Part shown: piece by piece, positions 1 through 33,038 of the stretch
Numbering within the stretch: position 1 is the first letter of the stretch
Layout of the letters: the number at the start of each line of letters is the position of its first letter
Origin: a virus
Direction: 5' to 3' (one strand)
Virus record (IMG/VR): IMGVR_UViG_3300048590_000028
Location: 1 to 33,038 of that record
DNA: 33,038 nucleotides
Notes under the pieces: generated by a model
Seen by the model: only the letters and a program-made list of their open reading frames with translations
Database searches by the model: none
Told to the model about the DNA's origin: nothing
Position numbers and translations under genes: made by a program

Positions 1-2
1 GC

Positions 3-2432
3 ACGCCGGGGGCGGGCTGGACGCTCAGGTTCGAGTCTGGTTCCAGATGGATTCGCGGCACGTTCGGGCTGACGGGTTCTGGTAGTGACTTCGAGTGGTC
101 GCTGCCGACGTGGAGCGCGGGGCAGTCCGGGCGCATCTCGACCATCGTTATCAATGCGACTGACGAGGGGCTGACGCTCATCACAGGCTCGGGCACAATC
201 GCGCTCGGCGAGGTGACGATCGCTGGCACTGGCACGATCAGCGCGGGCAATATCTGGTCGGGTTCCGACCCCATCGCGCTTGGAAACTACGCCGAAGGGT
301 CAGCGCACAACGTAGACCTGACGGATTACCTGTCCGATCCAGGTGACGCTGCGCTGTACACCTACGAGCGCACCGGAAGCGGCAGCGATACCGCTTCATC
401 AGGGATCACGGTCAACGCATCAACGGGTGTGTTAACGATCCCCGATGATGCCACTGTCGCCAGCTACCAGATCGAAGTCGAGGCGATCCCGGTTTCGGTT
501 GAACTCACGACCCTGACCCTGACCGGCGGTGGATCAGGGAAGCCGTGGACGTTCGGCCATGCGTTCAAGCAGGGCGACGTTCCCACTGGTTACTACATCA
601 CCGCCACGGGGCCGACGAGCTTCCAGGCTGAAGTGAGAAACCGCTGGGCGGATGGTTCGGTGAAGTTCGCCGTGCTTTCTGGCGTTGGCGGGACCAGCGC
701 GGTACTGTCCGCGACCTACGGAACAGCCCCGACAGGATCGGTGACTGAGCCGACCACGACCGCGAGCGTGGAGTTTTCCAGCCCCGCGACGACGGTGCAA
801 CTCGCCACTGCACGCACGAACGGCTCGATGTCGTGGGACAAGACGACGGCGCACAAGGTTCGGGAAATCCTCGGGCCGGTCATGTCCGAATATCACTACT
901 ACTCGCCGGTCAGTGGGGACAATCATCTGGCGGTGTGGTGGTACGTCAGGGCTTATACTGGCGGCGCGGTTGAAGTTGAAACGGTCGTTGAAAACGGATG
1001 GCTCAATGTTGCCTCGCCTACGAGCAAGTCCTACACCGCGACCGTGACGGTGAATGGAACGGAAAGATACAGCGGGGCGCTGACACATCTGCATCACACA
1101 CGCTGGGGTCGTGGCGACTGGTCTGGGACAGATCCAGCAATTACACCGTCGCATAGCAGTTCGTATCTGCGTTCGACTAAACTGGTCCCCAATTACACGA
1201 CCGCTTACGGGGCGCCGTCATCGACAGTCCTGAATGGATTGTCGCAGCCGACAGCCCCGTTTAGTCAGGGGTCGTGGCCTAGCGACATGGGCGCAGCCGG
1301 TGGCGGCGGACGTTTGCTGAATAACTGGGAAGCACTGTACGTCACCTCTGGTGACTATCGGGCGTATAACTCGACCATCGCAAATTCGCGCGCCGCTGGA
1401 CGTTACGGGATTCACTACCGGGACGAAAATACCGGCGAGCCGCCGTCTTACACGACGCACTCGACTAAGGTCTACGGAAGCAATTCTGGCATTTCGGACT
1501 GCTCAAACGACGGCACGTCCCTGCCAAGCAACGGCGGCGCCGCGCCGCCGAATTACGCGAAGTCCCACGCGCTGCCGTTCGGCTATTTGCCGTATCTGGT
1601 AACTGGGCGACATTCGTTCCGCGATCAGGTCGAGTTTCAGGCCAACGTGCCATTCTTTGCTGCGGCCACGGCTGACTCCTTTGAGTCGCAAAGGATCGTC
1701 AAGGCAACGTCTGGGGCGGCCACTGAATTGCGTGGTGCTGGCTGGGCGCTACGAGGGATCGCCAACGCTGTCGTGTGCGTTCCAGATGACAACGCAAGGG
1801 CGGCACAGTACAAGACGCACTTAGCAAAGACTCTGGGTTATTACGGCGACAACTACACCGACGAAAACAACCTCGGCGTGATCCAGAATTACGAGACGTA
1901 TGTAAGCGGGACCACGACGTACAAGAATTTCATGGAGGACGCCTTCTCAATCGGTTGCGGTTGGGCGTGGCAGGTTGCCAATGAGCAGCTAGGCTCGGAC
2001 AAGTCGCGGGCCGATGGCTTTGTTACTTGGAGGATGAAGCAGATCGTCGGCAGGATGGGCAACCAGTCCGGGTATTGCTACCGAGACGCCGCGACCTATG
2101 CGGTCAAGTACGCGGACTCGGACTACTCCGGGTCTGCGGTGGCGACGTTCAATTCTGGTGTTTATTCGAGCTGGGCGACGGTCTACGCAGAGACTTTCGG
2201 GGCGAATACCTGCGACAGTTCAACCGCGCTGAATGGCGACAGCGGGGACGACCCTGACCTGATGTCCACCAGTGACAACACTTACTGGGGCTTAGTCCAT
2301 ACGGCGCTGGCGCTCGCTGTTGATATTGGCGCGACTGGCGCTACGACTTCGTGGTCGAGATTGATCGGCGCGTCGAACTACGACCCCAGCGGGTTTAACG
2401 ATATGGTCGTCTGGGGAGTCGTGCCGCGATGA
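3..2432 (+). CDS. Tail-fibre-like protein with RIFT-barrel-like domain (5' end outside window)
   Basis: The frame is open from the first full codon, so the gene begins upstream of the window; 809 residues are visible. Domains in order: about 55 residues matching the N-terminal module of the fibre at 8958 (shared pattern around FGL-GSG and W-A-GQ-G); one GSGTIALGEVTIAGTG unit of the type repeated in the gene at 6393; a cadherin/He_PIG-like Ig domain (about nt 260-490); then a segment with TFGHAFKQGDVP and WADGSVKFAVLSG, the pattern I know from PcRGLX/YetA-like RIFT barrels; and a helical remainder with RGAGWALRGIANAV that could be an alpha/alpha toroid. This architecture fits a carbohydrate-binding or carbohydrate-cleaving tail fibre. 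I identified no catalytic residues. The stop overlaps the next start (ATGA). Fibre role is fairly likely; enzymatic role is inference. Confidence 0.72.
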   Translation, partial: TPGAGWTLRFESGSRWIRGTFGLTGSGSDFEWSLPTWSAGQSGRISTIVINATDEGLTLITGSGTIALGEVTIAGTGTISAGNIWSGSDPIALGNYAEGSAHNVDLTDYLSDPGDAALYTYERTGSGSDTASSGITVNASTGVLTIPDDATVASYQIEVEAIPVSVELTTLTLTGGGSGKPWTFGHAFKQGDVPTGYYITATGPTSFQAEVRNRWADGSVKFAVLSGVGGTSAVLSATYGTAPTGSVTEPTTTASVEFSSPATTVQLATARTNGSMSWDKTTAHKVREILGPVMSEYHYYSPVSGDNHLAVWWYVRAYTGGAVEVETVVENGWLNVASPTSKSYTATVTVNGTERYSGALTHLHHTRWGRGDWSGTDPAITPSHSSSYLRSTKLVPNYTTAYGAPSSTVLNGLSQPTAPFSQGSWPSDMGAAGGGGRLLNNWEALYVTSGDYRAYNSTIANSRAAGRYGIHYRDENTGEPPSYTTHSTKVYGSNSGISDCSNDGTSLPSNGGAAPPNYAKSHALPFGYLPYLVTGRHSFRDQVEFQANVPFFAAATADSFESQRIVKATSGAATELRGAGWALRGIANAVVCVPDDNARAAQYKTHLAKTLGYYGDNYTDENNLGVIQNYETYVSGTTTYKNFMEDAFSIGCGWAWQVANEQLGSDKSRADGFVTWRMKQIVGRMGNQSGYCYRDAATYAVKYADSDYSGSAVATFNSGVYSSWATVYAETFGANTCDSSTALNGDSGDDPDLMSTSDNTYWGLVHTALALAVDIGATGATTSWSRLIGASNYDPSGFNDMVVWGVVPR

Positions 2433-3382
2433 GTACGCGAATCTTCACGTTCTCAGTGGCGTCATCCATGACCGCGTTGGCGACCGCTGCTGCTAGCTTG
2501 AGCGCGGGGCAATCGGTGTCGTTCGGGACGATTGCGACCAACGTGCATACCTACGGGTCGGAGGGCGCGAACTTCGTCCAGTGGGGTCATTCGATGGTCT
2601 ATGACCCGACGCGCAGGCAAGTGAGCTTCATCGGTAAGCGCGACGCGTCGAATCCGTACCATTGGCTGGTGTACGACGAAGCAACGAATGCGTGGACGAA
2701 TACCCGCGCGGTCTGGTCCACATCGAGTTACTTGGGGCATGGTTACGACCAGAACGCCATCGACCCGGCGACCGGAACGCACTACTTCCGTTCCTACGGC
2801 GACAACGCGATCCACGTCTGGAACGGCTCGTGGTCAACGCTGACTTCAATCCCGTATTCCACCGAGATTATCGGCGGCCTGACGTGGTTCCCTGGGGTCG
2901 GCCTGATCTACAACGACGGCAAGGGAGTGCGCCGGTATTCTGGCGGGGCGTGGTCGAGCCTTGCGTCGTATAGCGGTGACACGTACACGGATTTCAGTGA
3001 GTACAATTCGACCGCGAACGCGATGATCTTCAGCGCGAACGGGTCGTATTACAAGATGACATCGGATTTGACGATCTCATCTATAGCAACTCCACCGTTC
3101 ACGATCTCTGTCAGCAAGACGGCGGGATTGGCGGTGTCGGACCCCCGGTCTGGGAACATCATCGCGTACAACCGATCTTCGCCATACGAATGGGCGCGAT
3201 ATAACTTCGCCAGCAACACATGGTCGTCCATTCCCAGCGGCTACCCATCTATTCCAACTGCGGCGGATCAGTTTGTAAACGCCTGCTCAATCCCGCTGGA
3301 ATCGGGTCAATACGGGGTGATGATGTTCATTAAGGCCGCCGATGGGCAGACCGGGACGGTTTATTTGTACAGGTATTCCTAG
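2429..3382 (+). CDS. Kelch/beta-propeller-like structural protein
   Basis: 317 residues starting ATG in an ATGA overlap with the fibre gene before it. The sequence shows repeated short units of the type 'V-Y-D-x-x-x-x-x-W' and 'G-x-x-x-Y-x-x-x-x-x-x-x-W' (for example WLVYDEATNAWTNT, IHVWNGSWSTLTSIP, GVRRYSGGAWSSLASY and WARYNFASNTWSSIP). Such units are typical of kelch or galactose-oxidase-type beta-propellers, and I count at least four or five blades. No confident membrane segment or catalytic motif is seen; the first 20 residues are small and hydrophobic but this is not a convincing signal peptide in a phage structural operon. The likely role is a receptor- or glycan-binding accessory of the fibre. 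Function is inferred from fold and position only. Confidence 0.65.
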   Translation: MSTRIFTFSVASSMTALATAAASLSAGQSVSFGTIATNVHTYGSEGANFVQWGHSMVYDPTRRQVSFIGKRDASNPYHWLVYDEATNAWTNTRAVWSTSSYLGHGYDQNAIDPATGTHYFRSYGDNAIHVWNGSWSTLTSIPYSTEIIGGLTWFPGVGLIYNDGKGVRRYSGGAWSSLASYSGDTYTDFSEYNSTANAMIFSANGSYYKMTSDLTISSIATPPFTISVSKTAGLAVSDPRSGNIIAYNRSSPYEWARYNFASNTWSSIPSGYPSIPTAADQFVNACSIPLESGQYGVMMFIKAADGQTGTVYLYRYS

Positions 3383-4059
3383 TGGCGACTTATTTCCGAG
3401 ATTTCACCGAATACAGCGACGGCCAGCTTGGCACGGTCGGGTCTGCTGATTGGACCGTTACCGAAGGTAACGCGACGTGGACGGAGACGGTCGGTTCGGG
3501 CGTGTGCGTGTTCGCGAACAACGGAGCGGGTGAGGCCGTCACCAAGGCTACATTCGACGCAGTGAACACAACCGGCGATCTGGAAATTTATGCCCGATTA
3601 AAGCATAACTCCATCTATGTCGATAACGCTTCATTGATTGGTCCGGCGCTGATTGATTCGACAAACCCGAGTTATTGCCTGTATGTCTCAAGCGCATCGA
3701 CCGTGCGGCTGGTGAGGACGAACACGACCGGCGGACTCGCCGCTTATGTCGATGTCGCGCAATCCTTCACTTTAGTTGCGGACACATATTTCAAGGTCAG
3801 GATTGGCCGATCCGGCACGACCATCCGGGCGAAGATATGGGCGGACGGTGACGGTGAGCCTGGGACTTGGAACGCAGGCTCGGGAACGGAAACAACGCTG
3901 ACGACCCTCAAACCTGGGTTTTTGACGAACGCCTATTCGCCCTGCCCCTATACCTTCGATGACGTTGGCATCGGGTCTGCCGGGGATTCCGCGCCGACAT
4001 CCGACAGTGGCGGATTTGTCACCGCGTGGGCCATTAATTCAAATCAGGTGATCCAGTGA
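3382..4059 (+). CDS. Lectin-like (concanavalin/LamG-type) phage structural protein
   Basis: 225 residues from a GTG whose G is shared with the TAG stop of the previous gene (TAGTG), a translationally coupled start. The protein reads as a single beta-sandwich: FRDFTEYSDGQLG near the N-terminus, then WTVTEGNATWT, GDLEIYARLKHN and RIGRSGTTIRAKIWADGDGEPGTWN. This pattern (F-x-D-F, then 'W', then 'ARI' and 'R-x-G-x-x-x-x-x-K-x-W') is typical of concanavalin-A-like domains in phage appendage proteins. The final segment (TAWAINSNQVIQ) resembles a linker to a partner. The likely role is carbohydrate binding on the tail appendage; the ligand is unknown. Confidence 0.6.
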   Translation: MATYFRDFTEYSDGQLGTVGSADWTVTEGNATWTETVGSGVCVFANNGAGEAVTKATFDAVNTTGDLEIYARLKHNSIYVDNASLIGPALIDSTNPSYCLYVSSASTVRLVRTNTTGGLAAYVDVAQSFTLVADTYFKVRIGRSGTTIRAKIWADGDGEPGTWNAGSGTETTLTTLKPGFLTNAYSPCPYTFDDVGIGSAGDSAPTSDSGGFVTAWAINSNQVIQ

Positions 4060-4682
4060 GAAAGAACGTATCCGGCCAGAAGGTCGGCGCACAGATGATT
4101 ACCGCCGCTGATGGTACGGCCTTCACTGGCTCTGTCACGGTTGCGGTGACGGTGGACGCCGGAACGCAGGCAACAGGCTCGGTTGGGTCTGGCGCATGTA
4201 CCCACGAGGGCGGTGGTTATCACACCTACGCCCCGGCGCAGGCCGAGACGAACGGCGATTTGATCGCGTTCACGTTCTCGGGCACTGGCGCGATCCCGGT
4301 CACGGTTCAGGTGTACACGAACCAGATCACCTACACCACGGCTGGCCAGGTGGACGCGACGGTGATTTCGACCGCCGCCAATGCCATCACCGCAACGTCG
4401 ATCAACGCCGACGCGCTGACCGCCGCGAAGGTTGCCGACGACGTGGGCGAGCAGTTCGCGGACCAGTTGCTGAACCGCAACCTCGCCACCGGCACCGATT
4501 CGGGTTCCGCCACGGTTCGCACGGTGCGTCAGGCGCTGCGGTTCCTGCGCAACAAGTGGTCCATCTCTGGCACCACGCTCACGGTCACGAAGGAAGACGA
4601 CAGCACGGCAAGCTGGACTTCCGAACTCACCACGAGCGGCGCTGCGGATCCGGTCACGGGCAGCGACCCTGCGTCGTCGTGA
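4056..4682 (+). CDS. Phage structural protein, appendage operon
   Basis: 208 residues beginning at a GTG that overlaps the preceding stop (GTGA). The N-terminal half (VGAQMITAADGTAFTGSVTV, then GGGYHTYAPAQAETNGDLIAFTFSGTGAIPVTVQVYT) is a beta-rich fold of the kind found in phage accessory tail proteins. A short helical stretch follows (AANAITATSINADALTAAKVADDVGEQFADQLLNR), which could be a trimerisation neck, and then a small C-terminal domain (ALRFLRNKWSISGTTLTVTKEDDSTASWTSEL). The helical neck between two beta domains resembles fibre or baseplate adaptor proteins. I do not recognise a named family with certainty. Confidence 0.62.
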   Translation: MRKNVSGQKVGAQMITAADGTAFTGSVTVAVTVDAGTQATGSVGSGACTHEGGGYHTYAPAQAETNGDLIAFTFSGTGAIPVTVQVYTNQITYTTAGQVDATVISTAANAITATSINADALTAAKVADDVGEQFADQLLNRNLATGTDSGSATVRTVRQALRFLRNKWSISGTTLTVTKEDDSTASWTSELTTSGAADPVTGSDPASS

Positions 4683-4882
4683 GTCAGCAGCCGAAAGCCA
4701 CGGGTGTCGGCATCGTCTGGCGGGCGAATGGTAAGCCTGCCATTGACGATGGCTGGGTGGAGAAGCTGACCCCCGCACAACGAACATGGGTGGAACACGC
4801 ACTGAACATGCGCGGGTTCCGCCTGAAAGGTAATTCATTCGAGGAGATCGACGATGGCAACTCTGAGCACAAAGGCGCGTAA
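4679..4882 (+). CDS. Small hypothetical phage protein (67 aa)
   Basis: The GTG at 4679 shares GTGA with the stop of the preceding gene; the open frame reaches further upstream, but that part is only the out-of-frame shadow of that gene. The product (starting MSQQPKATGVGIVWRANGKP) contains a recognisable mini-domain: 'DGWVEKLTPAQRTWVEHALNMRGFRL', a helix-turn-helix-shaped segment without clear DNA-binding features. Its last 29 bases overlap the next gene. Small proteins like this recur in phage tail-appendage operons. I do not know its function. Confidence 0.6.
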   Translation: MSQQPKATGVGIVWRANGKPAIDDGWVEKLTPAQRTWVEHALNMRGFRLKGNSFEEIDDGNSEHKGA

Positions 4883-5225
4883 CGCGGCGTGCGATGCGGT
4901 GGTGGACCTGATGGATGAGGGCTCGGGCGCTGGCAAGCTCGTGTTCCGGACTTCGGGCGATGCGGAAGTGGCGACGCTGACGTTCTCGGACCCGGCGTTC
5001 GGCGCGGCTGCGACTGGCGTGGCGACGGCGAGCGCTATCACGTCGGACACGTCCGCGACGGGCGGAACGACCACGAAGGCCACGCTCGAGGACAGCGACG
5101 CGGAAGTGATGCTGACGGCGACGGTTGCCACTTCGGCGGCCGACATCAACCTGTCCAGCACCACGATAGGCGCCGGCGACACGGTGGCGGTCTCGTCGCT
5201 CACGGTTACGTGTCCAGCGAGCTGA
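4854..5225 (+). CDS. Phage tail-fibre N-terminal-type domain protein
   Basis: 123 residues. A GAGGAG ribosome-binding site lies about 7 bases upstream of the ATG, inside the end of the previous gene. The protein has the layout of a common phage appendage domain: an N-terminal helix (ARNAACDAVVDLMDEG), then GKLVFRTSGDAEVATLTFSDPAFGAA, a Ser/Thr/Ala-rich loop and a closing strand (IGAGDTVAVSSLTVTCPAS). The same helix-then-beta plan occurs at the N-terminus of the fibre at 8958, which suggests this is a free-standing version of the attachment module. Likely a minor tail or fibre-base protein; the assignment is by pattern and position. Confidence 0.68.
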   Translation: MATLSTKARNAACDAVVDLMDEGSGAGKLVFRTSGDAEVATLTFSDPAFGAAATGVATASAITSDTSATGGTTTKATLEDSDAEVMLTATVATSAADINLSSTTIGAGDTVAVSSLTVTCPAS

Positions 5226-5226
5226 T

Positions 5227-5562
5227 ATGGCCGCAGCGGTCAATACCAGCGGTTCGCAGACGTGCACGATCTCGACGGAGCACACGCTTGCGACCGTTAC
5301 CGACGCGGGGGTGTACCAGGTCGCACTCGACCTGAACGCCCTTGCGGACGGTTCGACCCCGGACATCCTGACCGTCAAGGTGTATGGCAAGGCCAGGTCA
5401 TCGGACTCCGAACGACTGATGGAGGCGTGGGAATTCATCGGCGCACAGGGTAAGCCGCTGTGGCGGTCCAATCCTGAATTGTCCCCGCACTACTTCAAGG
5501 TGACGATCACGCAATCGCAGGGCACGGGCCGGGCGGTTCCGTGGGCGGTCTATAGCGCGTAA
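5227..5562 (+). CDS. Hypothetical phage structural protein (111 aa)
   Basis: The start ATG lies one base after the previous stop (TGATATGG), a coupled arrangement. The small beta-rich protein has strands TCTISTEHTLATVTDAGVYQVALDL, then DILTVKVYGKA and HYFKVTITQSQGTGRAVPWAVYSA. The central 'LVDLNALADGSTPDILTVKVY'-type segment is a pattern I associate with phage minor structural proteins encoded beside fibre genes. There is no helix-rich or catalytic region. It probably forms a beta-sandwich subunit in the appendage; there is no more specific evidence. Confidence 0.6.
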   Translation: MAAAVNTSGSQTCTISTEHTLATVTDAGVYQVALDLNALADGSTPDILTVKVYGKARSSDSERLMEAWEFIGAQGKPLWRSNPELSPHYFKVTITQSQGTGRAVPWAVYSA

Positions 5563-6383
5563 TGCCGGCCTTTGCGGGGTTCTGTCATGGCCGCTCCGAG
5601 ACGCTTGGAGTCACGACGGCGAGTTCTACCGGCACGACGGTCACGGCGTCTGCATCGACCAACACCTTCGGCTCGTGGGCGTCTTTGGGTCAGACGACGT
5701 TCGGCTATGACTGGGTGAACCTGTACATGGCGCAGACCGCTGCGTCGGACAAGGTTATTGAGATCGGGGTCTCGTCGGATAATTCCACTTGGTACACGAT
5801 TGCGGGCGGGCTGCGGCTTGCTGGAAGGAAGTCCGCAGACATCATCCAAAGCCTCGCGCTCCCGTTGCGAATCCGCTCCGGGGCATACGTTGCGGTCCGC
5901 GTAAAGGCTTCTAGTGCTTCTCACGTCCTGAACGTCGCAATCACCGGCTCGTCGGTTGGCATGAAGGGCGGCACGGGGTACTCCCGCGCCCTCGCGCTGT
6001 ACACGGACGCAAGCTCTCGCGGCGTGTCGGTCGACGCCGGCGCATCCGCGAACACAAAAAGCTCGTGGGTGCAGTTGACCGCTTCGACGACGGCATCGGT
6101 CGATTCGATCTACGTGATGATCGGCCAGAACGCCGATACCGGGAGAACGGCTGCGGCGACCGCACTGCTCGACATCGGAGTCGGGGCGTCATCGGGTGAA
6201 TTTGCGATGATCCCCAACATTCTCATGCGGTGGACGACAACCCTAGACGGACCCCAGATCAATGTCGGACCACTGCCTTGCTACATCCCAGCCGGTTCTC
6301 GCGTTGTCGCCCGCGCCCAATGCACTGACACGGTTGCTGGGGACCGGACGATGGACGTGGGGGTTGTCGGTTTCGTCCCGTAA
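5562..6383 (+). CDS. Duplicated beta-sandwich (jelly-roll-like) structural protein
   Basis: 273 residues; the A of the ATG is the last base of the previous stop (TAATG). The protein consists of two tandem copies of one domain of about 120 residues. Copy 1 (about residues 25-135) carries SWASLGQTTFGYDWVNLYMAQ, then KVIEIGVSSDNS, LPLRIRSGAYVAVRVKASS and LNVAITG. Copy 2 (about 148-273) repeats the plan with SSWVQLTASTTASVDSIYVM, LLDIGVGASSGE, LPCYIPAGSRVVARAQCT and MDVGVVGF. The 'I-x-x-G-x-x-V-A-V-R' strand is the clearest shared signature. The fold suggests a virion-surface or carbohydrate-binding subunit; the ligand is unknown. Confidence 0.62.
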   Translation: MPAFAGFCHGRSETLGVTTASSTGTTVTASASTNTFGSWASLGQTTFGYDWVNLYMAQTAASDKVIEIGVSSDNSTWYTIAGGLRLAGRKSADIIQSLALPLRIRSGAYVAVRVKASSASHVLNVAITGSSVGMKGGTGYSRALALYTDASSRGVSVDAGASANTKSSWVQLTASTTASVDSIYVMIGQNADTGRTAAATALLDIGVGASSGEFAMIPNILMRWTTTLDGPQINVGPLPCYIPAGSRVVARAQCTDTVAGDRTMDVGVVGFVP

Positions 6384-6392
6384 GGGGCGGAA

Positions 6393-8465
6393 GTGAGCTA
6401 TTTCAATAACCTGCTGCTCCTGACCCCGCAGGGGCCGGGGACAGTCACAGGCACGGGCGACATCGCGCTGGCCCCGCTCGAGGTCAGCGGCAGCGGTACG
6501 GTCACGGGGGCACCGGCTGCGGGCGGACCCGTTTCGCTGCTCGCGTTCTGGATGGGCGGTGCTGGTGCCGTCACGACGACCGAGATCACCGGCTCGGGCG
6601 CCATCACGCTCGGGGCTGTCGAAGTCGATGGCGCTGGCGTTCGCACGGCGACTGGTAGCGGCGCGATCACGTTCGGCCCCATCGAGGTCGATGGGACTGC
6701 GGAACGCTCGGTCGCGGGTTCAGGGGCGATCACCCTGGGCGCCGTCACGGTGGCGGGAACGGCCGAGCGGGTCGTCACCGGCAGCGGTGCGATTACATTC
6801 GGGCCGATCACGGTATCGGGTACGGCGGAACGGGAGGTCACCGGATCAGGTGCCCTGACCCTCGGCGCGATCACCGTAGACGGCGCGGGCTCGGTCAGCG
6901 GGGCAATCACCGGCACGGGTGAAATCACCCTCGCCGCAGTTACCGTTGACGGCTCTGGAACGATTGGCAGGACCGCATCGGGGGCGATCACCCTCGGCGC
7001 CCTGACCGTTGCAGGAACGGCAGAACGCTCGGTCACCGGGTCCGGCGCGATCACTTTCGGCCCGATCACCGTCGCGGGAACCGCCGAACGAAGCATTACC
7101 GGCTCGGGCGCACTGACGCTCGGGGCCGTCACGGTCAGCGGCTCTGGCACGGTATCAGCCCCGACGCAGGGCGGATTCGTGTCCATGTTCGCCCCGTGGC
7201 TGGGCGGTGCTGGCGCGGTTGTCGATACCTCTCACAGCGGCACCGGAGCGATCACGCTCGGGGCCATCGAGGTTGCGGGAACCGGCGAACGGTCGGTTAC
7301 CGGAACTGGATCGGTCACGCTCGGCGCGATCACCGTCGCAGGCACGGGCGAGCGCAGCGTCACCGGCACAGGGGCGATCAGCCTCGGTGCGCTCGAGGTC
7401 GACGGCAGCGGGTCGGTTAGCGGGAACGTCACCGGCACGGGTGCGGTCACCCTCGGGCCGATCACCGTATCGGGCGCTGGCTCGATCGGCCGTAGCGGAT
7501 CGGGCGCAATCACGCTCGGCGCGCTCGAGGTATCAGGCTCCGGCACGGTCGGCGGGAACGTCGCCGGCACAGGTGCACTGACCCTCGGCGCCATTGCAGT
7601 CAGCGGCACGGCCGAACGGGTCATCCCCGGAACGGGATCGATCACCCTCGGCGCTGTGACCGTCGATGGATTAGGCGAGATCTCGCATACCGGCACCGGG
7701 GCCATCACCCTCGGCCCGGTCACGGTATCTGGCACCGGAACCGCAGCCCCGCAGCAGGGCGGCGTCGTGTCCATGCTGGGCTTCTGGCTCGGCGGCATCG
7801 GTGCGGATGCCTACACGCCGGGAACGGTTACCGGATCTGGCGCGCTGACCCTCGGCGCCCTGACTGTTGCCGGAACCGGCACGGTCGGTGGCGAGATCGG
7901 CGGCGGCGGCGACATCGGTGAGGAAATCACCGGCACAGGGTCAATCACCCTTGCCGCCCTGACCGTAGCCGGCACGGCCGAGCGGTCGGTGGTCGGCAGT
8001 GGCGCAATCACCCTTGCCGCGCTCGAGCTGGCCGGCACGGGCTCGGTAGGCGACGTCATCACTGGCTCCGGGGCGCTGACGCTCGGCGCCATTGAGGTCA
8101 GCGGAACCGGCGAGCGCGCGGTTACAGGACAGGGCGCGATCAGCCTGGGGCCGATTGCGGTTGATGGTGATGGGCAGACGATCCCGCTGGTCAGCGGATC
8201 AGGGGCGATCGTACTCGGCGCTATCGAGGTCGATGGCGCAGGCACGATCGGTCGAACCGCTTCTGGGAACATCGTCCTCGGGGCGATACAGGTCGAAGGG
8301 TCGATCTTCCTGCCGGCCTCATCCCGGCGTCTGGTGACGGCAGATGGTGGCCGGATCATCAGGACAGACGGAACGCGCACTGTTCTCGGTAAGGGGTCCA
8401 GAACGGTCAAGGCCCGAGGGTCCAGGACGGTCAGGCCAAAAGGTAACCGGACGATTGACACATGA
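6393..8465 (+). CDS. Giant GSGAITLG-repeat protein (25 units)
   Basis: 690 residues from a GTG preceded by GGGGCGGA. Almost the whole protein is a tandem array of 25 degenerate units of mostly about 21 residues with consensus T-G-S/T-G-A-I-T-L-G-x-I/V-x-V-x-G-T/S-G/A-x-x-x-x. Three related hydrophobic inserts with consensus GG-x-V-S-hydrophobic-x-F/P-W-hydrophobic-GG-x-GA begin at about residues 44, 260 and 456, so the array also has a 200-residue super-period. The tail (residues about 650-690) changes to a basic 8-residue repeat built on G-x-R-T-V. The alternating beta-turn pattern predicts a beta-helix or beta-solenoid shaft, plausible for a long fibre. A single unit of the same repeat occurs in the gene at 3. 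Function beyond a structural fibre is inference. Confidence 0.75.
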   Translation: MSYFNNLLLLTPQGPGTVTGTGDIALAPLEVSGSGTVTGAPAAGGPVSLLAFWMGGAGAVTTTEITGSGAITLGAVEVDGAGVRTATGSGAITFGPIEVDGTAERSVAGSGAITLGAVTVAGTAERVVTGSGAITFGPITVSGTAEREVTGSGALTLGAITVDGAGSVSGAITGTGEITLAAVTVDGSGTIGRTASGAITLGALTVAGTAERSVTGSGAITFGPITVAGTAERSITGSGALTLGAVTVSGSGTVSAPTQGGFVSMFAPWLGGAGAVVDTSHSGTGAITLGAIEVAGTGERSVTGTGSVTLGAITVAGTGERSVTGTGAISLGALEVDGSGSVSGNVTGTGAVTLGPITVSGAGSIGRSGSGAITLGALEVSGSGTVGGNVAGTGALTLGAIAVSGTAERVIPGTGSITLGAVTVDGLGEISHTGTGAITLGPVTVSGTGTAAPQQGGVVSMLGFWLGGIGADAYTPGTVTGSGALTLGALTVAGTGTVGGEIGGGGDIGEEITGTGSITLAALTVAGTAERSVVGSGAITLAALELAGTGSVGDVITGSGALTLGAIEVSGTGERAVTGQGAISLGPIAVDGDGQTIPLVSGSGAIVLGAIEVDGAGTIGRTASGNIVLGAIQVEGSIFLPASSRRLVTADGGRIIRTDGTRTVLGKGSRTVKARGSRTVRPKGNRTIDT
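6444..8300 (+). repeat. Coding tandem repeat, 25 degenerate units of about 63 bp
   Basis: DNA counterpart of the GSGAITLG protein array. Unit starts recur every 60-70 bases, recognisable from ggCTCGGGCGCNATCACNCTCGG-like cores, and are interrupted by three inserts coding for the hydrophobic FW segments (about 6522, 7170 and 7758). Neighbouring units differ by many synonymous changes, so this is an old, diverged array rather than a recent expansion. The repeat is a possible substrate for in-frame recombination. Confidence 0.8.
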
Positions 8466-8764
8466 ATGACGTTCTCATCCTGCCAGTAGAAGGGTCGCTG
8501 CGGTACACGTTCGACTTCACGGACGAGATGCCCAGCACGTCCCCAGCGACATTCCTGACAGGCGTTACGTTCTCGATCAACCAGTCAGGGTCGCCGCTGG
8601 CGCCTGTACTGAGCCTGCAGACCAACGAGTACAGCATCAATCGCTCGACCATTCAGGTGACTGGTGGTGCGCATGGCGAGAAGTACATCCTGCAGGCTCG
8701 AGCCACTACAAGCGGCAACGAGATATTGGTTAAGGATGCCGTGCTGATGGGGTTTGACGGATGA
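8462..8764 (+). CDS. Fibre-tail adaptor-like protein
   Basis: 100 residues, starting in an ATGA overlap with the repeat protein. The sequence (VEGSLRYTFDFTDEMPSTSPATFL, then GVTFSINQSGSPLAP, STIQVTGGAHGEKYILQARATTSGNEILVKDAVLMG) fits the roughly 100-residue beta-sandwich family annotated in phages as fibre-tail adaptor proteins: a 'D-Y-x-F-D-W/F' start, a 'G-T-x-G-x-x-Y-x-x-x-x-x-x-T-x-x-G' core strand pair and a closing strand. Its place between a repeat fibre and a further small gene fits a connector role. The family call is moderately supported by motif layout, not by a search. Confidence 0.62.
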   Translation: MNDVLILPVEGSLRYTFDFTDEMPSTSPATFLTGVTFSINQSGSPLAPVLSLQTNEYSINRSTIQVTGGAHGEKYILQARATTSGNEILVKDAVLMGFDG

Positions 8765-8961
8765 TCGAGTTCACGAGATCGGGCTACATCGAAGTCACCC
8801 GCAACGGCCAGGTGCTGTCGCGTCACCGTCAGGAACGGGAAGCAATCGAGTCCTGCGCCCGCTACGGAAACGGCGACTACATCATCACCTATCCCACGGT
8901 GCGGGTGTCGGTGCGCAACGGCGAACTGGTCGGCATCATTAACGGAACACTGAACGCATGA
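8761..8961 (+). CDS. Small hypothetical phage protein (66 aa)
   Basis: Starts in an ATGA overlap with the adaptor-like gene and ends in an ATGA overlap with the fibre gene that follows. The product (MIEFTRSGYIEVTRNGQVLS, then a short helix REAIESCARYGNGDYIITYPTVRVSVRNGEL) reads as a compact beta-helix-beta domain. The precise stop/start coupling on both sides supports it as a real gene. It is typical of very small proteins beside phage fibre genes; I cannot assign a function. Confidence 0.62.
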   Translation: MIEFTRSGYIEVTRNGQVLSRHRQEREAIESCARYGNGDYIITYPTVRVSVRNGELVGIINGTLNA

Positions 8962-10664
8962 GTGCGACCTTCGACACCACGACGAAAGCGGCCTACGACG
9001 CCGCCACGACGGCCGCGGCACGGGCAGCGGCGATCGTCGCCAGCCTGTCGGTTGGCGGGAGCCCGCAAGGCTCGGTCGTGGTCAAGGTCTACAGCGGTGC
9101 GAGCCCCGACGTCGAGATGGGCGCGGGCACCATGTCCGCCCCGTGGGCCACGGCCTCGGGCGGGACGGTGGTAATCGGGGAAGTGTCGAGCTTCACCGTG
9201 GGCACTACTGGTACGCCGAACGCGAACTGGTACATCAAGTTTCAGACGCTGGACGGGACGCGCTGGGCGCGCACCAGTTTCGGGCTGTCGGGAAGTGGAC
9301 AAGACCTGACCTGGTCTCTTGCGACCTTTGCGAGCGGCCAGACCGGCACCATCGGCACCGCGACGATCGTCTGTACGGGCAATGCGGCCCCGGTGTTTAC
9401 CGTGGCACCGACCACAGCCAGCATTGCGGCCACGGGAGGGACCATCCAGTTCACCGCGACCGATCCCGACGGCGGTACGATCCTCTACAGCCTGACCACG
9501 ACCCGCAGCGGCATCACGATCAACAGCACGACGGGGCTGGTGACGGTTACGGCGGCGGCGGCGGGAACGTCCGGCAACATCGTCGTGCAAGCCAGTGACG
9601 GTATATTGGCGACGAGTACGTCGTGCGCGGTGACGGTGGCGAGCGCCGGGGCGCTCAAGTGGTATCCGGGGCACTACGCCGCGCCGGATTCCGTACTCCT
9701 GCCGACAGCTATTGCGGCTCACACGAATCTCTGGAGTCAAATATCGTCAGTCTCGAATTTCGTCGGCGGCGAAATGTACGTGCCGTGGGGGCAGCTTGAG
9801 CCAACCACGGCAGGGGCGTATTCATGGTCTTTGGTTGATACCCAGATTGCTGCACTGGCGGCAATTGGCAAGAAGGCCATCATCAACGTCTGGGCGCACC
9901 GCTACGGCACGACTTCGACCGGCGGAGGCTACCATCCGCAATACCTGATCGATTCAGGGGACGTTCTCGGCGGAACCGTGGACGGCACAAGCATTTCCGA
10001 AGTGTGCCTGTGGCGGTCATACGTGGCGGATCGCTACATGGCTTTGTTCGCGGCCATTGCTGCGCGCTACGACAACGACGATCGCGTTGCTGCAATCAAT
10101 ACTTGCGAGACCGCGTTCCTGGCGTTGGGAGACTACAGCGGCAGCGCCTTGCTGACGCAGTGGCAGCGGATCGCCGCTTATCTGCCGACCGTGCTGGTGC
10201 AGACTCCTGTGTTCGTGAAGGCCAACTTCCTGCAAACACAGACCGACATGGCAATGCTCATGCAGGCGTGCGTTGATGCGGGCGCGGGCATGGGTGGGCC
10301 GGACATGTTCCCGGTGGAGTTCTCTGGAACGACGGATAACTGGGGGCAGCGGTGCTTGCGTGGCGAGCGGTATGTCGCCGGAACGTGGACGACGGGCGTT
10401 GCTGCAAATCAGCAGTCGGTGATCCCGGTGCTGATGGAACAGCAAGTCGTCCGCTCCACGAGCGCGACCCCGGCGATGTATTACAACGCCGCCGTGACGC
10501 GCTATTCCTGCACGCACGTCACCTGGCAGGCTAAGACAACGGCGTTCCTGTACGGCTCCAATGGGGCCACGCTGGTTCCCGCGATGGACTGGTCGAACGT
10601 GTTGCCCTACGTGCGCGACAACGATTTGCCACTTAGAACAACGGTCCCCACGGGGATTGCATAA
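8958..10664 (+). CDS. Tail fibre with Ig-like domain and glycoside-hydrolase-like TIM barrel
   Basis: 568 residues. Residues 1-140 form an attachment module related to the visible N-terminus of the gene at 3 (WYIKFQTLDGTRWARTSFGLSGSG against the equivalent W-R-F stretch there). Residues 143-228 are a cadherin/He_PIG-like Ig domain (FTATDPDGGTILYSL). From about 235 to the end the sequence follows a clan A glycoside hydrolase plan: strand with GGEMYVPWGQLEPTTAGAYSW, strand with KKAIINVWAHRY, a fourth-strand Glu at E384 in AINTCETAF that fits the acid/base position, and E494 in VIPVLMEQQVV that fits the nucleophile position. This suggests an endo- or exo-glycosidase that digests a host polysaccharide. 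The substrate is unknown; the barrel assignment is inference from motif order. Confidence 0.7.
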   Translation: MSATFDTTTKAAYDAATTAAARAAAIVASLSVGGSPQGSVVVKVYSGASPDVEMGAGTMSAPWATASGGTVVIGEVSSFTVGTTGTPNANWYIKFQTLDGTRWARTSFGLSGSGQDLTWSLATFASGQTGTIGTATIVCTGNAAPVFTVAPTTASIAATGGTIQFTATDPDGGTILYSLTTTRSGITINSTTGLVTVTAAAAGTSGNIVVQASDGILATSTSCAVTVASAGALKWYPGHYAAPDSVLLPTAIAAHTNLWSQISSVSNFVGGEMYVPWGQLEPTTAGAYSWSLVDTQIAALAAIGKKAIINVWAHRYGTTSTGGGYHPQYLIDSGDVLGGTVDGTSISEVCLWRSYVADRYMALFAAIAARYDNDDRVAAINTCETAFLALGDYSGSALLTQWQRIAAYLPTVLVQTPVFVKANFLQTQTDMAMLMQACVDAGAGMGGPDMFPVEFSGTTDNWGQRCLRGERYVAGTWTTGVAANQQSVIPVLMEQQVVRSTSATPAMYYNAAVTRYSCTHVTWQAKTTAFLYGSNGATLVPAMDWSNVLPYVRDNDLPLRTTVPTGIA

Positions 10665-11575
10665 TGGCTTTCGTCACTGGGCAGGTCGTCACCGAGAATA
10701 ACGTCACGGACGCCAGCAACCAGCGGTCGATGGCGCTGTCTGGAGTGACGGCCGGGAATGCCTTGATCGTGGCGATTCGCGTCACTGCCGGGGCTGCGTA
10801 TCAGGTCTCTACGGTGTCGAGCAATCTTGACGGGGTTCTGACGAAGCTCACCGACATTCAAGACGCTGCGATTCGGTTCTATACGTGGTATTTGGAAAAC
10901 GCCAGCGCGGGCACGCACACGCTGACGCTGACTACGGGCGGTGCGTCACAGACGGTCCGCTGGACGATCGCCGAGTATGACAATGTGCCGTCGTCGGGGA
11001 TCATCGATAACGCCGACAGTGCTGCTTTTTCGACCACGACGACACCGACGACCAGCAACGTCACCACGACTGGCGCAAGTCGGGTGATCGTCTCGGCGAT
11101 AGCGACCGACCTCGGCGCGACGACGATTGTTCCCGCTGACGGCGAAACCGAACGGACCGAGCTAAACGATCGCTTGCAGTTGCAGGACGAGGCCGCTGCG
11201 ACTGCTGGAGATTACAGTGCAAGCTGGACGCTCGGCACGACGCAGCCCGGTATCTGGGCGATTCTCGCGCTCAAACAGCCGGTTGACACGACCAAGTACC
11301 TGAAGCTACTCGCCCACAGCAGCGCCGCGAGTGCGACCGGAGTCGAGGGCGTAGTACTGAATGCCGCACGGGATACCGTGATCGGCGAATTTACCGGGCA
11401 GGCGTTTGAGGCAACTCTCGAGGGCAGTCCCGGCGAGGCCGTGCTGCTGATCGACGTCGCGGACATTACCCCCGACGGTGACACGCTCACGACAAGCGAC
11501 ACGCCGATCGTGTTCGCTTACAACACCACTGACGGGACCGTGGGCGAAGGCTCCGCCACCGTGATCGAGGTCTAG
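10664..11575 (+). CDS. Two-domain phage structural protein
   Basis: 303 residues, TAATG overlap with the fibre before it. Residues 1-205 form a beta-sandwich (GNALIVAIRVTAGAAYQVSTV, then FYTWYLENASAGTHTLTLTTGG, VIVSAIATDLGA and SASWTLGTTQPGIWAILALKQ) resembling lectin-like domains; the 'W-x-L-G' and 'A-x-L-A-L-K' strands near 200 are typical closing strands. The C-terminal 95 residues are a separate small domain (YLKLLAHSSAASATGVEGVVLNA). A Ser/Thr-rich stretch (TTTTPTTSNVTTTG) links strands. It is probably a fibre accessory or surface decoration; there is no enzymatic motif. Confidence 0.6.
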   Translation: MAFVTGQVVTENNVTDASNQRSMALSGVTAGNALIVAIRVTAGAAYQVSTVSSNLDGVLTKLTDIQDAAIRFYTWYLENASAGTHTLTLTTGGASQTVRWTIAEYDNVPSSGIIDNADSAAFSTTTTPTTSNVTTTGASRVIVSAIATDLGATTIVPADGETERTELNDRLQLQDEAAATAGDYSASWTLGTTQPGIWAILALKQPVDTTKYLKLLAHSSAASATGVEGVVLNAARDTVIGEFTGQAFEATLEGSPGEAVLLIDVADITPDGDTLTTSDTPIVFAYNTTDGTVGEGSATVIEV

Positions 11576-11576
11576 C

Positions 11577-12098
11577 ATGGCTATTGTCGCAACCGACCTG
11601 AAGTTCTTCCTCAGTGGTGGGGCTTCAAACGCCAATCCCGCAGCTTCGCTCGGGGGCGTGATTTCCTCCAACCAGGTCGGCTCGAACCTGTTTGACGACA
11701 TCAGCACGGCGGAAGCCGCTGCGGGTGATACCGAATACAGGTGCTACTACGTCAAGAACACGAACGCCACCGATACGGCCTACGCGGTGAAAGTCTGGAT
11801 CGCCAGCAATACCACAGCGACTTCCACTGCAATCCAGATCGCACTGGCGAAGGAAGGCGTAGCGAATACCGTTGAAACGGTGGCCAATGAAGGCACGGCC
11901 CCAATCGGCGCATCCGCAAGCCCAATGGTGGCGCCGACCTTCGATGATGCCGAGGACGAGGCAAATTGCCTCACGATCGGTAACCTGGCCCCCGGCGCAG
12001 CTCATGCCGTTTGGATCAAGCGGGTAGTCACTGCCACCACGGTCGCTTTCGCCAATGACACCACGACCCTGCGCGTCAAGGCGAATACGGCCTCGTAA
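11577..12098 (+). CDS. Phage accessory structural protein (SGGASN family type)
   Basis: 173 residues beginning one base after the previous stop. The opening FFLSGGASNANPAASLGGVISSNQVGSNLFDDISTAEAAAGDTEYRCYYVKN is characteristic of a widespread phage structural family that I recognise by sight, with the 'L-S-G-G-x-x-N-x-x-P-x-x-S-L-G-G' start and the 'A-x-x-G-D-T-E-Y-R-C-x-Y' core. Usual members have this length. The final strand (FANDTTTLRVKANTAS) ends cleanly. Members commonly sit beside tail or fibre genes. Role in the virion unknown. Confidence 0.7.
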   Translation: MAIVATDLKFFLSGGASNANPAASLGGVISSNQVGSNLFDDISTAEAAAGDTEYRCYYVKNTNATDTAYAVKVWIASNTTATSTAIQIALAKEGVANTVETVANEGTAPIGASASPMVAPTFDDAEDEANCLTIGNLAPGAAHAVWIKRVVTATTVAFANDTTTLRVKANTAS

Positions 12099-12517
12099 TG
12101 GGCGTCAGGTGGGCACCTCGCGAGTCGGGCGGTTCGCTCAACTGGACGAGCCTAACCGGGACAGATCAGGGCGTTATCAATGGCAGTGCGGACGTCCTTG
12201 ATTCCGTCGAGACCGACCTGCTGCTGATTTGGCAGCAGAACGGATCCGCTACCTCAGACCTGACCCTGCTGTGGCAGGTCGACGCCAACCCCATCACGGC
12301 GGTCGAATCTGATCTGTCCCTGACTTGGAACGTGATTACTGAGGCAGGCACATCAGTCGAGCGCGATCTGGTGCTGCTGTGGCAGAGAGCCGGATCCGTC
12401 ACCCGCAACCTATCCCTGGTATGGCAACTGCAGGGTGAGCCCGCAGAAGCACGCGAGAGTGTGCAATGGATTAACCAGATCACCCCTGATGGGGTGCTGA
12501 CTCAGGTCGCAGCGTGA
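12098..12517 (+). CDS. Short repeat protein with five DLxLxW strands
   Basis: 139 residues; TAATG overlap with the gene before and GTGA overlap with the HNH gene after. Residues 40-109 contain five D/N-L-x-L-x-W strands (starting at 40, 54, 72, 90 and 104), spaced 14, 18, 18 and 14 residues, so the pattern is regular and nearly symmetrical. The units are hydrophobic every second residue, as in a beta-sheet or beta-roll. No known family recognised. Position at the end of the appendage operon, before HNH and packaging genes, suggests a small structural component. Confidence 0.58.
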   Translation: MGVRWAPRESGGSLNWTSLTGTDQGVINGSADVLDSVETDLLLIWQQNGSATSDLTLLWQVDANPITAVESDLSLTWNVITEAGTSVERDLVLLWQRAGSVTRNLSLVWQLQGEPAEARESVQWINQITPDGVLTQVAA

Positions 12518-12843
12518 AATATCGGACTAGCACCGATGAACCGCGTGTCTATGACCTGCGGGCATGGAAGCGCGCTCGAAAGCTGCACTTGGCGCAAGAG
12601 CCGCTGTGCAGAGTATGCGTTTCGATGGGACTAATTGTCCCCGCAACAGAGGTGGACCACATCATCGCCATTAGTCGAGGCGGCGATTGGTTTGATGGAG
12701 AAAACCTCCAGTCACTCTGCGGGCTGCATCACGCGCAAAAGACCCGCCTGGATGAAGGCAAGATGGTTAAAACCGGGTGCGACGTGAACGGAATTCCGCT
12801 GCATCCGAGCAGTCATTGGTGGGAAGGAAGTCAGGTAAAATAA
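12514..12843 (+). CDS. HNH endonuclease
   Basis: 109 residues; GTG start in a GTGA overlap. The product has a zinc-binding and catalytic HNH layout: C32 and C35 (CRVC), D48-H49 in EVDHI, N64 in ENLQSLC, C69 and H72-H73. HNH proteins of this length next to the terminase are a standard part of HK97-like phage packaging modules, where they work with the large terminase to cut concatemers. The Lys/Arg-rich RKLHLAQEP start is typical. Being directly upstream of terS, separated only by a hairpin, a small gene and a terminator, supports this role. Well supported by motifs and place. Confidence 0.9.
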   Translation: MKYRTSTDEPRVYDLRAWKRARKLHLAQEPLCRVCVSMGLIVPATEVDHIIAISRGGDWFDGENLQSLCGLHHAQKTRLDEGKMVKTGCDVNGIPLHPSSHWWEGSQVK

Positions 12844-12844
12844 C

Positions 12845-12878
12845 GGAGCGCAACAGGACGGCAATCCTGCTGCGCCCC
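12845..12878 (+). other. Strong stem-loop after HNH gene
   Basis: An 11-bp stem (12848-12858 with 12865-12875, one A·C mismatch) and a 6-base loop, extended by two G-C pairs (12845-12846 with 12877-12878) past a mismatch. It lies immediately after the HNH stop. No T-run follows (it reads CTAACCCCC), so it is not a convincing factor-independent terminator; it could be an RNA-processing site, a translation barrier or part of a packaging or terminus region. Confidence 0.6.
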
Positions 12879-12888
12879 TAACCCCCTA

Positions 12889-12904
12889 CGCTAGAGAGGT
12901 AGCG
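12889..12904 (+). promoter_or_regulatory. Hairpin presenting the ribosome-binding site of the small Cys-rich gene
   Basis: A 5-bp perfect stem (CGCTA 12889-12893 with TAGCG 12900-12904) holds the purine-rich GAGAGG ribosome-binding site in its loop, 8 bases before the ATG at 12908. The Shine-Dalgarno would be exposed rather than hidden. Short, so it could be chance. Confidence 0.4.
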
Positions 12905-12907
12905 CAG

Positions 12908-13063
12908 ATGGCTAAAAGAAATCTTACCACCAGAGAAAAAAGCCGCACCTGTAAAGGCTGCGGCCAGTTGATCGCGGGCTGTTCATGCGTTGGGTCATAC
13001 AGCACAAGGATGACCCAGTGCTGTGGCGAATGTATCAAAGGTCGATTGCTGCATAGCCAATAG
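12908..13063 (+). CDS. Small Cys-rich (zinc-ribbon-like) protein
   Basis: 51 residues from the ATG at 12908, preceded by GAGAGG at 8 bases. It has seven cysteines (C15, C18, C25, C27, C38, C39, C42), including CKGC and CGEC pairs, which suggests a single zinc site. The sequence is rich in Lys, Arg and Thr codons ending in A/T (AAA, AGA, CTT, ACC mixed) and the surrounding stretch is distinctly AT-richer than neighbouring genes. With the hairpin before and the terminator after it, this looks like a moron-type cassette acquired between the appendage and packaging modules. Nucleic-acid or protein binding is possible; there is no family match I can name. Confidence 0.6.
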   Translation: MAKRNLTTREKSRTCKGCGQLIAGCSCVGSYSTRMTQCCGECIKGRLLHSQ

Positions 13064-13076
13064 ATTCAATGGCTTA

Positions 13077-13136
13077 GGGGCGGGTAGTTGGGATTTAAAG
13101 TAGGGATGCCGACCACCGCCGCCCCAGTCTTTTTTT
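13077..13136 (+). terminator. Factor-independent terminator before terminase
   Basis: Outer stem GGGGCG (13077-13082) pairs with CGCCCC (13120-13125). After a 2-base bulge, 13083-13091 pairs with 13109-13117 (one A·C mismatch and one U·G pair), with a 17-base loop. It is followed by AGTC and a run of seven Ts (13130-13136). It separates the appendage/HNH region from the packaging genes. The remaining 48 bases up to 13185 are AT-rich without a convincing promoter. Confidence 0.68.
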
Positions 13137-13184
13137 CATATCTCTTAACAATTCCTTGACTATCAGGACGCCACCAGGCCGCTC

Positions 13185-13592
13185 ATGGACACGCCGGGAC
13201 GACGATCGACAGCCAGCCTTTCCATAGCAGCGGTCAAGTCGTGGACCCGTATGGAGCCGCCAGAATCGGTTTCAGAGGCCGCTGCGGTGGTTTGGCGCGA
13301 GGTAGTGGCTACCAAGCCGGCCGAGTGGTTTCAGGCAGACACGGCTCCGGTGCTGGAGGCATATTGCAACACGATCGTGGAATATCGCCGGGTGGCGGAG
13401 GCGCTGGCGGCAACTGGGCCGTCGGACTTGAGTACCTATCGTCCACTGGTGGACATGGCCGAAAAGCTTGGACGGGCGATCACGTCGATGGCGACGAAGA
13501 TGCGCCTGACCCCGCAGTCCCGGTACACGCCGATTTCGGCGGGGACGGCAGCGAAGAAAGCGGGAGCGGCTTCGAGGCCCTGGAGCGCGTAG
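13185..13592 (+). CDS. terS: Terminase small subunit (P27-like)
   Basis: 135 residues from ATG at 13185. The core AAVVWREVVATKPAEWF, then TAPVLEAYCNTIVEYRRVAEAL, then a helix AEKLGRAITSMATKMRLTPQSRYTPISAGTAAKK and the terminal RPWSA are the recognisable end of P27-family small terminases, whose subunits form a ring that recognises the packaging start and regulates the large subunit. Length is in the usual range. The gene directly precedes the large terminase, with which it overlaps in a different frame. The conserved C-terminus up to the stop shows the gene is intact. High confidence. Confidence 0.9.
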   Translation: MDTPGRRSTASLSIAAVKSWTRMEPPESVSEAAAVVWREVVATKPAEWFQADTAPVLEAYCNTIVEYRRVAEALAATGPSDLSTYRPLVDMAEKLGRAITSMATKMRLTPQSRYTPISAGTAAKKAGAASRPWSA

Positions 13593-15151
13593 AGACGCGG
13601 GGCGAGCGCAACTGTCGCTGGATTGAGGAACACTGCTTTGTTCCCGAGGGTCGGTTCGTCGGGAAGCCGGTAGTTCTGAGACCGTTCCAGCGACTGGTGA
13701 TCTGCGGCATTTACGACACACCGACCCGTCGGGCGGTGATCTCGTTCGGGCGCAAGAACGCGAAGACCACGCTGGCCGCGTTCCTGCTGTTGCTGCACAC
13801 GGTCGGGCCCGAGGCTAGGCCGAACTCGCAGTTGTACTCGGCCGCGCAGTCGCGGGATCAGGCATCGCTGCTGTTCAACCTGGCGGCGAAGATCGTCCGG
13901 TTGAGCCCGAGCCTGCGGCAGTACGTAGTGGTTCGGGATACGGCCAAGCAACTGGCCTGTCCTGAACTCGGCACGCTGTACCGGGCGCTGTCTGCGGAAG
14001 CGGCGACGGCCTATGGCTTGTCCCCGGTGTTCGTCGTCCATGACGAACTCGGGCAGGTAAAGGGACCGCGGTCGGAACTGTACGAGGCGCTCGAGACGGC
14101 CGCCGGCGCGCAAGAGGATCCGCTGTCGATCGTGATCTCGACGCAGGCGCCCACGGCGGCGGACTTGCTGTCGGTGCTGATTGACGATGCGGCGACGGGT
14201 GCGGACCCGAAGGTGAAGTTGTTCCTGTTCACAGCGCCGGAAGGGATCGACCCGTTCTCGGACGAGGCGATCAAGGCGGCGAACCCGGCCTATGGGGACT
14301 TCCTGAACCCCGACGAGGTTCGCGACCAGGCCGAGTCAGCCCGCCGGATGCCGGCCCGCGAGGCAGCCTACCGGAATCTGGTGCTGAACCAGCGGATCAA
14401 CATGCACTCGCCGTTCATCGCGCGAGCCGTGTGGGAATCGTGCGGTGGGGCGGTTGATGACGAGGCGTTCCGCAGCGGGCCGGTATACGCCGGACTCGAC
14501 CTGTCGGCGCGCAACGACCTGACGGCGCTGGTGCTGGTGGCCCGCGGTGAAGACGGGACGTGGCACATCCGACCGGAGTTCTGGTGCCCGGAGATTGGAC
14601 TCGAGGAACGGGCGCGGCGAGACAGGGCACCGTATGACGTCTGGGTCAGGCAGGGGCATTTGCACGCAACCCCCGGAGCATCGGTCGACTTTTCGTTCGT
14701 CGCGCAACGGCTGGCAGAACTCGGGTCCGAGATGGACTTGCGTTGCATCGCGTTCGACCGCTGGCGCATGGACTACCTGACCGCGGACATGAACCGGATG
14801 GGCTTGCCGTTCACTGTGCTGCCGAAGGTGGAACTCCCGCCGGAGGGGTTACCCGACGGGCTGGTGCTGGTGAAGCACGGGCAGGGGTTTCAGGACATGC
14901 CGCCGGCATTGGACGGACTCGAGGCGGAATTGCTGAACGGACGGGTGCGCCACGAGATGCACCCCGTTCTGACCTGGTGCGCCGCGAATGCGGTCGCCGA
15001 ACGAAATGCGGCAGGAGAACGGAAGTTGGAAAAAGCCAAAAGCACCGGCCGCATTGACGGGCTCGTCGCGCTCGCGATGGCGATGCGGATCGGCCTGACG
15101 TACACGATTCCGCCCGAAGACTACGCCTCCGGGCGTCTGGTGGTGCTGTGA
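13364..15151 (+). CDS. terL: Terminase large subunit (start uncertain)
   Basis: The packaging motor ATPase and nuclease. Walker A-like SFGRKNAKTT (about nt 13742-13771), Walker B with VFVVHDE (about 14026-14046), coupling motif VISTQAP and a C-terminal RNase H-type nuclease with acidic residues in GLDLSARNDL, IAFDRW and TGRIDGLVALAMA. All match HK97-group large terminases. The N-terminus is a problem: the recognisable protein begins around 13590 (NCRWIEEHC), yet the last in-frame ATG, GTG or TTG before it is the TTG at 13364, which would add residues that only shadow terS. A CTG at 13580 (preceded by GGGAG) gives the length expected for the family and may be the true start. The 4-base GTGA overlap with the portal gene is normal. 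Confidence 0.85.
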   Translation: MQHDRGISPGGGGAGGNWAVGLEYLSSTGGHGRKAWTGDHVDGDEDAPDPAVPVHADFGGDGSEESGSGFEALERVETRGERNCRWIEEHCFVPEGRFVGKPVVLRPFQRLVICGIYDTPTRRAVISFGRKNAKTTLAAFLLLLHTVGPEARPNSQLYSAAQSRDQASLLFNLAAKIVRLSPSLRQYVVVRDTAKQLACPELGTLYRALSAEAATAYGLSPVFVVHDELGQVKGPRSELYEALETAAGAQEDPLSIVISTQAPTAADLLSVLIDDAATGADPKVKLFLFTAPEGIDPFSDEAIKAANPAYGDFLNPDEVRDQAESARRMPAREAAYRNLVLNQRINMHSPFIARAVWESCGGAVDDEAFRSGPVYAGLDLSARNDLTALVLVARGEDGTWHIRPEFWCPEIGLEERARRDRAPYDVWVRQGHLHATPGASVDFSFVAQRLAELGSEMDLRCIAFDRWRMDYLTADMNRMGLPFTVLPKVELPPEGLPDGLVLVKHGQGFQDMPPALDGLEAELLNGRVRHEMHPVLTWCAANAVAERNAAGERKLEKAKSTGRIDGLVALAMAMRIGLTYTIPPEDYASGRLVVL

Positions 15152-16425
15152 AAATCTTTGGATTCGAGATCAGCCGCGAGCAAAAGTCGCAGCAGTTCGA
15201 GACCGTGCTGCAGCGGATCATAGCCGCGTCCGAGGGCCGGTCTGACAACGTGACCCCCGAGTCCTGCATGTCTTCTCCGACCGTTCAAGCGGTGGTGAAG
15301 GTCATCAGTTCGCGCTTAGCGGTGACCCCGGTTCATGTGTACCGAAAGACGACCCGCAATGGGCGAGCGTTCAAGGAACGCTTGGCGGACCACCCGGTAG
15401 CGAGGCTGCTGCAGTACCCGAACTCGTGGCAAACGCGAAGCGACTTTTTCGGCGATGCGGCGTCGTCACTGATCCGTTACGGTAATTTCTACGCCTACAA
15501 GTCGCGCGGCTCGACGGGCCCGATCCGGGAGCTGGTGCCGATGCACTCGTCCGCGGTAACGCCGGATCAGGACGTCAGCACCTATGGCGTGACATACAAG
15601 GTGCAGCAGAAGAAAGGGCCGGAAATCGAGCTTCCGGCATCGAAGGTCATGCACGTTCGCGGCGCCAGCCGTGATTTCCTGAACGGCGACTCACCGATTC
15701 GGGACGTATCGCGGACGATCGCGCTCGAGATCGCCGCCGAGCAGTTCGGCTGGTCGTTCTTTGCCAATGGCGCCGTTCCGCTGATGGTATTCAAGTTTAT
15801 GCAGGGCGCGGGTGGGTTCAAGACGAAGGAACAGGAAGACGAGTTCGTCAAGTCGTTTCAGGAAGCACTCGGCGGATCGAAGCGGCACAAAGCCATGCTG
15901 TTGCCGAAAGGCATCGAAACCGGCGATCCGGTGCGGATCGAGAACGACAAGGCGCAGTTTCTCGAAACCCGCAAGCTGCAGCGCACGATCATCGCCGGGG
16001 CGCTGGGCGTTCCACCGCAGTACGTCGGCGACCTTGACGGCTCAAAGTGGAACAACACCGAACAAATGCAGCTTTCGTTCACGCAGGACGTGATTTACCC
16101 GATCGCGCAGCGGTTCGAGGCGGCAATGGAACGCGATCTGCTGACCGAAGACGACTATCGGTCCGGGGTCATCATCCGCTTCAACCTTGACGCCAGCCTG
16201 CGTGCCGACTTCAAGTCCCGACAGGAGGGCTTGCGCATCCAGCGCGACGCCGGGGTGATCTCGCCGAATGAGTGGCGCGAGATGGAGAACATGAACCCGA
16301 TTTCGGACGTTGACGGCGGCGAGGACTACTTGCGTCCCGCCAACATGATGGTAGCGGGCGTGGAGCCCGAGGAAACAGACGATGGAACAGAAACGAATCC
16401 CGCTCCAGATCAAGAGCCTGAATGA
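15148..16425 (+). CDS. Portal protein (HK97 family)
   Basis: 425 residues; GTG start in a GTGA overlap with the large terminase. It forms the dodecameric ring at the unique head vertex. Family features visible: early PESCMSSPTVQAVVKVISSRLAVTPVHVYR, then DHPVARLLQYPN, then FFGDAASSLIRYGNFYAY, the segment GALGVPPQYVGDLDGSKWNNTEQMQLSF and QDVIYPIAQRFEAAMERDLL near the end of the crown/stem. The C-terminal PAPDQEPE tail is short and disordered. The gene overlaps the protease start by 44 bases. Order terL-portal-protease-capsid is canonical; high confidence. Confidence 0.93.
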   Translation: MKIFGFEISREQKSQQFETVLQRIIAASEGRSDNVTPESCMSSPTVQAVVKVISSRLAVTPVHVYRKTTRNGRAFKERLADHPVARLLQYPNSWQTRSDFFGDAASSLIRYGNFYAYKSRGSTGPIRELVPMHSSAVTPDQDVSTYGVTYKVQQKKGPEIELPASKVMHVRGASRDFLNGDSPIRDVSRTIALEIAAEQFGWSFFANGAVPLMVFKFMQGAGGFKTKEQEDEFVKSFQEALGGSKRHKAMLLPKGIETGDPVRIENDKAQFLETRKLQRTIIAGALGVPPQYVGDLDGSKWNNTEQMQLSFTQDVIYPIAQRFEAAMERDLLTEDDYRSGVIIRFNLDASLRADFKSRQEGLRIQRDAGVISPNEWREMENMNPISDVDGGEDYLRPANMMVAGVEPEETDDGTETNPAPDQEPE

Positions 16426-17116
16426 TCGCGAGTTCGCCGGCTACGGTTCCATCTTTGGGAACGTGGACATGGGCGGCGACATCGTGGCCGAGGGCGCGTT
16501 CACGAAGTCGCTGCGGCGTTACCAGAAAGAAGGTTCTCTGCCGCTGATGTTCTGGGCGCACGACCCGGCGCAGGTGCCGGGCATGTGGACCGAGATGGGC
16601 GAGGACTCGAAAGGGCTCTACGTCAAGGGAACCCTGGCCGACACGCAGCTCGGCAACGAAGTGCGGACGCTGCTCGGCATGAAGGCCGTTCGGGGCCTTT
16701 CGATCGGGTTCAGCATCTCCCCGGGCGGCGTGGAATACGACGACGACGTGCGCGTCATCAAGAACGCCGAGTTGTGGGAAGTGTCGGTGGTATCGCTGCC
16801 GATGAACCCGCGGGCCACGGTGACGCACGCAAAGACGAGATTGAGTGCCGCGGGCGAGTACGTCCCGACGGCGCAGGAATTGAGCGCGGTCAAGCGCGAG
16901 CTTGAATCGTGGTTCAGGAGCCGCGGCTTCTCAAAGGCCGCGGCGGTTGCATACGCGAGCATGGCATTCCGTGACGACGGGGCGACCCCGGAGGAACAGA
17001 CGGACGACGGCGTGATGCTGGAGGACGTGAAGGAATCCGCGCTGGCCGGACGACTGGACGAGGTGACCGACGCGATGTTGGCGAGCCTCTTGACCCGAAA
17101 ACTTAAAGCGGCCTGA
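16382..17116 (+). CDS. Prohead protease (HK97 type, peptidase family S78)
   Basis: 244 residues from ATG at 16382 inside the end of the portal gene. It matures the prohead by cleaving the capsid protein's N-terminal delta domain. Motifs: MFWAHDP with H60, GLSIGFS with S107 and LWEVSVV with E133, in the order of the known Ser-His-Glu-type herpes/HK97 protease triad region. The C-terminus (VKRELESWFRSRGFSKAAAVAYASMAF and after) adds a helical tail of the scaffold-binding type. The 12-base gap to the capsid gene contains its GGAGG site. High confidence. Confidence 0.92.
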   Translation: MEQKRIPLQIKSLNDREFAGYGSIFGNVDMGGDIVAEGAFTKSLRRYQKEGSLPLMFWAHDPAQVPGMWTEMGEDSKGLYVKGTLADTQLGNEVRTLLGMKAVRGLSIGFSISPGGVEYDDDVRVIKNAELWEVSVVSLPMNPRATVTHAKTRLSAAGEYVPTAQELSAVKRELESWFRSRGFSKAAAVAYASMAFRDDGATPEEQTDDGVMLEDVKESALAGRLDEVTDAMLASLLTRKLKAA

Positions 17117-17134
17117 CGGCCGGAGGAAATGAAG

Positions 17135-18424
17135 ATGAGCAATCAGCTCGTGGACGCCATTGAAAAGGTGGCGGGTACGTTCGAGGAGTTCAAGCGCATC
17201 AACGAAGACGCGCTGGACGCCGCCGAGAAGAAGCACGCGGCCCGTGCTGCGGAACTGGCGCAGACGCTCGACAAGATCAGCGGCGACCTGTCGGAACAGG
17301 TCAAGCAGCGCGAGATCGTCGAGAAGAAGCTGAAGCAGCAGCAGGAGCGCATCGAGATCATCGAGGCTCTGAGCGACCGTCCGCGCGGCACCGTGCAGGA
17401 CAAGGCGAAGGGCGAGTGGAACGAGGCGTTTGTCGATGCGGTCCGCAAGGGCCTCAACGACATGGAAGCCAACCATCGCAACAAGGTTGCCTACGAGAAG
17501 GCGCGCGAGGTCAAGGCCGTGAACATCACGACCGCGATCGAGGGCGGCTACGCGGTGCCCGAGGAGACCAGCCGCGCCGTCGAGGCGTTGCTGCTCCGGC
17601 AGTCGGGCGTCATGTCGAACGTCAAGATGGTGCAGGTCGGGACCAGCGACTACAAGGAACTGGTGTCGATTCACGGCACGACTTCCGGGTGGGCTGGCGA
17701 GGCCACGAGCCGTTCCGAGACGGGCGTTGCGAACCTGCGCGAGCGGGCGCCGACCTGGGGCGAGCTGTACGCCTATCCGAAGGTGTCGAACTGGGCGCTC
17801 GAGGATCTGTTCTTCGACGTGTCGAACTGGCTGGTGAACGACGCGGCCGAGGGCATGGCGAAGGCCGTGGACGCCGCGATCTACAACGGCAACGGCTCGA
17901 GCAAGCCCACCGGCATCTTCGCGGCTGCGCCGACGGCGGTTGCGGATTACAACAGCCCGCTCCGTGCGGGTGGCGTGATCCAGTACGTGCCGTGCGACGC
18001 AACGTCGCCGCAGACGGTCAACGCCGACGACATCATCGACCTCGTGTACACGCTGGCGCCGGGCTATCGCGCGAACGCAAAGTTCTACATGAACTCGGTG
18101 ACGCAGGGCTTCGTCCGCAAGCTGAAGGATTCCTACGGGCAGTACCTGTGGGCGCCTTCGCTGCAGGTCGGTCAGCCGGATCGGCTGCTCGGCTACGAGG
18201 TCGTGACGTGGGAAGACCTGGCGAACCCGACGACGGCGGACGGTTTCTCGATCGTGTTCGGTGACATGCGGCGCGCATACCTGCTCGTCTCGCGTTCCGG
18301 GCTGGCGATCGACCGCGATCCGTACACCGCGAAGGGCTACACGTCCTTCTACATGCGGAAGCGTTACGGCGGCATCGTTTTGAACAACGATTCCGTCAAG
18401 GCGCTGAAGCTGGCGGACACCTGA
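17135..18424 (+). CDS. Major capsid protein (HK97 fold)
   Basis: The frame has two close ATGs, 17129 and 17135. The GGAGG at 17122-17126 is only 2 bases from the first but 8 from the second, so I choose 17135 (429 residues). Residues about 1-115 are a charged coiled coil (EKKLKQQQERIEIIEAL), the delta/scaffold domain removed by the protease. Then NITTAIEGGYAVPEETSRAV starts the HK97-fold capsid, with VGTSDYKELVSIHGTTSGWAGE, LYAYPKVSNWALEDLFFDV and NGNGSSKPTGIF all typical. The stop is followed at once by a strong terminator, so this gene ends the packaging/head operon. High confidence. Confidence 0.94.
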   Translation: MSNQLVDAIEKVAGTFEEFKRINEDALDAAEKKHAARAAELAQTLDKISGDLSEQVKQREIVEKKLKQQQERIEIIEALSDRPRGTVQDKAKGEWNEAFVDAVRKGLNDMEANHRNKVAYEKAREVKAVNITTAIEGGYAVPEETSRAVEALLLRQSGVMSNVKMVQVGTSDYKELVSIHGTTSGWAGEATSRSETGVANLRERAPTWGELYAYPKVSNWALEDLFFDVSNWLVNDAAEGMAKAVDAAIYNGNGSSKPTGIFAAAPTAVADYNSPLRAGGVIQYVPCDATSPQTVNADDIIDLVYTLAPGYRANAKFYMNSVTQGFVRKLKDSYGQYLWAPSLQVGQPDRLLGYEVVTWEDLANPTTADGFSIVFGDMRRAYLLVSRSGLAIDRDPYTAKGYTSFYMRKRYGGIVLNNDSVKALKLADT

Positions 18425-18439
18425 TAATCAGGTAGGGAG

Positions 18440-18465
18440 GGGCGGGGCTTCGGCCCCGCCCTTTT
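18440..18465 (+). terminator. UUCG-tetraloop terminator after major capsid gene
   Basis: Perfect 9-bp GC-rich stem (18440-18448 with 18453-18461) closed by C(UUCG)G and followed by TTTT. It is placed 15 bases after the capsid stop. It would limit or end transcription between the capsid gene and the glycan cassette. Complete read-through or a separate promoter is needed for the genes downstream; I see no clear promoter in 18466-18503. Confidence 0.85.
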
Positions 18466-18503
18466 CATGAGAAAACCATTCAGTTACGCGAACAAATACC
18501 GCG

Positions 18504-19211
18504 GTGCAGCTCCAGAAAATAAAGCCGGACTGGAACTGTCCGGTCATCGTGGCGGCGACGGGGCCAAGCCTCGACGCAAACGTCGCGCTCGAGTGCCGAA
18601 AATCACGGCTGTACGGCGACTGCCGGGTGGTCGTGGTCAATGACGCATGGCGGCTGATGCCGTGGGCGGACATCCTGTACGCCTGCGATGCGGGCTGGTG
18701 GAAGGTTCACGACGGGGTGCCTGGGTTCCGGCACGGCGAACGGTGGTCCACGCACGAAGGGACCAAGCCGGACGACTCGAACTACAAGGGCGATCTGCCG
18801 AAGGAATGGCGGATCAATTACGTCCGCGGTCGTGCGGGCAACACGTTTTCGACGGACCAGTCTGTTGTCCACTACGGCATGAACAGTGGATTCCAGGCGA
18901 TCAATCTCGCGCTGCTGAAGGGCGCGACAAAGGTGATTCTGGTCGGTTTCGACATGAAGCGAACCGGCGGCAAGGCGCACTTTTTCGGGGATCACCCGAA
19001 CGGGCTCTGCGTGTCGACGCATTACGAGAATTTCATCCCTCAGTTCCGCATTGCAGCGAAAGACTGCACGGTGCCGATCGTCAACGCAACGCCCGGGAGC
19101 GCGCTGGATTGCTGGCCGCGGGTGGCGCTGGATGATGCTCTCAGGGACTGTGTGCTGCATTGCGACCGGCCCGTCGCTGACGCTCGAGCAGATCAGCCAA
19201 GCGCGGCGTAA
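18504..19211 (+). CDS. DUF115/GT42-like Rossmann-type protein, copy 1
   Basis: 235 residues; the GTG at 18504 begins MQLQKIKPDW just before the conserved core. Residues 14-23 VIVAATGPSL fit the nucleotide-sugar-binding G-x-G-P-S-L loop seen in MptE/DUF115 and GT42 sialyltransferase-like proteins. VVVVNDAWRLMPWADILYACDAGWW follows, then YGMNSGFQAINLALLKGATKVILVGFDM, AHFFGDHP and VNATPGSALDCWPRV. A tandem paralogue follows directly. The homologous part ends near residue 207; the last 27 residues (DALRDCVLHC...) have no counterpart in the paralogue and overlap its start by 80 bases. Glycan-related transfer is plausible from context; the exact activity is unknown. No strong ribosome-binding site. 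Confidence 0.7.
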   Translation: MQLQKIKPDWNCPVIVAATGPSLDANVALECRKSRLYGDCRVVVVNDAWRLMPWADILYACDAGWWKVHDGVPGFRHGERWSTHEGTKPDDSNYKGDLPKEWRINYVRGRAGNTFSTDQSVVHYGMNSGFQAINLALLKGATKVILVGFDMKRTGGKAHFFGDHPNGLCVSTHYENFIPQFRIAAKDCTVPIVNATPGSALDCWPRVALDDALRDCVLHCDRPVADARADQPSAA

Positions 19212-19764
19212 GGGATTCACCCTCGTCGGCTGCAACAATGTCTGGCAGATCGTGCCGGATCTGGCGGTGCTGTACGCCTGCAACCTGCAATGGTGGCAGC
19301 ACTACTGGTCGCTGGAACTGGCGGAACATCCTGCCGCGAAGTGGACGACGAACCGCGAGGCTGCGACCAGCTACGGGATCAACTGGATCGCGGAGCGGAA
19401 CGCGCCGGGGCTCTCGGCAGCCCCGGGCGTCGTGCATCACGGCCACGGGTCGGGGTTCACGCTGCTGAATCTGGCGTACTTGCTCGGCGCCGAGCGCATT
19501 GTGCTGCTCGGTTACGACTTGACCTACGCCAGCGACTATGACGGCAGGGCGCGTCAGGCCGGATCGACGCCGCGGCACTATTTCGGTGAATACCCGGCCG
19601 AGTTACAGCACTGGCCGAGCGTGAAGGTTCAGCAAGGCCGGCACGTCGAACTGATTGGGCTGTACGAATCTGTTGCGGCGCAGGGGCTGGTCGAGATCAT
19701 TAACGCCACGCCGGGGTCGGCGCTGGATTGCTTTCCGAGGATGAGCATTGCCGATGTTGAGTGA
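19132..19764 (+). CDS. DUF115/GT42-like Rossmann-type protein, copy 2
   Basis: 210 residues from the ATG at 19132 (a second ATG at 19135 follows); the frame extends upstream only as a shadow of copy 1. The protein repeats the plan of copy 1: CCIATGPSLTLEQ, then NNVWQIVPDLAVLYACNLQWW, then HHGHGSGFTLLNLAYLLGAE, RIVLLGYDLTY, PRHYFGEYP and INATPGSALDCFPRM near the C-terminus. Identity to copy 1 is low in loops but the shared positions run full length, so this is a diverged tandem duplication. The final 11 bases overlap the methyltransferase gene. Likely works with its neighbours on an activated sugar; substrate unknown. Confidence 0.7.
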   Translation: MMLSGTVCCIATGPSLTLEQISQARRKGFTLVGCNNVWQIVPDLAVLYACNLQWWQHYWSLELAEHPAAKWTTNREAATSYGINWIAERNAPGLSAAPGVVHHGHGSGFTLLNLAYLLGAERIVLLGYDLTYASDYDGRARQAGSTPRHYFGEYPAELQHWPSVKVQQGRHVELIGLYESVAAQGLVEIINATPGSALDCFPRMSIADVE

Positions 19765-20284
19765 CGCCGAGATGCGCGAGCGGATGCAGAACGGCTGGCG
19801 CGCCGGCCGTCCGTTCACCGACTGCGGGAACGGCAGCCTGCCGGACGCGACGGCGAATATCCGCCAGTGGCTGCCGAAGGTCTGCGCCCGCCGCGGGATC
19901 CACACGGTCTGCGATGCCGGTGCAGGCGACTTGGCATGGCGCCGCGGTATGGCGTGGGACGTGGAGTATCTGCCGTTCGATCTGTTCCCGCGGCACCCGT
20001 CCGTGGCGCAGATCGACATCACGCAAGACGTGCTGCCGAAGTGCGACGCGATCCTGTGTCGGATGGTGCTGAATCACCTGGACGACGAACGGGTGACGCT
20101 CGCGCTCGGCCGCTTTCGGCTGTCGTCGCGCTACCTGTTCGCGACGCAGTTCAACGGCGAGGACTTGCCGCAGCGTTCCACGCAGTTCATGCGGCTGGAC
20201 CTGCGCAAGTGGCTCGGCGAGCCGATTGAATGGGTGCATGACGGTCGCGAGGACGCTTGTTCGCTGGCGCTATGGGAAATCTGA
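19754..20284 (+). CDS. Class I SAM-dependent methyltransferase-like protein
   Basis: 176 residues from ATG at 19754 (a TTG at 19748 is also in frame but weaker). Residues 52-60 (VCDAGAGDL) match the SAM-binding motif I D-x-G-x-G. EYLPFDLFP follows as the acidic-loop region, and DITQDVLPKCDAILCRMVLNHLDD (88-111) gives motifs II to III with the 'N-H-L' typical of such enzymes. The rest is a short class I fold. In this cassette it could methylate a sugar, as in O-methylated glycans, or a small molecule; the sequence does not show the substrate. Overlaps both neighbours, consistent with a single operon. Confidence 0.72.
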   Translation: MLSDAEMRERMQNGWRAGRPFTDCGNGSLPDATANIRQWLPKVCARRGIHTVCDAGAGDLAWRRGMAWDVEYLPFDLFPRHPSVAQIDITQDVLPKCDAILCRMVLNHLDDERVTLALGRFRLSSRYLFATQFNGEDLPQRSTQFMRLDLRKWLGEPIEWVHDGREDACSLALWEI

Positions 20285-20865
20285 CCGTCGTCGTATTGAA
20301 CTGGCGGAACTACCTCGGCCGCGGCCGGGAGTACGTTGACAAGCTGCACGCCGGGGTTCGGCAGCATCTTTCGGTGCCGTTCCGGTTCTGGGAAGTGACG
20401 GAGCATGATCTGCCGGCAGGCCGGGAGGGCTGGTTCAACAAGCTCTCGCTGCTCGAGATGTTTGACGGCGACGTCCTATATCTCGACCTGGACGTGATTC
20501 TGACCGGCAGCATCGACCATCTGGTGACGCTGGCGCTGTCGGATCCGTCGCGCATATGGGCGCGGGACGACTGGTCGTATCCGGTGACGAAACCACGGCC
20601 CGGGCTTGAAGCGACGATCAACAGCTCGGTGATGTTCTGGCATGGCCGCAAGGACATGACCGGGGCAGAAGCATTGATTCCAGTGACGCACGGCGATCAA
20701 GGGATCATCACGCAGTTGTTCTGGCCGCATGGTATTGGCCTGCTGCCGAACGATTCCGTGACGTCCTACAAATATGACGTGCTGCGTGGCGCGAAACCCG
20801 GGCCGGTCGTGGTGTTCCACGGTCACCCGAAACCACACGAGGCGGGCTGGGATTGCTTGCAGTAA
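20272..20865 (+). CDS. GT-A-type glycosyltransferase with DxD motif
   Basis: 197 residues from ATG at 20272 (TTG at 20257 is possible but less likely); 13-base overlap with the previous gene. The N-terminus VVVLNWRNYLGRGREYVDKLHAGV is a sugar-nucleotide-binding start, then WFNKLSLLEMF, and DGDVLYLDLDVILTGS holds the metal-binding D72-x-D74. NSSVMFWHG, HGDQGIITQLF and VVVFHGHPKPHE complete a plan close to GT8/LPS-type glycosyltransferases, with the histidine pair near the C-terminus matching typical H-x-x-x-K/P endings. The predicted reaction is transfer of a sugar from a nucleotide donor; acceptor unknown. Confidence 0.8.
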   Translation: MGNLTVVVLNWRNYLGRGREYVDKLHAGVRQHLSVPFRFWEVTEHDLPAGREGWFNKLSLLEMFDGDVLYLDLDVILTGSIDHLVTLALSDPSRIWARDDWSYPVTKPRPGLEATINSSVMFWHGRKDMTGAEALIPVTHGDQGIITQLFWPHGIGLLPNDSVTSYKYDVLRGAKPGPVVVFHGHPKPHEAGWDCLQ

Positions 20866-21587
20866 TCCACGCCGCGCCGCAGATCGACTGGCACCGGCAG
20901 CGGGCGCCGCAGATCGCCGCAGGGCTCAAGGCGATCGGGGTCCGCTGCGAGATCGTGAGCGACGCGAATCGCCGCGAAGGGCTGCCGATCCTGCTCGGCA
21001 CGACCCGCTGGCGGGCGCTCGAGCAGGGCGACTACCTGCTGGTGGACCGGGCGTCGTTCGGCGATCCGCACTTCGTCCAACTGGTCCGCAACGGCCACGG
21101 CCGGCGCGGCGACCATCGCGTACCGCAGGGATCGCCAGCCGAGCGCTGGGAATGGATCGAGGATCGCGCCGCTGTCCGGCTCGCCCCGTGGGGCTGCGGG
21201 AAACGGCGCGTGCTGTGCGGACAGACCGAGACGTACTCGCCAGCGTGGCCGTCACTTGCGCTGTGGTATGCGGCTGTGGGGCTTTACCCGAGCCATTTTC
21301 GCAAGCACCCCGCGGGCGAGAACCCGACCGGGCTGCCTGAGACGCGGAAATGGACCGACTGCGGACTCGCCATCACGCTGAACTCGAGCGTCGGGGTGGA
21401 TGCCGTCTTGAACGGCGTGCCGACCGTGACGATGGACGAAGGCGCGATGGCATGGGACGTGTCGAGCCACGTTCCACATGAAACATTGAAACCCGCCCGT
21501 CTGCCGTGGCTGCACTGGCTTGCCTGGACGCAGTGGACGTGGGATGAAATTGCAAAGGGGCACCCGTGGCAGCACTTACTCTCGTAA
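20853..21587 (+). CDS. GT-B/capsule-synthesis-like protein
   Basis: 244 residues; TTG start at 20853, 13 bases inside the previous gene. The N-terminus VIHAAPQIDWHRQRAPQIAAGLKAIGVRCEIV resembles the N-terminal Rossmann half of GT-B or capsule-synthesis enzymes. A later stretch WTDCGLAITLNSSVGVDAVLNGVPTVTMDEGAMAWDV is the conserved nucleotide-binding segment of such proteins, where 'N-S-S-V-G-x-x-A-x-x-x-G-x-P' recalls the sugar-nucleotide site of glycosyl or capsule polysaccharide transferases. The weak start means the exact N-terminus is uncertain. Overlaps the connector gene by 22 bases, so it is part of the same transcript. Confidence 0.6.
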   Translation: MLAVIHAAPQIDWHRQRAPQIAAGLKAIGVRCEIVSDANRREGLPILLGTTRWRALEQGDYLLVDRASFGDPHFVQLVRNGHGRRGDHRVPQGSPAERWEWIEDRAAVRLAPWGCGKRRVLCGQTETYSPAWPSLALWYAAVGLYPSHFRKHPAGENPTGLPETRKWTDCGLAITLNSSVGVDAVLNGVPTVTMDEGAMAWDVSSHVPHETLKPARLPWLHWLAWTQWTWDEIAKGHPWQHLLS

Positions 21588-22117
21588 CCGGACCGACCGC
21601 GGAACCGATCACGCTTGCGGAGGCGCGGGCGCAGTGTCGTATCGACCACGCAATTGACGATGCCGTTCTCGCCGGTCTGATCCTCGACGCCCGCGAATGG
21701 GCGCAGGGCTACACGCGACGTAACTTCATCGCACAGACCTGGGACTACTTTCTACACGGCTTTCCGATGGTCATTGAGCTGCCGATCGGGCCGGTGAGTT
21801 CAATTACGTCGATCAGCTACTACGACATTAGCAACGCGCTAAAGACTTTCGCGAACTACGATGCCGACCTGAAGGGGATGGTGCCGCAGATCTGTCCCGC
21901 CGATGGCTACGAGTGGCCGTACACATACAGCCGCTATAACGCGGTCACGGTGCGGTTCGTGACGGGGTATCCGGTGAACCATTCCGACCTGTTCACGATC
22001 CGGGCGGCGATGCTGCTGCACGTCGAGGCGCATTACGACCGCGAGGCCAGCAACTACCAGAACCTGTTGTCGGCAGCCGAGCACAAGCTCGACGCGCTGC
22101 GGGTGGTGAACTTCTGA
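21566..22117 (+). CDS. Head-tail connector protein (gp6/QLRG type)
   Basis: 183 residues from GTG at 21566. The N-terminus GPTAEPITLAEARAQCRID, then ILDAREWAQGYTRRNFIAQTWDYFLHGFP, is the typical start of gp6-like connector (adaptor) proteins that sit under the portal ring. PIGPVSSITSISYYD and VTVRFVTGYP follow, and the C-terminal helix (IRAAMLLHVEAHYDREASNYQNLLSAAEHKLDALRVVNF) is also typical. Encoded at the first usual connector position after the capsid, but separated from it by the five-gene cassette. Ends in TGATG with the next gene. High confidence. Confidence 0.88.
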   Translation: MAALTLVTGPTAEPITLAEARAQCRIDHAIDDAVLAGLILDAREWAQGYTRRNFIAQTWDYFLHGFPMVIELPIGPVSSITSISYYDISNALKTFANYDADLKGMVPQICPADGYEWPYTYSRYNAVTVRFVTGYPVNHSDLFTIRAAMLLHVEAHYDREASNYQNLLSAAEHKLDALRVVNF

Positions 22118-23061
22118 TGCCCAGCCTGCGCGCACAGTCACTGAAGGATATATTCACGTTCACGCGGTCCACGACGGCGACGTACTGGAATTCGTCAGGG
22201 GTTCTGACGACCGCAGCGGTTGACGAGCCGCGCATCGACTATGACCCGGCGACGCTTGCGGTCCGCGGCCTGCTGATCGAGGAAGAACGCACGAACCTAA
22301 TCCTGAACAGCACCACGTTCGCCACTCAGAACGTAACGGTGACGAACGTCGCGCACACGCTGAGTTTCTACGGCACAGGGACGATCACGCTTTCTGGTAC
22401 TTCGACGGCCGGTCCGCTGGTCGGCACCGGAGCGAATACCCGCGTTTCGCTGGTATTCACCCCGACCGCCGGGACGCTGACGCTGACCCTGTCCGGCAGC
22501 GCCACGATGGCGCAGCTCGAGGTCGGGGCGCACGCGACAAGCTGGATCCAGACCGCATCGGAGACTGTGACGCGAGCCGCGGATGTCTGCTACACGAACA
22601 CGCTGACCCCGTGGTTCAACGAGACAGAGGGCACGATTTACACCGAGTTCAGCATCCCTTCTGCATTTTCCGCAAGCGGCGCCGATCGGTACATCGCGCA
22701 ATTTGACGACGGCACCTATGACAATCGGCACGCTTTGCTTTTGAACGACTCCGGGTCCCCGCTTGGATCGGTGAGCGGGTTTACTGCAGCGGGCGGTGTG
22801 ACGCAGGCTTATCTCGGCACCAAAGCACCGTCTGCCGGTGTGGCTTATAAGATCGCCTATGGATGGGAAGCCGACAACGTCACGGTAGTTGCGTCGGGAT
22901 CGGCCGCTGTCACGGATACTTCGGCGACCATGCCGAGCGGACTATCTACGATGCGGATTGGCAATCTGCTGTCCTCATATGCGATGAACGGGCACATCCG
23001 CAAGGTCAAGTTCTACCCGCGCAGGCTGTCCAACACCGAACTCGCGGCACTGGTGGCGTGA
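22117..23061 (+). CDS. Lectin-like virion protein inserted between connector genes
   Basis: 314 residues; TGATG overlap with the connector gene. The start (FTFTRSTTATYWNSSGVLTT, then EPRIDYDPATLAVRGLLIEEERTNLILNS) is a known signature of phage and prophage surface/fibre proteins, with the 'G-L-L-I-E-x-x-R-T-N-L' part highly conserved. Beta-sandwich segments follow: YGTGTITLSGT, LVFTPTAGTLTLTLSG, then a LamG-like C-terminal half (FSASGADRYIAQFDDG, GWEADNVTVVASGSAAVTDT, GHIRKVKFYPRRLSNTEL). Such proteins usually bind glycans. Its location between head-tail connector and head-closure genes is unusual and suggests a head or neck fibre. Confidence 0.72.
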   Translation: MPSLRAQSLKDIFTFTRSTTATYWNSSGVLTTAAVDEPRIDYDPATLAVRGLLIEEERTNLILNSTTFATQNVTVTNVAHTLSFYGTGTITLSGTSTAGPLVGTGANTRVSLVFTPTAGTLTLTLSGSATMAQLEVGAHATSWIQTASETVTRAADVCYTNTLTPWFNETEGTIYTEFSIPSAFSASGADRYIAQFDDGTYDNRHALLLNDSGSPLGSVSGFTAAGGVTQAYLGTKAPSAGVAYKIAYGWEADNVTVVASGSAAVTDTSATMPSGLSTMRIGNLLSSYAMNGHIRKVKFYPRRLSNTELAALVA

Positions 23062-23384
23062 TGGAAGCGGGCAAACTTCGGCACCAGGTCAAGCTGCAGC
23101 GGGTCACGGTTTCGGCAGATTCGCACGGCGACCAGACGAAGACGTGGACCGACCTTGCGACCGTCAGGGCTTCGATCGAGCCCCTGTCCGGCCGCGAGTT
23201 CCTGCAAGCCTCGCAGGTCATGTCCGACATCACGGTACGGATCCGTATCCGCGGGCGCAGCGACATCACGCTGACGCCGAAGGACCGGGTGGTCTACGGC
23301 ACGCGCATGTTCGACATCCGGCACATCGTGGACTGGGGCGACCGCGGGACGGACTGGCAACTGCTCTGCACGGAGCGGTTCTGA
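23061..23384 (+). CDS. Head closure protein (gp16/Hc1-like)
   Basis: 107 residues from ATG at 23061 (TGATG overlap). The sequence MEAGKLRHQVKLQRVTVSADS, then WTDLATVRASIEPLSGREFLQASQV, then ITVRIRIRGRSDITLTPKDRVVY and MFDIRHIVDWGDRGTDWQLLCTE, is the standard 'phage head-tail adaptor' (SPP1 gp16/HK97 head closure) pattern, including the 'G-R-E-F-x-x-A' helix and the terminal 'L-x-C-x-E' strand. It seals the DNA-filled head and joins connector to tail. Typical length and place. High confidence. Confidence 0.9.
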   Translation: MEAGKLRHQVKLQRVTVSADSHGDQTKTWTDLATVRASIEPLSGREFLQASQVMSDITVRIRIRGRSDITLTPKDRVVYGTRMFDIRHIVDWGDRGTDWQLLCTERF

Positions 23385-23944
23385 TGGACGTCACGGTCAA
23401 CATCAAGGGGCTTAAGGAACTTGAAGCGCGGCTGCAGGAGATCGACGCCCTCGGCCAGCAGAAGATCCTGCGCCGGGTGCTGCGCAAGATCGCCCGCCCG
23501 ATGCTGAACCGGGCGAAGGGCAATGCCGCGTCACTTGGAGCTTCAGGGGCGTTGTCTCGATCGATGGCGATCGTGTCGAAGCGGCCAAAGGGGAAGCAGG
23601 TCGCGGTGGTCGCGGTCACGTCTAAGGCGAAGGACCGCACGGCCCTGTGGCTGCACAACACGGCCTATCGCCGGCAGCGCAAGGGGATCTTCTACGGCTG
23701 GATGGTCGATCAGGGGCACCGGGTCGGCACTAAGTCAACCGGCTGGCTGCGTAAGTTAACGCGAAGCGGGAGCGGCGGAAGTTCCGTCGGCACAGTCAGG
23801 GCTCGCCCGTGGTTCACCCCGGCTGTACAGGGGTCCGAGAACCAGGCCATCAGCGCCTTCACGCAGGAACTGGCCGCCGCGCTGCGACGTATCGAACGGC
23901 GCAAGAGCGCGTTAGCTAACCCAGATTCCGTGGTGACCGAATGA
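23384..23944 (+). CDS. HK97 gp10-like tail completion protein
   Basis: 186 residues from ATG at 23384 (the last base of the previous stop). MDVTVNIKGLKELEARLQEIDALGQQKILRRVLRKIARPML is the classic HK97 gp10 start (I-x-G-L-x-E-L-x-x-x-L), followed by the basic segment RRQRKGIFYGWMVDQGHRVGTKSTG, the 'R-P-W-F-T-P-A' motif (about residue 143) and the C-terminal helix FTQELAAALRRIERRKS. It contributes to head-tail joining. The last four bases overlap the tail terminator (ATGA). High confidence. Confidence 0.88.
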   Translation: MDVTVNIKGLKELEARLQEIDALGQQKILRRVLRKIARPMLNRAKGNAASLGASGALSRSMAIVSKRPKGKQVAVVAVTSKAKDRTALWLHNTAYRRQRKGIFYGWMVDQGHRVGTKSTGWLRKLTRSGSGGSSVGTVRARPWFTPAVQGSENQAISAFTQELAAALRRIERRKSALANPDSVVTE

Positions 23945-24333
23945 GCAGCATCGAGGAAGCCTTCAAAGCCAAGTTGGTCGCGCTGGCGACTGACGCGGGC
24001 AGCAATGTGTTCCGCGAGGTGATCGAGCAGGAACCGGACATGCCGGCGATCTCGTTCACCCGCACCGGGGGGCCGCCGATGCGGCGCATCCTCGCAAGCG
24101 GCATCCCGGCGTTGCAGCGAGCGAACATGCGCGTGGAAGTGATTGCGAACACCTCGGCCTCGGCTGAGTCGGTGTCCGCCGCGCTGCGCACAGGGCTCGA
24201 CGGCTGGCGAGGTGTGTCGTCCGGCGTTCAGGTGCTGCGCTGCGCTTGCGTATTTCAGGGTGACGCATCTTATGTCGACGGCGACCTCGTGCTGAAGATC
24301 GTCCAGCAGGACTACGAATTGACCTATCGGTAA
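23941..24333 (+). CDS. Tail terminator/completion protein (DUF3168-like)
   Basis: 130 residues; ATGA overlap. MSSIEEAFKAKLVALATDAG (a helix), then PAISFTRTGGPPMRR, NMRVEVIANTSASAESVSAALRTGLDGWRG and VFQGDASYVDGDLVLKIVQQDYELTY match the gpU/DUF3168-type tail terminator that caps tail-tube polymerisation. Its position, immediately before the tail tube gene with a terminator in between, is standard. The final YELTYR is the usual strand end. Good confidence. Confidence 0.83.
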   Translation: MSSIEEAFKAKLVALATDAGSNVFREVIEQEPDMPAISFTRTGGPPMRRILASGIPALQRANMRVEVIANTSASAESVSAALRTGLDGWRGVSSGVQVLRCACVFQGDASYVDGDLVLKIVQQDYELTYR

Positions 24334-24354
24334 CAGTTTCCAGTTTCCGCCACC

Positions 24355-24377
24355 GGGCCGCCACGAGCGGCCCTTTT
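24355..24377 (+). terminator. Terminator between tail terminator and tail tube genes
   Basis: Perfect 7-bp stem GGGCCGC (24355-24361) with GCGGCCC (24367-24373), 5-base loop, followed by TTTT (24374-24377). Lies in the only sizeable gap of the tail region and would split the connector genes from the tail tube, allowing different expression levels. Confidence 0.75.
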
Positions 24378-24396
24378 CATTTCAGAGGGTTTGAAA

Positions 24397-24822
24397 ATGT
24401 CTGACGTATTCATGAGTGACGGCACGCTGCTGCAGGTGAGCCCGACCGCTTCCCCGCAGGCGTATGCGACCATCCCTGGCGTGATGAACATCACCCCGCC
24501 GAGCCGCAGCCGCAAGACGACGGACGTCTACGTCCATGATCAATCGGCGGCGATCACGAAGACCGGCGCCTACGAGGCGATGGAAGTCAGCTTCGAGCTG
24601 GCGTGGGATCCTGGCGATGCTTCGCACACGGCCCTGTTCACCGCTCAGGACGCGAAGACGGTCAAGTATTACCGCATCCAGTTGCCGTCCTCGCCAATCA
24701 CGACGATGTACTTCGCGGCGACCGTGTCGCAGCTCGAGCCGGTGACGGCGGATGCCGAGGGCACCGAGCCGCTGAAGCTCAACTGCGTGCTGAAGCTGTC
24801 CGGGAACTACACGTTCGTATGA
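24397..24822 (+). CDS. Tail tube protein
   Basis: 141 residues. The in-frame TTG at 24391 is not preferred: GAGGG at 24385-24389 gives a 7-base spacing to the ATG at 24397. The sequence MSDVFMSDGTLLQVSP, then IPGVMNITPPSRSRKTTDVYVHDQSAAI, ELAWDPGDASHTALFTA and YRIQLPSS fits the tail-tube/major tail protein fold, with the 'I-x-G-x-x-x-I-x-x-P-x-x-x-x-x-x-x-x-D' opening. Thus it should polymerise around the tape measure into the tube. The position, directly before the G/GT chaperone genes, is decisive. Ends in an ATGA overlap. Confidence 0.9.
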   Translation: MSDVFMSDGTLLQVSPTASPQAYATIPGVMNITPPSRSRKTTDVYVHDQSAAITKTGAYEAMEVSFELAWDPGDASHTALFTAQDAKTVKYYRIQLPSSPITTMYFAATVSQLEPVTADAEGTEPLKLNCVLKLSGNYTFV

Positions 24823-25142
24823 GCGGCGCAGACGTACTGAAGACGTTGCGGACCCTGAGCCTGCGGCCGGTGACGGTCGCTGGCCTGTCGCTGCACATTC
24901 GCGGGCTGACGGGCGCCGAGCGGCGCCTTCTGGCGGAACGCGCGAAGGACGGGCAGCCGATGCAGGCGTTCGAGGTCGTGGGCCTCGCGGCGTGTACCGA
25001 GAAGGGCGAGCGGCTGTTCACCGAGGACGAGGCGATCGAACTCGGCAACGTGGACGGCGGGGCGGTCGAGCAGATCGCGCAGGCGATTCTCGAAGCGTCA
25101 GGGCTGATGCCGAAGGCGCAGGACGACGCCGCAAAAAACTGA
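24819..25142 (+). CDS. Tail assembly chaperone G (zero-frame product)
   Basis: 107 residues from ATG at 24819 (ATGA overlap with the tail tube gene); the open frame upstream is a shadow. MSGADVLKTLRTLSLRPVTVAGLSLHIRGLTGAERRLLAERAKDG, then a helical segment with EKGERLFTEDEAIELGNVDGGAVEQIAQAILEASGL, is typical of gpG-type chaperones, with the 'Y/R-x-x-x-x-x-G-L-T-x-A-E-R' pattern found in this family. It ends at TGA 25140, and its last codons are GCA AAA AAC, which contain the slippery site for the longer GT product. Confidence 0.87.
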   Translation: MSGADVLKTLRTLSLRPVTVAGLSLHIRGLTGAERRLLAERAKDGQPMQAFEVVGLAACTEKGERLFTEDEAIELGNVDGGAVEQIAQAILEASGLMPKAQDDAAKN

Positions 25143-25444
25143 AGGGCGACCCGGAGCTGCTGATGTGGCACCGGGTCGCCGCTTTACTCGGTCGAACGGT
25201 CGAGGAACTGCAGTCGGCGATGTCGTCGGCTGAGTTCGTGCGGTGGTGCGCGTTCTACTCGCTCGAGCCGTGGGGCTTCGACTCTGACAACTGGCGCATG
25301 GGCGTCATCGGCGCAACGGTCGCGAACTACAGCGGCCGGGTGAAGAAGGCCGTGAAACCCTCCGACTTCTTCCCGAAGGCGCCGCGCAAGTTGACCCCGA
25401 AAGAAGCTCGGCAGTTGCTGAAGGACAAGGCGAAAAATGGCTAA
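24819..25444 (+). CDS. Tail assembly chaperone GT (-1 frameshift product)
   Basis: Join of 24819-25138 and 25139-25444 by a -1 shift at A AAA AAC; 208 residues. After the slip the reading runs AAA AAA CTG AAG and continues as LKGDPELLMWHRVAALLGRTVEELQSAMSSAEFVRWCAFYSLEPWGF to a TAA. The second part is the T domain: a helical 100 residues with 'W-x-x-x-A-x-x-L' and 'F-x-x-W-x-x-F-Y-x-x-E-P-W-G', typical of the domain that binds the tail tube. The G-to-GT ratio is set by the frameshift frequency in lambda-like tails. The tape measure follows at 25437, overlapping the end by 8 bases. Confidence 0.9.
25133..25180 (+). promoter_or_regulatory. Programmed -1 frameshift signal (slippery site plus stem-loop)
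   Basis: Slippery heptamer A AAA AAC at 25133-25139, in phase with the G gene codons GCA AAA AAC, ends immediately before the TGA at 25140. After a 5-base spacer, a perfect 10-bp stem (25145-25154 with 25171-25180) with a 16-base loop follows. Heptamer, phase, spacing and hairpin together match known -1 frameshift signals in phage tail genes. Confidence 0.93.
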
Positions 25445-27383
25445 CGTCGGCGTAACCTTTGATTTTGCTGCGGAGAGTGCAAAGCTCCGCAGCGAGATCG
25501 ACAAAGTCCGCAAGGAACTGTCCTCGATCAATGCCACGGCGAAGGGCATCAAGGACGCTTTCAAGACTGTCGGAACGGCCATTGCAGGGGCGCTGTCGGT
25601 CGGGGTCATTACGTCGTGGCTGTCGAAGGTCAACCAGGCGGCTGGACAGCTAGATGACCTGAGCCAGCGTCTGTCGGCCAGCGCCAGCGGATTGCAGTCT
25701 CTGCAGATTGCCGCAGCGCAGGCCGGCGGGTCGGCCGAGGCCATGAACAACGCACTGGCGCGGATGTCCGTCAGCCTCGGCGATGCGCTGGCGAACCGCA
25801 GCAAGATCGCGTCGGACGCGCTGGCGCGGCTTGGGCTGAATGCCCGCGAGCTGTCCGAACTGAAGACTGACGAGGCGATGCGGCGCATCTCGACCGCGCT
25901 GTCCGAGGTAGGCAACAGCTACGACCGCGCCGGTATCGCGCAAGCGATCTTCGGCAAGGGCGCGAAGGACCTCGGCGAGTTCTTTGCCGTCGCCCCCGAC
26001 CAGATAAATGAAGTCGAAGCGGCACTGACGAAGGCCGGCGCCGCGCTGGATGACATCGACGTCGCCAAGCTCGGGGCGATGAATGACGACTTGGCGCTTC
26101 AAGGCCAGATCGTGGAAAACCTCGGCATCAAGTTCCTGGCGAACCTGTCGCCGGCCGTTACGGTGGCGACGGAATCGTTTGCTGGCCTGATCCAGAACAT
26201 AGGCGGCGCGACCGAGGCCGGCAAGGGTTTCGGCGTCGTGATGACCGCGGCGATCAAGATCGTGGAGGCCGCGGTCTACGGGCTAGGCGCAATCTTCGAG
26301 GGGCTGCGGTCGATCGTTTCCGGGGTGCTGTTCGTCATCACCTCGGGCGTCGAGAAGCTGATCTCGGGCATGGCCGGGGCCGCCGAGGCGCTGCGTCTCG
26401 ATATCGCGGTGCCGTTGCGCAATGCGTCCGAGATCGCCTCGGGCATGGCCGAGAGCTTCGATTCGATCTCGCGATCGGCACAGCAGAACGCCACCACGGC
26501 CGCGGCGGCGGCGATCAAGGCCGGCACCGACGTCATGCGGGCCGGGGAAATCTTCGATGAAGCCTCGCGGCGCCTCGAGGAACGCGCTGCTGCCGCCGCC
26601 AGTCGGGCGACGGGTGCGCAGGGCGCATTCAATGAGGCTGGCGCGGGCGGTGCGGCCGAAAAGGATAAGTTTAAGGTACGCGACCCGGCCGTCCTGTCGA
26701 AAGAAAACCTGGGCAGGCTCGACCCGTTCAGCGATCCGCTGGTGCTCGAGCAGATCAGCATCAACGAAACGATGCAGGCCGTCACCGACGCGCACAACGC
26801 GACGATGCTCGGCAAGATTGAGCAGTTCGAGCAGTCGAAGATCGGCATGTTGCTGAATTCGTCCGACCTGCAGCAGCAGATCGAGTTCAACAAAAATGCC
26901 ACGCTGGGCGATGCGATGTCGACACTGGTCGGCATGGCGATCCAGCAGGGCGGCGCACTCGGCAAGGCCGGCAAGGCGATAGCCATCGCGCAGACGATCT
27001 GGTCCACGGGCCAAGCCGTGATGAAGGCAATGGCCGAGGTGCCGTGGCCGGCGAACATCGCCGCGGCGGCCAACGTCGCCGCAATGGGTGTTGCCCAACT
27101 CGCCAACATCAAGCGCACGAACATCGGCGGAAGCGGCAGCATCCTCGGAGCTCGCGGCGGATCGGTTGGCGCGTCTGCGCCGTCCCTGTCCGACAACATC
27201 CAGGGCGCAACCGGCACCCCGCTGCAGCAGCAGTCCGCGGTGCAGATCATCGTGCAGGGCTCGCTATTTGCCGCGCAGGAAACCGTAGATTGGCTGACCG
27301 AGCAGATCGGGGCCGCGGTGATGGACCGCGACGTCGTGTTCATTTCAGGTAACAGCCGGCAGGCGATGGAGTTGCGCGGGTGA
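25437..27383 (+). CDS. Tape measure protein
   Basis: 648 residues from ATG at 25437. The tape measure sets tail length and passes with the DNA into the host. Signs: N-terminal coiled coil (AESAKLRSEIDKVRKELSSINATAKG), long Ala/Gly/Lys-rich helices, a hydrophobic zone around nt 26160-26390 that could form membrane helices (AVYGLGAIFEGLRSIVSGVLFVITSGV), further helices, and a Gly-rich C-terminus with GSGSILGARGGSVG. Using about 1.5 angstrom per residue, 648 residues would correspond to a tail near 97 nm; many siphophages have longer tape measures. The position after the chaperones is canonical. Confidence 0.92.
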   Translation: MANVGVTFDFAAESAKLRSEIDKVRKELSSINATAKGIKDAFKTVGTAIAGALSVGVITSWLSKVNQAAGQLDDLSQRLSASASGLQSLQIAAAQAGGSAEAMNNALARMSVSLGDALANRSKIASDALARLGLNARELSELKTDEAMRRISTALSEVGNSYDRAGIAQAIFGKGAKDLGEFFAVAPDQINEVEAALTKAGAALDDIDVAKLGAMNDDLALQGQIVENLGIKFLANLSPAVTVATESFAGLIQNIGGATEAGKGFGVVMTAAIKIVEAAVYGLGAIFEGLRSIVSGVLFVITSGVEKLISGMAGAAEALRLDIAVPLRNASEIASGMAESFDSISRSAQQNATTAAAAAIKAGTDVMRAGEIFDEASRRLEERAAAAASRATGAQGAFNEAGAGGAAEKDKFKVRDPAVLSKENLGRLDPFSDPLVLEQISINETMQAVTDAHNATMLGKIEQFEQSKIGMLLNSSDLQQQIEFNKNATLGDAMSTLVGMAIQQGGALGKAGKAIAIAQTIWSTGQAVMKAMAEVPWPANIAAAANVAAMGVAQLANIKRTNIGGSGSILGARGGSVGASAPSLSDNIQGATGTPLQQQSAVQIIVQGSLFAAQETVDWLTEQIGAAVMDRDVVFISGNSRQAMELRG

Positions 27384-27841
27384 TTAGAGTCACGTTCACA
27401 GCCTCGCGCAGCCTGACCGGGACTCACGAGGCGGGCGATACCGTCGTGCTGGAGTTCAGTGCCGCGGAGCCATTGGTCCTCGGCCGCGAAGTGTCCCGCG
27501 ACGTGCAGAAATCCATGTCCGGCGCTCGCGAGACGCTGCACCACTACGGCCTCAGAACGTGGTCTGTGACGACCGGCCCGTTGTCCGGCGCGTCCCTTGA
27601 GGCAGTGATGGAGTTCGTGGACTCGGTGGAGGATGGCGCCACATTCGACTTTGAGCCGTGGCGGTATGAAACCGGGCCAAGTTTGGACCTCGACTTCACC
27701 ACTGGCAGGTTCAGAGTGGCCGAAGCCGTGTCGTGCTACCTGTCGAGCGAGGGCTATTCGCTAAACATGCTGGTGTCTGAAGGGACCGGCGGCGCGGACG
27801 ACTGGTATCAGTTGAGCTTCACCGTGATCGAGGCGCCGTGA
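27380..27841 (+). CDS. Distal-tail-like protein
   Basis: 153 residues; GTG at 27380 in a GTGA overlap with the tape measure gene. The sequence MIRVTFTASRSLTGTHEAGDTVVLEF, then SARETLHHYGLRTWSVTTGPLSG, then FVDSVEDGATFDFEPWRYE, then LSLNMLVSEG-type strands and ISFTVIEAP end resembles the small protein encoded between tape measure and tail tip in many siphophages (distal tail or minor tail). The 'G-x-x-x-x-x-x-Y-G-x-x-x-x-W' motif is typical of beta-barrel tail-ring proteins. Position-based call with moderate sequence support. Confidence 0.65.
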   Translation: MIRVTFTASRSLTGTHEAGDTVVLEFSAAEPLVLGREVSRDVQKSMSGARETLHHYGLRTWSVTTGPLSGASLEAVMEFVDSVEDGATFDFEPWRYETGPSLDLDFTTGRFRVAEAVSCYLSSEGYSLNMLVSEGTGGADDWYQLSFTVIEAP

Positions 27842-30800
27842 GAACCGACCCGTCCGTCTTTGCGGCGCAGAACACCCGCGCTTTCAAGTCACCGCGGTTC
27901 GTCATCGAGATCGAGTTCACGCCCTACAGCGTCTACTTGTCGAGCCACGAGGGCATCGAGGACGTCCCGTCGGTGCACATCGAGGCGTGCATCATCGAGC
28001 CGTCGATCTCGTCGCAGAAACTGAACCCGGACCAGGGGCGGGCCGAGATCGGCGCGGCGTCGTTCTCGGTAGCCGACCTGTCCGGCGAGTTCACGACGCG
28101 GGTGCGTTCGTTGCTCGCCGGTGGTGATGGGCTGCGCGGCAAGCAGTGCCGGTTCTACCTCGGCTACGAGGGGATGGCGTTCGGCGACTTCGTGATGGTC
28201 GGAACCCAGGTTGTGAAGGAAGCGGCGTTTGATCGTGGTGCCTACCGGATCGCCTGTAACGACATCCAGCGGCAGGCCCGCAAGGACATTTTCAACCTGC
28301 AGACGACGACGCTAACGGCCACTGTCGAAGCGGACGCGACGACGATCGAGGTTAACTCCACCGCGGGCTTTACCACGGTCCTGCACGGCACCAGCTACAC
28401 GGATGCCGCTGGACAGATCGTCGGCTATATCAAGATCAAGGACGAGGTGATCCGCTACACGGGCACCACGGCGACGACGTTCACGGGGTGCACCCGTGGC
28501 GTGCTTGGAACCACTGCGGGACGTTACGTGGTTGATGGCGCCACCGTCCAAGCGCGGCGCGAGAAGGTCACCGAATACGTCTACCTCGAGCTGCCCGGAC
28601 CGAAACTGCTGTACGCGATTCTGACCGGGATCATTTACGGCACAGGTACATACCTGCCGACGAACTGGTACGTCGGGATCGACCCGGCGCTGCTGCGCAC
28701 GGCGGACTTCACTGGGATCGGCGACGATCTGTGGAACGTCGGCGACGACTCGGTGGGCGTCATCCTGCGCTTCGAGGGGCTGACGAAGCAGGACGGCAAG
28801 GCGTTCTGCGAACTCGAGATCCTGCGCCTGCTTGGCCTGTACATGCCGGTATACGCCGACGGCCTGTTGGGCCTGCGGCGCATGACCCGGGTGCTCGCGG
28901 ACGCGACCGGCATTGTCACGCTGGACGAGACGAACTCGGTGATGGTCGGCGACCTGAAGCACGACATGGAGTCGCTGCACAACAACTTCTCCGTGACCTG
29001 GAACTGGAACGGCAAGGAGTTCACGCGCACGACGACCTATCTCGACGCCGACAGCGTGGCGGTCCACGGCCGCGCGACCGAGATGGAACTGAAGTTCAAG
29101 GGACTTTACGGCGGGCGGCACACCGACGGACTGATCTACAAGCTGCTCGACTCGATCCGCGACCGCTACAGCGCGCCGCCGGTCCGACTGTCGATCGAGG
29201 TGATGCACTCACTGAACCGCATCGAGGTCGGCGACGTAGTGCGCGTCAGGCATACCAACCTGCGCGACTACGCCGGCCAGAACAACAGCGTCGACCGGGC
29301 GTTCGAGGTCCAGTCCGTGACCGTGAACCATCGCACCGGAGCCGTTGAGCTCGATCTGTTCGGAAGCACCAGCATGGCATCGGTAATTTCGCCCACCACA
29401 CCAACCACTGCGGCCACGGCGGCGTTCTATACCTCGGAAGGTGTCGATCTAGCTAGTGTGATGACCATCACGTCCGGAGTCGTCTCTGGCGGTCCCTACA
29501 CGCTGGCCGGCGGATCCGATCTCACTGACCCTGGGTCCATCTGGTACTTCAACGGCGACCTGACCATCCCCGAAGGGGTAACAGTCAATCTGTCCGGGAA
29601 CGTGCAGTTGCGGGTCAAGGGGTACTTGACTGTCAACGGTACGATCAGCGGCATCGGTGGTGGCTGGCCCGGGGTCGCAGACACTTCATCGACCGACGAG
29701 ATCACCGGGAGTCGCGGCTACGTCGGCAATTCACGCGGACTCGACGGGTGCTTCATCACCGCACTGTCCGAGGACCGCATCAAGTACTTCACCGCGCCGC
29801 CGCTGATGACACCGGGCATCCACGCGACGTTCCCGTACATCGCGGTCGATGTGGTTGGCGATACCGTCATCGGCCTGCCGACCGACCTGCGAGGGACTGG
29901 CGGCGGACCTGGCGGCAAGGTCAAGCGCATAATCAGCGTCCTCGGGATGTCGACGGGCGCGATCACGCTGTACAACGTCGGCGGCACGGGCGGCGCTGGT
30001 GGCGCGGGATTGTGCACGATCTCCCGCGGCCTCGGCATCGGCTCAAACGGGCGCATCAACCTGTCTGGCGCGGACACTTCCGCACCCGCGGCCTATACCC
30101 GCAACGTCGACGGCAAGCAGGTCGGGTTCTTTCCGGGCACGGGCGGCGCTGGTGGCCCTGGTTGCTACCTTTGCCTGATCGACGGCAGCCTGCTGTCGGT
30201 CCCTGACCTGTCTGGCCGCTTCGTGGCGCGCACTGGGCGGCTCGGCATTCCCGCCTACACGACAGCGCTCGAGGGACCAGAGGAGGCGAAGTACAAGCGC
30301 AGGGACAGTCCGTTCGCAGGCTACATCACCGACCCGTCGGCGATTAGTGAGCTTGACTTGTCTGGCTCGTGCCAGCGGATCCAGTTCCTGCCGGCCGAGG
30401 AAGCCCCGGTTGCGGATTCGTTCACGCTCGCGTCCGTTTCGGGCATCACGATCACGCAGGGCTCGAGCGGTTTCGTCGTGACGTTCACCCCGGCGGCGCA
30501 GATGCCCGTCGGGACGATCTACGAGATCTGGACGCACACGGCCGCCGCACCATTCTCCGCAGCCACGAAGCGCATGGAAGGATCCGCCACTGCGTTCTTC
30601 GTGCCGCAGAACAGCACCAGCACGGTCTACGTCTGGGTACGTGCATCGTACCGGCAATCGAACGGGATCACGGTGTACTCGGCCGTCGCCCCGGCAACGG
30701 ACGGCCTGCCAGCAGCTCCTGCGGCGATGGCAGGAACCTATGCCACCGCCACCCCGTCGGCAGTTTCGGCTGCCGCCGCCTCGACTGTCATTCTGACCGG

Positions 30801-31638
30801 CGGCATTACCATCGGCCTCGTCGGTGCCACGCCGACCACGTATTCCTGGGCGCGGGTATCCGGATCGACGTCGATCGTCGCCAACAGCCCAAGCGCCGCC
30901 ACGACGACATTCACCGCGAGCGGTGTCAACAGTGGCGCCACGGTTTCGGCCGTGTTCCGCTGCACTGTCAATTCGACCTATACGGTAGACGTCGCCGTGG
31001 ACTGCACGAACGTCGGCAGCGTGCTGTCGTTGTCGGTCAGCCCGCAGAACATTGACGTCGTTTCTGGCAATGCCAACGTAATCACGGGAACGTCTACCGC
31101 AACCCCATCTGGCGGGACGGGCACATATACCTACTACTGGTATCCGATCGTCGCACCACTGAGCGGCACGATTACGGCGGTGTCTCCGAGTGCCGCGACA
31201 ACGGCCTTTTCCGCAACGGCAATGGGCGCGAACGAAGTCCGCTCCGCGACTTTCCGCGTCACGGTCTGGGACACAGCATCTCCACAGGCCACGTCATACG
31301 CCGACGTACAAGTGACCGTCACCCGGGCGTCGATGTCGGTCTCGCTGTCGCCGACCAGCCTGTACAAGTCTGGGACGAAGTCATCAATCACATCGGATAT
31401 GTGCACCGCCACGGCTGTCAATGGATCGCCGCCGTACAGTTACGCTTGGGCGAAAGTCCCCGGCACCGGCAGCGGACCAGAAATGGTTGCGGTGGCCGAC
31501 TCGTGGTTCGAGACGCAGTTCCGTTGTCCGCTGATCCTGTCCGGCCAGACCAGCACCGCTACCTGGCGGTGTACCGCCACGGACTCTATCGGTGCAATCG
31601 GCACGGCCGACATCGTCGTCACCATCCAGCGCGTGTAA
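27838..31638 (+). CDS. Large tail-tip/baseplate hub protein with Ig-like C-terminal domains
   Basis: 1266 residues; GTG start in a GTGA overlap. Residues 1-500 form the hub part, with HIEACIIEPSISSQKLNPDQGRAEIGAASFSVADLSGEF and NDIQRQARKDIF, plus a small inserted beta domain (160-235, with EVIRYTGTTATTFTGCTRG). Residues about 541-850 are Gly-rich (GGTGGAGGAG, GGAGGPG) with short strands, a likely beta-helix or stalk. From about 854 there is a fibronectin-like domain and then three Ig-like domains (about 970-1058, 1062-1161, 1165-1266), each with SPSAAT-type repeats and a W in the core. The plan suggests the hub that carries an exposed adhesin able to bind host surface glycans. The hub role is likely from position. 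Confidence 0.85.
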   Translation: MRTDPSVFAAQNTRAFKSPRFVIEIEFTPYSVYLSSHEGIEDVPSVHIEACIIEPSISSQKLNPDQGRAEIGAASFSVADLSGEFTTRVRSLLAGGDGLRGKQCRFYLGYEGMAFGDFVMVGTQVVKEAAFDRGAYRIACNDIQRQARKDIFNLQTTTLTATVEADATTIEVNSTAGFTTVLHGTSYTDAAGQIVGYIKIKDEVIRYTGTTATTFTGCTRGVLGTTAGRYVVDGATVQARREKVTEYVYLELPGPKLLYAILTGIIYGTGTYLPTNWYVGIDPALLRTADFTGIGDDLWNVGDDSVGVILRFEGLTKQDGKAFCELEILRLLGLYMPVYADGLLGLRRMTRVLADATGIVTLDETNSVMVGDLKHDMESLHNNFSVTWNWNGKEFTRTTTYLDADSVAVHGRATEMELKFKGLYGGRHTDGLIYKLLDSIRDRYSAPPVRLSIEVMHSLNRIEVGDVVRVRHTNLRDYAGQNNSVDRAFEVQSVTVNHRTGAVELDLFGSTSMASVISPTTPTTAATAAFYTSEGVDLASVMTITSGVVSGGPYTLAGGSDLTDPGSIWYFNGDLTIPEGVTVNLSGNVQLRVKGYLTVNGTISGIGGGWPGVADTSSTDEITGSRGYVGNSRGLDGCFITALSEDRIKYFTAPPLMTPGIHATFPYIAVDVVGDTVIGLPTDLRGTGGGPGGKVKRIISVLGMSTGAITLYNVGGTGGAGGAGLCTISRGLGIGSNGRINLSGADTSAPAAYTRNVDGKQVGFFPGTGGAGGPGCYLCLIDGSLLSVPDLSGRFVARTGRLGIPAYTTALEGPEEAKYKRRDSPFAGYITDPSAISELDLSGSCQRIQFLPAEEAPVADSFTLASVSGITITQGSSGFVVTFTPAAQMPVGTIYEIWTHTAAAPFSAATKRMEGSATAFFVPQNSTSTVYVWVRASYRQSNGITVYSAVAPATDGLPAAPAAMAGTYATATPSAVSAAAASTVILTGGITIGLVGATPTTYSWARVSGSTSIVANSPSAATTTFTASGVNSGATVSAVFRCTVNSTYTVDVAVDCTNVGSVLSLSVSPQNIDVVSGNANVITGTSTATPSGGTGTYTYYWYPIVAPLSGTITAVSPSAATTAFSATAMGANEVRSATFRVTVWDTASPQATSYADVQVTVTRASMSVSLSPTSLYKSGTKSSITSDMCTATAVNGSPPYSYAWAKVPGTGSGPEMVAVADSWFETQFRCPLILSGQTSTATWRCTATDSIGAIGTADIVVTIQRV

Positions 31639-31654
31639 CAAATAAGGAACCATC

Positions 31655-31951
31655 GTGGACGAAATAAAAGAATTCAGAATTGGCCCGTTCACGATCGGCG
31701 ACCTGATCGCGCTCGGTGGCGTGGTGTTCATGTCCGGGGCGCTGTGGTGGCGCGTGGCGGCACTCGAGCGCGAGGACGTTCGGCAGATGGCCGAGCATGA
31801 CCGGATCATCGTGCGGATCCAGTCGCTCGAGCAGGTGATCCCCAGCAACTACGTTCGGCGCGACGACTACCGCGAGGATGCGCGTGAGATCAAGGCCATC
31901 CTGCAGCGCATCGAGATCAAGGTTGACGGCAAGGCCGACCGGCAAAAGTAA
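31655..31951 (+). CDS. Membrane-anchored coiled-coil protein, lysis region
   Basis: 98 residues from GTG at 31655, with AAGGA 6 bases upstream. One membrane helix (about residues 12-34, IGDLIALGGVVFMSGALWW) is followed by a charged coiled coil (VRRDDYREDAREIKAILQRIEIKVDGKADRQK). Such single-TM, coiled-coil proteins are common in phage lysis cassettes next to the endolysin. It could be a holin, antiholin or spanin-like partner; the sequence alone does not decide. It ends in a TAATG overlap with the endolysin. Confidence 0.72.
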   Translation: MDEIKEFRIGPFTIGDLIALGGVVFMSGALWWRVAALEREDVRQMAEHDRIIVRIQSLEQVIPSNYVRRDDYREDAREIKAILQRIEIKVDGKADRQK

Positions 31952-32364
31952 TGACCTCGCGGCGCATCGAAGACTTGCAACCCTTGTTGCAGGTCAAGGC
32001 CCGCTATTGGCTGGAAATGTGCGAACAGGAATGGCCGGGTAAGGAAGTCGATCCGCTCATCACGAACACGCTACGCACGCACGCCGACCAGGCCAAGCTC
32101 TACGCGCAGGGGCGAACCACGCCCGGCAAGATCGTGACGTGGGCCAAACCCGGATCGTCTGCGCACAACTACGGGCTCGCATGGGACTTCGTTCCGCTGC
32201 GTATTGGCAAGCCAGTCTGGACGACGCGCGCCGCCGCTGACCTGCGGCTATGGACGCGCATGGGCGAGATCGCCGAAAGCCTCGGCCTAGAGTGGGGCGG
32301 GCGCTGGCAGAAAGTGGACATGCCGCACATTCAGATCCGCGAGTGGAGGCGTTTCGTGCAATGA
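31951..32364 (+). CDS. Endolysin, M15-family peptidase (L-alanyl-D-glutamate type)
   Basis: 137 residues. The zinc peptidase motifs are visible: SSAHNYGLAWDF with H72 and D79 as zinc ligands and DMPHIQI with H126 as the third, and E114 in GLEWGGRW near the active site. RTHADQAKLYAQG is the typical preceding helix-loop. This small M15 type (like the T5 and other Gram-negative phage endolysins) cleaves the peptide bridges of peptidoglycan. No signal peptide or membrane anchor, so release needs a holin, which follows. High confidence. Confidence 0.93.
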   Translation: MTSRRIEDLQPLLQVKARYWLEMCEQEWPGKEVDPLITNTLRTHADQAKLYAQGRTTPGKIVTWAKPGSSAHNYGLAWDFVPLRIGKPVWTTRAAADLRLWTRMGEIAESLGLEWGGRWQKVDMPHIQIREWRRFVQ

Positions 32365-32564
32365 GCAAGTTCTTCTCCCGCAAGTTCATCCTCGCGCTGA
32401 TCTTCACGCTGACCGCGTGCATTGCGTTGTTCGCCACGGACAAGATCGACGGCGGCCAGTTCGTCACGCTGGTCGGGATCATCCTCGCGTCGTTCACCGC
32501 GGGCGATGTGGCGATCAACGCCATACACCGGAACAAGGCGGACCCGGACAACCCCGATGGATGA
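32361..32564 (+). CDS. Holin with two membrane helices
   Basis: 67 residues from ATG at 32361 (ATGA overlap with the endolysin); the frame continues upstream only as shadow. The basic start MSKFFSRKF is followed by helix 1 (about 8-25, FILALIFTLTACIALFAT), a short DKIDGG turn, helix 2 (about 34-53, FVTLVGIILASFTAGDVAIN) and a hydrophilic tail (HRNKADPDNPDG). This is the layout of small two-helix holins. Given that it directly follows the endolysin, it is likely to form the lesion that lets the enzyme out. The upstream coiled-coil protein may be a partner. Confidence 0.8.
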   Translation: MSKFFSRKFILALIFTLTACIALFATDKIDGGQFVTLVGIILASFTAGDVAINAIHRNKADPDNPDG

Positions 32565-32745
32565 CCAGCCGAACAAGCTGCTGTCCGACCACATGCTCGA
32601 CGCGCTGGTCTCGATCGGCCGCGCCCGCAGCGTGATTGGCAAGGGCTGGACCCTGCGCCGCGAAGCCGTGCTGCACGAACTCGTGGAAGCCGAGAAGTCC
32701 ATCGCTCGCGTCATTGGCTTGATCGGAGGCGAACCCCGTGGCTGA
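32557..32745 (+). CDS. Small hypothetical protein, lysis region
   Basis: 62 residues from ATG at 32557, 8 bases inside the holin gene. MDDQPNKLLSDHMLDALVSIGRARSV, then WTLRREAVLHELVEAEKSIARVIGLIGGEP: two helices of amphipathic type. Small helical proteins of this kind follow holins in several phages, but I cannot name a function. The tight overlap supports it being real. Overlaps the next gene by 8 bases. Confidence 0.58.
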   Translation: MDDQPNKLLSDHMLDALVSIGRARSVIGKGWTLRREAVLHELVEAEKSIARVIGLIGGEPRG

Positions 32746-32929
32746 ACCGACCAGCCTGGAGGTGATCCGTGGCAACAAAAAAGTCCCGTGCCCGTACTGT
32801 GGTGGCCCGCCCCACAAAACGCCTTTCGCGTGCCCTCGTATCCAGGGCGTCCACTACGGCGAGGACGGCAGCGTTGCAGGCGTCGAGTTCCGCGACGGAT
32901 TCGAGTTCCCGCCAGACGACGCCGCCTAA
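32738..32929 (+). CDS. Small zinc-ribbon-like protein
   Basis: 63 residues from GTG at 32738, with GGAGG at 9 bases upstream. CPYCGGPPHKTPFACP gives three cysteines of a zinc ribbon (two in CPYC, one in ACP), and the C-terminal half is VHYGEDGSVAGVEFRDGFEFPPDD, a small beta motif. Zinc-ribbon proteins of this size are common in phage genomes; role unknown. A second gene starts inside this one in another frame at 32769. Good coding appearance but no specific function. Confidence 0.62.
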   Translation: MAEPTSLEVIRGNKKVPCPYCGGPPHKTPFACPRIQGVHYGEDGSVAGVEFRDGFEFPPDDAA

Positions 32930-33038
32930 GTGCTGGCCCGGCGAGGAATCATTCGACGACGAGGACTCAGACGATTTCGAGAACGACGGGACCGACGACC
33001 TGCCCGGATTAACCCCCGCACCCCGCGGGTCGCGCAAG
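32769..33038 (+). CDS. Overlapping gene, runs off the window end
   Basis: GTG at 32769 in a frame different from the zinc-ribbon gene in which it is nested. Upstream, GGAGGTGATCC (32758-32768) is an 11-base match to the complement of the 16S rRNA 3' end, an exceptionally strong ribosome-binding site. The visible 90 codons encode a basic, Ser/Thr/Arg-rich first half (MATKKSRARTVVARPTKRL) and then an acidic stretch (EESFDDEDSDDFENDGTDDL). The frame remains open at 33038. The first half may partly be an overprinted shadow, but the ribosome-binding site and the acidic tail after the zinc-ribbon gene's stop argue for a real gene. Confidence 0.5.
   Translation, partial: MATKKSRARTVVARPTKRLSRALVSRASTTARTAALQASSSATDSSSRQTTPPKCWPGEESFDDEDSDDFENDGTDDLPGLTPAPRGSRK

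Follow-up and report, generated by a model that had tools for sequence, protein, structure and literature searches.

A conserved, modular glycan cassette between the capsid and head-tail connector genes of phages

Introduction

In mycobacteriophages such as Che8 and its relatives, phage-encoded glycosyltransferases are thought to decorate the capsid and tail, as related by papers that cite the original work (PMC12619734, PMC11256854). As far as these citing papers describe them, the genes lie elsewhere in the genome than the locus analysed here, in Maravista near the 3' end, while phage-encoded glycosyltransferases and the virion as suggested target are common to both. Phage P1 carries, in its pmgO-pmgQ region, a gene of the family phrog_4603, named 'alpha-2,3-sialyltransferase', followed two genes on by a glycosyltransferase gene; the region does not adjoin capsid or connector genes, and the family member PmgO is non-essential (PMC10695390), as expected for a decorating enzyme. 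The gtr serotype-conversion cassette includes a membrane flippase and a lipid-linked transferase, neither of which is predicted among the five genes described below.

In Tetraselmis viridis virus S20 and Pseudomonas phage Psp6, sialyltransferase-like (phrog_4603-type) and methyltransferase genes follow the capsid gene, accompanied in S20 by GT genes. We know of no experimental study of these genes. D3/PMG1-type Pseudomonas phages have a capsid gene, hairpin, small ORF, single phrog_4603 gene and head-tail adaptor gene in one slot; behind the head-closure gene they carry a hypothetical gene and a gene for a methyltransferase. No literature report was found of phage sialyltransferase genes adjoining capsid genes, and to our knowledge no CMP-sugar chemistry has been described for phage particles.

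The window analysed here comprises the 33,038 bases of an IMG/VR virus record, from an uncultivated phage. It has the same slot as the D3/PMG1-type phages, whose phrog_4603 protein belongs to the family of the first cassette gene (g1, about 31% identity), but it holds five genes instead of one, including g4 and g5, which those phages lack. S20 and Psp6 also lack g5 and differ from the window in composition and order.

Results

Profile searches of the window placed terminase, portal, protease and capsid genes upstream of the cassette, and connector, tail and tape-measure genes downstream of it. Five overlapping + strand ORFs, g1 to g5, fill positions 18504-21587 between the capsid and connector genes (Table 1). 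An earlier note had claimed five overlapping glycan-type genes at this place, and ORFs and family matches agree with it; its proposed make-up (two DUF115/GT42-like paralogues, a methyltransferase, a DxD transferase and a capsule-like (Kps) fifth protein) is upheld by profiles and motifs, with NCBIfam giving no match for any of g1-g5. A tRNA search found no tRNA genes. The connector start overlaps the g5 end, and since the cassette genes overlap one another and the connector, cassette expression is tied to that of the connector. A search of 17000-22500 in the window gave no sigma-70-like promoter, so cassette and connector probably rely on read-through.

Table 1. Features of the cassette slot and its borders in the window
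Feature	Position	Strand	Evidence
Major capsid protein, HK97 fold family, upstream slot border	17129..18424	+	Phage_capsid E 1.7e-63; phrog_10
Hairpin core, UUCG loop, after capsid stop codon	18440..18461	+	Read from sequence
Small basic ORF, (A/Y)xNK-x4-APENK motif, other frame, overlapping g1 start	18467..18643	+	Conserved in cassette phages
g1, DUF115/Maf-like transferase, first paralogue	18504..19211	+	phrog_4603 E 5e-40; PF01973 E 5e-6
g2, DUF115/Maf-like transferase, second paralogue	about 19132..19764, start inferred	+	phrog_4603 E 3e-28; PF01973 E 2.5e-4
g3, class I SAM methyltransferase	19748..20284	+	phrog_3382 E 1.5e-15
g4, GT8-like DxD glycosyltransferase	about 20272..20865, start inferred	+	phrog_1962 E 4e-10; PF01501 E 0.0066
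g5, Kps/WbbB-like protein	20853..21587	+	RKHP and NSSV motifs; weak fold/profile matches
Head-tail connector, gp6-like, downstream slot border	21566..22117	+	Phage_connect_1 PF05135 E 1.7e-6; phrog_442 head-tail adaptor E 5e-22

Both g1 and g2 match phrog_4603, and their PF01973 (MptE-like/DUF115) matches fall under the Pfam gathering score; g2 aligns with its own orthologues across phages. The AF2 model of g1 (pLDDT 88) has as its best Foldseek match in the PDB the Maf glycosyltransferase 5mu5 (E 3e-6, TMq 0.59) and as its second-best MptE 8sd5, a pyrophosphokinase. Because the DUF115/MptE fold includes this pyrophosphokinase, glycosyl transfer by g1, which we infer, does not follow from the fold alone. 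By sequence, the g1 profile gave no match to solved structures. Maf enzymes are flagellin Ser/Thr O-glycosyltransferases that move nonulosonic acids, one of them also using Neu5Ac and Kdo, and their PF01973 domain resembles Cst-II (PMC11339370). The g1 protein shares this Pfam family, but it has only the size of the core domain, without the N- and C-terminal domains of Maf.

Conserved motifs were also found in the next two proteins. The glycine-rich motif I of g3, DAGAGD, is unchanged across 16 sequences. For g4, whose PF01501 match lies under the Pfam cut-off, the DLD motif is kept in every relative long enough to show that site, and HGxPK is conserved as well.

The g5 protein has no match in Pfam, PHROGs or NCBIfam. 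In a motif survey of 41 sequences, (K/R)xHP, which reads RKHP in the window, occurs in 39, and SS(V/I) stands at the position of the CMP phosphate site. In KrkA, (K/R)xHP and a Ser-Ser-hydrophobic site bind CMP, and (K/R)xHP is common to sialyl- and retaining Kdo transferases (PMC12887879). Judged by these motifs, g5 probably binds a CMP-sugar. It resembles the retaining beta-Kdo transferases KpsC/WbbB/KrkA (GT99/107/140) in both sites and in the Gln of QXXXD, but in the cassette clade this motif has become Q-x-x-x-(Y/W/F), with the nucleophile Asp replaced; more distant phage relatives (e.g., L004, L101, L105, L108) keep the full QXXXD. Because of this loss, g5 should not be classed among the retaining Kdo transferases. 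The fold model is poor (pLDDT 64), and its weak matches to KrkA, WbbB and KpsC, enzymes with a modified GT-B fold (E 0.008-0.03), only agree with the motifs; a profile search likewise gave a weak match to WbbB (E 0.4).

Relatives were gathered from a collection of viral contigs with g1, g4 and g5 as seeds. The slot is largely complete in ten IMG/VR loci (the window, L077, L029, L078, L084, L086, L087, L088, L094 and L098), all with the order capsid, g1, g2, g3, g4, g5 except that g3 is missing in L087. The connector is seen in nine of the ten, the L029 record stopping inside g5. Many further loci carry a partial cassette. The gene-neighbourhood check suggested in the earlier note found the same genes in this slot in at least nine loci besides the window, all from uncultivated phages, and the outcome that would have spoken against a joint set, genes unrelated in other genomes, was looked for and did not occur. 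Identity to the window is 85-99% for the cassette genes of L077 and 35-80% in the other loci, reaching down to 35-70%. The L077 connector is merely 66% identical to that of the window, which places a recombination border probably close to the g5 end.

The cassette loci also carry variable inserts between the five genes. Seven loci have a second class I methyltransferase, four have a 2OG-Fe(II) oxygenase, two have a Methyltransf_24-type protein and L029 has a TylF-like methyltransferase; in L087, a second GT8 occurs together with a nucleotide-sugar epimerase (PF01370 E 1e-38). An aminotransferase and, with weak support, a sulfotransferase are found in more remote g5 loci. Apart from a beta-rich protein without family assignment in two loci, the inserts fit sugar or glycan decoration. 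Order kept across ten divergent loci, with mostly sugar-related inserts, bears out the view that the set is unlike a random moron.

A slot of unrelated accessory genes, held together by position only and sharing no joint pathway, would explain why distance correlations within the cassette are uneven (g1-g2 -0.19; g3-g4 0.73), why L087 can do without g3 and why one-gene versions exist. This explanation is improbable: nine of the ten loci keep g1-g2-g3-g4-g5 in this order, and the set recurs, with an extra methyltransferase, downstream of the connector in phages (L096, L097) whose head genes differ. This is a real, conserved and modular phage glycan cassette, and a glycan-building function at the level of a pathway is likely.

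The oxygenase and methyltransferase inserts could also suit a base-modification pathway, in which the cassette enzymes would hypermodify the DNA of the phage with glycosylated bases as a defence against restriction; DNA is a frequent substrate of phage glycosyltransferases, according to work cited in PMC12619734. This is very improbable, since a thymidylate-synthase-type gene is present in just one of 11 records, the oxygenase is of the 2OG-FeII_Oxy_3-like type, g3 looks like Methyltransf_23 and not like a DNA methyltransferase, and the transferases look like enzymes that act on proteins or polysaccharides. The Tet_JBP search was silent everywhere, controls included, and is therefore uninformative.

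A small ORF at the start of the slot (Table 1) had been overlooked in the first reading of the sequence. A DNA pattern for its two motifs was found in 79 viral stretches, and in most of them a capsid match precedes it. Within 150 bases of this APENK ORF, the first gene to be recognised is the connector in 27 of the 79 stretches and a cassette-type gene in 12; in the other 40, no gene of either kind was recognised. The statement that the connector normally follows the capsid gene directly therefore needs correction, the small gene standing between both in those 27 loci. The slot is empty in L119, L116 and L117, whose capsids are about 40-43% identical to that of the window, as near to it as those of some cassette carriers, and g1 stands alone before the connector in L115 and L154. 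Together with the annotated phages, these empty, one-gene and five-gene versions indicate that the slot is recurrent and seems to grow stepwise.

The earlier note had also read the UUCG hairpin as a terminator ending the capsid gene. The hairpin itself is real and conserved, a strong one lying 3' of the capsid stop codon in 13 of 13 loci checked, but to call it a terminator goes beyond the evidence: in the window only UUUU follows, with no clear U-tract, and a terminator scan of the window did not report it. In L084, L088, L094 and L098, the hairpin lies within the small ORF, again without a clear U-tract. The PMG1 annotation labels its own post-capsid hairpin a terminator. A role as partial terminator or in RNA stabilisation is possible.

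The cassette might instead act on a glycan of the host surface, O-antigen or capsule, in the course of infection or in lysogens, leading to a superinfection block or receptor change. KpsC/WbbB-like enzymes work on capsule and LPS, and the nearest cellular g5 relatives, in four Planctomycetia MAGs, lie in non-phage loci beside other transferases, once fused to a GT4. Integrase genes occur in several phages carrying cassette genes, which makes expression in lysogens conceivable. This reading is a credible rival but less likely than action on virion proteins, because no membrane protein, flippase or lipid-linked transferase is predicted in the cassette or its inserts across the ten loci, and the genes form part of the late head operon, with no promoter-like site inside the slot. 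No membrane-type hydrophobic stretch was found in the five proteins or these inserts, the top 19-residue hydropathy mean among g1-g5 being 1.44. With neither membrane-like proteins nor a promoter-like site, the best fit is that the enzymes act late, in the cytosol, on virion proteins.

Planctomycetota were considered as the host and rejected: the g5 relatives there lie in non-phage loci, and when 294 genomes of the phylum were searched for the capsid, two matches came up. The regions examined at these matches held a portal-like gene and a capsid fragment, respectively, and no recognised cassette gene.

A CMP-sugar synthetase was sought in 11 virus records, some of them fragments, and not found, so the donor would be supplied by the host. 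A head-spike-like protein (22117-23061) with a weak NF048003 match is a possible acceptor, and so are the proteins at 1-12 kb that are rich in Ser/Thr (20-24% Ser+Thr). Co-variation of capsid and g1 was rejected as proof of the acceptor: their rank correlation is 0.78 across ten loci, but the Mantel test on nine gives a modest r of 0.35 (p 0.002), below the 0.57 for MCP and g5.

Discussion

The reading we favour, by a small measure, is that the cassette builds a short methylated glycan on virion proteins, probably from a CMP-activated acidic sugar supplied by the host. The cassette genes would be co-expressed with the head genes late in infection, and their cytosolic enzymes would act before assembly. 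With their Maf/Cst-II-type fold, g1 and g2 would transfer a probably CMP-activated acidic sugar (nonulosonic or Kdo-like) of the host to Ser/Thr of virion proteins. The next sugar could then be added by g4 from a nucleotide-sugar donor and another, of CMP type, by g5, and g3 would methylate the glycan. The decorated virion might show altered adsorption, stability or recognition. Motifs and fold suggest the donor type, and the operon position and the lack of predicted membrane proteins point to a virion acceptor; the order of the steps and the benefit of the glycan are proposals. A narrower version, O-glycosylation of capsid or tail with a methylated glycan made from CMP-activated ulosonic-type sugars by three transferases for such sugars (g1, g2 and g5, the last a relative of Kdo transferases that lacks the usual catalytic Asp and would use another mechanism), is put forward only tentatively.

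A conserved glycan cassette at a fixed slot would make virion glycosylation predictable from gene order. The slot versions suggest stepwise growth, from empty through one gene to five or more, and since D3-like Pseudomonas phages carry the one-gene version in the same slot, the prediction is testable in accessible relatives.

Kdo-transferase-like relatives of g5

Distant phage relatives of g5, the Kps/WbbB-like protein of the cassette, retain both the QXXXD and the RxHP motif (loci L004 and L099-L108 from other records). Phage Kdo-transferase-like proteins thus form a wide family that is hardly covered by Pfam and PHROGs. Close relatives of g5 (51-55% identity) are also carried by four Planctomycetia MAG contigs (L072-L075) in non-phage surroundings, one of them fused to a GT4 domain.

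Possible structural proteins and small proteins of the cassette phages and others

The 690-aa repeat protein is a possible fibre and a possible glycan acceptor. The protein adjoining the connector, which has a relative in L078, a locus from another record, scored 22 bits against NF048003 (cut-off 36). Both collagen-like genes occur in cassette phages with other heads.

Features of the window and of two other cassette phages
Feature	Record	Position	Remark
Gly/Ser/Thr-rich repeat protein, 690 aa	window	6393-8465	units like GSGAITLGAITVAGTGERSVT
Small (P)ENK-x4-(x)PENK protein	window	18467-18643	
Connector-adjacent protein	window	22117-23061	weak NF048003 match (phage/GTA head spike fibre domain)
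Collagen-like GxY repeat protein	L096	4645-5634	portal-connector interval
Collagen-like GxY repeat protein	L097	2525-3496	portal-connector interval

Small proteins with the tandem motif, which usually lies near the C-terminus, are encoded mostly in the capsid-connector interval, as seen across 79 IMG/VR stretches (L113-L191) from very diverse phages; most PHROGs they match are of unknown function. The constant motif spacing suggests a short binding motif that would serve head assembly.
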